This document shows, one piece after another, positions 1-64,000 of a stretch of DNA of 64,000 nt. This DNA is from Oxalobacteraceae bacterium CAVE-383 (GTDB taxonomy: Bacteria > Pseudomonadota > Gammaproteobacteria > Burkholderiales > Burkholderiaceae_D): the NCBI GenBank assembly GCA_004134995.1, contig REGP01000003.1, forward strand, positions 62,001-126,000. The letters run 5' to 3'. The notes under the pieces were generated by a model. That model worked only from the letters and a program-made list of their open reading frames with translations. It was not told where the DNA came from and ran no database searches. Both the position numbers and the translations under genes were made by a program. Within the stretch, counting starts at the first letter, position 1, and each line of letters starts with the position of its first letter.

Positions 1-687
<687 letters not shown>

Positions 688-691
688 AGCC

Positions 692-895
692 ATGCTGGAG
701 ATCGAACTTAACGGCGCGCCGCACAGCGTCGCCGATCCGCACAGCCTGCAGGATCTGATCGCGGCGCTGTCGATGTCGAACCAGGCATTGGCGGTGGCGG
801 TCAACCGGCAGGTGGTGCCGCGCCAGAGCTGGGCGCAGCATCACCTGCGGGCCGGCGATCGGGTCGACATCGTGCGGGCAATCGGCGGCGGCTGA
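692..895 (+). CDS. thiS: Sulfur carrier protein ThiS
   Basis: A 67-residue ubiquitin-like protein ending in the diagnostic Gly-Gly (C-terminus AIGGG). The terminal glycine is adenylated and then thiocarboxylated to carry sulfur to the thiazole synthase ThiG, which is encoded 63 bases downstream. Its size is normal for the family. The gene sits directly between thiC and thiG; the glycine oxidase gene thiO, often found in this place in related bacteria, is absent. The identification rests on size, the GG terminus and context. Confidence 0.93.
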   Translation: MLEIELNGAPHSVADPHSLQDLIAALSMSNQALAVAVNRQVVPRQSWAQHHLRAGDRVDIVRAIGGG

Positions 896-958
896 TCCCG
901 GCCTGTTCCGTCAAGCCACGCGCAAAAAATCAATTGGCAAATCGCCAGGGAGCATTCA

Positions 959-1771
959 ATGAATCTCAACGACCAACCCAATCTGGGCGCCACGGCTGAT
1001 CCTTTCGTGATCGCCGGCACAACCTATTCCTCGCGCCTGATCGTCGGCAGCGGCAAATACCGCGACCTGGATCAGACCCGTGAAGCCACGGAAGCCAGCG
1101 GCGCGAATATCATCACGGTGGCAATTCGCCGGGTCAACCTCGGCCAGGACCCGAACGCGCCGAATCTGCTCGACGCAGTGCCGCCGTCGCGTTTCACGAT
1201 TCTGCCGAACACCGCCGGCTGCTACACCGCGGCCGATGCGGTCTACACCATGCAACTGGCGCGCGAATTATTGAACGGCCACAAGCTGGTCAAGCTGGAA
1301 GTGCTCGGCGACGAAAAGAATCTGTTTCCGAACATGCCGGAAACCCTGAAGGCGGCCGAAGCGCTGGTCAAGGACGGCTTCGACGTCATGGTCTATTGCA
1401 GCGACGATCCGATCCAGGCGCGCATGCTGGAAGAGATCGGCTGTGTGGCGATCATGCCGCTGGCCTCGCTGATCGGTTCCGGCATGGGCATCGTGAATCC
1501 GTGGAATCTGTCGCTGATCATCGAGCAGGCCAAGGTGCCGGTTCTGGTCGATGCAGGCGTCGGCACGGCGTCCGATGCGGCCATCGCGATGGAACTCGGC
1601 TGCGACGGCGTACTGATGAACTCCGCGATTGCCGGCGCGCGCGATCCGATCCGTATGGCGCATGCCATGAAGCTCGCGGTGCAGGCCGGCCGCGAGGCAT
1701 ATCTGGCGGGCCGCATTCCGAAGCGTTACATGGCGTCGCCGTCCTCGCCGATGGCCGGCCGGGTGGCCTGA
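959..1771 (+). CDS. thiG: Thiazole synthase ThiG
   Basis: A 270-residue TIM-barrel enzyme that condenses 1-deoxyxylulose 5-phosphate, dehydroglycine and ThiS-bound sulfur into the thiazole phosphate moiety of thiamine. Visible family motifs are the N-terminal LIVGSGKY, the KLEVLGD strand carrying the Schiff-base lysine, and the C-terminal phosphate-binding segments [11 protein letters not shown] and [11 protein letters not shown]. An AGGGA-like ribosome site lies about 8 bases before the ATG. The length is normal. It is followed 25 bases later by thiD in the same orientation. Confidence 0.96.
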
Positions 1772-1796
1772 TGCGGATATCGGTCGGCGGGCGGGC

Positions 1797-2615
1797 ATGA
1801 CGGCTTCATTTCGCACGCCGCCCAATGTGCTGGTGTTCTCCGGTTCCGACCCCAGCGGCGGCGCCGGCATGCAGGCCGACCTCGCCGCCATCAATGCGCT
1901 GGGCGCCCACGCGCTGACCGTGCCGACGGCCTTGACGGTGCAGGACAACGTCAGCGTCTTCGCCGTGCATCCGGTTGATGCCGAACTGGTGCGGCATCAG
2001 GCCCAGGTGCTGGTCGACCGCTTCCGCATCGACGCGGTCAAGCTCGGCATCGCCGGCAATCGCGCCAATGCCGAAGTCATCGCCGCCATCATCGCGGCGC
2101 TGCGGCAGCGGCAGCCGTCGCTGCCGGTGGTGTTCGATCCGGTGCTGGCCAACGGCAAGGGCGATGCGCTGTCGGCGGATAACGCGGTGGCCGCGCTGGA
2201 GCCGCTCTACGCGCAGGCTAGCGTCATCACCCCCAATCTGAACGAAGCCGACCGCCTGTGCGGCGCGCGGCACAGCCCGGCGCAGCAGGCCGCGCTGCTG
2301 CAGGTGCGCGGCTGTCCGCATGTGCTGCTCAAGGGCGGACACGGCCCGCAACAGCAGGACGTGGTCAATCGCTGGTTCGGCCCCGACGGCGCCTTCGATA
2401 GCTGGCAATGGCCGCGGCTGCCCGGGGAGTTCCACGGCAGCGGCTGCACCCTGGCGGCGGCGCTGGCGGCGCGGCTGGCGCATGGCGACGGCATGCGCGA
2501 CGCCATCGCCGCGGCGCAGACCTATTGTCAGCGCACGCTGGAAACCGCCTACTCGATCGCGGACGGGCAATTGATTCCGAATCGCGTGATTCCCTTCCTG
2601 GCAGAACATTCATGA
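1797..2615 (+). CDS. thiD: Hydroxymethylpyrimidine/phosphomethylpyrimidine kinase ThiD
   Basis: A 272-residue ribokinase-fold enzyme that phosphorylates hydroxymethylpyrimidine and its monophosphate to the pyrophosphate used by ThiE. The N-terminal SGSDPSGGAGMQADL and the C-terminal anion-hole motif FHGSGCTLAAALAA are both intact. The stop codon overlaps the thiE start by four bases (ATGA), so thiE translation is probably coupled to thiD. Confidence 0.95.
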   Translation: MTASFRTPPNVLVFSGSDPSGGAGMQADLAAINALGAHALTVPTALTVQDNVSVFAVHPVDAELVRHQAQVLVDRFRIDAVKLGIAGNRANAEVIAAIIAALRQRQPSLPVVFDPVLANGKGDALSADNAVAALEPLYAQASVITPNLNEADRLCGARHSPAQQAALLQVRGCPHVLLKGGHGPQQQDVVNRWFGPDGAFDSWQWPRLPGEFHGSGCTLAAALAARLAHGDGMRDAIAAAQTYCQRTLETAYSIADGQLIPNRVIPFLAEHS

Positions 2616-3253
2616 TGCAGATTAAAGAACGCGTACCGATGGTGCTGAAGCAAGGCCTGTATCTGGTGACGCCCGATTGGGACGACACCGAACGCCTGTT
2701 GCGGGTCAGCGAAGCAGCCTTGCGCGGCGGCGCCGTGGTGCTGCAATACCGCCACAAGACGGCCGGCGCGGCGCTGGCGTTCGAACAGGCCGATGCGCTG
2801 CTGGCCTTGTGCCGGCGCTACGGGGTGCCGATGATCGTCAACGATAACGTCGGCCTGTGCCTGCACATCGATGCCGACGGCATCCATGTCGGCGGCACCG
2901 ACAGCAAAGTGAGCGACGTGCGCGCCGCGGTCGGCAAGGGCAAGATCGTGGGCGCCTCCTGTTACGGCTCGCTGGCGCTGGCGCATGAAGCGGCGCAGGC
3001 CGGCGCCTCCTATCTGGCGTTCGGCGGATTCTATCCGTCACAGGTCAAGCAATATGAAGTCGGCACCGCGCCCGGTCTGATCGCGCAGGCGAAGGCGGCC
3101 ATCGCGCTGCCCGTGGCCGTGATCGGCGGCATGACGGTTGAAAATGCCGCGCCGCTGGTGGCGCAGGGCGCCGATATGGTGGCGGCGATCAGCAGCGTCT
3201 ATGCGGCTGCCGAACCGCAGGCCGCGGCCCGGGCTTTTGCGGGCCTCTGGTAG
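2612..3253 (+). CDS. thiE: Thiamine-phosphate synthase ThiE
   Basis: A 213-residue TIM-barrel enzyme that joins hydroxymethylpyrimidine pyrophosphate to thiazole phosphate to give thiamine phosphate. It shows QYRHKTA (pyrophosphate site), VNDNVGLCLHIDADGIHVG and the C-terminal VIGGMTVENA motif. The frame is open further upstream, but I start it at the ATG at 2612 that overlaps the thiD stop; a second ATG follows immediately. It ends 22 bases from the convergent MFS gene, with no obvious terminator hairpin between them. Confidence 0.94.
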   Translation: MMQIKERVPMVLKQGLYLVTPDWDDTERLLRVSEAALRGGAVVLQYRHKTAGAALAFEQADALLALCRRYGVPMIVNDNVGLCLHIDADGIHVGGTDSKVSDVRAAVGKGKIVGASCYGSLALAHEAAQAGASYLAFGGFYPSQVKQYEVGTAPGLIAQAKAAIALPVAVIGGMTVENAAPLVAQGADMVAAISSVYAAAEPQAAARAFAGLW

Positions 3254-3275
3254 GAATCTCTGCGTTTATTCCCGT

Positions 3276-4505
3276 TTATTCCGCTGCCGGCGCCGGCAGC
3301 CGCCGCGCCATGCGCCATGAACGCAGCACGATCGCCAGCGCCAGCAACGCGCACAGGGCGGCGAACAGATACACCGACGGATAGCCGAACTGGCCGATCA
3401 GCAGGCCGGCAACCGGCCCGGTGACGCCCAGCGAAATATCGAAGAACAGGGAATAGGCGCTGATCGCCGCGCCGCGGTTGCGGCTTGGCACCAGCGCCAT
3501 CGCTTCCACTGCCAGCGCCGGGAAGATCATCGACAGGCCCGCGCCCGCCAGGGCGGAGCCGAACAAGGCCCAATCCGGCGAAGGCGCCAGCCAGACGATG
3601 GCCAATCCCGCGAATTCGATCGGATATGAAACCAGCGCCACCCGGAAGCCGCCGAAGCGGTTGATGGTGTGCGCAAGCAGCAGGCGCACGCTGACGAATG
3701 TGCAGCCGAACGCGGTCAGGCAATAGGCCGCGCCGATCCAGTTATATCCGGCGTAATACAGCGTGATGAAGGTGGCGATCGAACCGAAGCCGATGGTGCC
3801 CAGGCACAGCCCCAGGCCCATCGGCAGCACGCGCCACAGAACCTGCCGGAAGGCCATGGTCTCGCCGTGCGCCACGATGGCGACCGCGCTTTTGGCGCGC
3901 GCAACCAGATAGCCGATCGCCGGCGGCGCCACGGCAAACAGGCCCAGCGACACCAGTCCCCAGTGCTGCTCCATCGCCACCCCGACCGGCGCGCCGATTG
4001 CGATGGCGGAATAGGTGGCCACGCCGTTCCATGCAATCACGCGCGGCGTGTGGCGCACGCCGACCTGGCCGATGCCCCAGGCGATGGCGCCGGTGCCGAT
4101 CATGCTTTCGGCGAAGCCCAGCGTCATGCGGCTGATCGCCAGCATCGCCAGGCTCAGCGGCGGCGCATCGCGCAGCAGCGCTGCGAACAGCAGAAACACG
4201 CCGCTTCCCGTGCATGCCAGCAGGCCGATCTGCACCGCGCGTTTCGGTCCCAGGCTGTCGACGCTGCGGCCGGCGAAGGCGCGGCTGAGAAAGGTTGCGA
4301 CATACTGGATGCTCACGCCCAGGCCGGCGATGAAAGAACTGTAGCCGAGGTTGATGTGGATATAGCCCGGCAGCACGGCCATCGGAATGCCGATCGACAG
4401 ATAGCAGATGAAGGTCAGCAGGACGGCGGAAAATATCCGCAGGTTGACGGTGGCCGCGGAGGGTTCGGTCGGGGAAAAGGCGGAGGCGTTGCTGCTGTCT
4501 GGCAT
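3276..4505 (-). CDS. MFS transporter, YhhS/YfcJ-like
   Basis: A 409-residue hydrophobic protein with about 12 predicted membrane segments. The MFS loop 2-3 signature is recognisable (RAFAGRSVDSLGPKRA, about residues 75-90). The overall look is that of the YhhS/YfcJ (arabinose-efflux-like) group, whose substrates are mostly unknown. The gene is convergent with thiE and divergent from the perM-like gene. The DNA just upstream of its ATG is strongly pyrimidine-rich on the coding strand and has no Shine-Dalgarno sequence, so initiation may be weak or unusual. The substrate cannot be predicted. Confidence 0.85.
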   Translation of the reverse strand: MPDSSNASAFSPTEPSAATVNLRIFSAVLLTFICYLSIGIPMAVLPGYIHINLGYSSFIAGLGVSIQYVATFLSRAFAGRSVDSLGPKRAVQIGLLACTGSGVFLLFAALLRDAPPLSLAMLAISRMTLGFAESMIGTGAIAWGIGQVGVRHTPRVIAWNGVATYSAIAIGAPVGVAMEQHWGLVSLGLFAVAPPAIGYLVARAKSAVAIVAHGETMAFRQVLWRVLPMGLGLCLGTIGFGSIATFITLYYAGYNWIGAAYCLTAFGCTFVSVRLLLAHTINRFGGFRVALVSYPIEFAGLAIVWLAPSPDWALFGSALAGAGLSMIFPALAVEAMALVPSRNRGAAISAYSLFFDISLGVTGPVAGLLIGQFGYPSVYLFAALCALLALAIVLRSWRMARRLPAPAAE

Positions 4506-4506
4506 G

Positions 4507-4592
4507 GAAAAGGGCTGAAAGAAGGGCTGAAAAAAAGGCCAAAAAAAAGCTGAAAAACGGGTGAAGAAAAAGACGGCGGAAAGGGGCGGAAA
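4507..4592. repeat. Purine-rich tract with degenerate 12-13 bp repeats
   Basis: About 85 bases that are almost all A and G on the plus strand. The unit AGGGCTGAAA occurs exactly at 4511 and 4523, and a weaker AGCTGAAAA copy lies near 4548. The tract is the untranslated leader of the minus-strand MFS gene (pyrimidine-rich in that RNA). It could be a slippage-prone or structure-forming tract. No function is known. Confidence 0.5.
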
Positions 4593-4686
4593 CCCGGTGC
4601 GGTGGATTTTACCGCGTCGGCGCCAAAGCCGCTCGGCAAAGGGCCGACAGGTGCTTGTCCTACAGTTGAATCAGATGTCCGCTCGT

Positions 4687-4714
4687 TTGCCTGCGCGTCT
4701 GCATGCCGGATAAT
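4687..4714 (+). promoter_or_regulatory. Candidate sigma-70 promoter of the perM-like gene
   Basis: TTGCCT at 4687-4692 and GATAAT at 4709-4714, separated by 16 bases, lie 35 bases before the ATG at 4750. Both hexamers are close to consensus. This is sequence inference only. Confidence 0.4.
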
Positions 4715-4749
4715 CCAAAGACACTAGAAAAATTTTATCCGGGAATCCC

Positions 4750-5919
4750 ATGAATGCAGGAGGCGCCAACCAGCCGCGCGAATTTCCGCCGTCCCCGGCG
4801 ATCGAGGAAGCGCCTCAGGCGCATCCGCACCCGGCGGCAACCGTGGATGCCAGGCGCCCCGAGGTCGACGTGCGCGGCATGCTGTTGCTGATCCTTACTA
4901 TTCTCGCGGTTTTGTTCGCCCTGCGTTCGGCCAAGGAATTCATCATTCCGCTGGTGGTGTCGGTCATCCTGGCCTACGCGCTCGATCCCGTGGTCAGCTA
5001 TCTGCAGAAATACAGGTTGCCGCGCACCGCCGGCGCCGCGCTGGTCATGCTGGCGCTGGTCGTGGCGCTCGGATCGGGTGTGATGGCATTGCGCGGCCAG
5101 GCTGAATCCATCGTCAACCAGTTGCCGGAAATCGCGCTCAAGATCAGCAGGACCATCGGCAATATCCACGACGACGATTCGGTGATCGACAAGCTGCAGC
5201 GGGTCGCCAAGGTGATCGAGAAATCGTCGCAGGAAACCAATGTCAGGCGCATCGTGGTCGACCGGCCCGAGAACCGCGTCAGCGATCTGCTGCTGTCCGG
5301 ATCGGTCGGCCTGATGACGTTCCTTGGCCAAACGGTGATGGTGCTGTTCCTGGTATTTTTCCTGCTGCTGTCGGGCGACACCTTCCGCCGCAAATTCATC
5401 AAGCTGGCCGGCCGCACGCTGAGCGAGAAAAAAATCAACGTGCATATGCTGGATGAAATCAATAAATCGATTCAGCGTTATATGGCGATGCTGCTGGTGA
5501 CCAATGCCGGGCTGGCGTTCGCCACCTGGATCGTCTTCCGCCTGATCGGCCTGGAAAACGCGGGAACCTGGGCGGTGGCGGCCGGCGCGCTGCACATGGT
5601 GCCGTACTTCGGCCCGGTGATCGTGGCCGTGTGCACCGGTGTCGCGGCGTTCCTGCAATTCGGCACCTGGGGTCCCGCATTGCTGACCGCCGCGGCATCG
5701 CTGTCCGTTGCCACGCTGATCGGCACGCTGGTGACGACCTGGATGACCGGCCGCATCGCCCGCATGAACGTGGTGGCGGTATTTATCTCGCTGCTGCTGT
5801 TCACCTGGATCTGGGGCGTATGGGGCACCTTGCTGTCGATTCCGATTACCGTGATTACCAAGGTCGTCTCCAACCACATCGAGTCGCTGCATCCCCTGGC
5901 GGAGTTTTTGGGCGAATGA
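4750..5919 (+). CDS. AI-2E family transporter / PerM-like permease
   Basis: A 389-residue membrane protein of the UPF0118 (AI-2E transporter, PerM) family. A proline-rich cytoplasmic N-terminus (about residues 1-37) is followed by two hydrophobic helices, a long polar stretch (about residues 115-185) and a C-terminal membrane bundle. The family motif region near residue 280 (HMVPYFGPVI) is present. Members export diverse solutes, so the family name should not be read as proof of autoinducer-2 transport. The gene stands alone, between the divergent MFS gene and uvrD. Confidence 0.85.
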   Translation: MNAGGANQPREFPPSPAIEEAPQAHPHPAATVDARRPEVDVRGMLLLILTILAVLFALRSAKEFIIPLVVSVILAYALDPVVSYLQKYRLPRTAGAALVMLALVVALGSGVMALRGQAESIVNQLPEIALKISRTIGNIHDDDSVIDKLQRVAKVIEKSSQETNVRRIVVDRPENRVSDLLLSGSVGLMTFLGQTVMVLFLVFFLLLSGDTFRRKFIKLAGRTLSEKKINVHMLDEINKSIQRYMAMLLVTNAGLAFATWIVFRLIGLENAGTWAVAAGALHMVPYFGPVIVAVCTGVAAFLQFGTWGPALLTAAASLSVATLIGTLVTTWMTGRIARMNVVAVFISLLLFTWIWGVWGTLLSIPITVITKVVSNHIESLHPLAEFLGE

Positions 5920-5950
5920 CGCCGGGCTGCGCACCCAAGGCGCCATACGT

Positions 5951-5993
5951 ACGCGTATTGGAACGCGCGCTGCATACGCGCATTACAAACGCG
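5951..5993. repeat. Array of four ACGCG motifs upstream of uvrD
   Basis: ACGCG occurs at 5951, 5963, 5976 and 5989, i.e. every 12-13 bases, in the gap between the perM-like gene and uvrD. It is followed by an AT-rich patch near 6000. It could be a regulator-binding array, but no known operator is recognised. Confidence 0.35.
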
Positions 5994-6053
5994 CACATAC
6001 GATATATAACGAATCAATGGAGATTCCCCACGGTCGGCAAGCTGCAGGCGGCT

Positions 6054-6059
6054 TATAAT
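6054..6059 (+). promoter_or_regulatory. Perfect -10 box abutting the uvrD start
   Basis: TATAAT ends six bases before the uvrD ATG at 6066. If it is used, the transcript would begin at or next to the A of the ATG, giving a leaderless mRNA. This fits the lack of a Shine-Dalgarno sequence at the usual spacing. The -35 region (about 6031-6036) is poor, which lowers confidence. Confidence 0.35.
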
Positions 6060-6065
6060 CCCAAG

Positions 6066-8345
6066 ATGCAAAATCTTCTTCATAACCTGAATCCCGAGCA
6101 ACTGGCGGCGGTGACGCTGCCGGCACAGCCCGCACTGATCCTGGCGGGCGCCGGGTCCGGCAAAACGCGCGTGCTGACCACCCGCATCGCCTGGCTGATC
6201 CAGACCGGGCAAGTATCGCCGTCCGGCATATTGGCCGTCACCTTCACCAACAAGGCCTCCAAGGAAATGCTGGCGCGGCTGTCCGCGATGATGCCGATCA
6301 ATACGCGCGGCATGTGGGTCGGCACTTTCCACGGTCTGTGCAACCGCCTGCTGCGCGCGCACTACAAGGACGCGGCCTTGCCGCAAACCTTCCAGATACT
6401 GGATTCGGGCGATCAGTTGTCGATGATCAAGCGCCTGCTGAAATCGCTCAACGTCGACGACGAGAAATATCCGCCGCGCAATCTGATGTATTTCATCAAC
6501 AGCGCCAAGGACCAGGGCTTGCGCGCCAAGGACGTCGAAACCTACGACGATTACAACCGCAAGATGGTCGAGCTGTACGACATCTACGACCAGCAATGCC
6601 AGCGCGAAGGCGTGGTCGATTTCGCCGAACTGCTGCTGCGCACTTATGAATTGCTGACGCGCAACCAGCCGCTGCGCGAACATTACCAGGGCCGCTTCCG
6701 GCATATCCTGGTGGACGAATTCCAGGACACCAACGATCTGCAGTACAAGTGGCTGAAACTGATGGCCGGCCCGCACGGCGCGGTGTTCGCGGTCGGCGAC
6801 GACGATCAGAGCATCTATGCGTTTCGCGGCGCGAACGTCGGCAATATGGCCGCCTTCGAGCGCGAATTCAATGTGCAAAACCTGATCAAGCTGGAGCAGA
6901 ACTATCGCTCGCACGGCCATATCCTGGATACCGCCAATACGCTGATCGCCAACAATACCAAGCGGCTCGGCAAGAATCTGCGGACCGACGCCGGGCATGG
7001 CGAGCAGGTGCGCATTTTCGAATCGACCAGCGATCTGCAGGAAGCGCAATGGGTGATCGAGGAAGTCAAAAGCCTGATCGACGAAGGCGGCTTGCGCAGC
7101 GAGATCGCCTTGCTGTATCGCTCCAATGCGCAGTCGCGGGTGCTGGAGCATGCCTTGTTTTCGGCCGGCATCGCGTATCGCGTCTATGGCGGGCAACGCT
7201 ATTTCGAGCGGGCCGAAGTCAAGCATGCGATCGCCTATCTGCAATTGATCGACAATCCGCATAACGATTCCGCCTTTTTGCGCGTGGTGAATTTCCCGAC
7301 GCGCGGCATCGGCGCGCGTTCGATCGAACAGCTGCAGGATGCGGCAAGCCGGCACGGCATTTCCTTGTACGCGGCGGTGCCGCATGTGGCCGGCAAGGCG
7401 GGTTCGCTGCTGGCCGGGTTTGTCAAACTGATCGAAAGCACGCGTTTCGAGTCGCCCCATGTGCCGTTGCCGGAACTGGTGCAGATCGTCCTCGACGGCA
7501 GCGGCCTGATCACGCATTACCAGAACGAAAAAGAGGGCGCGGACCGGATCGAAAATCTGGAGCAGCTGGTCAGCGCCGCGACCCTGTTCGTCTCGGAAGA
7601 GGGTTTCGGCGTGAATGCGCCGGCATTGCTGGGGCCGGCGGCGAACGCGCCCGCGGGCCCGGCGGTCACTGTCGCCGACGGCGTTGAAATACTGGATGCC
7701 GACGCGCCGCTGCCGGCGGTGATGTCGCCGTTGTCGGCGTTTCTGTCGCACGCGTCGCTGGAAGCCGGCGACAACCAGGCCCAGGCCGGCCAGGACGCGC
7801 TGCAATTGATGACCGTGCATTCGGCCAAGGGGCTGGAGTTCGATACGGTGTTCATCACCGGGCTGGAAGAGGGCTTGTTCCCGCATGAGAACAGCGCCAA
7901 GGAAGAAGGCGGCGTGGAAGAAGAGCGGCGCCTCATGTACGTGGCGATCACGCGCGCGCGCAAACGCCTGTACATGAGCTTTTCGCAGACCCGCATGCTG
8001 CACGGCCAGACCCGCTACAACATGCGTTCGCGCTTTTTCGATGAGTTGCCGGAAGACGCCGTGAAGTGGCTATCGCCGAAGGCGCAGCAGCCGCATCACT
8101 GGTTTGCGCATCCGAAGGCCGCGTGGCTGGAGGAAACCCCGGCAGCCAACCGCATCGCGGCCAGCCTGGCCAGGAAAGACATCGGCTGGCGCATCGGCGA
8201 AAGCGTCGCGCATGCCAAATTCGGCGAAGGCGTGATCGTCAACATCGAAGGCGAGAGCGGCAGCGCGCGGGCGCATATCAATTTCGGCCGGCACGGAATG
8301 AAGCTGCTGGATCTGAGTGTGGCAAAGCTGGACAAGATGGCCTGA
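6066..8345 (+). CDS. uvrD: ATP-dependent DNA helicase II, UvrD
   Basis: A 759-residue superfamily-1 3'-5' helicase acting in nucleotide-excision and mismatch repair. It carries the Walker A motif GAGSGKT near residue 32, motif Ia TFTNKAS, motif II DEFQDTN, GDDDQSIYAFRGA, and the late motifs TVHSAKGLEF and VAITRARKRLYM. A C-terminal Tudor-like domain (AKFGEG... to the end) favours UvrD over Rep. The frame is open further upstream, but homology begins at the ATG at 6066 (MQNLLHNLNPEQ), so I start there. The gene ends against the hairpin element at 8354. Confidence 0.95.
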   Translation: MQNLLHNLNPEQLAAVTLPAQPALILAGAGSGKTRVLTTRIAWLIQTGQVSPSGILAVTFTNKASKEMLARLSAMMPINTRGMWVGTFHGLCNRLLRAHYKDAALPQTFQILDSGDQLSMIKRLLKSLNVDDEKYPPRNLMYFINSAKDQGLRAKDVETYDDYNRKMVELYDIYDQQCQREGVVDFAELLLRTYELLTRNQPLREHYQGRFRHILVDEFQDTNDLQYKWLKLMAGPHGAVFAVGDDDQSIYAFRGANVGNMAAFEREFNVQNLIKLEQNYRSHGHILDTANTLIANNTKRLGKNLRTDAGHGEQVRIFESTSDLQEAQWVIEEVKSLIDEGGLRSEIALLYRSNAQSRVLEHALFSAGIAYRVYGGQRYFERAEVKHAIAYLQLIDNPHNDSAFLRVVNFPTRGIGARSIEQLQDAASRHGISLYAAVPHVAGKAGSLLAGFVKLIESTRFESPHVPLPELVQIVLDGSGLITHYQNEKEGADRIENLEQLVSAATLFVSEEGFGVNAPALLGPAANAPAGPAVTVADGVEILDADAPLPAVMSPLSAFLSHASLEAGDNQAQAGQDALQLMTVHSAKGLEFDTVFITGLEEGLFPHENSAKEEGGVEEERRLMYVAITRARKRLYMSFSQTRMLHGQTRYNMRSRFFDELPEDAVKWLSPKAQQPHHWFAHPKAAWLEETPAANRIAASLARKDIGWRIGESVAHAKFGEGVIVNIEGESGSARAHINFGRHGMKLLDLSVAKLDKMA

Positions 8346-8353
8346 GGCTAAGG

Positions 8354-8466
8354 GTGCGCATGGCCGTAGCGGCGTCCGGCCGGAGAGTATTGCCTCCTCC
8401 TCTCGGCTTCAAACGTTCGTCGAAGCCAATACCCTCCGGCCGGCCGCCACTAACGGCCACGCTCAC
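8354..8466 (-). repeat. Hairpin element A with conserved 33-nt loop
   Basis: Imperfect inverted repeat: left arm 8354-8392, right arm 8427-8466, loop 8393-8425. The loop is identical to that of element B at 10354-10386, while the stems are unrelated. Three arm differences are G-U compatible if the minus strand is transcribed but A-C mismatches on the plus strand. The element starts 10 bases after the stop codon of the minus-strand gene ending at 8477. No U-tract follows, so it is not a classical intrinsic terminator. In the minus-strand RNA the loop carries a GGAGGAGG run. Confidence 0.8.
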
Positions 8467-8476
8467 GCCTCGGGTT

Positions 8477-9256
8477 TCAGGCTTCCACGTCCACCGCCGG
8501 CGCCGGCTTCCCGAAAATCTCGATGTAAGTCGCGTAAAACGAGCAGTACATCGCCACCGAGAGGCTGATCGACAGCGGCATCAGGATGATGATGGGCAGG
8601 AACAGGCTGCCGGTCAGCTGCGCCAGGACCCGGCTGACCAGGAACGGCAGAATCACGCCGAGAGCGATCCATCCCAGCGCATACAGCAGGAATGCCCGGC
8701 CGGCGCGGAGCACCGCGAAGAAGCTGTAGAACAAGGCTTTCGGCAGCGGCATCTGCTGCCAGGCGATCAGCGGCGCCGCGAACCAGAACGCCATCGCCGC
8801 CGGTATATACACCAGCGCGCCGAAAAGCACCGTCAGCAAGATATGCGATTGCTGTATTTTGGCCGGATCGGGATCGCCGTCCGACGTCAGCAGTTGCCAC
8901 AGCGTGCCGTCGTCAACCAGGGCGGCTGCGCCGAAGGCCAGCAGCGCAGCAAGCAGATAGAGCATGCCGAGCATCAGCAGCGTTTTGCGCTGCGGCGAAC
9001 GGAAGGCGGTCAGCAACAGGCTGGGAAAGACGCGCAGTTCGTTTTCAACGTTGAGGCTGGCCTGCATGAAGGTCATCGCGAATACCGGAATCAGGATCAA
9101 CTGCGCCAGCTGCCCGACGATGGGGACGATGCCGATGATCACCATCATGAAAAAGTACAGGATGAACAGGGTCGTCAGTTCGGCCGGTTTTTTGGCGAAG
9201 ATGGCGAACCCTTGCTTGATCCAGCGCCAACCGGTTGTCGCAGGCAATTTTTGCAT
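8477..9256 (-). CDS. BPSS1780-family membrane protein
   Basis: A 259-residue integral membrane protein with about six hydrophobic segments and a short soluble N-terminus. It resembles the BPSS1780 family, found in Burkholderiales with no established role. The frame stays open upstream through thrB in another reading frame, but the ATG at 9256 begins the conserved part (MQKLPATTGWRW) and lies 8 bases after the thrB stop. It is therefore probably co-transcribed with thrB. Hairpin element A follows its stop codon. Confidence 0.75.
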   Translation of the reverse strand: MQKLPATTGWRWIKQGFAIFAKKPAELTTLFILYFFMMVIIGIVPIVGQLAQLILIPVFAMTFMQASLNVENELRVFPSLLLTAFRSPQRKTLLMLGMLYLLAALLAFGAAALVDDGTLWQLLTSDGDPDPAKIQQSHILLTVLFGALVYIPAAMAFWFAAPLIAWQQMPLPKALFYSFFAVLRAGRAFLLYALGWIALGVILPFLVSRVLAQLTGSLFLPIIILMPLSISLSVAMYCSFYATYIEIFGKPAPAVDVEA

Positions 9257-9264
9257 AGTGAGGC

Positions 9265-10230
9265 CTAATAAAGTGCCGGTGGAGGAGCCGCCGCGCGCAG
9301 GCGCAGTATGCGTTCGAAATGCACCGGGTCGTGCGGCGTGAGCATTTCGGCGTCGCGCGGCAGATAAAAATCGTATAGGCGCGACAGCCAGAAGCGGAGG
9401 GCCGCCGCGCGCAGCATGGTCTGCCAGGCCTGCGTTTCGGCCGCGCTGAACGGGCGCACGGCATGGTAGGCGTCGAGCATGGCGCGTACGCGCGTTTCCT
9501 GCAATTGGCCGTTGCCGTCGTCGATGCACCAGTCGTTGACGGTCACCGCCAGATCGAACAGCCAGGTGTCGCAGCCGGCGAAATAAAAATCGAAAAAGCC
9601 GGTCAGGCGGTCGCCGTCGAACATGACGTTGTTGCGGAACAGATCGGCGTGAATTGGACCAAAATGATTCTTCAGCAGTTCCGCATGCAGGCCGCCGGCC
9701 GCGAAGGCCTGCTGGAACGCCATTTCGTCCAGCAGCAGGCGTTGCGCATCGGCCGGCAAATGCGGCAGCACGATCGGCGCGGTTTCGCGCCACCATGGCA
9801 GGCCGCGCAGATTGGGCTGGCTCAGTTCGAAATCGCGCGCCGCCAGATGCATTTTCGCGAGCATGGCGCCGACCGCCGCGCAATGCGGGGCCTGCGGCGC
9901 CATCTGATGCGCGCCTTCCAGCTTGGTGACGACCGAAGCCGGCTTGCCGTTGAGCTCATGGATGATGGCGCCGTCGCGATTGGCGATCGGTTCCGGCACC
10001 AGCACGCCGTGTTGCGCCAGATGGCGCATCAGATGCAGGTAGAACGGCAATTCTTCGGCGCGCAGTTTTTCGAACAGCGTCAGGACGTATTCGCCGCTGT
10101 CGGTGCGGATGAAGAAATTGCTGTTTTCGATGCCGGACGAAATGCCCTTGATCGCCTGCGCCTGGCCCAATGAAAACTGGGTGATCCAGCCCGAGAGCTG
10201 CTCCAGGCTGACGCTTGTGAATACTGCCAT
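9265..10230 (-). CDS. thrB: Homoserine kinase ThrB (aminoglycoside-phosphotransferase fold)
   Basis: A 321-residue homoserine kinase of the type used by many proteobacteria other than enterics. It has a choline/aminoglycoside kinase fold and phosphorylates homoserine for threonine synthesis. The catalytic loop [14 protein letters not shown] and the Mg-binding [11 protein letters not shown] are intact (residues about 190-220). It is followed 8 bases later by the BPSS1780-type gene. The upstream gap (10231-10433) holds hairpin element B but no clear promoter. Confidence 0.93.
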
Positions 10231-10317
10231 GGGAAGATTTTAAAAAATCGGTGTCGAGAAGGCCTTTTCAGGCCGGCTTATGTGTTGTCGGATGCACGCC
10301 GTTCGTTAAACTGTGCC

Positions 10318-10424
10318 GCGAAGCGACCGCGCCGCGCCCACCTCGGGGGCGGGCCTCCTCCTCTCGGCTTCAAACGTTCGTCGAAGAACCCGCCCCCGAG
10401 GTGGGCGCGGCGCGGTCGCTTCGC
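10318..10424 (-). repeat. Hairpin element B: perfect 36-bp inverted repeat, same 33-nt loop
   Basis: The arms 10318-10353 and 10389-10424 are perfectly complementary over 36 bp and very GC-rich. The 35-base interval holds the loop 10354-10386, identical in all 33 positions to element A's loop at 8393-8425, plus two extra bases. The stem sequence is unrelated to that of element A. The element begins 9 bases after the stop codon of the minus-strand DUF2782 gene, the same position relative to a gene as element A. No U-tract is present. Confidence 0.85.
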
Positions 10425-10433
10425 TCCGCCGGA

Positions 10434-10838
10434 TCAGTTACCGGCGGCCGGGTTGTTTTTCGGTGCTTTTTTGCCGCCCCAGTCGAATTCCTTGATGTTC
10501 CAGGTCGGATTGGTTTGCGGCGGGCTGTCGGCCGCGCCGGTCACCGAGGTGCCGATGGTTTTCGGGCGCAGGTAATAGGTGCTGTTCTTGCTCTCGACCT
10601 TGACCTCGGTCACCTTGCCGCCTTCGCGCTTCTCGGTAATGGTCTTTTCACGCTGCTCTTGCGGTGTCTGGATGGTTACCGAAGGCGCTTCGACTTCATT
10701 CAGGTTTTCCATTTCAGGCGGTGGCGGCACAGGCGCGGCCGCAGGCGGCTGGCCAGGTTGTTGCGCGGCAACCCAGGCCGGCACGGCGCCGGCAGCGATA
10801 CACAGAACGGCGAACGTACAGATTTTGGTGAGTTTCAT
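10434..10838 (-). CDS. DUF2782 family exported protein
   Basis: A 134-residue protein with a clear signal peptide (MKLTKICTFAVLCIAAGA..., probable cleavage after AWVAA near residue 25). A Pro/Ala-rich linker follows, then a charged domain (VTIQTPQEQREKTITEKREG..., about residues 52-105) typical of DUF2782. It is probably periplasmic or outer-membrane associated; its function is unknown. The ATG at 10838 is chosen because it begins the signal peptide; the frame is open upstream. It lies between thrB and the LOG gene on the same strand. Confidence 0.8.
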   Translation of the reverse strand: MKLTKICTFAVLCIAAGAVPAWVAAQQPGQPPAAAPVPPPPEMENLNEVEAPSVTIQTPQEQREKTITEKREGGKVTEVKVESKNSTYYLRPKTIGTSVTGAADSPPQTNPTWNIKEFDWGGKKAPKNNPAAGN

Positions 10839-10969
10839 AATCTTCTTGTAGGACGTGGGTGGGTTTGCGTTGAAACCGACGCCGTATTCATCATAGCGCG
10901 CCGCCCGCAACAGTGTTGTCGGACATTGTAGCAAACCTGAGCCGGATTTCCTGAAGATTGCCGCCGCCT

Positions 10970-11707
10970 TTACAACAGTTCGCCGGTTTTGGCTTCCTTG
11001 CTCGGGGCGGTATCGTCGCCCGCCTCGTAAAAGCGCAGGATTGCGGCAAGAATCTGCTCCGGATCGTCGATGACCTGGATCAGATCCAGGTCGTCCGGAT
11101 GGATCATGCCGTCGGCGGCCAGCGTATCGCGGAACCAGTCCAGCAGGCCGTTCCAGAATATGGCGCCGACCAGAATCACCGGAATGCGCTGGATGGTGCC
11201 GGTCTGGATCAAGGTCAGCACTTCGCTGAGCTCGTCGAGCGTGCCGAAGCCGCCCGGCATGACCACGTATGCGTCGGCATAACGCACGAAAGCCACCTTG
11301 CGCGCGAAGAAATGGCGGAAATTGATCGCGATATCCTGCCATTTGTTATTGCCCTGCTCGTGCGGCAGCAGGATATTCAGGCCGACCGACGGCGATTTTC
11401 CTTCGTAAGCGCCCCTGTTGGCGCCTTCCATGATGCCGGGCCCGCCGCCCGACAGCACCGCGAATCCGGCGTCCGACAGGCGCCGCGCGATCTGCGCGCA
11501 AAGCTCGTAATAGTGATTGCCTTCCTTGATGCGGGCCGAGCCGAAAATCGAAACCGCCGAGGGCAGCTCCGACAGACGTTCGGTGGACTCGATAAACTCT
11601 GCCATAATCGTCAGCAGATGCCACGACTCGCGCGCCTTCTTGGTCGTTGCGCGTTCGACGTCCTTTACCTCGCGCAGCCGCAACACCCTTTTACCGTTTA
11701 TTTCCAT
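10970..11707 (-). CDS. LOG family protein (TIGR00730-type Rossmann-fold nucleotide hydrolase)
   Basis: A 245-residue protein of the LOG / 'lysine decarboxylase-like' family, whose studied members remove ribose 5-phosphate from nucleoside monophosphates. The two signature motifs GGGPGIMEGANRGA and MPGGFGTLDE are intact. A TTG two codons upstream is possible, but the ATG at 11707 has an AAGGTG ribosome site 8 bases away and is preferred. That ATG directly abuts the divergent polA ATG (CATATG). True lysine decarboxylase activity is not expected. Confidence 0.88.
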   Translation of the reverse strand: MEINGKRVLRLREVKDVERATTKKARESWHLLTIMAEFIESTERLSELPSAVSIFGSARIKEGNHYYELCAQIARRLSDAGFAVLSGGGPGIMEGANRGAYEGKSPSVGLNILLPHEQGNNKWQDIAINFRHFFARKVAFVRYADAYVVMPGGFGTLDELSEVLTLIQTGTIQRIPVILVGAIFWNGLLDWFRDTLAADGMIHPDDLDLIQVIDDPEQILAAILRFYEAGDDTAPSKEAKTGELL

Positions 11708-14512
11708 ATGCAAAACACCTTGTTATTAGTTGATGGTTCCAGTTATCTCTACCGCGCATTTCATGCATTGCCGGATATGCGCAATGCCGAAGGCGCGCCG
11801 ACCGGCGCCCTGTACGGCATGATCAACATGCTGCGCCGCTTGCGCAGCGATTACCCCGCAGCTTACATCGCTTGTGTATTCGACGCCAAGGGAAAGACTT
11901 TTCGCGACGATCTGTATACCGAATACAAGGCCACGCGCAAATCCATGCCGGAAGATCTGGCATTGCAGATCGAACCGATCCATGCAGCCGTCAAGGCGAT
12001 GGGCTGGCCGATCCTGATGGTCGAAGGCATCGAGGCCGACGACGTGATCGGCACCCTGGCCGTGCAGGCGGTCGGGCACGGCATGCAGGCCGTGGTGTCG
12101 ACCGGCGACAAGGACATGGCGCAACTGGTCAACGAACACGTCACGCTGATCAACACCATGAGCAACGAAACGCTGGACCGCGCCGCCGTCATCGCCAAGT
12201 TCGGCGTGCCGCCGGAGCGCATCGTCGATTACCTGAGCCTGATCGGCGATACGGTCGACAACGTGCCGGGCGTCGAAAAGGTCGGCCCGAAGACAGCGGT
12301 CAAATGGCTGACGCAATACGATTCGCTGGACGGCGTCATGGACAACGCCGCGGCCATCGGCGGCGTGGTCGGCGAAAATCTGCGCCGCGCCCTCGGCTGG
12401 CTGCCGCAGGCCAGGGTGCTGGTGACGATCAAGACCGATTGCGATCTGACAAAGCATATGGTGTCGATCCCGGAATCGCTGACGGTCCAGCCGCAGGACA
12501 CGCAGGCGCTGACCGAATTGTTCACCCGCTACAACTTCAAGACCTGGCTGCGCGAACTGGGTAATGCCGCATCGGCTGGCGCGGCATCGGCCAAAGCGGA
12601 CGCGCAGGGCGGGCTGTTCGAAAATGCCGGCAATGGGACCAATGCGGCCGAAGGCGCGGCCGGGGCTTCCGTCGCCCTTTCCGCGCCGGCGCAGGTTTTG
12701 CCCGCGGCCGTCTATGAAGCCGTCACCACCGAAGCGCAACTGGACGCGTGGCTGCAGAAAATCGACGCTGCGCCGCTGACCGCGCTGGATACCGAAACCA
12801 CCTCGCTCAATTCGATGCAGGCGCGCCTGGTCGGCATTTCGCTGTGTTGCGAGCCGGGTCTGGCGGCGTATATTCCGGTCGGCCACCGTTCGCAGGAAGG
12901 CGGCCTGGCGCAGTTGCCGCTGGAGACCGTGCTGGCCAGGATGAAGCCGTGGCTGGAAGATGCGGGCAAGCCGAAGCTCGGCCAGCATATGAAATACGAC
13001 AGCCACATCTTCGCCAACTACGGCATCGCGGTGCAGGGCGTGGCGCACGATACGCTGCTGCAATCCTACGTTTTCGAATCGCACCGCACGCACGATATGG
13101 ACAGCCTGGCGCTGCGCCATCTGGACCGCAAGACCATCACCTATGCCGAAGTCTGCGGCAAGGGCGCCTCGCAGATCGGTTTCGACGAAGTCGGCATCGA
13201 GCGCGCCACCGAATACGCGGCCGAAGACGCCGAAGTCACGATGCAGCTGCATCATGCGATGTGGCCGCATATCGAACCCAATCCGAAGCTGCGCTACATC
13301 TATGAAAAGGTCGAAATGCCGACCGCGGTCGTGCTGCAGAAGATCGAGCGCAACGGCGTGCTGATCGACGCCGGCCTGCTGGCCACGCAATCCGGCGAGC
13401 TCGGCAAACGCATGCTGGAAATCGAGCAGCAGGCCTATGAACTGGCGGGGCAGCCGTTCAATCTGGGTTCGCCCAAGCAGCTGGCCGAAATCCTGTTCGG
13501 CAAGATGCAGTTGCCGGTGGTCAAAAAGACCCCGGGCGGCACGCCCTCCACCGACGAGGAAGTGCTGGCCAAGCTGGCCGAGGATTATCCGCTGCCGAAA
13601 ATCCTGCTGGACTACCGCGGCCTGTCGAAACTGAAATCGACCTATACCGACAAGCTGCCGAAAATGGTCGATCCGGACACCGGCCGCGTGCATACGAATT
13701 ATGCGCAGGCGGTGGCGGTGACCGGCCGGCTGGCCTCGAACGAGCCGAACCTGCAGAACATTCCGATCCGCACCGCGGAAGGCCGGCGCATCCGCGAGGC
13801 ATTTATCGCAGCGCCCGGCAATCTGATTGTCTCGGCCGATTATTCGCAAATCGAATTGCGCATCATGGCGCACATTTCCGGCGACGAGAACATGCTGCGC
13901 GCCTTCGCCGACGGCGAAGACATCCACCGCGCCACCGCCGCCGAAATCTTCGGCGCCGCGCTGACCGAGGTCACCAGCGAGCAGCGGCGCTACGCCAAGG
14001 TCATCAATTTCGGCCTGATCTACGGCATGAGCGCCTTCGGCCTGGCCGGCAATCTCGGCATCGAACGTTCGGCCGCGCAGATGTACATCGACAAGTATTT
14101 CATGCGCTTTTCGGGCGTGCGGCAATTCATGGACAACACCCGCATCGAGGCCAAGGCGAACGGCTATGTCGAAACCGTTTTCGGGCGCCGCCTGTGGCTG
14201 CCGGAAATCAATTCGCCGAACGGCCCGCGCCGCGCCGGCGCCGAGCGCGCCGCGATCAATGCGCCGATGCAGGGCACCGCGGCCGATCTGATCAAACTGG
14301 CGATGGTGGCGGTGCAGGACTGGCTGGAGGGGGAACGATTGGGTTCCAAAATGATCATGCAGGTGCACGATGAACTGGTGCTGGAAGTGCCGCAGTCCGA
14401 ACTGGCCCTGGTGCGGGAGCGGCTGCCGGCGCTGATGGCCGGCGTGGCGCAGCTGAAAGTGCCGCTGATCGCCGAAGTCGGCGAGGGCAAGAATTGGGAT
14501 GAGGCGCATTGA
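11708..14512 (+). CDS. polA: DNA polymerase I
   Basis: A 934-residue protein with all three PolA domains. The 5' nuclease spans about residues 1-300 (LLLVDGSSYLYRAFHA; STGDKDMAQLV). The 3'-5' exonuclease, about 330-520, keeps the DxE pair in LDTETTSLNS. The family A polymerase domain, about 540-934, has SADYSQIELRIM, RRYAKVINFGLIYG and QVHDELVLEVP. It fills gaps in repair and Okazaki-fragment processing. No strong Shine-Dalgarno precedes the ATG, and its promoter must lie inside the divergent LOG gene. Confidence 0.96.
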   Translation: MQNTLLLVDGSSYLYRAFHALPDMRNAEGAPTGALYGMINMLRRLRSDYPAAYIACVFDAKGKTFRDDLYTEYKATRKSMPEDLALQIEPIHAAVKAMGWPILMVEGIEADDVIGTLAVQAVGHGMQAVVSTGDKDMAQLVNEHVTLINTMSNETLDRAAVIAKFGVPPERIVDYLSLIGDTVDNVPGVEKVGPKTAVKWLTQYDSLDGVMDNAAAIGGVVGENLRRALGWLPQARVLVTIKTDCDLTKHMVSIPESLTVQPQDTQALTELFTRYNFKTWLRELGNAASAGAASAKADAQGGLFENAGNGTNAAEGAAGASVALSAPAQVLPAAVYEAVTTEAQLDAWLQKIDAAPLTALDTETTSLNSMQARLVGISLCCEPGLAAYIPVGHRSQEGGLAQLPLETVLARMKPWLEDAGKPKLGQHMKYDSHIFANYGIAVQGVAHDTLLQSYVFESHRTHDMDSLALRHLDRKTITYAEVCGKGASQIGFDEVGIERATEYAAEDAEVTMQLHHAMWPHIEPNPKLRYIYEKVEMPTAVVLQKIERNGVLIDAGLLATQSGELGKRMLEIEQQAYELAGQPFNLGSPKQLAEILFGKMQLPVVKKTPGGTPSTDEEVLAKLAEDYPLPKILLDYRGLSKLKSTYTDKLPKMVDPDTGRVHTNYAQAVAVTGRLASNEPNLQNIPIRTAEGRRIREAFIAAPGNLIVSADYSQIELRIMAHISGDENMLRAFADGEDIHRATAAEIFGAALTEVTSEQRRYAKVINFGLIYGMSAFGLAGNLGIERSAAQMYIDKYFMRFSGVRQFMDNTRIEAKANGYVETVFGRRLWLPEINSPNGPRRAGAERAAINAPMQGTAADLIKLAMVAVQDWLEGERLGSKMIMQVHDELVLEVPQSELALVRERLPALMAGVAQLKVPLIAEVGEGKNWDEAH

Positions 14513-14585
14513 ACGCAGTTGCCGCAGGTCGGGTAATATTCCGGGCAACAACAGTATGAGTTGAATCAACCTACGGAGGAATGAC

Positions 14586-15467
14586 ATGCAAGATCTGAAA
14601 GACGAAGTCGATACCCTGGCCCCGAAAACCACCCTGTTCGACGACGGCGACCGCCGCAGCTTCCTGAAAGTGGCGCTCGGCACCGGTTTTGCCGCGGCCG
14701 TGATGCCGGTCACCGCGCAAACCATCCATACCGATACCGCCGGCCTGACCGCCGGCGAAGTGAAGATCAATGTCAACGGCTATGACGTGCACGCCTACCG
14801 CGCGCAGCCCGAAGGCAAAAAGGATTTGCCCGTCGTCATCGTGATTTCCGAGATTTTCGGCGTGCACGAGCATATCGCCGATGTGGCGCGGCGCTGGGCC
14901 AAGCTGGGCTATCTGGCGATCGCGCCGGACCTGTTCCAGCGCCAGGGCGATCCCGCCAAATATGAAAGCGTGGCCGAATTGCAGGCACAGCTGATTTCCA
15001 AGGTGCCGGACGCGCAAGTGCTGGCCGACCTGGACGGCGTGACGGCCTGGGCCAAGGACCATGGCGGCAATACCGCCAAGCTGGCCGTTACCGGTTTCTG
15101 CTGGGGCGGGCGCTTCGTCTGGCTGTATTCGGCGCACAATCCGAAGGTCAAGGCCGGCGTGGCATGGTACGGCAAGCTGGTGGTCGACAAATCGGCGCTG
15201 CAGCCGGTGCCGCCGGTGGAAATCGCGCCGACGCTGACGGTGCCGGTATTGGGCTTGTACGGCGGCAAGGACGGCGGCATTCCGGTGGCGACGGTGGACC
15301 AGATGAAAGCGGCGCTGGCCAAAGGCCGCAGCCACTCGGAAATCGTGGTGTATCCCGAAGCCGGCCATGCCTTCAACGCCGACTACCGCCCAAGCTATAT
15401 CGAATCGGCCGCCAAGGATTCCTGGCAGAAGGCGGTTAATTGGCTTAAGCAGCATGGGGTGAGCTAA
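14586..15467 (+). CDS. Dienelactone hydrolase family protein with Tat-like N-terminus
   Basis: A 293-residue alpha/beta-hydrolase of the dienelactone hydrolase family. The nucleophile motif is GFCWGGRF (Cys), the active-site glutamate lies in SEIFGVHEH and the histidine in EAGHAFNADY. The N-terminus carries a twin-arginine motif (DRRSFLK, residues 22-28) followed by a hydrophobic stretch ending VTAQT, suggesting Tat export. A strong GGAGG ribosome site precedes the ATG. The real substrate is unknown. A T8 run directly follows the stop, then hairpin element C. Confidence 0.85.
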   Translation: MQDLKDEVDTLAPKTTLFDDGDRRSFLKVALGTGFAAAVMPVTAQTIHTDTAGLTAGEVKINVNGYDVHAYRAQPEGKKDLPVVIVISEIFGVHEHIADVARRWAKLGYLAIAPDLFQRQGDPAKYESVAELQAQLISKVPDAQVLADLDGVTAWAKDHGGNTAKLAVTGFCWGGRFVWLYSAHNPKVKAGVAWYGKLVVDKSALQPVPPVEIAPTLTVPVLGLYGGKDGGIPVATVDQMKAALAKGRSHSEIVVYPEAGHAFNADYRPSYIESAAKDSWQKAVNWLKQHGVS

Positions 15468-15479
15468 TTTTTTTTGAAG

Positions 15480-15622
15480 TTTTGTGCCAAGGAATGGTTG
15501 TCTAAGCGTAGCGAGCGGGGCAAGGTCGGGATAAGAAGCGCAGCCGTACTTCGGTACGGTGAGCATCGCAGTCCGGAGCTTGCCCCGCGCAGTAGCTTAG
15601 GCAGCCGTTCCTTGGTACAAAA
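15480..15622 (+). repeat. Hairpin element C: long imperfect inverted repeat with UUCG tetraloop
   Basis: The outer arms 15480-15524 and 15579-15622 pair over most of about 44 bases. The four substitutions in the outermost 28 bases all give G-U pairs if the plus strand is transcribed. Inside is a perfect CCGTAC-TTCG-GTACGG hairpin near 15543-15558. The element lies between the dienelactone-hydrolase-family gene and yqgE. This pattern fits a structured plus-strand RNA, or a repeat family, better than a simple terminator; no T-run follows the outer stem. Confidence 0.7.
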
Positions 15623-15638
15623 TGCTAAAATGCGTGCT

Positions 15639-16331
15639 ATGAACAAGCAACGCAAAGTCCCCTTCTTTTTTCAGACCGCCGCCGAGCGCGAAGCGGCTGC
15701 CGGCGCTGTTGCCCCGGACGATGAGGACGACGATGCCGGCGATCCGCCGGCGTTCGACCTGACCAACCATTTCCTGATTGCAATGCCCTCCATGCTGGAC
15801 CCCATTTTCGGCGGTTCGGTGGTGTACATGTGCGAACACAATAGAAACGGCGCGCTCGGCGTGGTGATCAACAAGCCGACCGACATGACCATGGACGTGC
15901 TGCTCGAGCGCGTCAGCCTGAAGCTGGAAATCGTCGCCGATGCGGCCGAATTCCGGCCCGACACGATCAAGCGGCCGGTGATGTTCGGCGGCCCGGTGCA
16001 GGTCGAGCGCGGATTTGTACTGCATACGCACGCCGACAAGGCCTTCAGCTCCACCATCAACGTGACTTCTGATATCGGATTGACAACATCCAAGGATGTG
16101 CTGGAAGCGGTCGCCCACGGCGACGGGCCGCAGCAGATGCTGGTCAGCCTTGGCTGTTCCGGCTGGAGCGCCGGCCAGCTGGAAGCCGAAATCGGCCGCA
16201 ACGGCTGGCTGACGGTCGCGGCCGACCCCGCCATCATTTTCGATCTGCCTTACGAACAGCGCTTTGCCGCCGCGCTCAAGCTGCTGGGGGTCGATCCCGC
16301 CATGCTGAGCGCCGAATCGGGACGGGCCTGA
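15639..16331 (+). CDS. yqgE: YqgE/AlgH family protein
   Basis: A 230-residue member of the UPF0301/AlgH family, a conserved cytoplasmic protein of uncertain role usually encoded just before yqgF/ruvX, as here. Family features are LTNHFLIAMPSMLDPIFGGSVVYMCEHN, GALGVVINKP, VMFGGPVQVERGFVLH and GCSGWSAGQLE. I start at ATG 15639 (MNKQRKVPFFF); an in-frame ATG three codons upstream (15630) is also possible. ruvX begins 1 base after its stop. Confidence 0.9.
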   Translation: MNKQRKVPFFFQTAAEREAAAGAVAPDDEDDDAGDPPAFDLTNHFLIAMPSMLDPIFGGSVVYMCEHNRNGALGVVINKPTDMTMDVLLERVSLKLEIVADAAEFRPDTIKRPVMFGGPVQVERGFVLHTHADKAFSSTINVTSDIGLTTSKDVLEAVAHGDGPQQMLVSLGCSGWSAGQLEAEIGRNGWLTVAADPAIIFDLPYEQRFAAALKLLGVDPAMLSAESGRA

Positions 16332-16332
16332 A

Positions 16333-16767
16333 TTGGCTGACGCCGCCGCCGGCACAGGGATCGCGGCCGTGGCCGAGACCGTTCTGGGTTTCGATTTCGG
16401 CCTGAAGCGCATTGGCGTAGCGGTAGGCAATACCCTGATGCGCCAAGCCCAGCCGCTGACGATCATCAGCGCGGCGACCAACGACGCCAAATTCGCCGAA
16501 ATCGCCGGCCTGATCGAGGCCTGGGCGCCGGCGCGCTGCGTGGTCGGACTGCCCCTGCATCCGGACGGCGCCGAACATGAAATGACCGTGCGCTGCCGGC
16601 GCTTCGCCAACCAGCTGCACGGCCGCTATGGCCTCGAGGCGGTCCTGGTGGACGAACGTTATTCGTCGGCGGTGCTGGCGCAGCGCCGCGGCGAACGCAT
16701 CGACGCCGAAGCGGCCGCGCTGATTTTGCAGCAATATTTTGACGATGTTCAGAACGTGACCAAATGA
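16333..16767 (+). CDS. ruvX: Holliday junction resolvase-like pre-16S rRNA nuclease YqgF/RuvX
   Basis: A 144-residue RNase H-fold nuclease implicated in 16S rRNA 5'-end maturation. Motifs are LGFDFGLKRIGVAVGN (first catalytic Asp) and VDERYSSA (later acidic site). The start appears to be a TTG at 16333, one base after the yqgE stop; a GTG at 16369 is an alternative close to where homology begins. The last four bases overlap the pyrR start (ATGA). Confidence 0.92.
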   Translation: MADAAAGTGIAAVAETVLGFDFGLKRIGVAVGNTLMRQAQPLTIISAATNDAKFAEIAGLIEAWAPARCVVGLPLHPDGAEHEMTVRCRRFANQLHGRYGLEAVLVDERYSSAVLAQRRGERIDAEAAALILQQYFDDVQNVTK

Positions 16768-17309
16768 CCAATCCCGACCATCCCGACAATCCCGCGCAGC
16801 AGGTTTCCCTGCATCCCCTCGATGCCGAGGCGTTGTACGGCACGCTGCTGCAGCAAATCCGCGCCGGCCTGGCCGGCATCGACGACGTCGCGCTGGTCGG
16901 CATTCATTCCGGCGGCGCCTGGCTGGCCGAACGGCTGGCGGCCGATCTCGGCCTGGCAGGCCGGCTCGGGTTTGTCGATCCGTCGTTCTATCGCGACGAT
17001 TACGCCGAAAAGGGCCTGCGCCCGGACGTCAAGGCCAGCCAGGTGCCGTTCGACGTCAACGGCGCCGCCATCGTCCTGGTGGACGACGTGCTCTATACCG
17101 GACGCACCACCCGCGCGGCGATCAACGAACTGTTCGATTACGGCCGCCCGGCGCGCATCTTCCTGGCCGCGCTGGTGGACCGGGGCGGGCGCGAACTGCC
17201 GATTTCCGCCGATTTCCTGGCCGACACCATGGTGTTGAGCCGTCAACAATCGCTGCAACTTCAACGGGCCGAAGACGGCCGCTTTTCCCTGACGGTGGTC
17301 CATGCATAA
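16764..17309 (+). CDS. pyrR: PyrR, pyrimidine operon regulator / uracil phosphoribosyltransferase
   Basis: A 181-residue type I phosphoribosyltransferase with the PRPP-binding motif [15 protein letters not shown]. The family includes RNA-binding attenuation regulators of pyr operons that also show uracil phosphoribosyltransferase activity. Its position directly before pyrB fits a pyrimidine role; no attenuator is visible between the genes because they overlap. The stop overlaps the pyrB start by eight bases. Confidence 0.92.
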
Positions 17310-18261
17310 TCCACAACTGAATAAAAATGGCGAGTTGCAACATCTGCTGACCATCGAAGGCCTGCCCAAAGCGATTGTCACCAATATCCTCGATACGGCG
17401 TCGTCTTTCGTCGGCATCAGCGATCGCGAAGTCAAGAAAGTTCCGCTGATGCGCGGCAAAAGCGTTTTCAACCTGTTCTTCGAAAACTCCACCCGCACCC
17501 GCACCACCTTCGAAATCGCTTCCAAGCGCCTGTCGGCCGATGTCATCAACCTGAACATCCAGGCTTCCAGCACTTCCAAGGGCGAATCGCTGCTCGACAC
17601 CATCGACAACCTGGCGGCGATGCATGCCGACATGTTCGTCGTGCGGCATGCCGAATCCGGCGCGCCGTTCCTGATCGCCAAGCATCTGCGCGATACGCAA
17701 CAGTCGCACGTGCACGTGATCAACGCCGGCGACGGCCGCCATGCACACCCGACCCAGGGCCTGCTGGACATGTACACGATCCGGCACTACAAAAAGGATT
17801 TCACCAATCTGCGCGTGGCGATTGTCGGCGACATCCTGCACAGCCGCGTGGCCCGTTCGGACATCCACGCCTTGACCACGCTGGGCGTGCCGGAAGTGCG
17901 CGCGATCGCGCCGCGCACCTTGCTGCCGAGCGGCCTGGACCAGATGGGCGTGCGCGTGTTCACCGACATGAATGAAGGCCTGAAGGACGTCGACGTGATC
18001 ATCATGCTGCGCCTGCAGAACGAACGCATGAGCGGCGCGCTGCTGCCGTCGGCCCAGGAATTCTTCAAGAGCTACGGCCTGACGCCGGAGCGCCTCGCGC
18101 TGGCCAAGCCGGACGCGATCGTGATGCATCCGGGACCGATGAACCGCGGCGTCGAAATCGATTCGGCGGTGGCCGACGGCAAGCAGGCGGTGATCCTGCC
18201 GCAGGTGACGTTCGGGATCGCGGTGCGGATGGCGGTGATGAGTATTGTGGCGGGGAACTGA
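17302..18261 (+). CDS. pyrB: Aspartate carbamoyltransferase catalytic subunit
   Basis: A 319-residue enzyme that makes carbamoyl aspartate, the committed step of pyrimidine synthesis. The carbamoyl-phosphate loop [12 protein letters not shown] and the aspartate-site motif [12 protein letters not shown] are intact. The next gene, 2 bases downstream, encodes a dihydroorotase homologue lacking metal ligands. In Pseudomonas such a subunit is structurally required for the ATCase dodecamer, and the same arrangement is likely here. Confidence 0.95.
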
Positions 18262-18263
18262 TA

Positions 18264-19568
18264 ATGAAATTGCATATTAAAAACGGCCGTTTGATCGATC
18301 CCGCCAACGGCATCGACGCGCAGCAGGATTTGTTCATCGTGGCCGGCAAGGTCGCCGCCGTCGGCACGGCGCCGGCCGGCTTCGTCGCCGGACGCATCAT
18401 CGACGCCGCCGGCATGGTGGTGGCGCCGGGCCTGGTCGACCTGAGCGCGCGGCTGCGCGAACCGGGCTACGAACACAAAGCCACGCTGGAATCCGAAATG
18501 CAGGCCGCGATGCAGGGCGGCGTGACTTCGCTGCTGTGCCCGCCCGACACCGATCCGGTGCTGGACGAGCCGGGGCTGGTCGAAATGCTCAAGCATCGGG
18601 CCCGCTCGCTGCACCAGGCGCATGTGTATCCGCTGGGCGCATTGACGGTCGGCCTGAAAGGCAAGGCGCTGACCGAAATGGCCGAACTGACCGAAGCCGG
18701 CTGCATCGGATTTTCGCAAGCCGACGAGCCTGTTCTGGACACCACGGTGCTGCTGTGCGCGCTGCAATATGCGAAGACCTTCGGCTACACCGTCTGGCTG
18801 CGCCCGCAGGATCCGCATCTGGGCCGCAACGGCATCGCCCACAGCGGTTCCACCGCGTCGCGCCTGGGCCTGTCGGGCGTGCCGGTGATGTCCGAAACCA
18901 TCGCGCTGTACACCATTTTCGAAATGGTGCGCGCCACCGGCGCCCGCGTCCATCTGTGCCGCCTGTCTTCGGCGGCCGGCCTGGAACTGGTGCGCGCGGC
19001 CAAGAAGGAAGGCCTGCCGGTCAGCTGCGACGTCGGCGCGCATCATGTGCACCTGACCGACATGGACATCGGCTTTTTCGATTCCAACGCCCGCTTGACG
19101 CCGCCGTTGCGCGCCCAGCGCGACCGCGAAGCGATCCGCGATGCGCTGCTGGACGGCACCATCGATGCCATCTGTTCCGACCATACGCCGGTCGACGACG
19201 ACGAAAAAATGCGTCCGTTCGGCGAGGCCTCGCCGGGCGCCACCGGGCTGGAACTGCTGCTGTCGCTGGCCTTGAAGTGGGGCGGGGAAATCGCGACGCG
19301 CGAGCAGGATGCGGCCGGCGCCAAATCCGGTTTGTTCAAGGCGATCGCCAAGGTCACCGTCGATCCGGCGCGCGTCGCCGGCATCGAAGCGGGCAATCTG
19401 GCGGTCGGCAGCGCGGCCGATATCTGCATATTCGATCCGGCCGCGCACTGGACGGTTGAAGCCCGGGCGCTGGCCAGCCAGGGCAAGCACACGCCATTCC
19501 TCGGCTACGAACTCGGCGGCCGCGTGCAGGCCACCATCGTCGCCGGCAACGTCGCCTACCAACGTTAA
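18264..19568 (+). CDS. pyrC: Dihydroorotase-like protein, probably catalytically inactive (PyrC' type)
   Basis: A 434-residue amidohydrolase of the dihydroorotase family. The usual metal-binding HxH after strand 1 is replaced: GLVDLSARLREPG reads SAR where active enzymes have HVH. The later HVS-type motif reads CRLSSA, so another ligand is lost, while DHTPVDDDEK remains. This is the pattern of PyrC' (PyrX), a non-catalytic partner of PyrB. A separate active pyrC should then exist elsewhere in the genome. Confidence 0.88.
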   Translation: MKLHIKNGRLIDPANGIDAQQDLFIVAGKVAAVGTAPAGFVAGRIIDAAGMVVAPGLVDLSARLREPGYEHKATLESEMQAAMQGGVTSLLCPPDTDPVLDEPGLVEMLKHRARSLHQAHVYPLGALTVGLKGKALTEMAELTEAGCIGFSQADEPVLDTTVLLCALQYAKTFGYTVWLRPQDPHLGRNGIAHSGSTASRLGLSGVPVMSETIALYTIFEMVRATGARVHLCRLSSAAGLELVRAAKKEGLPVSCDVGAHHVHLTDMDIGFFDSNARLTPPLRAQRDREAIRDALLDGTIDAICSDHTPVDDDEKMRPFGEASPGATGLELLLSLALKWGGEIATREQDAAGAKSGLFKAIAKVTVDPARVAGIEAGNLAVGSAADICIFDPAAHWTVEARALASQGKHTPFLGYELGGRVQATIVAGNVAYQR

Positions 19569-19586
19569 TTCGACTATCAAGCCAGC

Positions 19587-20426
19587 ATGATTATTTTCAC
19601 GGTAGTCCGGATGTTCGCGCACCTGTTTGCCGGCATGGCGACGTGCGCTTTTCTGTTTCCGTTTCTCGATCGCCCGGCGCGCCAGGCGCGCATCAGGCGC
19701 TGGTCGGCCAGGCTGGTGCATATCTGCGGCTTGAAGATAGCCATTCGCGATCCGAACGGCTATCTGGCCGCCGCGCCGCTTGCGTTGGCATCGGCCGGCC
19801 GGGGGCAGGCGCTGATGGTTGCCAATCACATTTCCTGGCTGGATATTTTCGTCATCAATTCCCTGGAGCCTTGCCGCTTCGTCGCCAAGTCGGATATCCG
19901 TGGCTGGCCGCTGGTCGGCTGGCTGTGCGCCAAGACCGGCACCATTTTCATTTCACGCGGCAGGCCGCGCGACGTGCGGGCCATTTACCAGGGGCTGGTG
20001 GCCAGCATCAAGGCGGGCGACCGGATTGCGTTTTTCCCCGAGGGCACGACCGCGGAACAGGGCACACTGCTGCCGTTCCATCCGAATCTGTTCGAGGCCG
20101 CGATCGACGCCGGCGTCCCGGTGCAGCCGTATGCCTTGCGTTATCTGGACGACGCCGGCGCCTTGCATCCGGCCGCCAATTTCATCGGCGAGACCACGAT
20201 CGTCGAAAGCATCCTGGCAATTTTGAAAGCCCGCGGCAGCCGCGCGATTACGGCGGAATTGACGGTATTGGCCCCGCTGTCGAGCGCGGGCGCGCATCGG
20301 CGGGATCTGGCGCTAGCTGCAAGGGCAGCAATCGAGCAGTCGTTGGGGAATGAGCTCGCCGCCGCAAGGGCCGGCGCCGCGGCTCTGGATGCGGGCGAGG
20401 TTCTTAGCGCGGGCGGCGCCAAGTAG
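19587..20426 (+). CDS. plsC: 1-acyl-sn-glycerol-3-phosphate acyltransferase (PlsC family)
   Basis: A 279-residue membrane-associated acyltransferase that makes phosphatidic acid from lysophosphatidic acid. The catalytic NHISWLD (HX4D) motif and the substrate motif FPEGTTAEQGTLLPF are present, after an N-terminal hydrophobic segment (about residues 5-25). The gene starts 18 bases after pyrC' and is probably the last of that operon. It ends 19 bases from the convergent apaH. Confidence 0.9.
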   Translation: MIIFTVVRMFAHLFAGMATCAFLFPFLDRPARQARIRRWSARLVHICGLKIAIRDPNGYLAAAPLALASAGRGQALMVANHISWLDIFVINSLEPCRFVAKSDIRGWPLVGWLCAKTGTIFISRGRPRDVRAIYQGLVASIKAGDRIAFFPEGTTAEQGTLLPFHPNLFEAAIDAGVPVQPYALRYLDDAGALHPAANFIGETTIVESILAILKARGSRAITAELTVLAPLSSAGAHRRDLALAARAAIEQSLGNELAAARAGAAALDAGEVLSAGGAK

Positions 20427-20445
20427 GCGTTGTCAAGTAGATCGG

Positions 20446-21273
20446 TCAGCCGTGTTGCGCCGACTGCGGACACGCAATCTGCACCAGCGACCGGTCCTCA
20501 AGACATAAAGCCGTCAGCTTGCCGCCCCAGAGGCAGCCGGTATCCAGGCCGATGACGTTGGGCTGCATCATCAGCCCCAGCGTCGACCAATGGCCGAACA
20601 CCACGGTGACGTCTGCGGTTTGCCGGTGCGGCAAGTCGAACCAGGGCATATAGCCGGCCGGCGTAACTGTCCCGGCGGCGTCCTTGATTGAAAATTCCAT
20701 CGTGCCGTCGGCTTCGCAAAAACGCATGCGCGTCAGGGCGTTGACAATGCAGCGCAGGCGTTCCATGCCTTGCAGCCCGTCATCCCACTTTGCCGGCTGG
20801 TTGCCGTACATCTCGCGCAGGAAAACCGGCCAATCGGGACTGCGCAAGGCGGTTTCCACCTCGTGCGCCAACGCCATGGTTTGCCGCGCCGTCCATTGCG
20901 GCGCCACGCCGGCATGCGTCATCAGGTAATCCTGTTCAAACAATGCCATCGGACGATGGCGCAGCCAGTCCAGCAGCTCTTTGCCGTCCGGCGCGTCCAG
21001 GATCTCGCCGATGGTGTCGGATTTGTTGGGTTTGTGGATGCCCTGGGCAATCGCCAGCAAGTGAAGGTCGTGGTTGCCGAGCACCGATTCCGCCTTGCCC
21101 TCCTGCTGCATCGCGCGGATCATGCGCAGCGTTTGCAGCGATTCGGGGCCGCGGTTGACCAGGTCGCCGAGGAACAGCAGGCGGGCGTCCGGGGCTATTG
21201 CATGGATTTTGTCGATTAAGGCAATCAGCTGCGGGTTGCAGCCCTGGATGTCGCCGATGGCGTAAGTGGGCAT
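20446..21273 (-). CDS. apaH: Symmetrical bis(5'-nucleosyl)-tetraphosphatase ApaH
   Basis: A 275-residue metallophosphatase that hydrolyses diadenosine tetraphosphate to two ADP and can decap NpnN-RNA. All metal-site motifs are present: GDIQGC at the N-terminus, [10 protein letters not shown] and LGNHDLHLL. The length is typical. It is transcribed away from the sugar cluster that begins at 21506, so it marks the housekeeping boundary. Confidence 0.95.
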
Positions 21274-21459
21274 GGTTAGGTGGGTGTTTTGTCGATACGG
21301 CAGTTTAACCGAGATGGCCGGATGAAATGGGATCGACCGATTCCCCTACAAATATAATTACTTATTGGAAACATTTTTCCAGTTTCGAAGGCGAGCAAAA
21401 TCTCTTTCTGGGGCCGATAGGCCGCTCTGTTTCTTGGACGGGACCGCAAATAGCGTCGA

Positions 21460-21465
21460 TATAAT
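21460..21465 (+). promoter_or_regulatory. Candidate -10 box at the head of the sugar cluster
   Basis: A perfect TATAAT lies 40 bases before the first cluster gene at 21506. The best upstream hexamer, TTGGAC at 21434-21439, is 20 bases away, which is longer than ideal. A second TATAAT lies at 21353-21358 without a good -35. These are the only promoter-like signals I see for the start of the plus-strand block. Confidence 0.35.
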
Positions 21466-21505
21466 CGATTCCAATTGGATTTAAATTGGTCGATAACGGG
21501 GACAT

Positions 21506-22450
21506 ATGAAGATTCTGGTCACGGGCGCTTGCGGTTACAAAGGTACGGTTCTGGTTCCAAAATTGCTGGCGCGCGGTTACACCGTCCAGGCGCTGGATAC
21601 GCAATGGTTCGGCAATTATCTCCAGCCGCATCCCAATCTGACGGTTACCAAAGGCGATGTCCGCGATATCGATGCAATTTCGCTCGACGGCGTCGACACC
21701 ATTATTCATCTGTCGTCGGTTGCCAACGATCCCTGCGGCGATCTCGATCCTAAACTGACATGGGAAATCAGCGCGCTGGCGACCATGCAACTGGCCGACA
21801 AGGCCGTACGCAAGGGCGTCAAGCAATTCATCTATGCTTCGTCGGGCAGCGTATACGGCGTCAAGGAAGAGTTGCAGGTCACGGAAGATCTGGAGCTCAA
21901 GCCGATTTCTGAATACAACAAGACCAAGATGGTTTCCGAGCCGGTGCTGTTGAGCTACAAGGACCGCATGGTGGTGCAGATTGTGCGCCCGGCAACGGTC
22001 TGCGGCTATTCGCCACGCATGCGGCTCGACGTTTCGGTCAATCTGCTGACGATGCAGGCGCTTTCCAAAGGCAAGATTACCGTGTTCGGTGGCGCGCAAG
22101 TGCGTCCGAATATCCATATCGATGACATCACCGACGTCTATCTGCATCTGATCGACCATCCGGAAGTGACCGGCGTCTACAATGCGGGATTCGAAAACAT
22201 CTCGATCCTCGACATCGCCAAGATGGTCGCCAAGCACATCCCGGTGGAAATCGTCGTCACCGAATCCAACGATCCGCGTTCATACCGCGTCAATTCCGAC
22301 AAGCTGCTGGCGACCGGTTTCAAACCTTCCAAATCGGTTGAAGTTGCGATTACCGAAATCATCGAAAAATATCGCAGCGGCGTGCTCAAGGATGAAGACC
22401 GCTACTACAACCTGAAGTGGATGGAACAGACCGTTCTGGCGCCAAAATAA
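21506..22450 (+). CDS. NAD-dependent sugar epimerase/dehydratase
   Basis: A 314-residue extended SDR acting on an NDP-sugar. The cofactor loop is VTGACGYKGTVL; the active-site residues are YASSGSVYG (Ser/Thr region) and the YxxxK motif YNKTK. The first gene of the plus-strand sugar block, it has a GGGGA ribosome site and is followed 1 base later by the SIS isomerase gene. The substrate is unknown; 4-epimerase or 4,6-dehydratase chemistry is possible. Confidence 0.85.
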   Translation: MKILVTGACGYKGTVLVPKLLARGYTVQALDTQWFGNYLQPHPNLTVTKGDVRDIDAISLDGVDTIIHLSSVANDPCGDLDPKLTWEISALATMQLADKAVRKGVKQFIYASSGSVYGVKEELQVTEDLELKPISEYNKTKMVSEPVLLSYKDRMVVQIVRPATVCGYSPRMRLDVSVNLLTMQALSKGKITVFGGAQVRPNIHIDDITDVYLHLIDHPEVTGVYNAGFENISILDIAKMVAKHIPVEIVVTESNDPRSYRVNSDKLLATGFKPSKSVEVAITEIIEKYRSGVLKDEDRYYNLKWMEQTVLAPK

Positions 22451-22451
22451 T

Positions 22452-23051
22452 ATGACTGCGATGATCCCCCCCGGCAATTTGTCGACCGCGCTATTCAGCG
22501 ACTATGCAAGCCGTCTGCAGGATTTGCTGGGACGCACGGACTGGTCCGGCGTGGCGCAGCTGGGACATGAAATGCGCGAATGCTGGGCGCACGGCCGCCA
22601 GGTGTTTTTTTGCGGCAATGGCGGCAGCGCCGGCAACGCGATTCATCTGGCCAACGATTATCTGTATGGCATCGCCAAACGCACCGGCGGCGGCATGCGT
22701 GTCTCGTCGTTGTCGGCCAATGCAGCGGTGCTGACTTGCCTTGCCAACGATATCGGTTATGACAGCATCTATTCCGAGCAACTGGCGGTACAGGCGCAAG
22801 CCGGCGATCTGCTGGTTGTGCTGTCGGGCAGCGGCAATTCGCCGAATATCCTGAAAGTGCTGGAGCAGGCCAAGGCCATGGGCGTGAAGTCCTGCGCCAT
22901 CCTGGGTTACAGCGGTGGCAAGGCGAAATCCATGGCCGATCTGCCGATTCATTTCGCCATCGGCGACATGCAGATTGCGGAAGACATGCAATTGATCGTC
23001 GGACATATGATCATGCAGCACTTATGCGAAAACCCGCCAGAGGCCCGATGA
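22452..23051 (+). CDS. SIS-domain phosphoheptose isomerase-like protein (GmhA/DiaA family)
   Basis: A 199-residue sugar isomerase domain protein. GmhA-like features are FCGNGGSAGNAIHLAND (phosphate-binding loop) and LSGSGNSPNILKVLEQA. GmhA converts sedoheptulose 7-phosphate to the aldose D-glycero-D-manno-heptose 7-phosphate. The DNA-replication factor DiaA has the same fold, but the sugar-gene context favours an isomerase. Its stop overlaps the next start (ATGA). It may work with the split transketolase and the kinase-nucleotidyltransferase fusion of this block. Confidence 0.8.
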   Translation: MTAMIPPGNLSTALFSDYASRLQDLLGRTDWSGVAQLGHEMRECWAHGRQVFFCGNGGSAGNAIHLANDYLYGIAKRTGGGMRVSSLSANAAVLTCLANDIGYDSIYSEQLAVQAQAGDLLVVLSGSGNSPNILKVLEQAKAMGVKSCAILGYSGGKAKSMADLPIHFAIGDMQIAEDMQLIVGHMIMQHLCENPPEAR

Positions 23052-24043
23052 AATTCGAACGTTATGCCGTCTTGGGCAGTAATTCATTTGCGGGTGCGGC
23101 GTTTGTTGCGCGTGCCTTGGCCGACGGCGCGGAAGTGATCGGTTTCAATCGTTCCGCGGAAGGTTCCGACATTTTCCTGCCTTATAAGCAATCTGCGAAC
23201 AGCGCTCGCTACACGTTTTACCAAGCCGACATCAATCATGATCTGGAGAAAATTCTCGGCGTTCTCGAACAGTTCCGCCCACAGGTGATTGTCGATTTCG
23301 CCGGGCAAGGCATGGTGGCGGAGAGCTGGCAGGATCCGGCGCAGTGGTACAACACCAATATCATCGCCAAAGTGCGCCTGCACGACCAATTGCGCCGTTA
23401 CGATTGGCTGGAACGCTATGTCCGTATTTCGACGCCGGAGGTCTATGGCAGTCAGGACAGCGTGATTCCGGAAAGCTGGCAGTATCTTCCCAGCACGCCG
23501 TACGCCGTATCGCATGCGGCCATCGACATGAGCCTGCGTGCGTTCCATCAGAACTATGGGTTTCCTGTGATTTTTACGCGTTACGCCAATTTCTACGGCC
23601 CGGGCCAGCAGTTATACCGCATCGTTCCGCGCACCATTATTTATGCGCTGACCGGGCGTAAACTGCAATTGCATGGCGGAGGCACCGCTGTGCGCGCTTT
23701 CATCGCTGCCGACGATGTTGCCGACGGCATCATGCGCGCGGCGGCCGGCGGCAACCCCGGCGAAATTTATCATTTTTCGTCGGATCGTTTCATGACCATC
23801 CGCAAGGTGGTCGAAATCATCTGCGAGCGGGTTGGCATACCGTTCGATACCTTGGCCGAGGTCGCACCGGATCGCGCGGGCAAGGATCAGGCTTATCTGA
23901 TGGATTCGACCAAGGCCAAGACCGCGTTGGGATGGGCGGAAGCAGTCAGCTTCGAGCAGGGCATCGATGCCACGATTGCTTGGGTGAAAAATAATCTCGA
24001 CGAAATCAATCGCCTGCCGCTGAACTACATCCATAAAGCATAG
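23048..24043 (+). CDS. NAD-dependent epimerase/dehydratase with His in place of the catalytic Lys
   Basis: A 331-residue extended SDR resembling GDP-mannose and CDP-glucose 4,6-dehydratases. It has the cofactor loop LGSNSFAGA, ISTPEVYG, and an active-site Tyr in TPYAVSHAAID. The position normally held by the YxxxK lysine is a histidine (codon cat), so it may be catalytically altered. The start is placed at ATG 23048, overlapping the previous stop; the frame is open slightly upstream. A PLP aminotransferase gene follows. Confidence 0.8.
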   Translation: MKFERYAVLGSNSFAGAAFVARALADGAEVIGFNRSAEGSDIFLPYKQSANSARYTFYQADINHDLEKILGVLEQFRPQVIVDFAGQGMVAESWQDPAQWYNTNIIAKVRLHDQLRRYDWLERYVRISTPEVYGSQDSVIPESWQYLPSTPYAVSHAAIDMSLRAFHQNYGFPVIFTRYANFYGPGQQLYRIVPRTIIYALTGRKLQLHGGGTAVRAFIAADDVADGIMRAAAGGNPGEIYHFSSDRFMTIRKVVEIICERVGIPFDTLAEVAPDRAGKDQAYLMDSTKAKTALGWAEAVSFEQGIDATIAWVKNNLDEINRLPLNYIHKA

Positions 24044-24071
24044 GCAGCAAAGCCATTCAAAACAGATAACC

Positions 24072-25220
24072 ATGACCATCACTCAAAATTTTTTGCCCGA
24101 GCAATATCGCCAGACCGGCGCGCTCGAGATCAATCACAATTATCTGCACGACCAATTCGCCGATCATGAAGAGATCTGGACCAAGATTCGCGAAGTCGTG
24201 CGGCGCGGCGACTTTACGCTGGGTTCAGAGGTCGACCTGGTGGAGGAAGAGTTCGCAAAGATCAGCGGCGTCAAGCATGCGATCGGCGTGGGCAGCGGCA
24301 CCGATGCATTGTTCCTGAGCCTGAAGGCGCTTGGCATCGACAAGGGCGACGAAGTCATCACCACGCCTTACACGTTTTACGCCACCATCGGCGCCATCGT
24401 GACCGCCGGCGGCACGCCGGTGTTTGCCGATGCGCGCGACGACTACAACGTCGATCCGGCCGAAATCGAAAAGAAAATCACGAGCAGAACCAAGGCCATC
24501 ATGCCGGTGCATTGGTCCGGCAAGCCCTGCGACATGGACGCGATCGAAGCGATTGCAAAGAAGCACGGCTTGGCGATCGTCGGCGATGCCTGCCATGCGA
24601 TCAAGGCAACCTACAAAGGCCGGCAGGCCGGTGAGCTGGGCACGATTGCCTGCTTCAGTTTTCATCCGCTGAAGAATCTGAACGTATGGGGCGACGGCGG
24701 CATCATCGCCACCAATTCCGACGAGCTGGCCGACAAACTGCGCCTGCTGCGCAATCACGGATTGGCGGGCCGCGACGAGTGCCGTATTTTCGCTTACAAC
24801 TCGCGGCTCGATACGATTCAGGCCGTGGTGGCGCGGCACATGCTGGGCAAGATCGATCACATCACGGCTTCCCGCATTGCCAATTCGAATTACTTCGACG
24901 AAGGCTTGCGCGGCATCAGGCAAATCACCATACCTGTGCGCGAATCGGATGTGAAGCAGGTTTATCACTTGTACATGGTGCGCTGCGAGCAGCGCGACGC
25001 ATTGCAAAAATATCTGGTCGAAAACGATGTCGATGCAAAAGTGCACTATCCGGTGCCGATGCATCTCCAGCCGGCCGCGGCATTTCTGGGCCACAAAATG
25101 GGCGATTTCCCGGTGACGGAAGCCATCGCCGCTTCGGCGCTGTCGCTGCCGGTGCATGAGTTCATTACACGCGATCAGCAGGACCGCGTGATCCAATTAA
25201 TCAAGGCATTCTATGGCTGA
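24072..25220 (+). CDS. DegT/DnrJ/EryC1 family sugar aminotransferase (first of tandem pair)
   Basis: A 382-residue PLP-dependent NDP-ketosugar aminotransferase. GSGTDALFLSLKALG is the cofactor-phosphate region, and the PLP lysine lies in SFHPLKNLNVWGDGG. It is clearly paralogous to the next gene, with which it overlaps by 8 bases. Such enzymes install 3- or 4-amino groups on keto sugars made by the upstream dehydratases; the position cannot be told from sequence alone. Confidence 0.9.
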   Translation: MTITQNFLPEQYRQTGALEINHNYLHDQFADHEEIWTKIREVVRRGDFTLGSEVDLVEEEFAKISGVKHAIGVGSGTDALFLSLKALGIDKGDEVITTPYTFYATIGAIVTAGGTPVFADARDDYNVDPAEIEKKITSRTKAIMPVHWSGKPCDMDAIEAIAKKHGLAIVGDACHAIKATYKGRQAGELGTIACFSFHPLKNLNVWGDGGIIATNSDELADKLRLLRNHGLAGRDECRIFAYNSRLDTIQAVVARHMLGKIDHITASRIANSNYFDEGLRGIRQITIPVRESDVKQVYHLYMVRCEQRDALQKYLVENDVDAKVHYPVPMHLQPAAAFLGHKMGDFPVTEAIAASALSLPVHEFITRDQQDRVIQLIKAFYG

Positions 25221-26316
25221 AAAGATCAACATCCCATTCGTGGATTTGGCGCGCCAGTTCCGCAACCTCGAAACGGAACTGAGTAAGACATTTGTCGATG
25301 TCGGACGCAGCGGCGGCTATATCATGGGCGCGCGCCTGGAATCGTTTGAACGCAAAGTTGCCGATTTCATCGGCGTGCGTCATGCCTTGGGCGTGGCCGA
25401 CGGTTCGGATGCGCTGTTCCTGGCATTGAAGGCGATGGATATCGGTCCGGGCGATGAAGTCATCACCGCTACCAACTCGTTTATTGCTTCGGCCTGGGTT
25501 GTTGTCGCGGTTGGCGCCAAGCCGGTGCTGGTCGATGTCGCTGAAGATTTCAATATCGATCCGGCGCTGGTCGAAGCCGCCATTACGCCGCGCACCCGCG
25601 CCATCATTCCGGTGCATCTGACCGGCCGTCCGGCGCCGATGGACGAAATCAATGCCCTGGCGGCAAAACACAAGCTGTTTGTGCTGGAAGACGCGGCGCA
25701 GGCGATCGGCGCGCGCTATCGCGGCAAGCGCGTCGGCGGCCTTGGCACCGCAGCCGGCTTCAGCTTGCATCCACTGAAAAATCTCGGCGTTTATGGCGAT
25801 GGCGGCCTGATTACAACCGACGACGACGCGCTCGCCGCGAAACTGCTGAAGCTGCGTAATCACGGCCTGCGCAATCGCGACGAATGTGAAATCTGGGGCT
25901 TCAATTCGCGGCTCGATACCATGCAGGCGGCATTCGCTGAAATCAAGCTCGGTTATCTGGATGGATGGAATGCGCGCTGCCGCCATATCGCTGCGACTTA
26001 TGCCGCCGCCATGAAAGACGTGGTGCAGGTTCCGGTCGACCAGCCATGGGAAGAATGTGTTTATCATAATTTCGTGATCCGCACGGACCGGCGCGACGCC
26101 TTGATGGCGCATCTGTTGGAGAACGGCGTCGATACGCGTGTGCATTATCCGATTCCCATCCATCTGCAGGATGCTGCCAAGGATCTGGGCTATAAGCTCG
26201 GCGATTTTCCGAATGCGGAACGTTATGCCAAGACCATGATCAGCTTGCCGATTTATCCGGAATTGACCGATGTAGAGGTCAATCACGTTGTAGGGGCGGT
26301 AACGTCGTTTTTTTGA
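25213..26316 (+). CDS. DegT/DnrJ/EryC1 family sugar aminotransferase (second of tandem pair)
   Basis: A 367-residue PLP aminotransferase with ADGSDALFLALKAMD and the PLP lysine in SLHPLKNLGVYGDGG. It is similar along its length to the preceding gene, so the two arose by duplication or were recruited as a pair. They may form two amino groups on one sugar or act on two sugars. It is followed 45 bases later by the transketolase N-terminal subunit gene. Confidence 0.9.
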   Translation: MAEKINIPFVDLARQFRNLETELSKTFVDVGRSGGYIMGARLESFERKVADFIGVRHALGVADGSDALFLALKAMDIGPGDEVITATNSFIASAWVVVAVGAKPVLVDVAEDFNIDPALVEAAITPRTRAIIPVHLTGRPAPMDEINALAAKHKLFVLEDAAQAIGARYRGKRVGGLGTAAGFSLHPLKNLGVYGDGGLITTDDDALAAKLLKLRNHGLRNRDECEIWGFNSRLDTMQAAFAEIKLGYLDGWNARCRHIAATYAAAMKDVVQVPVDQPWEECVYHNFVIRTDRRDALMAHLLENGVDTRVHYPIPIHLQDAAKDLGYKLGDFPNAERYAKTMISLPIYPELTDVEVNHVVGAVTSFF

Positions 26317-26361
26317 TTGCCGATATGACTGTTCATGATTTTATTTTAAAGACAAGCAACG

Positions 26362-27198
26362 ATGACCTCTGACATCACTCAACTGAAGGAAATTGCGGCG
26401 AAAATTCGCGGCCGCATCATTTCGACTTCGCATCACACGCATACGCCGCATCTGGGTTCGTGCCTTTCCTGTGTCGATATTTTGATCGCCGCCTATTTCA
26501 GCGCGATGAAAATCGATCCGTCGAAACCGAAGGATCCTGAGCGCGATCGCTTTATCCTAAGTAAAGGCCATGGCGCCGCAGCGCTGTTCCAGGTGCTGGC
26601 GTTAAAAGGTTTCTATCCGGAATCGTTGTTGGACAATTACGGTCAGGATGGTGGTATTTTCGCTGAACATCCGCCTACGCCGGATCATTTGGCAGGGATC
26701 GAAGCCGCCACCGGCTCGCTTGGTCATGGCTTGCCGATTGGGCTGGGCATGGCATTGGCCGGCCGCATCCAGAAGCAAAGCTATGACGTGACCGTGTTGC
26801 TGGGCGATGGCGAGTGTAACGAGGGCTCGGTCTGGGAAGCTGCGATGATGGCGGCGGCGCAACGCACAGGCAATTTGCTGGCGATCGTCGATTTCAATAA
26901 ATGGCAGGCGACCGAACGCAGCGAGGAGCTGGCTACCGGTTCGTTTGTCGACAAATGGCGCGCTTTCGGATGGGAAGCAAGTGAAATCGATGGTCATGAC
27001 ATGGCTGCGCTAGCAGAAGTGCTGGGCCGTAAGCGCAATAGCGTCGGCAAGCCCGTCGCTGTTATTGCGCATACCGTCAAGGGCAAGGGCGTGTCATTCA
27101 TGGAAGACGATAACAACTGGCACTACCGGATCCCGACCGCGGATGAAGTGACGGCGGCCTACAAAGAATTAGGCATAACAGCGGGAGTAACAGCATGA
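26362..27198 (+). CDS. Transketolase, N-terminal (ThDP-binding) subunit
   Basis: A 278-residue protein equal to the first domain of transketolase. It includes SKGHGAAALFQVLALKG, the catalytic-region GSLGHGLPIGLGMA and the thiamine-diphosphate motif GDGECNEGS...N. The pyrimidine-binding half is the next gene, overlapping by ATGA, so the enzyme is split. Transketolases move a two-carbon ketol unit between sugar phosphates. Within a sugar cluster this suggests a dedicated ketose-forming or ketose-using step rather than central metabolism. Confidence 0.9.
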   Translation: MTSDITQLKEIAAKIRGRIISTSHHTHTPHLGSCLSCVDILIAAYFSAMKIDPSKPKDPERDRFILSKGHGAAALFQVLALKGFYPESLLDNYGQDGGIFAEHPPTPDHLAGIEAATGSLGHGLPIGLGMALAGRIQKQSYDVTVLLGDGECNEGSVWEAAMMAAAQRTGNLLAIVDFNKWQATERSEELATGSFVDKWRAFGWEASEIDGHDMAALAEVLGRKRNSVGKPVAVIAHTVKGKGVSFMEDDNNWHYRIPTADEVTAAYKELGITAGVTA

Positions 27199-28127
27199 GG
27201 AACGCATTTGCAGACGAAATCACCAAACTGGGCGTCAGCGATCCGCGCGTAGTGCTGTTGTCCGGCGATATCGGCAACAAGCTGTTTGATAAATTCAAAG
27301 CCGAAAACGAAAACCGCTTTATCAATTGCGGTATCGCCGAAGCCAATATGATGGGCGTCGCCGGCGGCATGGCTTTGTCAGGACTGCGTCCCGTGATTTA
27401 CACGATCACCCCATTTACGACCACGCGCTGTTTTGAGCAGATCCGTGTGGATGCCTGTTATCACAATGTGCCGGTTATCATCGTCGGCACCGGTTCCGGC
27501 CTGTCGTATGCCGAACTTGGGCCTACCCATCATTCCTGCGAGGATTTGGCGATCATGCGCGTGTTGCCGCACATGACCGTGATGGCGCCGGCCGATGAAG
27601 TGGAATTGCGCCAATGCATGCGGGCCGCCCTCAAGCAGAATGGCCCGGTTTATATCCGGATCGGCAAGCGCGGCGAAGAAATCATTCCGAAAAAAGATGA
27701 CGGTTTCCAGATCGGCCGTTCAATCACCGTACGGGAAGGCGCGGATGTATGCCTGATCGGCACCGGGACCTTGCTTCCGACGGTGTTGCAGGCGGCGGCA
27801 TTACTGGAGGCGCAAGGGATCACAGCCCGCGTCGAGAGTTTCCATACCATCAAGCCGTTGGATGAAGCGACCCTGCAGCAGGCATTTTCCGGTTACGGCA
27901 TCGTTGCTGTGGTGGAAGAGCATAGCCGCATTGGCGGTCTCGGCGGCAGCATCGCCGAATGGCTGGCGCAACAAGACCGGATGAAGGGCCGCCTCGTGGC
28001 TTTCGGGGTCGATGACGACTTCATGCATGAAATTGGTACTCAGGAGTATGCGCGCGCCAAATATGGCCTGACGGCAGACAACATTGCAGGCAAGGTGCAA
28101 GCAGCGTTCAGGAAGGCAACCGCTTAA
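27195..28127 (+). CDS. Transketolase, C-terminal (pyrimidine-binding) subunit
   Basis: A 310-residue protein covering the second and third transketolase domains. The conserved glutamate for ThDP activation lies in INCGIAEANMMGVAGGMALSG, and the C-terminal domain includes VVEEHSRIGGLGGS. It is translationally coupled to the N-terminal half and followed 1 base later by the HAD phosphatase gene. Split transketolases occur in several bacteria; this one sits in a glycan locus. Confidence 0.9.
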   Translation: MRNAFADEITKLGVSDPRVVLLSGDIGNKLFDKFKAENENRFINCGIAEANMMGVAGGMALSGLRPVIYTITPFTTTRCFEQIRVDACYHNVPVIIVGTGSGLSYAELGPTHHSCEDLAIMRVLPHMTVMAPADEVELRQCMRAALKQNGPVYIRIGKRGEEIIPKKDDGFQIGRSITVREGADVCLIGTGTLLPTVLQAAALLEAQGITARVESFHTIKPLDEATLQQAFSGYGIVAVVEEHSRIGGLGGSIAEWLAQQDRMKGRLVAFGVDDDFMHEIGTQEYARAKYGLTADNIAGKVQAAFRKATA

Positions 28128-28128
28128 G

Positions 28129-28749
28129 ATGCGTATCGGTCTGGATTTCGACAACACGATAGTTACCTATGATTCCTTGTTTCATACGGTAGCGGTTGAA
28201 AAAGCGCTGGTGCCGAGGGACACCGCAGTGTCGAAGGTTGCTGTGCGGGATTACTTGCGCAAAGCGGGAAACGAACCCGCTTTTACTGAAATGCAGGGTT
28301 ACGTCTATGGCGCCCGCATGAACGAGGCGGAGGCTTATCCTGGCGTGATCGATTTTATTCGACGTGCACGAGCCAATGGCGCTGAAGTCGTGATCGTCAG
28401 TCACAAAACGAAACATCCCTTTTTAGGGCCGAAGTACGATCTGCATGCGGCTGCCGGCGGCTGGATCGATGCGGCATTGCGTAGCGGCGCCGAGCCCTTG
28501 CTTGCAGCCGATGGCGTTTTCTTCGAACTGACCAAAGAAGAAAAAATTGCCCGCATTGCCGCTTGCGATTGCGATTACTTTATCGACGATCTGCCGGAAA
28601 TTCTGCAAATGCCCGGTTATCCGGAAAAGACTGCACGGCTGCTGTTCGACCCGGAACAGAATCACGATAACAAAGGTGTGACGGCCCGTTTTACCAGTTG
28701 GGCGGATATCCAGGCATTTTTCGACGAGAAATGGCAAGCGAAGAGCTGA
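28129..28749 (+). CDS. HAD-superfamily hydrolase
   Basis: A 206-residue protein with the HAD nucleophile motif GLDFDNTIV at the very N-terminus, a Ser/Thr-type second motif (VIVSHKT) and a third acidic motif in YFIDDLPE. It is probably a small-molecule phosphatase, fitting removal of a sugar phosphate in this pathway, as GmhB does in heptose synthesis. The ATG at 28129 is one base after the transketolase stop. The substrate is inferred from context only. Confidence 0.75.
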   Translation: MRIGLDFDNTIVTYDSLFHTVAVEKALVPRDTAVSKVAVRDYLRKAGNEPAFTEMQGYVYGARMNEAEAYPGVIDFIRRARANGAEVVIVSHKTKHPFLGPKYDLHAAAGGWIDAALRSGAEPLLAADGVFFELTKEEKIARIAACDCDYFIDDLPEILQMPGYPEKTARLLFDPEQNHDNKGVTARFTSWADIQAFFDEKWQAKS

Positions 28750-29729
28750 CGGCGACAATCACCGGATTGTTGCACGCCAAAGGTCTGAATCCTGGTGATA
28801 TTTCGCTGTCCGCGCTCGATGGCGGCGGTAATAATCGCGTATTCGCTGTCGACAGCGATGCGGGAAAATTTGTGGCGAAGGCGTATTTCACCGATGCGGC
28901 GGACACCCGGGACCGTTTGGGTGCCGAATACGGATTTCTTTCTTATGCGGCAAGCATCGGACTGAGAGCAGCGCCTACGCCGATTGCCTGCAGTATTGAA
29001 CACCACGTCGGCATTTACGAATTCATCGGCGGCAGCAAACTCGACGTGACGCGGCTGAACAAAGAACATGTTCTGGCGGCGGCGGGTTTTATTGCCGCTT
29101 TGAATGCCGGAGCCGGCCGGGGTGGGGCATTGCCGCTGGCTTCCGAGGCGTGTTTCGATATTGAACAGCATTTGTCGACCGTTGACCGTCGCCTTGCCAA
29201 ATTGATGGAGCTGCCCATTGCAGATGAAATCGATTGCCAGGCGCAGTTGCTGGTTGACGATATATCGGCGGTCTGGCGCGAGCAGCGAGCCCATATTGCA
29301 GCAGCCGATGCGCCGGATCTCGATGCCGCGGATCGTTGCATTTCGCCTTCGGATTTTGGCTTTCATAACGCATTGTTAAAGAGTGATGGCGAGCTGTGTT
29401 TCATCGATTTTGAGTATGCCGGATGGGACGATCCCGCCAAAATGGTTGGCGATTTTTTCTGCCAGCCCGCGGTTCCGGTCCCGCAAATGTATTTTGACGA
29501 TTTCATTTCGGCAGCGTTAAGGTATTCAGGCAAGGTGGAAACATTACGGGCGCGGGCGCATTTGCTGCTGCCGGTCTCGCAAATCAAATGGTGTTGCATC
29601 ATGTTGAATGAATTTTTACCGGAGGCTGCGCGACGCCGGCAATTCGCCAATCCGACATCCATGCCCGAACAGCGCAAGCGCATGCAACTCGACAAAACGA
29701 AACTTTTTTTTCAATCCAGATTGGCATAA
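28731..29729 (+). CDS. APH-fold phosphotransferase
   Basis: A 332-residue kinase of the aminoglycoside/choline kinase fold. An N-terminal nucleotide loop (ALDGGGNNRVFAV) is followed by the catalytic region SPSDFGFHNALL and the Mg-binding FIDFEYAGWDD. The canonical HxD of the catalytic loop appears as PSD, a common variant. It overlaps the HAD gene by 19 bases; the ATG at 28731 is preferred over an upstream in-frame start. The acceptor is probably a sugar or small alcohol in this pathway, not an antibiotic. Confidence 0.8.
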   Translation: MASEELTATITGLLHAKGLNPGDISLSALDGGGNNRVFAVDSDAGKFVAKAYFTDAADTRDRLGAEYGFLSYAASIGLRAAPTPIACSIEHHVGIYEFIGGSKLDVTRLNKEHVLAAAGFIAALNAGAGRGGALPLASEACFDIEQHLSTVDRRLAKLMELPIADEIDCQAQLLVDDISAVWREQRAHIAAADAPDLDAADRCISPSDFGFHNALLKSDGELCFIDFEYAGWDDPAKMVGDFFCQPAVPVPQMYFDDFISAALRYSGKVETLRARAHLLLPVSQIKWCCIMLNEFLPEAARRRQFANPTSMPEQRKRMQLDKTKLFFQSRLA

Positions 29730-29732
29730 ATC

Positions 29733-30401
29733 ATGGCATATATCGACTTTCTCACTTCGGTTCACAAAAGCACCGCGCGCGATTATCTGGCGCGCGTCAA
29801 CGATGCCGAATTTCCCAAGCCGAAAGCGGCGGCGCTGGCCAAGCAATGGGGTTTCGACTATTGGGACGGCGATCGCCGCATCTGCTACGGCGGCTATCGC
29901 TACATGCCGGGGCGCTGGGCGCCGGTCGCGCAGGCCATGATCGATCACTATGGCCTGAAGGCCGGCGACAAAGTCCTGGACATCGGCTGCGGCAAAGGCT
30001 TCCTGTTGTATGAAATGTCATTGCTGGTGCCGGGTCTGGAGATCCATGGCATTGACGTATCGACATACGCGCTCGATAACGCCAAGGAAGAGATCAAGGA
30101 TCGCCTGCAAATCGCCAATGCCAACAGCTTGCCGTTTGCCGATGACTATTTCGATTTCGTCTTCTCGATCACGACGTTGCACAATCTGCATAACTACGAC
30201 CTGGACAAGGCATTGCGCGAAATGGAGCGTGTCGGCAAGCGCAAATATCTGTGCGTTGAGTCGTACCGCAACGAATCCGAAAAAGCCAATCTGATGTACT
30301 GGCAGGTGACATGCGAGGCATTTTGCACCCCTGAAGAGTGGGACTGGTGGTTCAAGCAGACAGGCTATACCGGCGACCATTCCTTGATCTATTTCGAGTA
30401 A
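29733..30401 (+). CDS. Class I SAM-dependent methyltransferase
   Basis: A 222-residue methyltransferase with the SAM motif VLDIGCGKGFLLYEM, an acidic ribose-binding strand (HGIDVS), and LPFADDYFDFVFS. An N-terminal extension of about 70 residues precedes the SAM domain. It starts 3 bases after the phosphotransferase gene and ends 3 bases before the alcohol dehydrogenase gene, so it is part of the same operon. It probably methylates a sugar intermediate. Confidence 0.85.
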   Translation: MAYIDFLTSVHKSTARDYLARVNDAEFPKPKAAALAKQWGFDYWDGDRRICYGGYRYMPGRWAPVAQAMIDHYGLKAGDKVLDIGCGKGFLLYEMSLLVPGLEIHGIDVSTYALDNAKEEIKDRLQIANANSLPFADDYFDFVFSITTLHNLHNYDLDKALREMERVGKRKYLCVESYRNESEKANLMYWQVTCEAFCTPEEWDWWFKQTGYTGDHSLIYFE

Positions 30402-30404
30402 AAA

Positions 30405-31460
30405 ATGACAATTCCAAAGACCATGCGGGCCGCGATTCTGGCCGAATTGAACCAGCCGTTGATCGTCGATCAGATCGAGATGCCAGAGGTGCTGGAGGCG
30501 GGACAAGTACTCGTCAAGATCGGCGTCAGCGGTATTTGCGGATCGCAAATCGGTGAGATCGACGGCGCCAAGGGTGAGGACAAATATCTTCCGCATCTGC
30601 TTGGACATGAAGCGTCCGGTATCGTGCAGGAGGTTGGCCCCGGCGTTCGCTTCGTCAAGCCTGGCGATCATGTGGTTCTGCATTGGCGTAAAAGCCAAGG
30701 CATCGAATCCGTGTCGCCAAAATATACCTGGCGCGGCAAGCAGTTGAACGCGGGCTTGATTGCTACATTCAACGAATACGCGATCGTTTCCGAGAATCGT
30801 GTGACCCGTATTGATCCGGCCAGCGATATGGAAGTGGCTTCGCTGTTCGGCTGCGCGGTGACCACCGGATTCGGCGTTGCCGAAAATAATGCGGATATCA
30901 AATTCGGCGAATCGGTGGTCGTCTTCGGCGCCGGCGGCGTCGGCCTGAATATTATCCAGGCGGCGGGTTTGCGATCTGCGTATCCGATCATCGCCGTCGA
31001 TCTGTACGATGGCAGGCTCGATCTGGCAAAACTGATGGGCGCCACCCATGTGATCAATGCTAAAAATGTCGACGCCAAAGCCGCGCTGATCGAATTGATG
31101 GGAAATCAGGGTATCGATGTGTTCATCGACAATACGGGACAGCCATCGATTATCGAAATGGGCTATGAGTTGACCAAGGCGCAGGGCCGCGTGGTTCTGG
31201 TGGGCGTTCCAAAAAAAGGGCGGAACATCAATATATTTTCGCTTCCCCTGCATTTCGACAAACGCATCAGCGGCTCGCATGGCGGCGAATCGGTGCCGCA
31301 TGTCGATATCCCGCGTTACACCAAATTGCTCGATGCCGGCCTGATTCAACTCAAGCCATTGATCACCGAGCATTTCAAGCTGGACGACATCAATGTTGCG
31401 ATCCAGCGCATGCGCAGCGGCGAGTTGGCGGGGCGTTGCCTGATCCGGATGGATGCCTGA
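30405..31460 (+). CDS. Zinc-dependent alcohol dehydrogenase (MDR family)
   Basis: A 351-residue medium-chain dehydrogenase. The catalytic zinc residues are visible in GICGSQIGEI and LLGHEASGIV, and the NAD(P) loop in VFGAGGVGLNIIQAAG. The four-cysteine structural-zinc lobe is missing, which occurs in many sugar-alcohol dehydrogenases. It probably oxidises or reduces a polyol or keto sugar. The C-terminus (RMRSGELAGRCLIRM) resembles the remnant at 33448. Confidence 0.85.
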   Translation: MTIPKTMRAAILAELNQPLIVDQIEMPEVLEAGQVLVKIGVSGICGSQIGEIDGAKGEDKYLPHLLGHEASGIVQEVGPGVRFVKPGDHVVLHWRKSQGIESVSPKYTWRGKQLNAGLIATFNEYAIVSENRVTRIDPASDMEVASLFGCAVTTGFGVAENNADIKFGESVVVFGAGGVGLNIIQAAGLRSAYPIIAVDLYDGRLDLAKLMGATHVINAKNVDAKAALIELMGNQGIDVFIDNTGQPSIIEMGYELTKAQGRVVLVGVPKKGRNINIFSLPLHFDKRISGSHGGESVPHVDIPRYTKLLDAGLIQLKPLITEHFKLDDINVAIQRMRSGELAGRCLIRMDA

Positions 31461-31503
31461 GTTTCAGTATCCGTGATGCCGATGACGCCGAGGAAATAAG
31501 CAA

Positions 31504-32280
31504 ATGACCACTCTCGATCTGAAAAACAAGATTTTTGGCTCGCCGGGATATTCGCGCGATGTACGTCTCACGCCTGATGAATTGGGCGTATTTCGCGCGG
31601 CGATCACGGAACAATGGTTATCCGTAATCGGCGCCGCGCATCCAGAATTGGTATCCCGGTTCAGGGAAATCGGCATTGAGAATTATCATCAGCTCGCGCA
31701 TTTGCTGCGGCACGAAAAGTTGTGGCCGAAGCAAACGCGTTGTCTGCCGAGGGAGAGCTGTGGGAAGATCAGAATCTTGCCTTTCTTGCAGACTTTGCGC
31801 GATGAACTTGGTAATTTTACGATCTCCGAGGTGTTTTACGGTGATACACATGAAGCTGGCCGCGAAGAAATTTACTGGCGTCTGGTGCGACCAAATGCAG
31901 CCACTGATGTCGGCACTCTGCATGCGGATAAATGGTTTCATGAGGTAACGGATGTCGGTGATCGGGCGTTCCCCCGCGGCTCCGAGACCGTCAAGATATG
32001 GATCCCGATTTTTTCGCAGCCTGGAAAGAATGGTTTAATGATCGTCCCCGATTCTCATTTGAAAAAATACCACTATTATGCCGAGCCCGGTCCCGGCGGC
32101 ATGAAGCCAGTCATCGATGAAAACATCGCCACGATAGGCGCCGAACTGATGGTAACCGAGCCCGGCAACATGCTTATCTTCAATGAGGGAATTGTGCACG
32201 GCGGCGCTGTGAACAGAGGAGATCAGACCCGTGTCAGCGTCGAAATAACAATGGTCTTTGCAAATAAATCGGCAAGATAA
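31504..32280 (+). CDS. Phytanoyl-CoA dioxygenase-like Fe(II)/2-oxoglutarate oxygenase (first)
   Basis: A 258-residue protein with the facial-triad pattern: HxD in GTLHADKWFHEV (about residue 140), a distal His in GIVHGGAVNRG, and the 2-oxoglutarate arginine in QTRVSVE. Such oxygenases hydroxylate or oxidise small molecules; within glycan loci they may modify sugars. The base composition falls visibly from here to about 33.5 kb, which may reflect a recent insertion. Confidence 0.75.
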   Translation: MTTLDLKNKIFGSPGYSRDVRLTPDELGVFRAAITEQWLSVIGAAHPELVSRFREIGIENYHQLAHLLRHEKLWPKQTRCLPRESCGKIRILPFLQTLRDELGNFTISEVFYGDTHEAGREEIYWRLVRPNAATDVGTLHADKWFHEVTDVGDRAFPRGSETVKIWIPIFSQPGKNGLMIVPDSHLKKYHYYAEPGPGGMKPVIDENIATIGAELMVTEPGNMLIFNEGIVHGGAVNRGDQTRVSVEITMVFANKSAR

Positions 32281-32373
32281 TATGGCTTGACGCATGATGC
32301 CGCGATGACGTCAGTCAGTCTCTCCGATAAAAATCCTTCAGGCACCAATAGAATTACTTTACTGGAAAAATGC

Positions 32374-33306
32374 ATGCTTACCGTCATAATCCCCACCAAG
32401 AACCATAGTGGTTATCTGGAACACTTAATTACCAATGTGATTTTTTCCGCACAGTCGCCGGTTACCAATCTGCTTATTTGCAACGATGGATCGACCGATG
32501 AAACGGCTGCTATTTTGGAGAAATTTTCGAGCGATGCGCGGATACGCATTTTCCACAACGAAAAAAGTATCGGGGCGGTCGGGGCGGCAGCGATGATGTC
32601 TACACACATCGAAACGCCTTATGTGATGTTTTTGGCGAGCGATGATTATTTCTTCCCGGATAAGATCGCCAAGTTATTTGACGAAATGATTAAAAACGAT
32701 GCCTATGTCGGATTCGGCAAATATGTTATCGAAGATGCCGGAAAAATCATTGAATTGAATCATCCGGGATGGCAGGCAAGAGGCCGGCTGGGAATGGACG
32801 AATTTTGTTCGATATTGGGATTCGATCATTACACCTCTTTCATTGTCGCCATCGTCAAATGTGAATGCCTGCCGCGGTACGGACAAAATAAATCCCCTTG
32901 GGATTTGACGCTTGATCGCACGGCTAAGGCAGACGGACTTGGAGAATTCAGAGCGCAGGATTGGAGTTTGGCCCTTGATATCGCCAGGGATTTTCCCGAC
33001 CGTTTTTATTTTCTGGATGAATATTGCGGCTGTTTCCGCAAATTTGCATCACAACTATCTTCAGATGAAATTTATGTCCATACTGGCCGGGCCGCCTTTG
33101 AAATGGCGATGTTGTTATTGAAGCATTTACAAGATTATGAGTTGAGAAAGCGAATTAAGAATTCCGACGTCTCCAGAAATGCAATAAAGAACCTCTTTTA
33201 TGCAAAGGTGGGACAAATAACTGAGGACGCTAAACAGAGCCATAACTTTATCGAAATCTATAAGCCGGTGTTACTGGCCGCGGACACTCTGCTGAATAAC
33301 ATGTAG
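32374..33306 (+). CDS. Glycosyltransferase family 2
   Basis: A 310-residue GT-A enzyme with VIIPTKNHSGYLEHL, LLICNDGSTDETAAIL and the metal/nucleotide motif ASDDYFFPD. It is predicted to be cytoplasmic and to transfer a sugar from an NDP donor. The ATG at 32374 begins the conserved part (MLTVIIPTKN); an in-frame ATG at 32305 and a TTG at 32287 are alternatives without clear ribosome sites. It is the only obvious glycosyltransferase in the plus-strand block. The gene is AT-rich compared with its neighbours. Confidence 0.88.
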   Translation: MLTVIIPTKNHSGYLEHLITNVIFSAQSPVTNLLICNDGSTDETAAILEKFSSDARIRIFHNEKSIGAVGAAAMMSTHIETPYVMFLASDDYFFPDKIAKLFDEMIKNDAYVGFGKYVIEDAGKIIELNHPGWQARGRLGMDEFCSILGFDHYTSFIVAIVKCECLPRYGQNKSPWDLTLDRTAKADGLGEFRAQDWSLALDIARDFPDRFYFLDEYCGCFRKFASQLSSDEIYVHTGRAAFEMAMLLLKHLQDYELRKRIKNSDVSRNAIKNLFYAKVGQITEDAKQSHNFIEIYKPVLLAADTLLNNM

Positions 33307-33447
33307 TACCGCAGATACAGATTTTCTGGCCGTTGATTTCTGGTTATCTGTGTACGATCAATATTAAAGAGATCGTCAAAAATACCGTTATTAGCAATAA
33401 TCATTCCTGGTTCGGCGCCAGTTGGATATTAAGGAAGGTAATCTCCG

Positions 33448-33564
33448 ATGCTGTTATGCGAATTGGTCACCGAGTACCGTACGCTGGATCTGATCCATAA
33501 GACAATCATTGCGATGCGCGCTGGCAATATATTTGGCCGCCGGCTGATTCGCATGGCCGACTGA
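33448..33564 (+). pseudogene. Remnant of the C-terminus of an MDR alcohol dehydrogenase
   Basis: A 38-codon open stretch with an AAGGAAGG ribosome-like site, ending IIAMRAGNIFGRRLIRMAD. It closely echoes the C-terminus of the dehydrogenase encoded at 30405 (IQRMRSGELAGRCLIRMDA), although only about the last 20-30 residues are present. An in-frame stop lies a few bases upstream. I read it as the tail of a second, deleted dehydrogenase. The rest of the 259-base gap from 33307 shows nothing recognisable. Confidence 0.45.
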
Positions 33565-33565
33565 T

Positions 33566-34711
33566 ATGAAATCTATTGCACCTTATCCATGCCACATTTG
33601 TAGTGGCGCCTTGCTGCCGCTTTCCGATTTTTCGACGCTGGTGCAGGTCACTTCTGACTGTCGTCCATGGCGCGGCGGCGGCGCGCTGGCTGTCTGCACC
33701 AAATGCGACACGGTGCAAAAGCCCACGACGGCGTCTTGGTTGAAAGAAGCGGATGAAATCTATGCCGAATATGCCATTTACAACCAAGGAGGCGGAGCCG
33801 AGCAAGCCACTTTCGATCTCAATAGCGGCGCTGCTACTGCCCGCTCCGAAAAAATCGTCGAATGGCTGAACGCCGCAGGACAATTGCCTGCCGGAGGGAA
33901 GCTACTCGATATTGGCTGCGGCAATGGCGCATTCCTGAGAGCTTTCTCGCAACAGTACCCAGACTGGCAATTGACAGGTCTTGAGCTCAACGATCGCAAT
34001 CGCGCCGCGGTCGAAGCGATTCCTGGTGTGACGCAATTGCATGTCGGGCCGCTGAGCGCACTCAATGAGCGCTTCGACCTCATTGTATTGATCCATGCGC
34101 TTGAACATATTCCAGAACCTGTACGTTATGTAGCTGCGCTCACCGAACACCTTAATCCTGGTGGCCGGTTGTTAATCGAGGTCCCTGATCTCGATAACTC
34201 ACCGTTCGACATTCTCATTGCCGACCATGCCACCCACTTTACAGCGGGGACGCTACAACGGGTGGTCGAGGCAGCGGGCTTCGCGCCGCTTACGCTCCAA
34301 CGCGGCTTCGTGCCAAAAGAACTTTCGCTCTTGGCGGTGCGTGCAGCGGATGCCGCATCATCTCTAGTCGCAAGCGATCTGCCAGGAAAGAACCGGGACA
34401 CTGCCGCCGCTCATCTGTCATGGCTGCACTCGCTGGTCCAGCGCTCGCAACAGGTACAGGGAGATTTCAGCATCTTCGGCACCAGCATTTCGGCGACGTG
34501 GATGGCCGCATCGATGGATCGCCAAGCCGATTTCTTTATCGATGAAGATTACAATCGTGTCGGCGGCAGTCATATGGGACGACCGATTTACCATCCCACC
34601 GCCATGCCGTCCACGCCTACCGTTTTAGTGCCGCTACGTGCAGATATTGCACAGGAAATAGCAAAACGCTATGCGCAGTTGGAATGCGATTTCGTTCTGT
34701 TGCCCCTCTAA
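33566..34711 (+). CDS. Class I SAM methyltransferase with N-terminal zinc site (sugar C-methyltransferase-like)
   Basis: A 381-residue protein. Two CxxC pairs near the N-terminus (CHICSG, CTKCDT) suggest a zinc-binding lobe. The SAM motif LLDIGCGNGAFLRAF lies near residue 115, with HALEHIPEP following. A C-terminal domain of about 120 residues (YxxNRVGG... HPT) resembles that of sugar C-methyltransferases. The gene starts 1 base after the dehydrogenase remnant. C-methylation of a keto sugar is plausible but unproven. Confidence 0.8.
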   Translation: MKSIAPYPCHICSGALLPLSDFSTLVQVTSDCRPWRGGGALAVCTKCDTVQKPTTASWLKEADEIYAEYAIYNQGGGAEQATFDLNSGAATARSEKIVEWLNAAGQLPAGGKLLDIGCGNGAFLRAFSQQYPDWQLTGLELNDRNRAAVEAIPGVTQLHVGPLSALNERFDLIVLIHALEHIPEPVRYVAALTEHLNPGGRLLIEVPDLDNSPFDILIADHATHFTAGTLQRVVEAAGFAPLTLQRGFVPKELSLLAVRAADAASSLVASDLPGKNRDTAAAHLSWLHSLVQRSQQVQGDFSIFGTSISATWMAASMDRQADFFIDEDYNRVGGSHMGRPIYHPTAMPSTPTVLVPLRADIAQEIAKRYAQLECDFVLLPL

Positions 34712-34715
34712 GACA

Positions 34716-35699
34716 ATGCCGCATATCGAACGAGTCAGCCAGAACTGGTCCGGCACACCGGGAAACGTTAAAAGCGTACTGATTGTGGGCGCCGACAGTA
34801 CCATTGGACGAGGTTTGCTGGCGGCATTTGAAGCCACGGCAATTTCCGTATGGAGCACCAGCCGGCGTAACCGTGGGCCAGGGCCGCGACACCTGTTGCT
34901 GGATCTGTCGCAATCTACGGACGATTGGATGTTACCAAGCTCACCGGTTGACGTCGCTTTTCTCTGTGCTGCGGTGACCTCCCAGGCGCAGTGCGAAAGT
35001 GATCCTGAAGCGACGCATGAAGTTAATGTGGAGAAAACATGCGCCTTAGCGAAAGAACTCACAGCGGCCGGCACATTTGTTGTTTTTATTTCTACCAGTT
35101 TGGTGCTGGACGGCCAAACTCCGTATGCCAATACGAAACAATCCATCAACCCGCAAACTATCTATGGACGGCAAAAAGCGGAAGCGGAGCAGTATCTGCT
35201 TGGCCTTGGCGATGCAGTGGCGGTCGTTCGGTTTGGTAAAGTCATCGCACCAGGTGCGCCATTGTTCGAAAATTGGGCAACCGATCTGCGTGCAGGGAAA
35301 ATAATTCATCCTTTTTCGGATATGGTAATCGCGCCTGTCGCATTGCCGTTCGCGGTCGAAGTACTGCGCAGAGTTGCGCAGATGCAATGTCCCGGCATCC
35401 TGCAGGCAAGTGCTGCAAATGACATCACCTATGCGGAAGCTGCGCAAATAATCGCAAAAAATGTAGGCGCGGATCCGGCCTTGGTTGTGCCGGTGTCGCG
35501 CCTTCAGACGGCAGGTCTGTTTTCGCCCCGTCATACAACATTTGATGCTGAGGGGCTGACCGCGCTGGGTCTCGTTTCACCGCCATCCGCGCGAGCATTT
35601 GGTCATTTTTCGTCAATGCATCTTGCCCGTGATGAAAGCCTCGCAAACAGTGCATCGGCAGCAAGCAGCATTCCGCTCTTATTTCCACCGAGAACATGA
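34716..35699 (+). CDS. SDR sugar reductase/epimerase (RmlD-like)
   Basis: A 327-residue extended SDR with the loop VGADSTIGRGLLAAF, the substrate stretch LVLDGQTPYANTKQ and the YxxxK motif YGRQK. It resembles dTDP-4-dehydrorhamnose reductase-type enzymes that reduce NDP-4-keto sugars. The ATG at 34716 lies 4 bases after the methyltransferase stop; an in-frame start inside that gene is possible but less likely. The FkbM gene follows 1 base downstream. Confidence 0.75.
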   Translation: MPHIERVSQNWSGTPGNVKSVLIVGADSTIGRGLLAAFEATAISVWSTSRRNRGPGPRHLLLDLSQSTDDWMLPSSPVDVAFLCAAVTSQAQCESDPEATHEVNVEKTCALAKELTAAGTFVVFISTSLVLDGQTPYANTKQSINPQTIYGRQKAEAEQYLLGLGDAVAVVRFGKVIAPGAPLFENWATDLRAGKIIHPFSDMVIAPVALPFAVEVLRRVAQMQCPGILQASAANDITYAEAAQIIAKNVGADPALVVPVSRLQTAGLFSPRHTTFDAEGLTALGLVSPPSARAFGHFSSMHLARDESLANSASAASSIPLLFPPRT

Positions 35700-35700
35700 A

Positions 35701-36462
35701 ATGACAGATCCAGCATTCAAAACGATTTCGCCCGCGTCGATTCCGCTGACTACGAAGATACTGAGGTCGTTCGTAAGAATGCTGCCGAGCAGGATGCAAC
35801 GGTCAGCTTCCAAGTGGTATTTTTTTCGACAGATACAAACTGGCCGCTTCAGAAGCGACGAAGCTGAATGGGATAACTTGCCGAATTGGCTAAAGCCCGG
35901 CGACTGGTGTATTGATGTTGGTGCCAATGTCGGCCGCTACAGCCTGAAAATGTCGGAATTGGTCGGTGCCTCGGGTCAAGTCATTGCCTTTGAACCTTTG
36001 ACGCCGACCTTTGATCTGTTGGCGCACTTTGTTGAGAAAGGCAATTATCGAAACATCACCTTGCTCAACGCCGCTGCTACGGAAAAAACCTGTCTCATCC
36101 GTATGGCCGCTGATTTTACGCCGTTGAATTTTGCTTATATCTTTGATACAAATACCAGATCCAGCATCTCGAATGAGGACAAGGGAATCGCCGAGAGCAA
36201 ATTGGGGCTCAGTATTGATGCACTGGGGCTGCCGCATCGGGTCGCCCTGATCAAGGTGGATGTTGAAGGCCATGAGCTGGCGGTATGCAAGGGCATGACA
36301 GAACTGATTTTGCGTGATCATCCTATACTGATTGTAGAGGATCATAACAACAGGAGCGGCGTATCGGAATTTTTGGAGCAGTTTGGATATCGAGGCCTAC
36401 GTGCGTCATCGAATGCGCGTAATCTGGTTTTTACAAGAAATGAAAAAAACACCAATTCTTGA
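35701..36462 (+). CDS. FkbM family methyltransferase
   Basis: A 253-residue SAM enzyme. The FkbM-type core is visible: CIDVGANVGRYSLKMSELVG, VIAFEPLTPTFDLL, IKVDVEGHE and ILIVEDHN. FkbM proteins O-methylate sugars and polyketides. The frame is open about 100 bases upstream, but the ATG at 35701 directly follows the previous stop. The acceptor is unknown. Confidence 0.88.
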   Translation: MTDPAFKTISPASIPLTTKILRSFVRMLPSRMQRSASKWYFFRQIQTGRFRSDEAEWDNLPNWLKPGDWCIDVGANVGRYSLKMSELVGASGQVIAFEPLTPTFDLLAHFVEKGNYRNITLLNAAATEKTCLIRMAADFTPLNFAYIFDTNTRSSISNEDKGIAESKLGLSIDALGLPHRVALIKVDVEGHELAVCKGMTELILRDHPILIVEDHNNRSGVSEFLEQFGYRGLRASSNARNLVFTRNEKNTNS

Positions 36463-36535
36463 TTAGTAGTGTTTCAATGCAAAATCTACGTTTAACCATC
36501 CCGGATTGGCCTTGAGTAAGAAAATTTGACTAAAT

Positions 36536-37357
36536 ATGGAAAACATCACAGATAAGGCGGCGCAAGCCCATGCGTTTTTCCTCACGCATGGTTATGCCGT
36601 GGTAAAGAATATTGTCCCGCCATCGACCATTGCAAATGTTCATGCTTTCTTATTGAATCAGACCAATGATGCCTTGGGTCTCGCACAGAAAGAATTGCGA
36701 TGCGACTCTGCGTCCGGACTTATTGATGTCGCCGGCGAAATTGCAGAGGGCAAGTACGGGACATTGTCGGCACTCACCAAAGCGACTCGGGATACGCTGA
36801 CGGGCCATTTCCCCTTAAACGTACGGCTCTCAGAAAAACTTTGGCAAATACCAATGTCGCCCGAGGTCCGCGAGGTCTTGAAAGCGTGCCTGAACAGCAA
36901 AAACATTTTCATGCACATGCCGCCGACAGCTCGTTTCGTCTTGTCAAAAAACAAACACGCCGGCGTTCCGCCTCACCAGGACATCAGCTATAACGGGCAT
37001 ATGAGTTCCTTCATCACAATGTGGGTGCCGCTAGTAGACATCACGGATGAATGTGGCGGCGTCATCGTCTACGAAGGAAGCGGCCAGAGCAATGTGCAAG
37101 AAGCGCCCGATTCGCAACAGCAGTATTGGCGCAAACCTATCGAGACACTGGATTACAAACCCAGGCATATGACGATCAAGGCGGGCGACATCTTGTTGCT
37201 CAATCAGAATATCGTCCATGGCTCCGCTCTCAATTCTTCCGATCAAACGCGTATTTCGATCGATTTCAGAATTTTCGGGGAGCAAGACTCATCGACCAAA
37301 CATTATCTCGATCTGCAAACTATGCATATATTCGAGCCAAAAATTTCAGTACTTTAA
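36536..37357 (+). CDS. Phytanoyl-CoA dioxygenase family protein (second)
   Basis: A 273-residue Fe(II)/2-oxoglutarate oxygenase with the metal HxD in VPPHQDISYN (about residue 143), a distal His in NIVHGSALNSSDQ and the arginine in TRISIDF. It is related in its triad spacing to the protein encoded at 31504 but clearly diverged. It is followed 12 bases later by a TylF-type methyltransferase gene. A hydroxylation or dehydrogenation of the cluster sugar is possible. Confidence 0.85.
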   Translation: MENITDKAAQAHAFFLTHGYAVVKNIVPPSTIANVHAFLLNQTNDALGLAQKELRCDSASGLIDVAGEIAEGKYGTLSALTKATRDTLTGHFPLNVRLSEKLWQIPMSPEVREVLKACLNSKNIFMHMPPTARFVLSKNKHAGVPPHQDISYNGHMSSFITMWVPLVDITDECGGVIVYEGSGQSNVQEAPDSQQQYWRKPIETLDYKPRHMTIKAGDILLLNQNIVHGSALNSSDQTRISIDFRIFGEQDSSTKHYLDLQTMHIFEPKISVL

Positions 37358-37369
37358 AAAGGCCAAAAA

Positions 37370-38131
37370 ATGACCAAGTTTGATGGATTCAAAAAAACTG
37401 GTACAGATAGCGATGTGGAAGAAGCGCTTAAACAGCATCTTGCAAAATACTCCATCGATTCATTGGATGCAGTAAAGCTCTTTCCTGTATTGGCACGACG
37501 CCAATCCCTCAAGCGTTTTCTCGCCCATGTCGAATTATTCAGAATGACACTGGATGTGCCGGGCGACATCGCCGAACTTGGTGTGTTTCGTGGCCTTGGC
37601 TTGATGACTTGGGCCAACCTGCTGGAATCCTACTGTATCGGGGATCGCACCAAGACAGTCTATGGCTTCGATAACTGGAAAGGGTTTACCGAACTGCTCG
37701 AGCAAGATGGCAAGGTCGAAGAAAGTGTACAAAAGGTACAAGGTGGCTTCTCGCCTCATGATTATTTTCAGGAATTAGTGGAAGCAATTGAAATTTTCGA
37801 TAACGATCGATTCATTCCGTGGAAGCCCAGAATCAAACTTGAAATCGGCAACATTGAAGAATCTGTTGTCAGTTTCTGTGAGCAAAATCCCGGTGTCCGT
37901 TTCTCGCTGATACATTTTGATTGCGATTTGTACAAGCCGACCAAGGTGGCCCTCGAGCATTTATGGCCTCGGGTTGCACGTGGCGGCGTAGTGCTGTTCG
38001 ACGAGTATGGCATTCCTGAGTGGCCGGGAGAAACCAAGGCGGTCGATGAGTTCATGGCAGATAAGCCTGAGTTACGACTGAAAACGTTTAACTGGACCAA
38101 CACACCTGCGGCTTATCTGGTCAAGCCGTAA
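37370..38131 (+). CDS. TylF/MycF-type macrocin O-methyltransferase family protein
   Basis: A 253-residue SAM methyltransferase of the TylF family, which methylates sugar hydroxyls in antibiotics such as tylosin and mycinamicin. Visible features are IAELGVFRGLGLMTWA (SAM region), VYGFDNWKGF, HFDCDLYKPT (metal ligands) and FDEYGIPEWPGETKAVDEF. It supports the idea that the cluster sugar is O-methylated. A 167-base gap without recognised features follows. Confidence 0.88.
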   Translation: MTKFDGFKKTGTDSDVEEALKQHLAKYSIDSLDAVKLFPVLARRQSLKRFLAHVELFRMTLDVPGDIAELGVFRGLGLMTWANLLESYCIGDRTKTVYGFDNWKGFTELLEQDGKVEESVQKVQGGFSPHDYFQELVEAIEIFDNDRFIPWKPRIKLEIGNIEESVVSFCEQNPGVRFSLIHFDCDLYKPTKVALEHLWPRVARGGVVLFDEYGIPEWPGETKAVDEFMADKPELRLKTFNWTNTPAAYLVKP

Positions 38132-38298
38132 CGAAGTCCTGTAGACGTCGTTACTGGCCAGAATGTAGCGGGCCATGCCATTGCGCCCCAAATTAGATGT
38201 TTGCCGGTCATTTACGAGGCTATTTCCCAGATGGAAGGCATCGACAGAGAGGTATGCTTTGTCACTATCTGTTGTTTTAACCTAACAGGCCGGACATT

Positions 38299-39789
38299 TT
38301 GAGCGATATTTCCTCGATAAACCATAGCGTCATTACTGACATCAAAAACGTGGCCGCTAACGGCAAGCGCGTTGTTTTTGTCGCGGGCAACTTTAACACC
38401 GTCCATCCGGGGCATCTTCGCCTGTTGCGTTTCGCAGCGGAATGTGGAGACTGTCTTGTGGTAGGGGTCACGGACGACCAAGCTCCGGGGGTGATGCTGC
38501 CCCGGCAGTTGCGGCTGGATGGCATCAAGGCAATCGGATTTGTCGATTTCGCCTTTGAGCTGCACATTTCTGTCGAAGCCTTGATCGCCGACCTGAAGCC
38601 GGCGGTTGTGGTCAAAGGCGACGAACACGAATCCCGTTTCAATCCCGAGCAGGCTGCGGTTGACAGCTACGGCGGCAAGTTGCTGTTCAGTTCCGGCGAA
38701 ATGCGTTTCTCATCGATGGATCTGCTGAAGCGGGAATTTTTTGAGCCGAATCTGTCTTCGATCGTTCGCCCGAAAGAGTATCTGGCACGACACAGTTTTT
38801 CGATGGCCGATTTGCGCGCGACCATGGAGAAGTTCAAGGGCTTTCGGGTGACCGTGCTCGGCGACCTGATTGTCGATGAATACGTCAATTGCGAAGCGCT
38901 CGGCATGTCGCAGGAAGATCCGACCCTGGTCGTTACGCCGATTCAGAGCCAGCGTTTCATCGGCGGCGCCGCGATTGTCGCTTCGCATGCGCGTGAAATG
39001 GGTGCCGAGGTTAATTATTTTTCGGTGTCAGGTGCTGACGTGTCTGCCATATTCGCACGGGAAAAACTGCATGAGTATGGCGTGAAGGCAACGGTGTTCG
39101 AAGACGACAGCCGGCCGACCACCCTGAAACAGCGCTTTCGCGCCTCGGGCAAGACGCTGTTGCGCGTCAGCCATCTGCGCCAGCACGAACTGGAGTTGCA
39201 ACTCGCACGTCGCTTCGTCAAAGCGGTGAAAGCGGCGTTGAAGTCAACGGATCTGCTTATTTTTTCCGACTTCAACTATGGTTGCCTGCCGCAATCCGTG
39301 GTCGATGAAATAACAGAAGAATGCATCCGCCGTAATATTCCGATGGTCGCCGACAGCCAGTCTTCGTCTCAAATGGGCGATGTATCCCGTTTCAAGGGGA
39401 TGATGCTCCTGACGCCGACCGAACGCGAGGCGCGCCTGGCGGTGCGCGATTACAGCGCCGGCCTTGTCGTGCTCGCCGAAAAACTGCGTGAGAAATCACG
39501 AGCCACAAACATCCTGATGACGCTGGGTGCGGAAGGCATCATTGCGCATGCCGCGTCAAAAGACCCTGATGAATGGCTGACCGACCGCTTGCCGGCATTC
39601 AACATGTCGCCCAAGGACACCGCCGGCGCCGGCGACAGCTTGCTTACCTGCTGCTCCATGGCCCTAGCGGTCGGCGCCGACATCTGGCAAAGCATGTATC
39701 TGGGATCGATCGCCGCGGCCTGCCAGATCAGCCGGGTTGGCAACATTCCTCTGTCGCAGCGCGACATGACGCAGGAATTGGCGGATTAG
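38299..39789 (+). CDS. Bifunctional nucleotidyltransferase-PfkB kinase, HldE-like with reversed domain order
   Basis: A 496-residue fusion. Residues about 22-150 form a cytidylyltransferase-like domain (VAGNFNTVHPGHLRLL, with the HPGH signature). Residues about 182-490 form a ribokinase/PfkB kinase closely resembling the HldE kinase (VLGDLIVDEY, FIGGAAIVASHA, DTAGAGDS near residue 440). E. coli HldE has the kinase first and the nucleotidyltransferase second, so the order is swapped. It would phosphorylate C1 and activate a heptose-like sugar. The start appears to be TTG. Confidence 0.85.
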   Translation: MSDISSINHSVITDIKNVAANGKRVVFVAGNFNTVHPGHLRLLRFAAECGDCLVVGVTDDQAPGVMLPRQLRLDGIKAIGFVDFAFELHISVEALIADLKPAVVVKGDEHESRFNPEQAAVDSYGGKLLFSSGEMRFSSMDLLKREFFEPNLSSIVRPKEYLARHSFSMADLRATMEKFKGFRVTVLGDLIVDEYVNCEALGMSQEDPTLVVTPIQSQRFIGGAAIVASHAREMGAEVNYFSVSGADVSAIFAREKLHEYGVKATVFEDDSRPTTLKQRFRASGKTLLRVSHLRQHELELQLARRFVKAVKAALKSTDLLIFSDFNYGCLPQSVVDEITEECIRRNIPMVADSQSSSQMGDVSRFKGMMLLTPTEREARLAVRDYSAGLVVLAEKLREKSRATNILMTLGAEGIIAHAASKDPDEWLTDRLPAFNMSPKDTAGAGDSLLTCCSMALAVGADIWQSMYLGSIAAACQISRVGNIPLSQRDMTQELAD

Positions 39790-39791
39790 CG

Positions 39792-40592
39792 ATGCGCGCC
39801 ATGCTGCTTGCTGGCGGTTACGGCACCCGTCTCAAGCCGTTGACAAATTACCTGCCGAAATGCCTGGTGCCGATCCATGGACGGCCGTTGCTGGATTACT
39901 GGCTTGAAGCATTGGTGGCAGGCGGTGTTACCGAAATATTGGTGAATACGCATTACCTTGCGCCTATGGTCAGGAAATTTGTCGAAGGCTGCGCCTGGAC
40001 CGAATTCGTCACATTGGTTCACGAGGAGCACCTGCTCGGTACCGGCGGAACCGTTGTCCGCAATGGCGATTTTTTTGGCGATGGGCCGTTTATCGTCGCG
40101 CATGCCGATAACCTGACCTTGTTCGATGTTCAGGATTTCATCGACAGCCATCTGAGGCGGCCGCAATCGACCGTGATGACGATGATGACATTCGAAACGG
40201 ACGATCCGAAATCCTGCGGCATATTGGAGTTGGACGCGCGGGGCGTGGTCGTTGCCTTTCACGAAAAGGTGGCGAATCCGCCGGGCAATTTTGCCAACGC
40301 GGCAGTGTATATTTTTGAGCCTGCGCTGATTGCTTCGATGAAGGAAATCGGCGCGATCGAAATCGATTTGAGTACGCAGGTCATTCCCAGGTTGATGGGA
40401 AAAATCATTACTTTTTTCAATGATACTTATCATCGTGATATCGGAACAATTGCACAATGGCAAATGGCCAATCGCGATTTTCCTGCATTGCCGGCGGATA
40501 TTCGGAGTGCTGCTGCCTGGGAAAACGCCCTGGCCGGGAGTGGTGAAGCCGGGCTGGCATCCATCATCGAGGATTTGCTGGCAAGGGGGTAA
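39792..40592 (+). CDS. Sugar-1-phosphate nucleotidyltransferase
   Basis: A 266-residue nucleotidyltransferase with the signature AMLLAGGYGTRLKPLTNYLPKCLVPI and GTGGTVVRNGDFF, and the metal-binding HADNLT. It resembles mannose-1-phosphate guanylyltransferase and HddC-type enzymes more than RmlA. The ATG is 2 bases after the fusion gene stop, although the frame is open upstream. It may provide the NDP-activated form of the cluster sugar; the nucleotide is not predictable. Confidence 0.85.
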   Translation: MRAMLLAGGYGTRLKPLTNYLPKCLVPIHGRPLLDYWLEALVAGGVTEILVNTHYLAPMVRKFVEGCAWTEFVTLVHEEHLLGTGGTVVRNGDFFGDGPFIVAHADNLTLFDVQDFIDSHLRRPQSTVMTMMTFETDDPKSCGILELDARGVVVAFHEKVANPPGNFANAAVYIFEPALIASMKEIGAIEIDLSTQVIPRLMGKIITFFNDTYHRDIGTIAQWQMANRDFPALPADIRSAAAWENALAGSGEAGLASIIEDLLARG

Positions 40593-40644
40593 AAAAGCAG
40601 ATTCCGGCAAAATCATTCGCTTACAGACATGATTTATCGATAAA

Positions 40645-40673
40645 ATGACCGGTCTTGTCGTTTTTTTTATAAT
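40645..40673 (+). promoter_or_regulatory. Candidate sigma-70 promoter of rmlB
   Basis: ATGACC at 40645-40650 and a perfect TATAAT at 40668-40673, spaced by 17 bases, lie 14 bases before the rmlB ATG. They suggest that rmlB can be transcribed separately from the block upstream. The -35 is only a partial match. Confidence 0.45.
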
Positions 40674-40687
40674 TTTCAGGTAAGCGG

Positions 40688-41743
40688 ATGATTTTTGTCA
40701 CTGGCGGCGCCGGATTCATTGGCTCGAATTTCGTATTGGACTGGCTGGCGCAAAGCGATGAGCCTGTGCTTAATTTCGATAAGCTGACCTATGCGGGCAA
40801 TCTGAACAATCTGGCTACATTAAATGGCGACAGCCGTCATTTGTTTGTGCACGGCGATATTTGCGATGGTGGGCAGGTGGCGGCATTGCTGGCTGATCAT
40901 AAACCGCGAGCAATCGTGCATTTTGCAGCTGAAAGCCATGTCGATCGTTCGATCCATGGCCCGGCCGCGTTCGTTGAAACCAACGTCAATGGCACGTTCA
41001 GTCTGCTGGAAGCCACACGGGTGTATTGGGGCGCATTGCCCGACGTCGAAAAGAGCGCTTTCCGTTTCCTGCATGTTTCCACTGATGAGGTATACGGCAC
41101 GCTGGGTCCGGACGATGCGCCCTTCACCGAAACCACCGCATACGCTCCCAACAGCCCCTATTCGGCCTCCAAGGCCGCATCCGACCATCTGGTGCGTTCC
41201 TATCATCACACCTACGGCTTGCCGACGCTGACCACCAATTGCTCGAACAATTACGGCCCCTATCATTTTCCGGAAAAACTGATCCCCCTGATCATCGCCA
41301 ATGCCTGCGCCGGCAAGCCTTTGCCGATATACGGCGACGGACGCCAGGTGCGCGACTGGCTGTATGTCGGCGACCATTGCGCCGCGATCAGACGCGTGCT
41401 GGAAGCCGGGCGCCTGGGCGAGGTGTATAACGTCGGCGGCTGGAATGAAATGGCCAATATCGATGTGGTGCATTTGCTGTGCGACATGCTGGATAAGCTG
41501 GTTCCCAAGGCGGCCGGCAGTTATCGCGATCAGATTACCCACGTGCAGGACAGGCCCGGCCACGACCGTCGCTATGCGATCGATGCGCGCAAGCTGGAGC
41601 GGGAGCTGGGATGGAGGCCGGCCGAGACTTTTGAAACCGGTATCGGCAAGACGGTGCGCTGGTATCTGGAGAATCAGGACTGGGTCGATAATGTCCAGTC
41701 GGGCGACTATCTGAAGGGTGAATGCAAAATTTCAGGTATCTAG
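40688..41743 (+). CDS. rmlB: dTDP-glucose 4,6-dehydratase
   Basis: A 351-residue extended SDR that turns dTDP-glucose into the 4-keto-6-deoxy intermediate for rhamnose and many deoxy amino sugars. All family marks are present: VTGGAGFIGSNFV, HVSTDEVYGTLG, PYSASKAASDHLV and NCSNNYGPYHFPEKLIP. The usual partners rmlA and rmlC are not in the window; an RmlD-like gene lies at 51464 on the other strand. It is the last plus-strand gene, 27 bases from the convergent minus-strand block. Confidence 0.95.
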   Translation: MIFVTGGAGFIGSNFVLDWLAQSDEPVLNFDKLTYAGNLNNLATLNGDSRHLFVHGDICDGGQVAALLADHKPRAIVHFAAESHVDRSIHGPAAFVETNVNGTFSLLEATRVYWGALPDVEKSAFRFLHVSTDEVYGTLGPDDAPFTETTAYAPNSPYSASKAASDHLVRSYHHTYGLPTLTTNCSNNYGPYHFPEKLIPLIIANACAGKPLPIYGDGRQVRDWLYVGDHCAAIRRVLEAGRLGEVYNVGGWNEMANIDVVHLLCDMLDKLVPKAAGSYRDQITHVQDRPGHDRRYAIDARKLERELGWRPAETFETGIGKTVRWYLENQDWVDNVQSGDYLKGECKISGI

Positions 41744-41770
41744 TCTGCTTGGAGGAGCACCAGTTCGTTT

Positions 41771-43234
41771 TTAAATATAGCGGCGAATAGTAGAGACGAT
41801 CCGATTGATCTGACTTTCCGTCATATTTGAGCCTGATGGCAGACAAATCCCTTGAGCAAACAAACGGTCGGATACCGATTCGTCCGAATCGGAAAAATAT
41901 CTGCAGCCAGCGAAGACAGGTTGCAGATGCATCGGCTTCCAAACGGGGCGAGCTTCGATCAGTTCGCTTGCAAGTTTTGATATTAATTCGGCGCTGCTGA
42001 TACCTGCACGTGGGTCGATTGTGCATACGGTTAGCCAATGTGTTGAATAGCTCCAGTCCGGCTCTGGCATCCAGGTGATGTTTTTTGTATCGGAAAAAGC
42101 ATCGCGATAAGCCTGGAACACTGCGCGGCGCGCCTCTACCCGCTCTTTCAGTACCTTGAGCTGGCCTCGCCCCACGCCCGCCAGGATGTTGCTCATGCGA
42201 TAGTTGAAGCCAATCTGGGTATGTTGATAGTGCGGTGCAGGGTCGCGTGCCTGAGTGGCCAGAAAGCGCGCTTTGGCGATCAATGCCCCATCGTCTGAAA
42301 CCAGCATGCCGCCGCCGGACGTCGTAATGATTTTGTTGCCATTGAAGGAGTACACATTGAGATGGCCGAATGTCCCGCTGGCACGGCCCTTGTAATACGC
42401 GCCTAAGGATTCGGCAGCATCTTCCAGTACAGGAACGCCATATTCCTGGCAAATGGCCATCAGGCTATCCATATCGGCGCTTTGTCCGTATAAATTGACG
42501 ATAATCACCGCTTTAGGCAACCACCCTTCCTTGGTTGCTGCTAGAAATGCCTTCTTGAGCGCTACGGGGGACATGTTCCAACTAATGTCGTCAGAATCGA
42601 TAAATACAGGTTCAGCGCCCTGATAAACAATCGGATTGGCGCTGGCAACGAATGTCAGGGTCGAACAAAAAATCTTGTCGCCACGACCGACATCCATTAA
42701 CTGAAGCGCCAGATGAATGGCTGCAGTACCCGAAGACAGCGCCGCTGCATGTTTGATGCCGACCAGTTCAGCCAATTCGGATTCGAACGCATCGACATTC
42801 GGTCCCAGAGGCGCAATCCAATTAGTACGAAATGCCTCTTCAACAAATTCGCGCTCGGTGCTGCCCATGTGAGGAGTGGACAGAAGAATTTGTTCATCTA
42901 TCAGACGGCGTTCAAGTATATCGACTGCTTCTCCCGCTTCGTTAACCACTGGCAAATGATTGATGAGATGTTTATTCATCAGATCGAGCGCTTCGCGTCT
43001 GGAGGCGCTTTTTGGAATGGTCAGGGATTGGATGCTGGCAAGCTTTGTCAATGTATCATCCAACTGAGCGCCATCCAGTAAAAGCCGGCGAATATCGCCA
43101 TCTGTGACGGTACGTTCGAGAAGGCCACGCTGGTCAATTAAAAGTAGTAGTCCGACTGCAGTATTATTGAGCGCCAGCAAAGCAGCGCGCAAAGTAGTCT
43201 TGCGGCTTACCGTCACATCCTGAATATTAAACAC
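41771..43234 (-). CDS. CBS-domain-fused DegT/DnrJ/EryC1 aminotransferase (LegC-like)
   Basis: A 487-residue fusion. Residues about 1-118 form a CBS pair (LIDQRGLLERTVTDGDIRRLLLDG; NHLPVVNEAGEAVDIL). Residues about 119-487 form a PLP sugar aminotransferase with the PLP lysine at about residue 301 (FNGNKIITTSGGG). In legionaminic acid clusters a CBS pair of this kind normally sits on the nucleotidyltransferase PtmE, so this is an unusual carrier. The start is a GTG one base after the upstream stop, with an AAGGAAG ribosome site. It probably makes the 4-amino sugar precursor of a nonulosonate. Confidence 0.9.
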   Translation of the reverse strand: MFNIQDVTVSRKTTLRAALLALNNTAVGLLLLIDQRGLLERTVTDGDIRRLLLDGAQLDDTLTKLASIQSLTIPKSASRREALDLMNKHLINHLPVVNEAGEAVDILERRLIDEQILLSTPHMGSTEREFVEEAFRTNWIAPLGPNVDAFESELAELVGIKHAAALSSGTAAIHLALQLMDVGRGDKIFCSTLTFVASANPIVYQGAEPVFIDSDDISWNMSPVALKKAFLAATKEGWLPKAVIIVNLYGQSADMDSLMAICQEYGVPVLEDAAESLGAYYKGRASGTFGHLNVYSFNGNKIITTSGGGMLVSDDGALIAKARFLATQARDPAPHYQHTQIGFNYRMSNILAGVGRGQLKVLKERVEARRAVFQAYRDAFSDTKNITWMPEPDWSYSTHWLTVCTIDPRAGISSAELISKLASELIEARPVWKPMHLQPVFAGCRYFSDSDESVSDRLFAQGICLPSGSNMTESQINRIVSTIRRYI

Positions 43235-43235
43235 G

Positions 43236-43868
43236 TTACTTCCTTTTCAAATTTTTGGCTGGTACACCAGCTTGTATTTCTTCTGCCTGCACGTCGGCGA
43301 TGACAACCGCGCCGGCGCCAATGATAGCGTTCGAACCTATATGTACTCCCGGTAAGATGTTCGCGCCGGCGCCGATCAGTACACCTGAGCCTATACAAAC
43401 ATTTCCTCCAAGCGTCGCATTTGGCGCAATATGCGAAAAATCCCCCACGATGCAATCATGGTCGATGATTGCACCATGATTTACGATCACCGTTTTTCCA
43501 AGTCGCGCGGATGGTGCGACTATGGCCCGCGCAGCAATGAACCCGCCGTCACCTATCTCAGCGTGACGCGACACGCTTGCAACAGGATGCACAATCGTCA
43601 GGGCGCGTGCTCCCATCGATACCAATTGCGTGAACATTGCTCGCCGCACGGAACAATTACCAATTGCGAGATGGAAGCACGCACCCGCCAATTCCTCGGT
43701 AACAGCCGGAACGCTTATCTCGAAGCCGATAATACTTTCGCCCGAGCATTTCGGATTGTCATCGCGAATTCTGACATAGGCCATGTCGAAACGGGCTTCC
43801 GTCAAGGCGTCCAGGACAACTTTTGAATGTCCTCCCGCACCGAGCAAATAGAGAAATTCAGTACGCAT
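43236..43868 (-). CDS. NeuD/PglD family sugar O/N-acyltransferase
   Basis: A 210-residue acetyltransferase with an N-terminal Rossmann-like part (LYLLGAGGHSKVVLDAL) and a left-handed beta-helix of hexapeptide repeats (about residues 95-195, e.g. NHGAIIDHDC, GAGANILPGV). PglD and LegH acetylate the amino group made by a PglE/LegC-type aminotransferase, which is the next gene. It overlaps the neuC gene by 11 bases. Confidence 0.9.
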   Translation of the reverse strand: MRTEFLYLLGAGGHSKVVLDALTEARFDMAYVRIRDDNPKCSGESIIGFEISVPAVTEELAGACFHLAIGNCSVRRAMFTQLVSMGARALTIVHPVASVSRHAEIGDGGFIAARAIVAPSARLGKTVIVNHGAIIDHDCIVGDFSHIAPNATLGGNVCIGSGVLIGAGANILPGVHIGSNAIIGAGAVVIADVQAEEIQAGVPAKNLKRK

Positions 43869-44985
43869 TGGATTTGGCTAGAAGGTCGGCGCCGAGCGGA
43901 GTCTCTTGTAGAAGTTGTAAAATGCGCCGCCCTGATTCGCCATCTCCGTATACATTCTGTCTGGTGGTGCGGCCGGATTTTAATGCCGCCGAGATAGCAG
44001 TATCGATGGCAGCAGCATCGGTGGGGACATCAATCGTATTGGCATTGCGCTCTCGTAAGTTTTGGCGGGAGCCGATATTGATGACGGGCGTACCGAAAGA
44101 CGCCGCTTCAATAATGCCGGCACTGGAATTGCCGATCATGATATCTGCTGCAGCCATCCATGAAATGAATTGCTCCCTCGGGAAATGGGTAATGACGCGT
44201 ATATTTTTGTCGTCTGCATGCAAAGCCAGCACTTGCCTGATTTGGTCGCTGCCCGCATCCGAGTTAGGTTTGAGGGCTACAATCTGCAGATCGTGCGATG
44301 CCATGGCGGAAAAAATAGCTTCCAGCGTTTTACCTGCGGCATCCGCTTCTTGCAAGACAGGATGATATACCAACAACGCGAAAGGGCGCTTCTGGTCGAG
44401 GCCGATAGATTGCAATAATGTCGTACGGCTGATGGATGACAGGTCGGTTAAGCCATCTAGCCCTGGCGCCCCGACGACATGGATATGGTCAGGGCTTTCA
44501 CCCATGCGGATCAGTCTGTCGCGCGCTTCGGCAGTCGCCACGCAATGAATGTGAGACAGTTTAGATATCGCATGTCGTACGGGTTCATCGACAGTACCGG
44601 AACGTTCCCCCCCATGAATATGAAATATTGGAATATTTAAATGAATGGCCGCAATTGCCCCAGCCAGCATTTCGCCGCGGTCGCCCAGCAAGAGTATCAA
44701 GTCCGGCTTTGCCGCGGCTAGTATGTCGGTAAGTGCAGTCACCATACGACCGATGTTCCGTCCCATCGTACTACCGGACGATTGCGCTTCAACTTCTATT
44801 TTTGCTTCTATATTCAACCCGGTCGATTCGATATCCCTGACCGTAAGGCCATATTCTGCAAGCAAATGCATGCCAGTCACAATGATCGATAATTTCAGAG
44901 CTGGGGTCTGGTCGATTAATCGCAGCGTCGATTGCATCAAGCCGAAATCTGCGCGGGTGCCGGTGATATAGCAAATTTTACGCAT
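43858..44985 (-). CDS. neuC: UDP-GlcNAc 2-epimerase (hydrolysing), NeuC/LegG-like
   Basis: A 375-residue GT-B-fold enzyme that hydrolyses and 2-epimerises an NDP-amino sugar to a free mannosamine-type sugar for NeuB. The N-terminal ICYITGTRADFGLM, GDRGEMLAGAIAA, HIHGGERSGTVDE and C-terminal NSSAGIIEAASFGTPVINIGSRQ are typical. The ATG at 44985 overlaps the upstream neuB stop (ATGA); an in-frame start six codons earlier is less likely. In this setting it is probably the LegG-type enzyme of a legionaminic acid pathway. Confidence 0.92.
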   Translation of the reverse strand: MRKICYITGTRADFGLMQSTLRLIDQTPALKLSIIVTGMHLLAEYGLTVRDIESTGLNIEAKIEVEAQSSGSTMGRNIGRMVTALTDILAAAKPDLILLLGDRGEMLAGAIAAIHLNIPIFHIHGGERSGTVDEPVRHAISKLSHIHCVATAEARDRLIRMGESPDHIHVVGAPGLDGLTDLSSISRTTLLQSIGLDQKRPFALLVYHPVLQEADAAGKTLEAIFSAMASHDLQIVALKPNSDAGSDQIRQVLALHADDKNIRVITHFPREQFISWMAAADIMIGNSSAGIIEAASFGTPVINIGSRQNLRERNANTIDVPTDAAAIDTAISAALKSGRTTRQNVYGDGESGRRILQLLQETPLGADLLAKSNAY

Positions 44986-46049
44986 CACCTCAGATCCTGC
45001 CACCGCAGGGTAGTGCCTGCTTCCATATCCTTCAGAATTATTTTTCCGACCACCGCATCAATATCACGCGATGGTATTCCGTTGCCGGGGCGGAGCAGTG
45101 CGATATCGCCTCGTTCAATTGGGTTTCCCGCGCGTACCGAATTTACCAATGTGACGCTACGGCGTACAAGTTCACGGACTGGTAATTCAGAGGGGTTTGG
45201 CTGCTTAAGCGCCGAACCCAGCGCCTGTTCGACATCATGGATCTGGCTGATAAGCTGGGCAAGTTCTTCTGGCGTTAACGAAGCCTTATGATCCGGTCCT
45301 GGCATATTGCGGTCGAGTGTAAAGTGCTTTTCAATAACCGTGGCGCCTAGTGCAACCGCTGCGGTTGATACTGCGATGCCGAGCGTATGGTCGGAGTAAC
45401 CGATCGGCAAACCGGTTTCTGTCGCGATTGAACGCATCGCCCGCAAATTCACGTCGCGGCATAGCGCAGGGTAATTTGAAGTGCAATGAAGGATCGTCAA
45501 TACGTCGGCCAGTGGTTCTGAGTAGCCGTTTGCTCTGCGCGTGACGTCTATAATTTCTACCATGCGGTGTATTTCCGACATGTCCGCCATTCCTGTGGAA
45601 ACAATCATCGGCACGCCTTTGGCTGCGATATAGCGCAAAAACGGTTCATTCGTGATTTCGCCGGAAGGTACCTTGATACGTTTCATGCCTAAAGAAAGTA
45701 AGAAATCGACCGCGTCTTCGTCGAATGGCGTCGACATGAACTCAATGCCCAATGCGTGGCACCGTGCCACGAGCCTGCGATGCAGATCGTCTGAAATTTC
45801 CAAAGCCTTCAACATGGAATACTGATCGCCAATACCAGTTTCCCGTTTTTGATACTCGGCTTTTTCTGCCCCTGGGCGAACGAGTTTTTCCGCCGTGAAA
45901 GTTTGAAATTTTACGGCATTGGCGCCGCATTTGGCGGCAGTATCAACCAATGCCATCGCCAGATTCTCATCCCCATTATGATTCACACCGGCTTCCGCTA
46001 TGACGAAGACCGGGGAGGTATTTTCATTTTCCTTGCTGTTATCTACCAT
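44985..46049 (-). CDS. neuB: Nonulosonic acid synthase (NeuB/LegI-like), copy 1
   Basis: A 354-residue enzyme that condenses a mannosamine-type sugar with phosphoenolpyruvate. Motifs are VIAEAGVNHNGD, ALEISDD, STPFDEDAVDFL, KVPSGEITN, GYSDHTLG and EKHFTLDRNMPGPDH, plus a C-terminal SAF antifreeze-like domain. I start at ATG 46049, which has a GGAGG site 9 bases upstream and overlaps the SDR stop; an ATG at 46058 is in frame but too close to that site. It is probably a legionaminate-type synthase by context. Confidence 0.93.
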   Translation of the reverse strand: MVDNSKENENTSPVFVIAEAGVNHNGDENLAMALVDTAAKCGANAVKFQTFTAEKLVRPGAEKAEYQKRETGIGDQYSMLKALEISDDLHRRLVARCHALGIEFMSTPFDEDAVDFLLSLGMKRIKVPSGEITNEPFLRYIAAKGVPMIVSTGMADMSEIHRMVEIIDVTRRANGYSEPLADVLTILHCTSNYPALCRDVNLRAMRSIATETGLPIGYSDHTLGIAVSTAAVALGATVIEKHFTLDRNMPGPDHKASLTPEELAQLISQIHDVEQALGSALKQPNPSELPVRELVRRSVTLVNSVRAGNPIERGDIALLRPGNGIPSRDIDAVVGKIILKDMEAGTTLRWQDLR

Positions 46050-46846
46050 GCTGTCCATCCTCCGTCGACCATCAGATTTTCTCCTGTCACCCAAGCGGAT
46101 AAGTCGCTTGCGAAGTAGGCGATCGCACCTTTGAAGTCCTCTTCCATTCCCATGCGGCGCATTGGCGTTCTGTCGATATAACGCTGTACGAAATCATCCG
46201 GTTGATTTCTTGCGATTCCACCAGGGCTGATGCAATTCACCCGAATCGCCGGTGCCAGTATTGTGGATAACCATCGGGTAACTTGAATCAGGCCGCCTTT
46301 GCTGGCTGCATAAGCGGCCGGATTGCCCATGGCCGTCCCGGCATATATGGACATGTCGGGGCCGACCACGCCGTAGATGGAACTCACATTGATGATTGAT
46401 CCCTTGTGATTTGCTTTCAGCAAAGGTGCCATGACTTGGGACAGATGAAACGCGGCGGTCAGATTGACTTCTATTGCACGTCGCCAGGTTCCAATTTCCT
46501 GTTCTTCAAAAGGGACAGTCCAGCCGGTTAGATTGTTGTCGCCGACGAAGCCGGCATTGTTGATCAATACATCCGCACGTCCGAAAGTCTGATCAATCCA
46601 GGTGGAGATTGCCGCGCGCTCCTGTTCGGACTCCAAGTCGATCACGCGAGTTTCGATTTTGCAGTTCCATCTGTCGCGCAATGTCGTCGCGACTTCTTCC
46701 AGTGCGATGCTGTTTCGGTCAAGCAGGCAGATTGAGCATCCCAATTCTGCAAGCGATTCGGCCATAGCATGGCCCAAATGTCCAGCACCGCCGGTTATAA
46801 CGGCTACGCGGCCGTCCATATTGATCATTGATGCAATTGAACGCAT
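46043..46846 (-). CDS. SDR family oxidoreductase, PtmA-like
   Basis: A 267-residue classical SDR: NAD(P) loop ITGGAGHLGHAMAESL, the NNAGFVG strand, the active-site Ser in NVSSIYGVVG and YAASKGG. PtmA of Campylobacter legionaminic acid clusters is also an SDR and lies beside the CMP-sugar synthetase and NeuB genes, as here. The role of PtmA is thought to be early in precursor supply; this equivalence is inferred from position. Confidence 0.88.
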   Translation of the reverse strand: MRSIASMINMDGRVAVITGGAGHLGHAMAESLAELGCSICLLDRNSIALEEVATTLRDRWNCKIETRVIDLESEQERAAISTWIDQTFGRADVLINNAGFVGDNNLTGWTVPFEEQEIGTWRRAIEVNLTAAFHLSQVMAPLLKANHKGSIINVSSIYGVVGPDMSIYAGTAMGNPAAYAASKGGLIQVTRWLSTILAPAIRVNCISPGGIARNQPDDFVQRYIDRTPMRRMGMEEDFKGAIAYFASDLSAWVTGENLMVDGGWTAW

Positions 46847-46849
46847 TAT

Positions 46850-47587
46850 TTACTCTGCAGAGGGAACATTCGACGATGGGCAGCGGGCGTGAGCGATAGC
46901 TTGTGCCAACATGAAATCATAAGGAGTATCGATGTCTAGTGCGCGTTCGGCAGGTACTTTTACAGTTTTGACTTTGCCGTCGAATATCTGTTGCGCACGT
47001 TGAATGAAGGCAGGACGGGCTACGTACGCTACAGTTGTCATGTCGAATACCGCAGGCGCATCTTGCCTACGGCTTACATTACCTTGGGGTTTGATGACCA
47101 GTTCGGCATCGCCATTTTCATTCAGAACGATCATATTGAAATAGGGACTACGATCCGCATCTTTGACCGTGATTACAATATCTGCATCGGGTGAGGTCTG
47201 CAATGTCCTAAGACAGGATTCCACGTCGTCGGCGATGCGAAACGGCGAGGTGGCGGGCAGGCTGACGAAGTAGTCGAATGGACCTTTTTCGCGAAAGGTC
47301 CATTCAATCGCGTGGCGCCAAGCCAGCCATTCAGGAGCGGTATCGGTTGCTAATTCTGACGGACGCATGAACGGTACTTCCGCGCCATATTTACGTGACA
47401 CGTCGGCAATCCCCTGATCGTCGGTAGAAACAATGACCGTTTCAATGAAAGGGCAGGAAAGCGCCAGTTCGATGGAGTGGGCAATCAGTGGTTTGCCGCC
47501 TAGTAACTTGATATTCTTGCCGGGCAGTCCTTTGGATCCGCCGCGCGCGAAAATAAATGCGATGGTTCTCTGTTCAATATTGTGCAT
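46850..47587 (-). CDS. CMP-nonulosonate cytidylyltransferase (NeuA/LegF/PtmB-like), copy 1
   Basis: A 245-residue enzyme that activates a nonulosonic acid with CTP. Motifs are FARGGSKGLPGKN, IVSTDDQGIA, LPATSPFR and DIDTPYDF. One of three such genes in the window. It overlaps the Gfo/Idh gene by 14 bases and is followed 3 bases later by the PtmA-like SDR gene. A legionaminate derivative is the likely substrate because of the surrounding genes. Confidence 0.92.
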   Translation of the reverse strand: MHNIEQRTIAFIFARGGSKGLPGKNIKLLGGKPLIAHSIELALSCPFIETVIVSTDDQGIADVSRKYGAEVPFMRPSELATDTAPEWLAWRHAIEWTFREKGPFDYFVSLPATSPFRIADDVESCLRTLQTSPDADIVITVKDADRSPYFNMIVLNENGDAELVIKPQGNVSRRQDAPAVFDMTTVAYVARPAFIQRAQQIFDGKVKTVKVPAERALDIDTPYDFMLAQAIAHARCPSSNVPSAE

Positions 47588-48605
47588 TTGGCGTTATTTT
47601 GACGGTTGTGTTCGATGCCATCGACATTTTTGCGGCTTCGATGATGGTCAGCACATCTCTTCCTTGAGCCATATCGGAAGCAATCGGATTTGTCGCCTGA
47701 GCGCCATCGAGAAAGTGCGCCAATTCATCGATGTACATTTGATTGCGATCGGACTGTATCTCGGTATCGATTTGGCACCATTGCCCGGTTTCGGATAGAA
47801 ATACATCGACGGAATCAGTTATGCCATTCCAGATCAATGTGCCTAGTTTTCCGATAAATTTGCAACTTCGGGCAGGCGCTCTTTGCAGAAAATCCAAATG
47901 AATATTGACCAGCATGGCCGGGTTCTCATATTCAAGGATCAGCTCGACTGCGTCCTCTACATCGATGTCCAGCGAGCCCGATGATCCGCCTCGAGCGCTG
48001 ACGCTTGCGGGCATTCCAAGTATCCAGTAAATATAGTCGATTTCATGGCTCAGTTCCAAGAGCGCGCCACCCCCAAGCGCCTTTTGGGCGGAAACGCTTT
48101 CGCGGTACGGCTGGTCTGGCCGCCAGTCAGGCAGATACTGCCCGACCTCTGCACGTACCAGGAGAATTTCTCCAATGAGACCATCGTCCAGCAGCTTGCG
48201 GGAAGCTTGCAGCGATGGCAGAAACCTGAGGTTATAACCGACTATAACCGGGATGCCGCCCCATTCGGCTGCATCTGCCAGATCGGCAATACCCTCGCTG
48301 CGATCGGCGATCGGTTTTTCAATCAGAACAGGAATTTGCGCCGCTACCAGGCCGTTGCTCAAAGCCAGGTGAGTAGATGCCGGCCCGGCGATAATGGCCG
48401 CGGCGGGGCAGAACGACAATGCGTCTTCCAAAGAATGGAATTGAATATCTACTCCCTCCGGAAGTTCTCCTTCAACAATGCCCGAATGCAGCCTGAGCAC
48501 GCCAATCTGTGCATGCGGCCTTAATCGTCGCAAGTTGCGAAGATGGCGCCGTCCGATGCTACCCAAGCTTACAATGAGATACCTCTCAGCACTGGCCGTT
48601 ATCAT
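47574..48605 (-). CDS. Gfo/Idh/MocA family oxidoreductase (PtmF-like position)
   Basis: A 343-residue NAD(P)-dependent sugar oxidoreductase. The N-terminal Rossmann motif is LIVSLGSIGRRHLRNL, with the family EKPIADR motif near residue 90. Its position between the hisH and neuA genes resembles the PtmF position in Campylobacter clusters. It overlaps the hisH stop by ATGA. It may act with the SDR at 46043 in precursor synthesis; this is inferred. Confidence 0.88.
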   Translation of the reverse strand: MITASAERYLIVSLGSIGRRHLRNLRRLRPHAQIGVLRLHSGIVEGELPEGVDIQFHSLEDALSFCPAAAIIAGPASTHLALSNGLVAAQIPVLIEKPIADRSEGIADLADAAEWGGIPVIVGYNLRFLPSLQASRKLLDDGLIGEILLVRAEVGQYLPDWRPDQPYRESVSAQKALGGGALLELSHEIDYIYWILGMPASVSARGGSSGSLDIDVEDAVELILEYENPAMLVNIHLDFLQRAPARSCKFIGKLGTLIWNGITDSVDVFLSETGQWCQIDTEIQSDRNQMYIDELAHFLDGAQATNPIASDMAQGRDVLTIIEAAKMSMASNTTVKITPNAQY

Positions 48606-49249
48606 AAGGCAAGAAAATTGCGCACCATGGTTAAGCCGATTTCACCGCTGCGTTCAGGATGGAATTGTGTCGCAACAATATTATCCCGACGTACCGCGGA
48701 GCAAATTCGATGGCCGCCATACAGACAATCGGCAAGCCGGTCCGAATCGCGAGCCGGTTGTGCTGCAAACGAATGGACAAAATATACTGCCGGGCGGACC
48801 GCATCAAAAGACGACAGAAACGTGCCCTGCCAGTCATTACCATGTTCCGCCGATATCAGATGATTCCAGCCGATGTGCGGGACACGTTGCGGCAGGCCTT
48901 CAATGGTCAGTTTCGGTACCGGCACAACGCGCCCCGGCAGAATACCCAATCCGGCATGCTCGCCGAACTCCTCGCTGGCATCGAACAGCATTTGCATGCC
49001 GACGCAAATACCAAAGAGAGGTTTGCCGGATTCGGCATAGCGCCGGACGGCATCGGCGAACCCGCGCTTTGTAAGCTCATTAATACTATCTTTGAATGCA
49101 CCGACGCCGGGGACGATCAGGCGATCGGATCCGGCGATGGCATTGGGATCGTCAGTGACGAGCACGTCCGCACCGCTATGTTCGAATGCTCTAACCACAT
49201 TCAAAAGATTACCGACTCCGTAATCGGCGATAGTGACTTTTTTTGTCAT
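48602..49249 (-). CDS. hisH: HisH-like glutamine amidotransferase of the sugar amidation system
   Basis: A 215-residue class I glutaminase resembling HisH: IADYGVGNLLNV, the nucleophile in FGICVGMQMLFD, and HPERSGEIG. Here it neighbours hisF-like and PseA/WbpG-like genes rather than histidine genes, so it probably supplies ammonia to form an amidino group on a sugar. I start at ATG 49249; a TTG at 49255 overlapping the previous stop is possible. Confidence 0.9.
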   Translation of the reverse strand: MTKKVTIADYGVGNLLNVVRAFEHSGADVLVTDDPNAIAGSDRLIVPGVGAFKDSINELTKRGFADAVRRYAESGKPLFGICVGMQMLFDASEEFGEHAGLGILPGRVVPVPKLTIEGLPQRVPHIGWNHLISAEHGNDWQGTFLSSFDAVRPAVYFVHSFAAQPARDSDRLADCLYGGHRICSAVRRDNIVATQFHPERSGEIGLTMVRNFLAL

Positions 49250-49251
49250 AT

Positions 49252-50013
49252 TCAAATGCTCCTGACCGCCAGGCCGGCTTCTCGGGCGGCGATGCGAATA
49301 TCGGGTAAGGCAAGACGTTTGTAATGCAGGACGTCGGCCATCGCCACGGCGTCGGCATGGCCTAATTTGACCGCATCCAGCAGATCTTCAATTGAGCCCA
49401 TGCCTCCGCTCGCGATCACAGGAATCGGCACTGCTTCACTGACTTGGCGCAACAAATCGATTTCAAATCCCTTGCGTGTTCCTTCGCGATCTACCGAAGT
49501 GAGCAGAATCTCACCGGCGCCGAGTTCGACGCCGCGCTTGACCCATTCGATAACGTCGAGTCCTGTGCGCTCGCGTCCATTGTTTGTATATGCTTCCCAG
49601 CGTTCTGGTGCTACCTGCTTGGCTTCAACCGACAAAACCATTGCCTGGGATCCGAAGCGATGCGCCACTTGGGTAATTAATGCCGGATTTGCTACGGCAG
49701 CGGTATTGATTGCAACTTTATCGGCGCCGGATCGTAGGATATGGCGAGCGTCATCGACTGAGCGAATGCCGCCGCCGACAGTAATGGGGATATACACCTG
49801 GTCCGCCGCGCGTCGAATAATATCGCTGAGATTGTTGCGTCCATACAGACTGGCGACGATATCCATGTAAATCAGCTCATCGGCGCCAGCCTCGTAGTAG
49901 CGCAGCGCAAATTCCTGAGGATCGCCCATTACGCGCAGGCCTTCAAGCCGTATGCCTTTAATCAGATTCGGCCCTTTGATATCGAGCCGTGGAATCAGGC
50001 GGACATTACTCAT
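49252..50013 (-). CDS. hisF: HisF-like cyclase subunit of the sugar amidation system
   Basis: A 253-residue TIM barrel resembling HisF: IPRLDIKGPNLIKG, VGGGIRSVDDARHIL, EILLTSVDREGT and VIASGGMGS. With HisH it would channel ammonia to the PseA/WbpG-like enzyme encoded upstream. Such HisH-HisF-PseA/WbpG sets convert an acetamido group to an acetamidino group in Pseudomonas O-antigen and Campylobacter pseudaminic acid. The start overlaps the upstream gene by 8 bases. Confidence 0.9.
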   Translation of the reverse strand: MSNVRLIPRLDIKGPNLIKGIRLEGLRVMGDPQEFALRYYEAGADELIYMDIVASLYGRNNLSDIIRRAADQVYIPITVGGGIRSVDDARHILRSGADKVAINTAAVANPALITQVAHRFGSQAMVLSVEAKQVAPERWEAYTNNGRERTGLDVIEWVKRGVELGAGEILLTSVDREGTRKGFEIDLLRQVSEAVPIPVIASGGMGSIEDLLDAVKLGHADAVAMADVLHYKRLALPDIRIAAREAGLAVRSI

Positions 50014-51322
50014 GCCACACCGCATGGCGCAATTTCCACTGATTATCTTCCCATTTCCACAGATGCGGCGAACGGAATGTTTCGGCCAGCTTCATGAAAT
50101 ATTCGCGGTCGAGAATTGGCTGTTCGAACATCTTGCTGGCTTCCGGGAATTCGTTGGCAGGCACGCTCAGGTAGCGGAAAATTTCATCGGCAAAACGCTC
50201 CGGGAATTCGTGGTCGAAACGTTTGACCAAAGCGCAACCTTCTTCACGCGTAATATCGCCGGAACGAATTTCCTGGGCTGCATCGTAAGTGGCCCGTCCC
50301 AGGCCAAATTTCACGCCCGTAGTGTAATAGTGGAAGTCGTCGATGCGGTCGTCAATGCTGTTGTATTTGCTATAAGTGCCTGGCGTGCGTTCCGGCGATG
50401 CTTCGAAACCGCCGTGCTCAACGGCATAGTAATAGCAGCTTTGCGGATGCCATTTCAAGTAATAACCGAGGTAATGCACCTCGATTTTCTGCTCCTCGAT
50501 CTGGGCAGGATTGGCAGGCAGATACGGAAGGAGGTCTTGGTGTTCAACGTCAAAATGTCTTTTCAAGTCCGCTACGCTCACCCCACCCAAGCTGACCTTT
50601 GACTGGTCTTCCGCCGTGAAATAGGACCAATCGCGTTTTGCAGTCTCGGTATCCCCGATCGGATTACCATATTCTGCTTCGTTCTCTCCATAGAATACCA
50701 AGGGAATTTTATGCAATAAGGCCATTTTCGGCGCGAGCGCCTTTTGACCGAACATGAATGCCTGAAATGGATGAAACAGATTGTCCACTGCCAAGCGCGT
50801 CAGCAAGCGATGCACGCGTCCGTTTGGCGTCATCAGCAAATTATCGTGGCCGGCGTGGATCCAGCTCTGAAAATTTTTCCATCCCCACGTCGTGTAAACG
50901 TGCGGCGCCCATGTAACAGTCAATGGATGCATACCGTATTTGGTGCGTAAAATATGCGACGCGTAAAAACTGTCCTTGCCGCCGGAACCCGGCACGATGC
51001 AATCGTAGCTCCCGTCTTTGCTGCGGTGACGATCGCATAGCTCACGCAGATTCCGTTCGCGTTCGTCCCAATCAATGGTTGCCTTTTTTTTCTCTGCAAA
51101 ATTACAGGCGTCGCACACACCGTTTTCATCGAAATGAATGGTTTTCTTTTTTGAGTCCTTGGTATGGGAATACTCCACCGCGGAATTGGGGCGCTGATTC
51201 GAAATGACGCACTTGACGCAAAACTCGATGTCGGGCGGCAGGCCGTATTTGGCGCGGAGATGATCATGCTCGCCAATAAATTCGGATTTATCGATTTCTT
51301 TCGGATAAGGGATTTTTTCCAT
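50006..51322 (-). CDS. N-acetyl sugar amidotransferase (PseA/WbpG-like)
   Basis: A 438-residue PP-loop ATPase. The nucleotide motif PGSGGKDSFYAS lies about residue 110; two CxxC pairs (CVKCVI, CDACNF) near the N-terminus suggest a metal site. PseA and WbpG family members amidate an N-acetyl sugar using ammonia from HisH/HisF, giving an acetamidino group. It is the first gene of the HisF-HisH-Gfo/Idh-NeuA-SDR-NeuB-NeuC-PglD-LegC run, which ends at 41771. A 141-base gap separates it from the RmlD-like gene. Confidence 0.9.
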   Translation of the reverse strand: MEKIPYPKEIDKSEFIGEHDHLRAKYGLPPDIEFCVKCVISNQRPNSAVEYSHTKDSKKKTIHFDENGVCDACNFAEKKKATIDWDERERNLRELCDRHRSKDGSYDCIVPGSGGKDSFYASHILRTKYGMHPLTVTWAPHVYTTWGWKNFQSWIHAGHDNLLMTPNGRVHRLLTRLAVDNLFHPFQAFMFGQKALAPKMALLHKIPLVFYGENEAEYGNPIGDTETAKRDWSYFTAEDQSKVSLGGVSVADLKRHFDVEHQDLLPYLPANPAQIEEQKIEVHYLGYYLKWHPQSCYYYAVEHGGFEASPERTPGTYSKYNSIDDRIDDFHYYTTGVKFGLGRATYDAAQEIRSGDITREEGCALVKRFDHEFPERFADEIFRYLSVPANEFPEASKMFEQPILDREYFMKLAETFRSPHLWKWEDNQWKLRHAVWHE

Positions 51323-51463
51323 GATTTTCAGTGAAGGTAACTAATTTTTAAACGTGTTAGGAATGAGATGTGCCTCGTGGCAATATGACGGCCTGCTGCT
51401 GTGTCTATGGCGGCATTGCCTGGATCGCAAATAATTCAATTGTAGCGGCGTTAAGCAACTTCT

Positions 51464-52342
51464 TTATGCTTGCTTCCTTGATTTTTTCTGGAAACGGTGC
51501 ATATTTTCGATCAGCGTCCGCCATGGCAATGGTGTGTATTTCGTTGCAGCGGCGATGCGATCGGCGTTCAACGAACGATCGATGACAAGCTTATCGTCGG
51601 GTCTGATATCAATCTGCTTCTGATACACATTCGCGATTAATCGCAGAAGCTCAAATTTGCTGATCGGAGAAGACGCAACATGAAAAAGGCCATGCAGATC
51701 TGGTTTTGGCAAAATGAAATCATGAATCAACCGTGCCAATTCATCGGTAGGTAATCCTGAAAAGATCGCTTTGGTATAGCCATTGCAGTGTTGTTCCTGT
51801 TGCAGGAACCATCCGACAAGTCCATTTGCACCCGAAAGTTCGTGTCCGATAATTGAAGTGCGCAGGGTGATTGCGTGAGGATAGTCCACTTCACCCAATA
51901 ACTTGGTTCTTCCGTACAAGTCTTCGGCGTCCGGAAAATCGCTCTCCTTATATAGGCCGCGACGTCCGGAAAACACACAGTCAGTACTGATATGTACCAT
52001 ACGTGCTCCAGCAAGAGCGCACAAATTTGCGATTCTATGGGGAAGCAAGGCATTGACTGGTATCGCACTGAGTGGATCGCCGGCATGTGCCAGTTGTTTG
52101 ATTAGCCCTATGCAGTTGATCACGATCGATGGACGGACTGTACGAAACAGTTGAGTCAGCGCATCGTGATTTTCGATGTCGCCGGCGACAATAAGGTATT
52201 TTTGAAGATGCGCCGGAAACAGATGTTTTCCCGCGAGGGAGCGGATCGAACCCTGCACAGAATATTCAGAGGATTGCGAAAAAAACTGCAACATTGCGCT
52301 TCCCAGCATGCCGCTAGCGCCAAGAACTAAAACTTTATGCAT
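51464..52342 (-). CDS. dTDP-4-dehydrorhamnose reductase-like SDR (RmlD-like)
   Basis: A 292-residue extended SDR with VLGASGMLGSAML, the STDCVFSGRRG motif and YxxxK in LYGRTKLLGE. It resembles RmlD-type reductases of NDP-4-keto-6-deoxy sugars and could act on the RmlB product from 40688. It overlaps the adjacent GT4 gene by 8 bases, so its substrate may instead be the sugar that this GT transfers. Confidence 0.85.
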   Translation of the reverse strand: MHKVLVLGASGMLGSAMLQFFSQSSEYSVQGSIRSLAGKHLFPAHLQKYLIVAGDIENHDALTQLFRTVRPSIVINCIGLIKQLAHAGDPLSAIPVNALLPHRIANLCALAGARMVHISTDCVFSGRRGLYKESDFPDAEDLYGRTKLLGEVDYPHAITLRTSIIGHELSGANGLVGWFLQQEQHCNGYTKAIFSGLPTDELARLIHDFILPKPDLHGLFHVASSPISKFELLRLIANVYQKQIDIRPDDKLVIDRSLNADRIAAATKYTPLPWRTLIENMHRFQKKSRKQA

Positions 52343-53567
52343 GATTTTTTTCCATGACTACTTCCCTTAACCAATCTTCCAGGCGGTCTAATAATTGCGT
52401 GCGATCAAAATGGGTTTGATAATATCGATTTCCGTTGGCACCCATATTACGACGCTCTGTGGCGGACATTTTATAGAGTTTCAATACAGCATCGGCCAGT
52501 CCCTTGGCATCACCGGCCGGTGCTGCGATACCGGCACCGGAGGATTCGAGGATTCGTGCGCCTTCACCGTCCAGCGCACCTGCGATAGGTTTGCCGCAGG
52601 CAAGGTAGGACTGGATCTTGGACGGAATGGTTGACGCAAAGACTGGATCCTTACGTAGCGTGACCAGTAGGACATCGGCTTGTGAAAACCAGTTGGGCAT
52701 TGTTTCCACTGGGAACCTTCCCATTAGATGTATCCAGCCGCCAGAATTTCGCTTGGCAACCTCTTCCCTGAGCCAAGGGGAGAGCCGGCCGTCGCCCAGA
52801 ATTATCCAATGGATATCGGAATGGCCTTTCAAAAGCTCGGCGGCTTCCATGATTGTTTCCATTGATTGGGCGACACCAATATTTCCGGCGAACATCACGC
52901 GAAATCCCGTCGGCAGTTGCGGACCATTCCAGTCAATCTCAGTTTGAGGCAAGCGGTACATATTTTCTGCGCTATTCGGGAAATACCGAATTTTCTGGGA
53001 CATGACGTCTAGTTGCGTTACTGCGGGAATGAAGGCTTCCGATTGCACTAATACAAGAGCGCAACCGCGGTAGATCCAGCGGACCAATTTTTCCACGACT
53101 TTCAGTATGCGTGGCGATGTGACCGCGCCAGTTGCGGAGAGGCTTTCCGGCCATAAATCCTGAATCCAGAACAAGATTGGCACCGATTTTATTTTTCCGA
53201 TGACTCTTGCAGGTATGCCGACAGTCACAGGGGATGGTTCAAATACAAAAATCGCATCGTATTTCCCCTTGCAACGCCAGCATCCAAAAATGCTGGCCGA
53301 TAAAGCAAACGAAAAGTAATTCAATATGAGATTGATGGCGCGCGCCTTGCCTCGGCGAATCATAGGCACACGAATCACATTGGCTTTGCCATGCATTCCG
53401 CGATACGGGCCGCCTAAACCAAAGCCTTCGGCAAATTGTCCTGATGGATAGTTTGGCAGGCCAGTCAGCACAGTAACATCATGCCCTCGCTCTAGCAGGC
53501 CTTCCACCAAATCGTTGATTCTGAAATTTTCAGGCCAAAAATATTGCGTAATGACTAATAGCCTCAA
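52335..53567 (-). CDS. Glycosyltransferase family 4 (WbuB-like)
   Basis: A 410-residue GT-B glycosyltransferase. The N-terminus MRLLVITQYFWPENFRIND and GLPNYPSGQFAEGF match WbuB-type transferases of deoxy amino sugars; the donor-binding C-terminal region is IPSKIQSYLACGKPIAGALDGEG. The start is TTG at 53567 (TTGA overlap with the next gene's stop) and has an AAAGG-like site; its position fits the conserved N-terminus. Confidence 0.9.
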   Translation of the reverse strand: MRLLVITQYFWPENFRINDLVEGLLERGHDVTVLTGLPNYPSGQFAEGFGLGGPYRGMHGKANVIRVPMIRRGKARAINLILNYFSFALSASIFGCWRCKGKYDAIFVFEPSPVTVGIPARVIGKIKSVPILFWIQDLWPESLSATGAVTSPRILKVVEKLVRWIYRGCALVLVQSEAFIPAVTQLDVMSQKIRYFPNSAENMYRLPQTEIDWNGPQLPTGFRVMFAGNIGVAQSMETIMEAAELLKGHSDIHWIILGDGRLSPWLREEVAKRNSGGWIHLMGRFPVETMPNWFSQADVLLVTLRKDPVFASTIPSKIQSYLACGKPIAGALDGEGARILESSGAGIAAPAGDAKGLADAVLKLYKMSATERRNMGANGNRYYQTHFDRTQLLDRLEDWLREVVMEKNHA

Positions 53568-54715
53568 TGCTGGCCTTTCGTGGACAAGTTCTTGAACAAG
53601 TCGACATAGAGCGCGGTTTGTTTTTCCCAGGTGTAACGATCCAGCACAATATTGCGTAAACGCATCGCCGAGTCGCGCGTTGCTGCAGGGTTGGACAAGA
53701 CCTCTTCCAGACCGGCAGCTACACCCTCGACAGAAACCACTGTCATCGTTCCAACGTTCTCCCGCGCAAATTCTTCAAGACCACATGCATCGGTAAATAA
53801 AACAGGGGTCGCGCAAATGCCGGCTTCCAATACAACGATGGACATTGCCTCGCGACGAGAGGGAATGGTCAACAGGTCCGCGGATTGCAATGCCGCAATT
53901 TTTTCGGCACCGTCAATGTACCCGATAAAATGCACCTTTTTGTCCAAACCGTGTTGCGCCACTGTGTTTTTCATGGAGGGCAACATGCCTCCATCTGGCC
54001 CTGCAAACACCATGTGCATCGAGGGAAAGCGGTCGGCGACGTTTGCAAACGCTTCAAGCAGCAGATCGGGGCCCTTGATTGTATTTAATCTCCCGAGGAA
54101 AAGAATATAGGGAAAATCGTCTAGTCCATGTTTCTCTCTGAAGGCAGTCTTATTCTCGTTTTCAGTTGACTCGTATTGTTGAGGATCTATGCCGTTTGGA
54201 ATCACTGTAACACGCTCAGGCGCGACGCCATAACGTGCGAAATCGGCACGTTCCCTAGGCGTAATGGCGATGCACATCGCTGCGTTTTTTGCAATTCGAA
54301 AACCGAACAGTGCGTCATATACTCGTTTCAGAAAAATAGAACGCCCCACTGGCGCCAAAGCACCTGCGGGACAAAACACATATGGTTTCTTCAAATATCG
54401 GCACATAAGGAAAACCAGCGCATTCAGTACCGTCCAATGGCCGGACAGCTGAACGACTGTTGCTTTTTTGACGATTTTCTTCAAGGAAGAGAACGATAAG
54501 ATGGGGACGAAATATCGCAGATTTATACAGGGAAGCGATATGATCGAAGTCCCCGGCAATCTATTCACGCGTACTTTTGAAAGCCCAATGTTGAGTGTGA
54601 GGATTGTGCAGTGCTCCCCAGCTTTTTCGAAAAAACGGCTGAGCTGAAATGTGCGTTCCGCTGTACCCCCGCCGGTCTCGGCGTCGAGTAGGTGATTAAC
54701 GTTTAATATGTTCAT
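53564..54715 (-). CDS. Glycosyltransferase family 4
   Basis: A 383-residue GT-B enzyme. The N-terminal NVNHLLDAETGGGTAERTF glycine loop, IPNGIDPQQY, FLGRLNTIKGPDLLLEAF and the EAMSIVVLEAGICATPV donor-site motif are typical of GT4. The ATG at 54715 overlaps the upstream stop (ATGA); the open frame extends further but without homology. It is next to the WbuB-like gene, so the two may act in sequence on one repeat unit. Confidence 0.9.
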   Translation of the reverse strand: MNILNVNHLLDAETGGGTAERTFQLSRFFEKAGEHCTILTLNIGLSKVRVNRLPGTSIISLPCINLRYFVPILSFSSLKKIVKKATVVQLSGHWTVLNALVFLMCRYLKKPYVFCPAGALAPVGRSIFLKRVYDALFGFRIAKNAAMCIAITPRERADFARYGVAPERVTVIPNGIDPQQYESTENENKTAFREKHGLDDFPYILFLGRLNTIKGPDLLLEAFANVADRFPSMHMVFAGPDGGMLPSMKNTVAQHGLDKKVHFIGYIDGAEKIAALQSADLLTIPSRREAMSIVVLEAGICATPVLFTDACGLEEFARENVGTMTVVSVEGVAAGLEEVLSNPAATRDSAMRLRNIVLDRYTWEKQTALYVDLFKNLSTKGQH

Positions 54716-55650
54716 ACGAAATGCCTGCTGTTTTTGTAATTTTGAACAAAACGTTGTATTGATGCTTCCAATGTTGTTGTATTGACAAACCCTTTTTGAG
54801 TAAGTGCAGCAGCAGAGTATATGGAACGTGTGTTGACTATGGAACGATGCCTGAACCAAAGCAGGATTTCAAGTAAAAATTGGGGGATCGGTAGTTGCTT
54901 GCACGCATAAGGTTTTAGTGCCAACTCCTGCATGACCATTTGTTCAACCATGCGAAAATTATTTAGACAGTCATATTCATCAGATACGTTTAAAACTTCG
55001 TACTGCGAACACTGCGATGTAGTGGCCATGAATTTGATCGCAGCAGTCACGGTCTCCACTGGCACCAAATGTGTGTGTCGAAACCCATATAGCGAAGAGC
55101 GGAAATAATTGATAATGCCGGGAGCACGTATTAAATCGTTGCAAAGTTTCATCAGCGCTTCGCCACCGAAGCCGAATACAACAGTCGGGCGTAGGATAAC
55201 AACTGGAAAGCGTCCTTGAACCCCATTAAACATCAGTTCAATATCCAGCTTTAAACGGCCGTAATCGGTTATCGGCAGGCAATCCGATTGCTCGGTGATG
55301 ATTGCATCGGTATTGCGTCCATAAACTGATGCTGTGCTGCAATGAATAAAGCGTGCGATATTTTTTTGGGCGCAGATTTCAATCATTCCCGCAGTAGCAG
55401 CGACTGCAGTGGATTGCGGTGTTGAGTTTGAATATCCCAAATTGATGACAATGGCGCCTGGTACCGCCAGTTGTTGCCATATCTGAGGATCTTCTGCATC
55501 GCCACTTATCCAGGTGAGGTTTGGATGAGTGGTATCAACAGCCTCTTTGCTGCGCGTTAACGCCCTTACCGAATGCCCTTCCGCCAGCAAAGTGTCAAGC
55601 ATATGGCGACCGATAAAACCTGTCGCTCCTGTGAGGACGAATAAGCTCAT
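54712..55650 (-). CDS. NAD-dependent epimerase/dehydratase
   Basis: A 312-residue extended SDR with LTGATGFIGRHMLDTL, HCSTASVYG and the YxxxK motif YGRLK. It overlaps both neighbours by four bases. The substrate is not predictable; the place next to GT4 genes suggests it makes an NDP-sugar donor (4-epimerase or reductase). Confidence 0.85.
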   Translation of the reverse strand: MSLFVLTGATGFIGRHMLDTLLAEGHSVRALTRSKEAVDTTHPNLTWISGDAEDPQIWQQLAVPGAIVINLGYSNSTPQSTAVAATAGMIEICAQKNIARFIHCSTASVYGRNTDAIITEQSDCLPITDYGRLKLDIELMFNGVQGRFPVVILRPTVVFGFGGEALMKLCNDLIRAPGIINYFRSSLYGFRHTHLVPVETVTAAIKFMATTSQCSQYEVLNVSDEYDCLNNFRMVEQMVMQELALKPYACKQLPIPQFLLEILLWFRHRSIVNTRSIYSAAALTQKGFVNTTTLEASIQRFVQNYKNSRHFV

Positions 55651-57056
55651 GCCAACATCTTTCGTGCCTCATTGACCAATCTGGTAGCGGCTTGCCCATC
55701 AAGAAGGTATAGGTACCGTTGTCTAAGAGCTGCCCTTTCGGATGCATCTTCGGTGCGATTTGCAAGGTAACGTTTACATGCAGCGGTCAGCTCATCCATG
55801 TCGTGCACGATGGCAATGCCGGAAGAGGTGCGCAGTTCGGCAAGATGCTCCAGATCGTAGGCCCGTGCATGACGGTTGTGGTACGGGAGAGAAGCATCTT
55901 CCCATGCAAGTCCGATGGTCGGCGTGTCCAGCGCGATGGCATCGAGATTAATCGAGCCCGCAGACGCTATGACTACACTGGCGTGGCTGATCAAGGAGGC
56001 CAAATGATCGAGCGGGCCAAGCTCTGGCGCCTCCAGTACCACATTCTTCAGATTGCGTGCCCAACCCCAGCGTGCTTCCCATTGACGATCTTGGGGATGG
56101 CATCGGCATAACAGGACCACATCGTCACCGAATGCACCTGCTGCCGCCAGTGCGGCCAATTGCCGGAATACCACCGGTTCATGCAAGCCCAGTCGTGGCG
56201 CATTGGCCGCAAACAATATGAAACGTTGTGGCGAAGGCAAGCCGATGCGTTGAGATAATTCTTCCCTTCCAATGGTATTGATCTGAGAAAACGCATCCAT
56301 TTGCAACCAGCCGATAATTGAAATTTTCTCTGCCGGAAAATGGTGATATCGCACAAGCTCTTTGAGAACGATGTCGTTTTGCACAACGATCCGCTCGATT
56401 CCCGGGCAAATTGGCCCCTTGGTTGTTGGTTGATCCCAACTGCCGTTGATGCCCAGCACACGAATTTTCAAGTGCCGCGCCGCTAGCGCATAGGGCGTAA
56501 TCATGTGGGTTTGCAGCATTGAGAGAATAATCAGATCCGGCTGCAATTCCGATAACAATTTTTCAACTGGCGCGAAACTCTGCCATCGACTGTAATAAAG
56601 CCGATAGAGAAAATGGTAAATACCCCGGCAGCGTGAAAATGGAAAACCGAATATTTTGGACATCGGCAGACCTTCACGAAGGTAGGTTTTCCGCAAGTGC
56701 CAGGATTGCCGCAACCGTGTCTTGAATCCCTGAAAATCGGAAATCGTATTGATGCGATAGGTCAAACACATGTGGATAAACAGTCCAGCCAAGTAACGCA
56801 TGTAGCGCGTCATTCTAGCGATCCAGGAGATTGCGCCGTACGGGCCATCCCCATGTGAGCGGCGTGGATGAAAATAGGGATACCATATTGCGCCATAGCG
56901 CGCTGCTGTCTCGCGGTCATCGGGATTTGGGGAAATCACAGTCACCGCAGCGTGCATATCTCTGGTCAATATCTGCAGAGCATCTGTTTGTAGAAAATTC
57001 CGGGCCATGAGGGGCGATGGCAATATGACGACAATTTTTGGATCAACTGCACTCAT
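55647..57056 (-). CDS. GT-B-like protein next to NeuA, putative nonulosonate transferase
   Basis: A 469-residue protein I do not recognise confidently. The C-terminal half reads as a GT-B donor domain (LLCRCHPQDRQWEARWG; ISHASVVIASAGSINLDAIALDTPTIGLAWED) similar in pattern to the proteins encoded at 60728 and 62795. Several hydrophobic patches lie in the N-terminal half. It overlaps the cytidylyltransferase gene by ATGA, so transfer of a CMP-nonulosonate is a reasonable guess. No known sialyltransferase motif was identified. Confidence 0.6.
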   Translation of the reverse strand: MSAVDPKIVVILPSPLMARNFLQTDALQILTRDMHAAVTVISPNPDDRETAARYGAIWYPYFHPRRSHGDGPYGAISWIARMTRYMRYLAGLFIHMCLTYRINTISDFQGFKTRLRQSWHLRKTYLREGLPMSKIFGFPFSRCRGIYHFLYRLYYSRWQSFAPVEKLLSELQPDLIILSMLQTHMITPYALAARHLKIRVLGINGSWDQPTTKGPICPGIERIVVQNDIVLKELVRYHHFPAEKISIIGWLQMDAFSQINTIGREELSQRIGLPSPQRFILFAANAPRLGLHEPVVFRQLAALAAAGAFGDDVVLLCRCHPQDRQWEARWGWARNLKNVVLEAPELGPLDHLASLISHASVVIASAGSINLDAIALDTPTIGLAWEDASLPYHNRHARAYDLEHLAELRTSSGIAIVHDMDELTAACKRYLANRTEDASERAALRQRYLYLLDGQAATRLVNEARKMLA

Positions 57057-57769
57057 GTATGCATCGCCAACGGTAATAGACATCGTGCGATTTCGAGATC
57101 GAGCGGCTCATCGATATCAAGTGATGAAAGGTGATCCATTGTGTAGCCTGCAATGCGCTCTCCGTACAGCTTGTTCTTAATCAAAACATCCGTAGCAGAA
57201 ACAATCAGGATCGCCGGCCCGTTGCGAGCGAACAGGACTTCTTTTTCCTGTCGTCTGAATGTCTGTCCTTCAGGCGGCTCAAGAAACAGGGCTTTGTCAT
57301 TGCCGACCCGGCGCATCAGCGATCCCGGCCCCATATTATGGGAAACCGGTACTACGCTGACCAACGTATCGGGAGACAATTGCGAAAATAGTGCCAATGC
57401 TTCCGAGATCTGGTCGCCACGGCGAAATGGAGAGGTCGGCTGTAGATAGGCCACGGCATCATATTGTTCTTGCGCGGCATTGAAATAATCCAGAGCGTGT
57501 CGAATGACATCATGGGCGGAGGCCGTATCACCGGCTATATCGGCAGGACGAAGAAACGGTGCTTCGGCGCCGTACTCTTTTGCAATCGCGGCAATATCGG
57601 CGTCATCGGTCGATACAATAATGCGATTGAGTCCGAGTGATGTTCTTGCCGCCGCGATGGTCCAGGCGATCAGCGGACGGCCACCGAGCTCTGCAAGATT
57701 CTTGCGTGGGATGCCTTTCGAGCCGCCGCGTGCCGGAATGATCGCAAGAATACGGGATGTCGATTTCAT
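57053..57769 (-). CDS. CMP-nonulosonate cytidylyltransferase, copy 2
   Basis: A 238-residue enzyme with IPARGGSKGIPRKNL, IVSTDDADIA, LQPTSPFRRGDQI and DIDEPLDLE. The open frame extends 36 codons upstream, but the ATG at 57769 begins the conserved part. It lies 25 bases after the NeuC gene stop and overlaps the downstream GT-B-like gene. It probably activates the product of the second NeuB/NeuC pair. Confidence 0.92.
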   Translation of the reverse strand: MKSTSRILAIIPARGGSKGIPRKNLAELGGRPLIAWTIAAARTSLGLNRIIVSTDDADIAAIAKEYGAEAPFLRPADIAGDTASAHDVIRHALDYFNAAQEQYDAVAYLQPTSPFRRGDQISEALALFSQLSPDTLVSVVPVSHNMGPGSLMRRVGNDKALFLEPPEGQTFRRQEKEVLFARNGPAILIVSATDVLIKNKLYGERIAGYTMDHLSSLDIDEPLDLEIARCLLPLAMHT

Positions 57770-57794
57770 CGTAGCAACTCCGCGTGGTGGAGCA

Positions 57795-58949
57795 TCAGTA
57801 GGTAATGACCTTATTGATCTCGAATTCGGCAGTCGCCAGGATTTCGGCGATGCGCGGGCCGGCGCTACCGTCCCCATAGATTGGGTTGCATGGGAAACGT
57901 CCTGCTTTCAGTCGATCGCGGATGGCGATAACGATTTCCGGCTGGGTATATCCGGAGTTGATTACATTCTCACCATGTTCGCGTGCAGTCTGGCGCGAGC
58001 CGATATTCACTGCAGGTGTTCCAATGAATGCCCCTTCGCGAATCGCACTGGAAGAATTGCCTATCAGGCAACTTGTCCGAGCCATCAGCGGCATATATAT
58101 TTCAGGGGGAAGATTCTTCACATACCTGAATGGCGCATCGGGATGCTGCTCGCGAAACTTGCGGATACCACGCGACACGTCTTCCGAACCCGCATCCGCG
58201 TTTGGCCATAGCACTAATGTCGGCATGTCGAGTTCAAGGCATGCGCCGAGCGTAGCTGCGATCTGTTGTTCGCCGCTGCCATATTCGCCGGTCACGGGAT
58301 GTTGCGAAACAAGGAGAAAGTTGTCATTCACGTCGAAGTTGCTGCCGACTCCCTCGATGAGCATCTTGCTCTCCGATTGTGCTTCTTTCTTCAGAAAACC
58401 CGCGACCAGATCCATGCGCGGACAGCCGACGTTATGCACTGTTTCCGGACGTTCGCCAAGCCGGATAATACGATCACGTGCATCCGCGGATGCAGGGAAG
58501 TGAATGGTGGCAAATTTGGTGATGGCGTGACGGATATTTTCGTCGATGTTGCCGGAGACCTCACCGCCCATGGTATGCGCCAACGGAATATTCATGTAGG
58601 CCGCGGCCAATGTGGTCGACATGGTTTCAAAGCGATCGCCGACGGTCAGCACCACGTCAGGCCTGAGTTTTTCAAAAATCGTCGGCAACTCGATCAGGCC
58701 AAGGCCTGTCGACTTTGCCATAGTGGCCGGTGTTTCGCCTTCCACCAGCATGAACAAACGCGCATCGATACAAAATCCATCGGATTCCATGATATCGACG
58801 ACAGCCCCATAACGATCCAGCAAGGCCGATGCGGCGGCTACCACCTGCAGCTCCAGCTTTGGATGCTCTTGCACTGCGCGCATTACTGCCTTGATGCTGC
58901 TGTAGTTGGCTCTTGAACCGACAACGATACAAATTTTTCTTTTATGCAT
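57795..58949 (-). CDS. neuC: UDP-GlcNAc 2-epimerase (hydrolysing), NeuC-like, copy 2
   Basis: A 384-residue enzyme with ICIVVGSRANYSSIKAV, VLTVGDRFETMSTTLAAAYM, HTMGGEVSGNIDENIRHA and NSSSAIREGAFIGTPAVNIGSRQ. Related to the NeuC at 43858 but clearly diverged, so a different NDP-amino sugar may be its substrate. It pairs with the NeuB at 59731 and NeuA at 57053. Confidence 0.92.
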   Translation of the reverse strand: MHKRKICIVVGSRANYSSIKAVMRAVQEHPKLELQVVAAASALLDRYGAVVDIMESDGFCIDARLFMLVEGETPATMAKSTGLGLIELPTIFEKLRPDVVLTVGDRFETMSTTLAAAYMNIPLAHTMGGEVSGNIDENIRHAITKFATIHFPASADARDRIIRLGERPETVHNVGCPRMDLVAGFLKKEAQSESKMLIEGVGSNFDVNDNFLLVSQHPVTGEYGSGEQQIAATLGACLELDMPTLVLWPNADAGSEDVSRGIRKFREQHPDAPFRYVKNLPPEIYMPLMARTSCLIGNSSSAIREGAFIGTPAVNIGSRQTAREHGENVINSGYTQPEIVIAIRDRLKAGRFPCNPIYGDGSAGPRIAEILATAEFEINKVITY

Positions 58950-59014
58950 TTCTACTTCCTACAAGGGTTTCTATCATTTGCTTATTCATCATCTATATAC
59001 GAACACAGACTGCA

Positions 59015-59689
59015 TCAGACGCGCTGGATCGAGTAGTCCATCATCATACGTTCCTTATGCCATTCGTCGGCCATGGGAACCGTTGCAAATTCGTGAAAGC
59101 ACGGTGTCCCGAGAGTGAAGTGGAGTAGCTTTGCATCCGGATTGGCGCCAAATTCATCTGGCAGCCAGTTCCACTCAATGGGTAATTCACCGATGTGTTC
59201 GTCTGGAATCCACGTAAAACGGTGTAGCTGGGCGCCAGTGGCGCCCTGCACGAAATCCGACGTCAAAACCGCATTGGCAGGATGTTCGCAATTCCACATG
59301 ACGACACTTGACCAGTTTTTACGAGGATAATCTTCGTTTTTCGATCCTAGATATTTTTCGCTCATGCGTGTCTTATAGTCATGCTTGACAACCATGACAG
59401 CTTTTGATGGATCGCGCATTTCCCATAGTTTGGTGATGTCCTCCCGAAGCAGCATATCGCCGTCCATGAAAATCGCCCAGCCGCGATACCCCATTAAATG
59501 CGGGACCAGAAATCGGCTGTAGATAAAATGGTTGCTGCCGTCGGTGTGCTTCTCTACATAAAATCCCAGATTGCGCAATGCCAAGGGATTTAGCGATACT
59601 GGCTGAGATACTTGGCGCACAATGCTATTGCAACAAACGTGGTAGGCAACGGCTTCCCTCGGATCGTATCCGATAAAAATGGGGATCAT
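59015..59689 (-). CDS. Glycosyltransferase-like protein with DxD motif
   Basis: A 224-residue protein. N-terminal PIFIGYDPREAVAYHVCCNSI and the metal motif FMDGDML suggest a small GT-A glycosyltransferase of a GT8-like type; later SSVVMWNCEHPAN and HFTLGTPCFHE resemble the acceptor side of that group. It is placed between the NeuB and NeuC genes, 65 and 41 bases from its neighbours. The assignment to a specific family is uncertain. Confidence 0.7.
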   Translation of the reverse strand: MIPIFIGYDPREAVAYHVCCNSIVRQVSQPVSLNPLALRNLGFYVEKHTDGSNHFIYSRFLVPHLMGYRGWAIFMDGDMLLREDITKLWEMRDPSKAVMVVKHDYKTRMSEKYLGSKNEDYPRKNWSSVVMWNCEHPANAVLTSDFVQGATGAQLHRFTWIPDEHIGELPIEWNWLPDEFGANPDAKLLHFTLGTPCFHEFATVPMADEWHKERMMMDYSIQRV

Positions 59690-59730
59690 TTATTTTCCTT
59701 GCATTGATGAAAATTGTTTGCTGCTGTTGA

Positions 59731-60735
59731 CTATCTCGAAGCCAGATCAGTCTCCGAAATTAACTTGTCCGCGGCAATGTCAACATGGGCTATGCGTCCA
59801 ATAACCTCGAGGATACGAGCTGCAGGAATGCCGGTGCCGGGTTTTTTGATGCCTAGCATATCCGCTGTAATTACAGTTCCGGCAGAGATTGGGCAAACTG
59901 TCACGACGCTCTTCTCAAAAATTTCCTTCATTTCATGAAAATCGCGAAGGTCGTTTTTGTCCACGGGATTTGCGAGAATTTCGCTGATTTCGCGAATGCC
60001 TTTAACGAGTGCCGAAAACTGCGGAGGTTCTGCGGAATGTCTGGCATCGGAGCCGTACATTGCTCGGCTGAACGTCAGATGTTTTTCCACTACGGTGGCG
60101 CCAAGAGCGACTGCAGCCAGGCAGGCATTGTTTTCCATCGAATGGTCGGAATAACCAACCGGGAGATTCCAGCGTGTATGCATTTCCGCAAGGACGTTCA
60201 AGCCCACGCGTTCCGGCGGGCATGGGTAAGCTGAGGTGCATTGCATAACGGAGAGGCGATCATGATAACGCAGAATCGTCGCGACAGCGGCGTCTAGTTC
60301 CGTCCATGAGCTCATTCCGGACGAAAGTAGTACTGGCTTGCCTGTTTTTGCGATGGTTTCAAGCATCGGAAGGTTTGTGACTTCGCCTGACGGGATTTTA
60401 TAGCGGCTGATGCCTATTTCTTCAAGCATCGCGACAGCCTCGACGGAGAATGGCGATGACATGAATTCGATACCGACATCGGATGCTTGCTTGGCAAGTC
60501 GTTTCCATTGATCAAGCGTAAAACCTGTGCGGGCAAAATATTCGAAGCGCGGCTCACCCTTGAAATACGAGGGCATCGGCGCATCTTTCAATGTCTCGGC
60601 GGCAGGCAAATGTGTTTGAAATTTTACCGCGTCTGCGCCGCATTCTATGGCAAGATCGATCAGGCGTTGGGCGTTGCCGAAACTGCCGTCGTGGACAGAA
60701 CCGACCTCTGCGATGACATAAACTTTGTTATTCAT
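59731..60735 (-). CDS. neuB: Nonulosonic acid synthase (NeuB-like), copy 2
   Basis: A 334-residue PEP-condensing enzyme. VIAEVGSVHDGSF, MSSPFSVEAVAML, KIPSGEVTN, GYSDHSMENN and EKHLTFSRAMYGSDA are visible, with a C-terminal SAF domain. It diverges clearly from copy 1 at 44985, so it probably makes a different nonulosonate (sialic, pseudaminic or legionaminic type cannot be decided). It overlaps the upstream GT-B gene by 8 bases. Confidence 0.92.
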   Translation of the reverse strand: MNNKVYVIAEVGSVHDGSFGNAQRLIDLAIECGADAVKFQTHLPAAETLKDAPMPSYFKGEPRFEYFARTGFTLDQWKRLAKQASDVGIEFMSSPFSVEAVAMLEEIGISRYKIPSGEVTNLPMLETIAKTGKPVLLSSGMSSWTELDAAVATILRYHDRLSVMQCTSAYPCPPERVGLNVLAEMHTRWNLPVGYSDHSMENNACLAAVALGATVVEKHLTFSRAMYGSDARHSAEPPQFSALVKGIREISEILANPVDKNDLRDFHEMKEIFEKSVVTVCPISAGTVITADMLGIKKPGTGIPAARILEVIGRIAHVDIAADKLISETDLASR

Positions 60736-62092
60736 GGGTATGATTTTTGATTAAAGATTCGATCAAGGAAGTGATGCGTTGTACGGCGAAGCCATCAATG
60801 GTCCCGAATGCAACGGATTCTTCTTTTAGTCGTTGGCCGAGGTGTTTGCGCGCACTATCTTGTCGTATTATCGCTGATAATTGCGGCTCAAGATCTGATG
60901 GATTCTCTGACAATAGGAGTGACCGTAATTCGGCAAAAAGCGAATACCTTTGGGTTGCCCAATCCAGGTTGATGCTTGGTATCCCTAACATTGCAGCCCA
61001 ACGTAGCGTTGATGACCAGGAAGCAATAAATACATCTGCTTGTGGAAGAATCTCCGATAGCGGTTTATCTGCAATCAGCAATTTGTACTTTTCGGCCATT
61101 GGACGATAGTCCTCAGTTCGCGCTTTGGGATGAAGGGACAAAATTATCTTGCAGCGTAGACCGTGAAGAATTACAAATAATTGCTCGATTAGCTTGAGAT
61201 GCCGATCCCAAGACATTTGTAGATGCTCGCCCCATTGGGGCAATGCACAAACCAAAACACACTGGCAGCCCGCTTTCGCGATACATGAATCGGTGTCCTC
61301 CGCAGATTTCGCGGGTAATGAGTGACGCTGGGCGGCTAAACGGTCCCATGTCGGCTGGCCAGTGATGCAAAATCGTCGTGGCATATTCGTATGACGTATT
61401 GCTTCGTCGTAATCGATTTTTCCCTGGAGCGCTACCAGATTGGTCATGCCGCCCCCGGCTATCCAAGGGTATGTGTTTGTCATGCGGCATAAAGCCAGTG
61501 CCAGGCTGTCCCACAATGAAAAAAAGATATGGCGTCCAGTGTCTGTTTTCAGCGCATGAAAGGGGTGCCGTCGGGCAAATAGTCGCCGTGCCCATGCAAA
61601 ACACCCGTGATCAAGTGAGTAAGGAGTTCTTTCATGTCGTGTCCATACATCGCTTTCAATCGACGACGAGGCGTAACGGATCATGATAGATGGCAATTTA
61701 CGACTCGTTGCAACCTTTAACCATGTCATTTCCGGATCGATGGCTCTGTCTTCGAACACGATAAGTGCATCGGGTTTGATTTGAGTCAATAGCCGCGAGG
61801 CATTACGCTCTCGTTTGACAATTGCGATGACTGTCCAAAACGTGCGTAACAAGCCATATCTGGCGATCCGCATCCAAATTTGCGATCGGTAAAATATCGC
61901 TGGTTTTGGAGAGTCCATGGCGAAGTTGGCGCCATGTAAACTATCGACAATGACAGAATCGGTCGTAAGATCTCCCGCGACAACGATAGTTGCGCCGCCT
62001 GGCCAATCTTGTTCCAGAGCATCGTACAGGACGCGGGCCTCTTCCAGCATGGCCGATTTCGAAACAAGGAGCAGAGTCCTGAAAACAGACAC
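60728..62092 (-). CDS. GT-B-like protein, putative nonulosonate transferase (paralogue 1)
   Basis: A 454-residue protein. The C-terminal half (ITGQPTWDRL, CALPQWGEHL, LSLHPKARTEDYRP, PQADVFIASWSSTLRWAAMLGIPS) matches in order the protein encoded at 62795, so they are paralogues. The start is probably a GTG at 62092, five bases after the cytidylyltransferase stop with an AAGG site; the open frame upstream belongs to another gene. Being wedged between NeuA and NeuB genes suggests a CMP-nonulosonate or related transferase. Confidence 0.6.
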   Translation of the reverse strand: MSVFRTLLLVSKSAMLEEARVLYDALEQDWPGGATIVVAGDLTTDSVIVDSLHGANFAMDSPKPAIFYRSQIWMRIARYGLLRTFWTVIAIVKRERNASRLLTQIKPDALIVFEDRAIDPEMTWLKVATSRKLPSIMIRYASSSIESDVWTRHERTPYSLDHGCFAWARRLFARRHPFHALKTDTGRHIFFSLWDSLALALCRMTNTYPWIAGGGMTNLVALQGKIDYDEAIRHTNMPRRFCITGQPTWDRLAAQRHSLPAKSAEDTDSCIAKAGCQCVLVCALPQWGEHLQMSWDRHLKLIEQLFVILHGLRCKIILSLHPKARTEDYRPMAEKYKLLIADKPLSEILPQADVFIASWSSTLRWAAMLGIPSINLDWATQRYSLFAELRSLLLSENPSDLEPQLSAIIRQDSARKHLGQRLKEESVAFGTIDGFAVQRITSLIESLIKNHTHE

Positions 62093-62097
62093 AGATG

Positions 62098-62793
62098 TTA
62101 CCTTGCCCGTTGTTTTAATAAAAGATCTGCAATAAGTAGATCGGATTGTGTGTCGATGTCCATGGAATTTTCTTCGGACATTACATAGCCGAATGTTTTT
62201 TCGGTGAAATAGTTCCGTTTTTCGCGTAGCGTGCTGCTGCGCAGAACGTATATGGCGCCGTTGAAAGCATAAGCCGGAGGCAAAATCTGCCGTCTCAAAT
62301 AGCCGCTTTGCTCCGGCCACGTCATGAAGTCTTCCAGGCGCCCAGATCCGTCCAGCCGACGTATCCAAAAGGGATGCACGGGAGCAGGGAAAACACTAAT
62401 GACGCTATCCGCATCATTATCGATAGCCATGCTGATGGCGCCATCGATATCCTCGGCCTGTCTCAGGGGAGAGGTGGGCTGCAGGAGGACAATATAATCC
62501 GGCAAATCTCCATGGGACTCGAGCCAATCCAGTGCGTGCAATATAACGTCGATGTGCGGAGTGTCGTCCTGTGCCAACTCGGGCGGTCTCAAAAAAGGTA
62601 CCTCGGCTCCCGCTCTCTCGCAAATGATGGCAATTTCTGAACTGTCAGTGGAGATGATCGTCCGGTCCAGGATAGATTTCCCCGCCGCGTCAATCGTCCA
62701 CTTGATCAGTGGCTTTTCTCCTGCCAACGCAATATTTTTCCCTGGCAATCCTTTTGAGCCGCCACGTGCTGTAATCAAGCCAACAAATCTCAT
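62098..62793 (-). CDS. CMP-nonulosonate cytidylyltransferase, copy 3
   Basis: A 231-residue enzyme with ITARGGSKGLPGKN, IISTDSSEIA, LLQPTSPLRQAEDID and DIDTQSDLL. The ATG at 62793 begins the conserved part and is 1 base after the upstream gene's stop; the frame is open 20 codons further. It is flanked on both sides by GT-B-like paralogues. It is the third such gene in about 16 kb. Confidence 0.92.
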   Translation of the reverse strand: MRFVGLITARGGSKGLPGKNIALAGEKPLIKWTIDAAGKSILDRTIISTDSSEIAIICERAGAEVPFLRPPELAQDDTPHIDVILHALDWLESHGDLPDYIVLLQPTSPLRQAEDIDGAISMAIDNDADSVISVFPAPVHPFWIRRLDGSGRLEDFMTWPEQSGYLRRQILPPAYAFNGAIYVLRSSTLREKRNYFTEKTFGYVMSEENSMDIDTQSDLLIADLLLKQRAR

Positions 62794-62794
62794 A

Positions 62795-64000
62795 TCAGTT
62801 TTTCCGTGAATGTCGTTTGATGTCGGTGATGATTCGTTGTCTCGCCTGGCCATCGAAAGGGACGTCGTCCCCTAGTCTTTCCAATGAATTACATAACGCA
62901 TTGAAAATTTCGCTCTCATTTAATATGGCTTGACATGCACTTTGCAATGTATCTCTAGACCGTACCGTGAAAACGCCCGGTTCGTCACTGAACAATTCGT
63001 ATCCCAATTCGTAATATTCGAGTGCCACCGAAGGAATTTGCAACAGTTGAGCCCAATTGATTGTGCTCGAATTTGCTACGAACAGATCGGCTGCAGCCAA
63101 TACATCTCGTAAAGGCTCTTTCGCTATTTTTATGTTCAATCTCAATGAGATCGGGTCATAATCCTTTCGGCTTTGACGAGGGTGAAGCGACACAAGGACA
63201 GCACATCCTTCGAGAGCCTTCAGAGTGCTGAATAGCCATTCGGTCTCGGCAATATGCGCCGTGCGATCGACCATGCCGTGTTCGCCGAAAACGGGTAAAG
63301 CGAGGATCAGTAATTTGTCGGATGGCTTGAATCCATGTTCGACATTTAACATTTGACGAATAGCCTTGCGTTGAGTACGCAACAACCACAGCGCATCATG
63401 GCTGCATTGGCCGGCTAGCATCACTTTGGTTTTTGCCACACCCGACGCAAGCAGCATTTTTTCAGCTTGCCGATCGATAACCGCAACTTTGTCGGACGTC
63501 CCTCCACCATAGGACCATGGTACGGGGAAAAGGCTGTCATGTAAGCGTAGCGCCCAATACTCGCCGGGCCTGAAAAATAAGAGCGGTCCGGTTTCCGCAT
63601 GCTTCTTTATTCCATTGGGATATGTATCGGCAATTTTCCTTTTGATGCTGCGACAAGGCGAGCTATTTATTTGGTAAGGCGGACTATTGCGCCGGAAAAA
63701 GTCTGCATTTGCATCCGACTTCCCAAACGCAACCGTGAGCGTGAAGATATTTTGACGCCGTCCTTCGGCGATCATCCCTTGATCGAATCGGATATCTCGG
63801 TCATCAGCTGTGAGGATTGCGGCACAGGAAGATCTTTCGATCCGCAGAACGTTTTTTGCAAATTCTTTGCCACGGGCGATCCCTTCCCAAGTATCGATGA
63901 AATCTGAGGCGAATGTCGTACGCCTGTATTTCAATATCGCCGATATTCGTCTTGTCAAAGCGAACGCAATATAAATAAAAAAAGCGAAGAGACCAGCTGT
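62795..64000 (-). CDS. GT-B-like protein with N-terminal membrane helix, runs off window (paralogue 2)
   Basis: At least 402 residues; the frame is open to base 64000, so the N-terminus is missing. The first visible residues (GLFAFFIYIAFAL) form a likely transmembrane helix followed by basic residues. The C-terminal half repeats the pattern of the protein at 60728 (LPVFGEHG, SLHPRQSRKDYDP, AADLFVANSSTINWAQLLQIPS). A TTG near 63958 is in frame, but the upstream helix makes it an unlikely true start. Function is inferred: a glycosyltransferase beside NeuA. Confidence 0.6.
   Translation of the reverse strand, partial: TAGLFAFFIYIAFALTRRISAILKYRRTTFASDFIDTWEGIARGKEFAKNVLRIERSSCAAILTADDRDIRFDQGMIAEGRRQNIFTLTVAFGKSDANADFFRRNSPPYQINSSPCRSIKRKIADTYPNGIKKHAETGPLLFFRPGEYWALRLHDSLFPVPWSYGGGTSDKVAVIDRQAEKMLLASGVAKTKVMLAGQCSHDALWLLRTQRKAIRQMLNVEHGFKPSDKLLILALPVFGEHGMVDRTAHIAETEWLFSTLKALEGCAVLVSLHPRQSRKDYDPISLRLNIKIAKEPLRDVLAAADLFVANSSTINWAQLLQIPSVALEYYELGYELFSDEPGVFTVRSRDTLQSACQAILNESEIFNALCNSLERLGDDVPFDGQARQRIITDIKRHSRKN

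Follow-up and report, generated by a model that had tools for sequence, protein, structure and literature searches.

REPs are high-copy extragenic palindromes that often occur as opposite-orientation pairs, 3' of genes or between convergent genes, as described in two published accounts (PMC3733652, PMC2817692). The first places them mostly 3' of genes and allows that many may act as RNA (PMC3733652). Y1_Tnp is regarded as the family that moves REPs. PMC3733652 also describes the TIRs of TIRtrons (TIRYT), inverted repeats around Y1 transposase genes, some of which are self-complementary and lie close together in Stenotrophomonas, and, citing a stem-loop survey (PMC1590033), refers to untagged REP-like families in Bordetellae and others. 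TnpA-REP recognizes a hairpin with stem mismatches in a strand-specific manner (PMC8266576). Here, we compare these systems with a family of long hairpins found in a 64-kb window, the window being the whole stretch of DNA that we analyzed.

Elements A and B

The window contains two hairpins, A and B, placed among four protein-coding genes (Table 1). Their cores are alike at 33/33 bases and sit on unrelated stems, exactly as claimed in an earlier sequence-only reading of this DNA; we refer to this core type as T1. The 33-mer had no third match in the window at ≤3 mismatches and 0 matches in 100 dinucleotide shuffles. The stems had been described as self-complementary, which holds fully for B, with a perfect stem of 36 bp, and in part for A, whose stem is longer than that of B but imperfect, with mismatches and two gaps. 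What had been called a 33-nt loop is indeed constant, but it is not wholly unpaired, as part of it is base-paired in the minus-strand folds of A and B.

Table 1. Elements and neighboring genes in the window
Feature	Position	Strand	Details
Element A, hairpin, core type T1	8351..8470	-	Arms ~8351-8395 and 8424-8470; minus is the better-folding strand
Constant 33-nt T1 core of A	8393..8425	-	Exact match to core of B
Element B, hairpin, core type T1	10318..10424	-	Stem arms 10318-10353 and 10389-10424
Constant 33-nt T1 core of B	10354..10386	-	Exact match to core of A
UvrD/PcrA-type helicase gene	6045..8345	+	Pfam UvrD-helicase and UvrD_C; ends ~5 bp before A; start as given to the Pfam search
Gene without Pfam match	8477..9256	-	Stop codon beside A; convergent with the helicase gene
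APH-family kinase gene, between A and B	9268..10230	-	PF01636; presumably homoserine-kinase-like
DUF2782 gene	10434..10910	-	PF11191; stop codon 9 bp from B

The fold of A (8346-8472) reached -88.8 kcal/mol on the minus strand (z -10.1 versus shuffles) and -69.7 kcal/mol on the plus strand, so the minus strand folds better by 19 kcal/mol. Among the stem mismatches of A, 5 are G-U on the minus strand, 3 are G-U on the plus strand, and 5 are neither. The minus-strand fold of B reached -101.8 kcal/mol (z -12.5 versus shuffles). No T-tract follows the hairpin at A or B on either strand, in agreement with the earlier observation. Both elements do adjoin a minus-strand stop codon, as had been noted, but A lies about equally near the stop of the plus-strand helicase gene (8345, versus 8477 on its other side). 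At gathering score, Rfam gave 0 matches in positions 5000-15000 of the window.

Copies in the host genome

The T1 core is present in 16 copies, rather than two, in the host genome (G000; 4.12 Mb, 11 contigs), counted as 15 places ≤3 mismatches from a 25-base part of the core plus L001, which has a changed core. Inspection of the flanks revealed a long hairpin at 15 of the 16 copies, some with many mismatches; the T1-like L017 has a weak hairpin and lies inside a MacB-like ORF, between the ABC and periplasmic domains. Stems are unrelated from copy to copy, except for the mutually similar L006, L007, L008, and L014. By eye, a block beside the loop covaries across copies, with CTTC or CTCC opposite GGAG and CCCC opposite GGGG, and the window copies carry GGAGGAGG on the folded strand. 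The 25-base core was found at ≤2 mismatches in 0/99 other genomes, 33 of them of the same genus, and exact-string scans gave no match in viral and genome collections from which near relatives are possibly absent.

A second core type, T2, came from L046 (Herbaspirillum sp. MAG RYN_592), the closest ortholog fetched for the window locus, with a kinase 83% identical. Site A in L046 holds a different hairpin, with 41 perfect base pairs and the core GTGAGGTAAAAGGGGGAGG...GGAGGACACGAACGGA. In G000, the left half of the T2 motif gave 80 matches and the right half 93, 91 of these at ≤2 mismatches, which corresponds to about 90 copies of the same design as T1. The T2 core had 19 matches in G017, which we took to be the same genome as G100, the source of L046, on the basis of identical contigs and places. 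One left-half match in each of five other genus genomes is about the reversed-control rate; that in G008 is a true T2 unit. T2 units carry GGNGGAG on the folded strand, and their stems often carry family modules such as GAGGCTGTTGC and GTCAAGGCGCC. We considered a G-quadruplex in the T2 core and rejected it, as GG runs are lost in G017 variants such as AAAGAAGGGAGG ... GGAATGACA.

T1 and T2 together make up most of the strong inverted repeats in the G000 stretches sampled. In 400 kb plus the window, a sample of stretches chosen for known T1 copies, 15/17 inverted repeats scoring ≥17 are T1 (6) or T2 (9), and the remaining two are a classic terminator and a hairpin outside T1/T2. A further 220 kb of G000 gave three such repeats, two of them T1 or T2. 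By comparison, no inverted repeat scoring ≥16 was found in 154 kb of G101, and 100 kb each of G025 and G030 yielded 2 and 3 such repeats, none with T1/T2 cores.

Structure and covariation

Arm identity is 0.90-0.91 inside an element versus 0.51-0.58 between elements, and the identity of T2 centers between units is 0.93. We drew a 28-pair T2 structure for 36 units with 12 bp of stem, picked for diversity from 101 extracted, and found 96.7% of cells paired. Eighteen pairs had changed on both sides, with 150 such cells versus 35 in shuffles and 13-24 in slid controls. Both stem and core of T2 covary. Inside the core, one pair is G-C in 32 units and A-U in 4, and another is G-C in 35 and A-U in 1; a set of 58 other-genome units has A-T 38 times, G-C 19 times, and C-G once at the former pair.

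One core position pairs purine with purine and occurs in both orders: G/A 37, A/G 30, and A/A 1 in G000 and G/A 3, A/A 2, and A/G 1 in G017, with 7/81 units of these two genomes not parsed. The 58 units of other genomes have A/G 50, G/A 6, C/G 1, and A/A 1 here; as the search pattern fixes the adjoining bases, their core counts are evidence at the open positions only. A further T2 core position in G000 shows less simple pairing (A/C 33, C/A 18, C/G 16, G/C 1).

G-T/G-U pairs favor one strand. In T2 arms, 49 positions have the wobble on the folded, purine-rich strand versus 15 on the other, and by element the count is 26 versus 5, with 36 ties of 67. The bias is stronger in the other genomes (104 versus 11 positions; 46 versus 2 elements, 10 ties of 58). 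For T1 alone, the positions number 25 versus 10, but the elements 6 versus 3, with 7 ties, which is not significant (sign test p 0.51). Other arm mismatches number 53 in 67 T2 units, 34 in 58 other-genome units, and 21 in 16 T1 copies. Because copies are related, p-values for the wobble bias assume more independence than there is. Mutation that favors one strand could produce a similar bias, but it would not yield pairs altered on both sides.

We also compared insertions and deletions. By our count, 221 element pairs were concordant and 694 discordant, and we dropped concordant indels as proof that one arm is copied from the other. Arms within one G000 T2 element have 10 gap positions versus 2487 paired ones. 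In gap-free comparable pairs, which are non-independent, 911 positions show a difference in both arms and 260 in one arm.

Position relative to genes

Elements of both types are found at gene ends. A stem end lies ≤15 bases from a facing stop codon in 43/67 T2 and 9/16 T1 units and ≤30 bases from one in 53/67 and 12/16, respectively; 7 T2 units have no facing stop codon. For the 69 T2 units of G000 with both neighbors called, 34 lie between convergent genes, 14 in tandem pairs running with the folded strand, 14 in tandem pairs running against it, and 7 between divergent genes, with calls made by a simple codon score, so that single calls may be wrong. The convergent class is enriched, at 34/69 versus a background of 46/389 gaps of ≥20 bp in 684 kb. 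The 14:14 split in tandem pairs shows no orientation preference, and we take this as the chief reason to think that it is the element, and not the neighboring mRNA, for which the folded strand is important.

Taking the folded strand as plus, the contexts of T1 (L017 included) are 8 convergent, 6 same direction, and 2 opposite, numbers too few for the same argument; at L001 and L007, both flanking genes run opposite to the folded strand. The proposal that the hairpins are specifically RNA features at the 3' ends of minus-strand genes is not borne out by these contexts or by the tandem T2 pairs.

Orthologous sites

Some copies are missing from orthologous sites in relatives. L047 (G101) has no long hairpin at sites A and B, and at site A two convergent stop codons almost adjoin. 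The L313 site is likewise without a long hairpin in G101, as are the sites of B, L307, and L190 in G017 (the L190 alignment is poor). Neither stem arm was found at the hairpin-free orthologous sites compared. By eye, a short hairpin native to site B seems to persist in the window, L046, and L047. The few empty sites are diverged, and no target-site duplication could be defined from them. Dispersed copies combined with element-free sites in relatives are a pattern expected of MITE-like elements.

Other sites are occupied in both G000 and G017. At site A and the L245 site, the stems are unrelated, and at site A the cores differ too; at the L249 site, the stems are partly alike. L249 was located via G017 elements, and without it 2/5 compared sites are common to the two genomes, the G017 stretches compared having been partly picked from contigs with known T2. 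This is more than scattered insertion predicts and suggests hotspots or stem replacement in place.

Distribution in other genomes

A covariance model of T2 (R1) identified units in 4/392 family genomes, namely G000, G017, G008 with one unit, and G387 of another genus. A broader covariance model (R2) matched 18/399 order genomes in 10/158 genera, as well as 4/369 class genomes, two of which (G795 and G1055) belong to one family outside the order. Among the carriers are G000, G017, G387, G455, G564, G579, G638, and G795. Scoring took in only the best 11-12 candidates per genome, which makes the copy numbers minimum values and may let weak carriers escape. In R2 units of other genomes, the outer stem and the inner hairpin are both variable.

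Inverted pairs were present at 20/32 R2-matching loci outside G000 and G017, a set in which L388 and L410 are one place and a few of the single units are close to the end of a contig. Within a pair, 51-167 bp separate the first unit, on the minus strand, from the second, on the plus strand. Close doublets were not seen in G000, except for a half unit beside L148. Plasmid scans with paired units returned 5, 4, and 3 records, all Variovorax except two short matches (Streptomyces and Burkholderia); the two Variovorax records examined carry inverted pairs, on stretches with no annotation in the collection. The T2 unit had no match among plasmids, and the paired units had none among phages. Scans of viral_contigs returned 1 and then 7 stretches (the first included), of which only L374 folds like a unit by eye.

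T1 lacks the bipartite T2/R2 core GTAAAGGRGGAG ... GGRGGACAYG, and judged by core sequence it is outside the R2 family. Among 15 T1 arms (L017 left out), 5 resemble a T2 arm more closely than any of 40 single-base shuffles does; thus, T1 and T2 seem to have stem modules in common. Homology of the two types, as far as sequence comparison can suggest it, would be based on design and shared stems. By eye, a circular permutation of T1 relative to T2 is also conceivable. As the two types further agree in design, in the kind of site, and in having a purine-rich folded strand, T1 probably works like T2. In a 4.6-kb stretch containing two T2 units and one T1 unit, Rfam gave 17 matches, all below gathering score, with long microRNA-type hairpins as the best.

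Search for a transposase

The elements show no link to Y1_Tnp in the genomes examined. Y1_Tnp is found in 34/34 genus genomes, with one match each and two in G001, and most of these genomes are without elements. The single Y1_Tnp of G000 has no inverted repeat scoring ≥13 within the surrounding 9 kb. G564 and G579, with 11 units scored in each, had no Y1_Tnp match. Ten Y1_Tnp genes in 8 genomes had no R2 match within 1.5 kb, and the repeats were not seen to flank any Y1 transposase gene (PF01797); several Y1 genes of element-bearing genomes instead have GGGGTCAG/GGGGACAG motifs nearby.

Discussion

On balance, we think it probable that A and B are two copies of a REP-like mobile palindrome, non-coding and interspersed in the genome, that is read by structure on one strand. 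The sequence-only reading had raised a mobile hairpin family with a constant center and a free stem, and the dispersed copies and the sites that lack them fit that suggestion. The unit would be a hairpin of ~100-130 bp with a constant core on a long stem, the stem being free in sequence if its arms are complementary. The strand that folds and is recognized would be the purine-rich one, minus in the window. Once single, this strand would fold, a structure-specific protein might grip the core, and the hairpin could then be copied or moved to gene ends, where it would be least harmful. The location beside stop codons may arise because insertion elsewhere is harmful or because gene ends are targeted. 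Selection on the fold may keep the arms complementary, perhaps together with copying of one arm from the other.

Mobility would explain the dispersal, and the active form may be single-stranded DNA rather than RNA, with a protein likely to recognize it; arm copying is a suggestion that the indel counts do not support. Other findings count against mobility. No two parsed T2 units of G000 are >94% identical over the core plus 32 nt per arm, which gives no hint that a unit has jumped very recently, and neither an autonomous copy nor a dedicated enzyme was found among the fetched loci. Moreover, host selection for a hairpin at gene ends would equally keep the arms complementary.

Such host selection is central to a competing explanation, that the hairpins serve the host as bidirectional terminators or 3'-end stabilizers that stop polymerase or shield RNA ends, with the core as a protein site. 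The preference for convergent pairs, the closeness to stop codons, and the very stable folds agree with it, as does the account of REPs that are mostly 3' of genes and may in many cases act as RNA (PMC3733652). We nevertheless regard it as unlikely, given the lack of T-tracts at A and B, the even orientation of T2 in tandem pairs, and the absence of the long hairpin from several sites in relatives, with the short hairpin of site B seemingly kept. The wobble bias also tracks the element strand in '--' and '-+' contexts, which have no upstream gene in that direction (12 versus 4 together, a small sample). An RNA function of another kind, in which an exposed GGAGG would bind the anti-Shine-Dalgarno sequence or an Rsm/CsrA protein, was proposed in the sequence-only reading and now has very little to recommend it. 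GGAGGAGG on the T1 folded strand in the window and GGNGGAG in T2 would provide such purines, but those of T2 lie within the structured, covarying core instead of a simple exposed loop. T2 also has no orientation preference relative to its neighbors, and the searched stretch gave no Rfam family at gathering score.

Membership in the known RAYT/REP (REPtron, REPIN) system seems quite improbable. Dispersed palindromes at gene ends and inverted pairs in other genomes are reminiscent of it, and recognition of one strand of a hairpin with stem mismatches may be analogous to that by TnpA-REP (PMC8266576). Against this, T1/T2 units do not, by eye, share a GT(A/G)G head at the palindrome's 5' foot, and neither the genus-wide presence of Y1_Tnp nor its surroundings follow the elements. 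Near-perfect stems that differ in each copy could also suggest that insertion itself produces them as inverted duplications of host DNA from the site, by snap-back copying of the target, yet the absence of both arms from hairpin-free orthologous sites and the modules common to many T2 stems make this a most improbable origin.

A more specific form of the mobile-palindrome reading is possible, although we hold it to be doubtful. The family might be a new class of mobile hairpin recognized as a single strand, with a purine-rich three-dimensional internal motif between arbitrary helices, a non-Y1 enzyme, and arms regenerated by copying. In our reading of the core, the motif would consist of tandem G-A pairs and an A-G pair that swaps to G-A, and the stems would drift and exchange blocks yet stay paired. 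Should something other than a Y1 transposase be the mover, this would be a small mobile element of a new type, or one put to a new use. Direct, testable predictions for a protein reading single-strand structure follow from the swap between A-G and G-A and from the one-sided wobble bias. Carriers occur in several families of one order and in one family outside it, and the paired copies on Variovorax replicons are culturable material.

We found no description of a constant-core, variable-stem hairpin family in open-licence papers, and the described systems each resemble it in part. GTAG REPs and BIMEs with their RAYT are analogous as high-copy extragenic palindromes at gene ends, paired and with one recognized strand; they are 20-40 bp long with a GTAG-type head, whereas the units here are ~100-130 bp, headless, constant in the center, and without a Y1_Tnp link. 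CGTC REPs are also high-copy palindromes, apparently without a dedicated transposase, but their palindromes, 20-40 bp long, carry an unpaired CGTC at one end (PMC3733652). By eye, T1 and T2 lack this feature, and the CGTC of T1 is confined to the core. REPINs are inverted doublets that form hairpins and show compensatory changes where their sequence is less conserved (PMC3116915). Their ends are constant and their spacer variable, whereas here the center is conserved and the arms vary, and a single unit is already a hairpin. For TIRtrons, compared by description only, the shared TIR motif GGGGWSAS would fit GGGGACAC in the T2 core (PMC3733652), whereas several Y1 genes of element-bearing genomes here have GGGGTCAG/GGGGACAG nearby and lack an R2 unit within 1.5 kb. 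The untagged REP-like families or the Stenotrophomonas TIRs could include some relatives of R2.

The outer ends of the units vary, unlike those of MITEs, whose terminal inverted repeats are conserved and also found on an autonomous element, and A and B differ from intrinsic terminators, which combine a GC hairpin with a T-tract. Integron attC sites are recognized by structure as a folded single DNA strand, with variable stem sequence; the likeness may be one of analogy only, as there is no cassette array here. Rickettsial RPE and ERIC-type repeats are small palindromic insertions, some inside genes, and are conserved in sequence overall. L017, inside its MacB-like ORF, resembles them, and the unrelated ends of the present units set the family apart. 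The usual extragenic palindromes are defined by conserved sequence, whereas here conservation is limited to a small core, flanked on either side by some 30-50 bp of free stem. With free stems, the family would hide from ordinary repeat finders, which explains why it was first noticed as unrelated stems with the same loop.

Additional hairpins and gene-associated inverted repeats

Further inverted repeats were found in the genome of the window (G000) and in a same-genus MAG (G017) that carries units of T2, the second, larger core type. The hairpin of locus L152 possibly represents a third core type, and the G017 repeats sharing a CTACTCAGG(A/G)CGAACGG motif apparently form a separate palindrome family. 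T2 hairpins seem to break assemblies, because several G017 contigs (loci L127, L133, and others) stop within T2 units.

Further hairpins and repeats in G000 and G017 (T1, constant 33-nt hairpin core of window elements A and B)
Locus and position	Source	Feature	Context
L152:7548-7682	G000 contig C3	Hairpin, 49-bp stem, loop AATCAGGAAAATATCTCCGCGCAGCGGTATATTTTTC unlike other cores	
L148:7228-7356	G000 contig C3	Extra right-half T2 core	76 bp from complete T2 unit
L017:1470-1560	G000 contig C7	T1-like hairpin	Within MacB-like ORF, between ABC and periplasmic domains
L279:3495-3629	G017	55-bp stem, 25-nt loop	Near Y1_Tnp gene
L342:8068-8181	G017	Repeat with CTACTCAGG(A/G)CGAACGG	
L346:6088-6300	G017	Repeat with CTACTCAGG(A/G)CGAACGG	
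L336:17537-17596	G017	Repeat with CTACTCAGG(A/G)CGAACGG	

Comparison with known elements

Site A, the gene-end site of element A between convergent genes, is occupied in Collimonas (L048 and L050) by a different inverted repeat, and may be a hotspot. The GTAGGGTGGGCAC-like ends of the Collimonas repeat recall GTAG REPs. Y1_Tnp is the transposase family linked to REPs; a repeat like that of L279 was sought in the orthologous G000 locus (L278) and was not found. Close to several Y1_Tnp genes in other bacterial families (L412 to L420) are GGGGTCAG/GGGGACAG motifs, which resemble the published motif of the TIRtron, a Y1 transposase gene with flanking inverted repeats.
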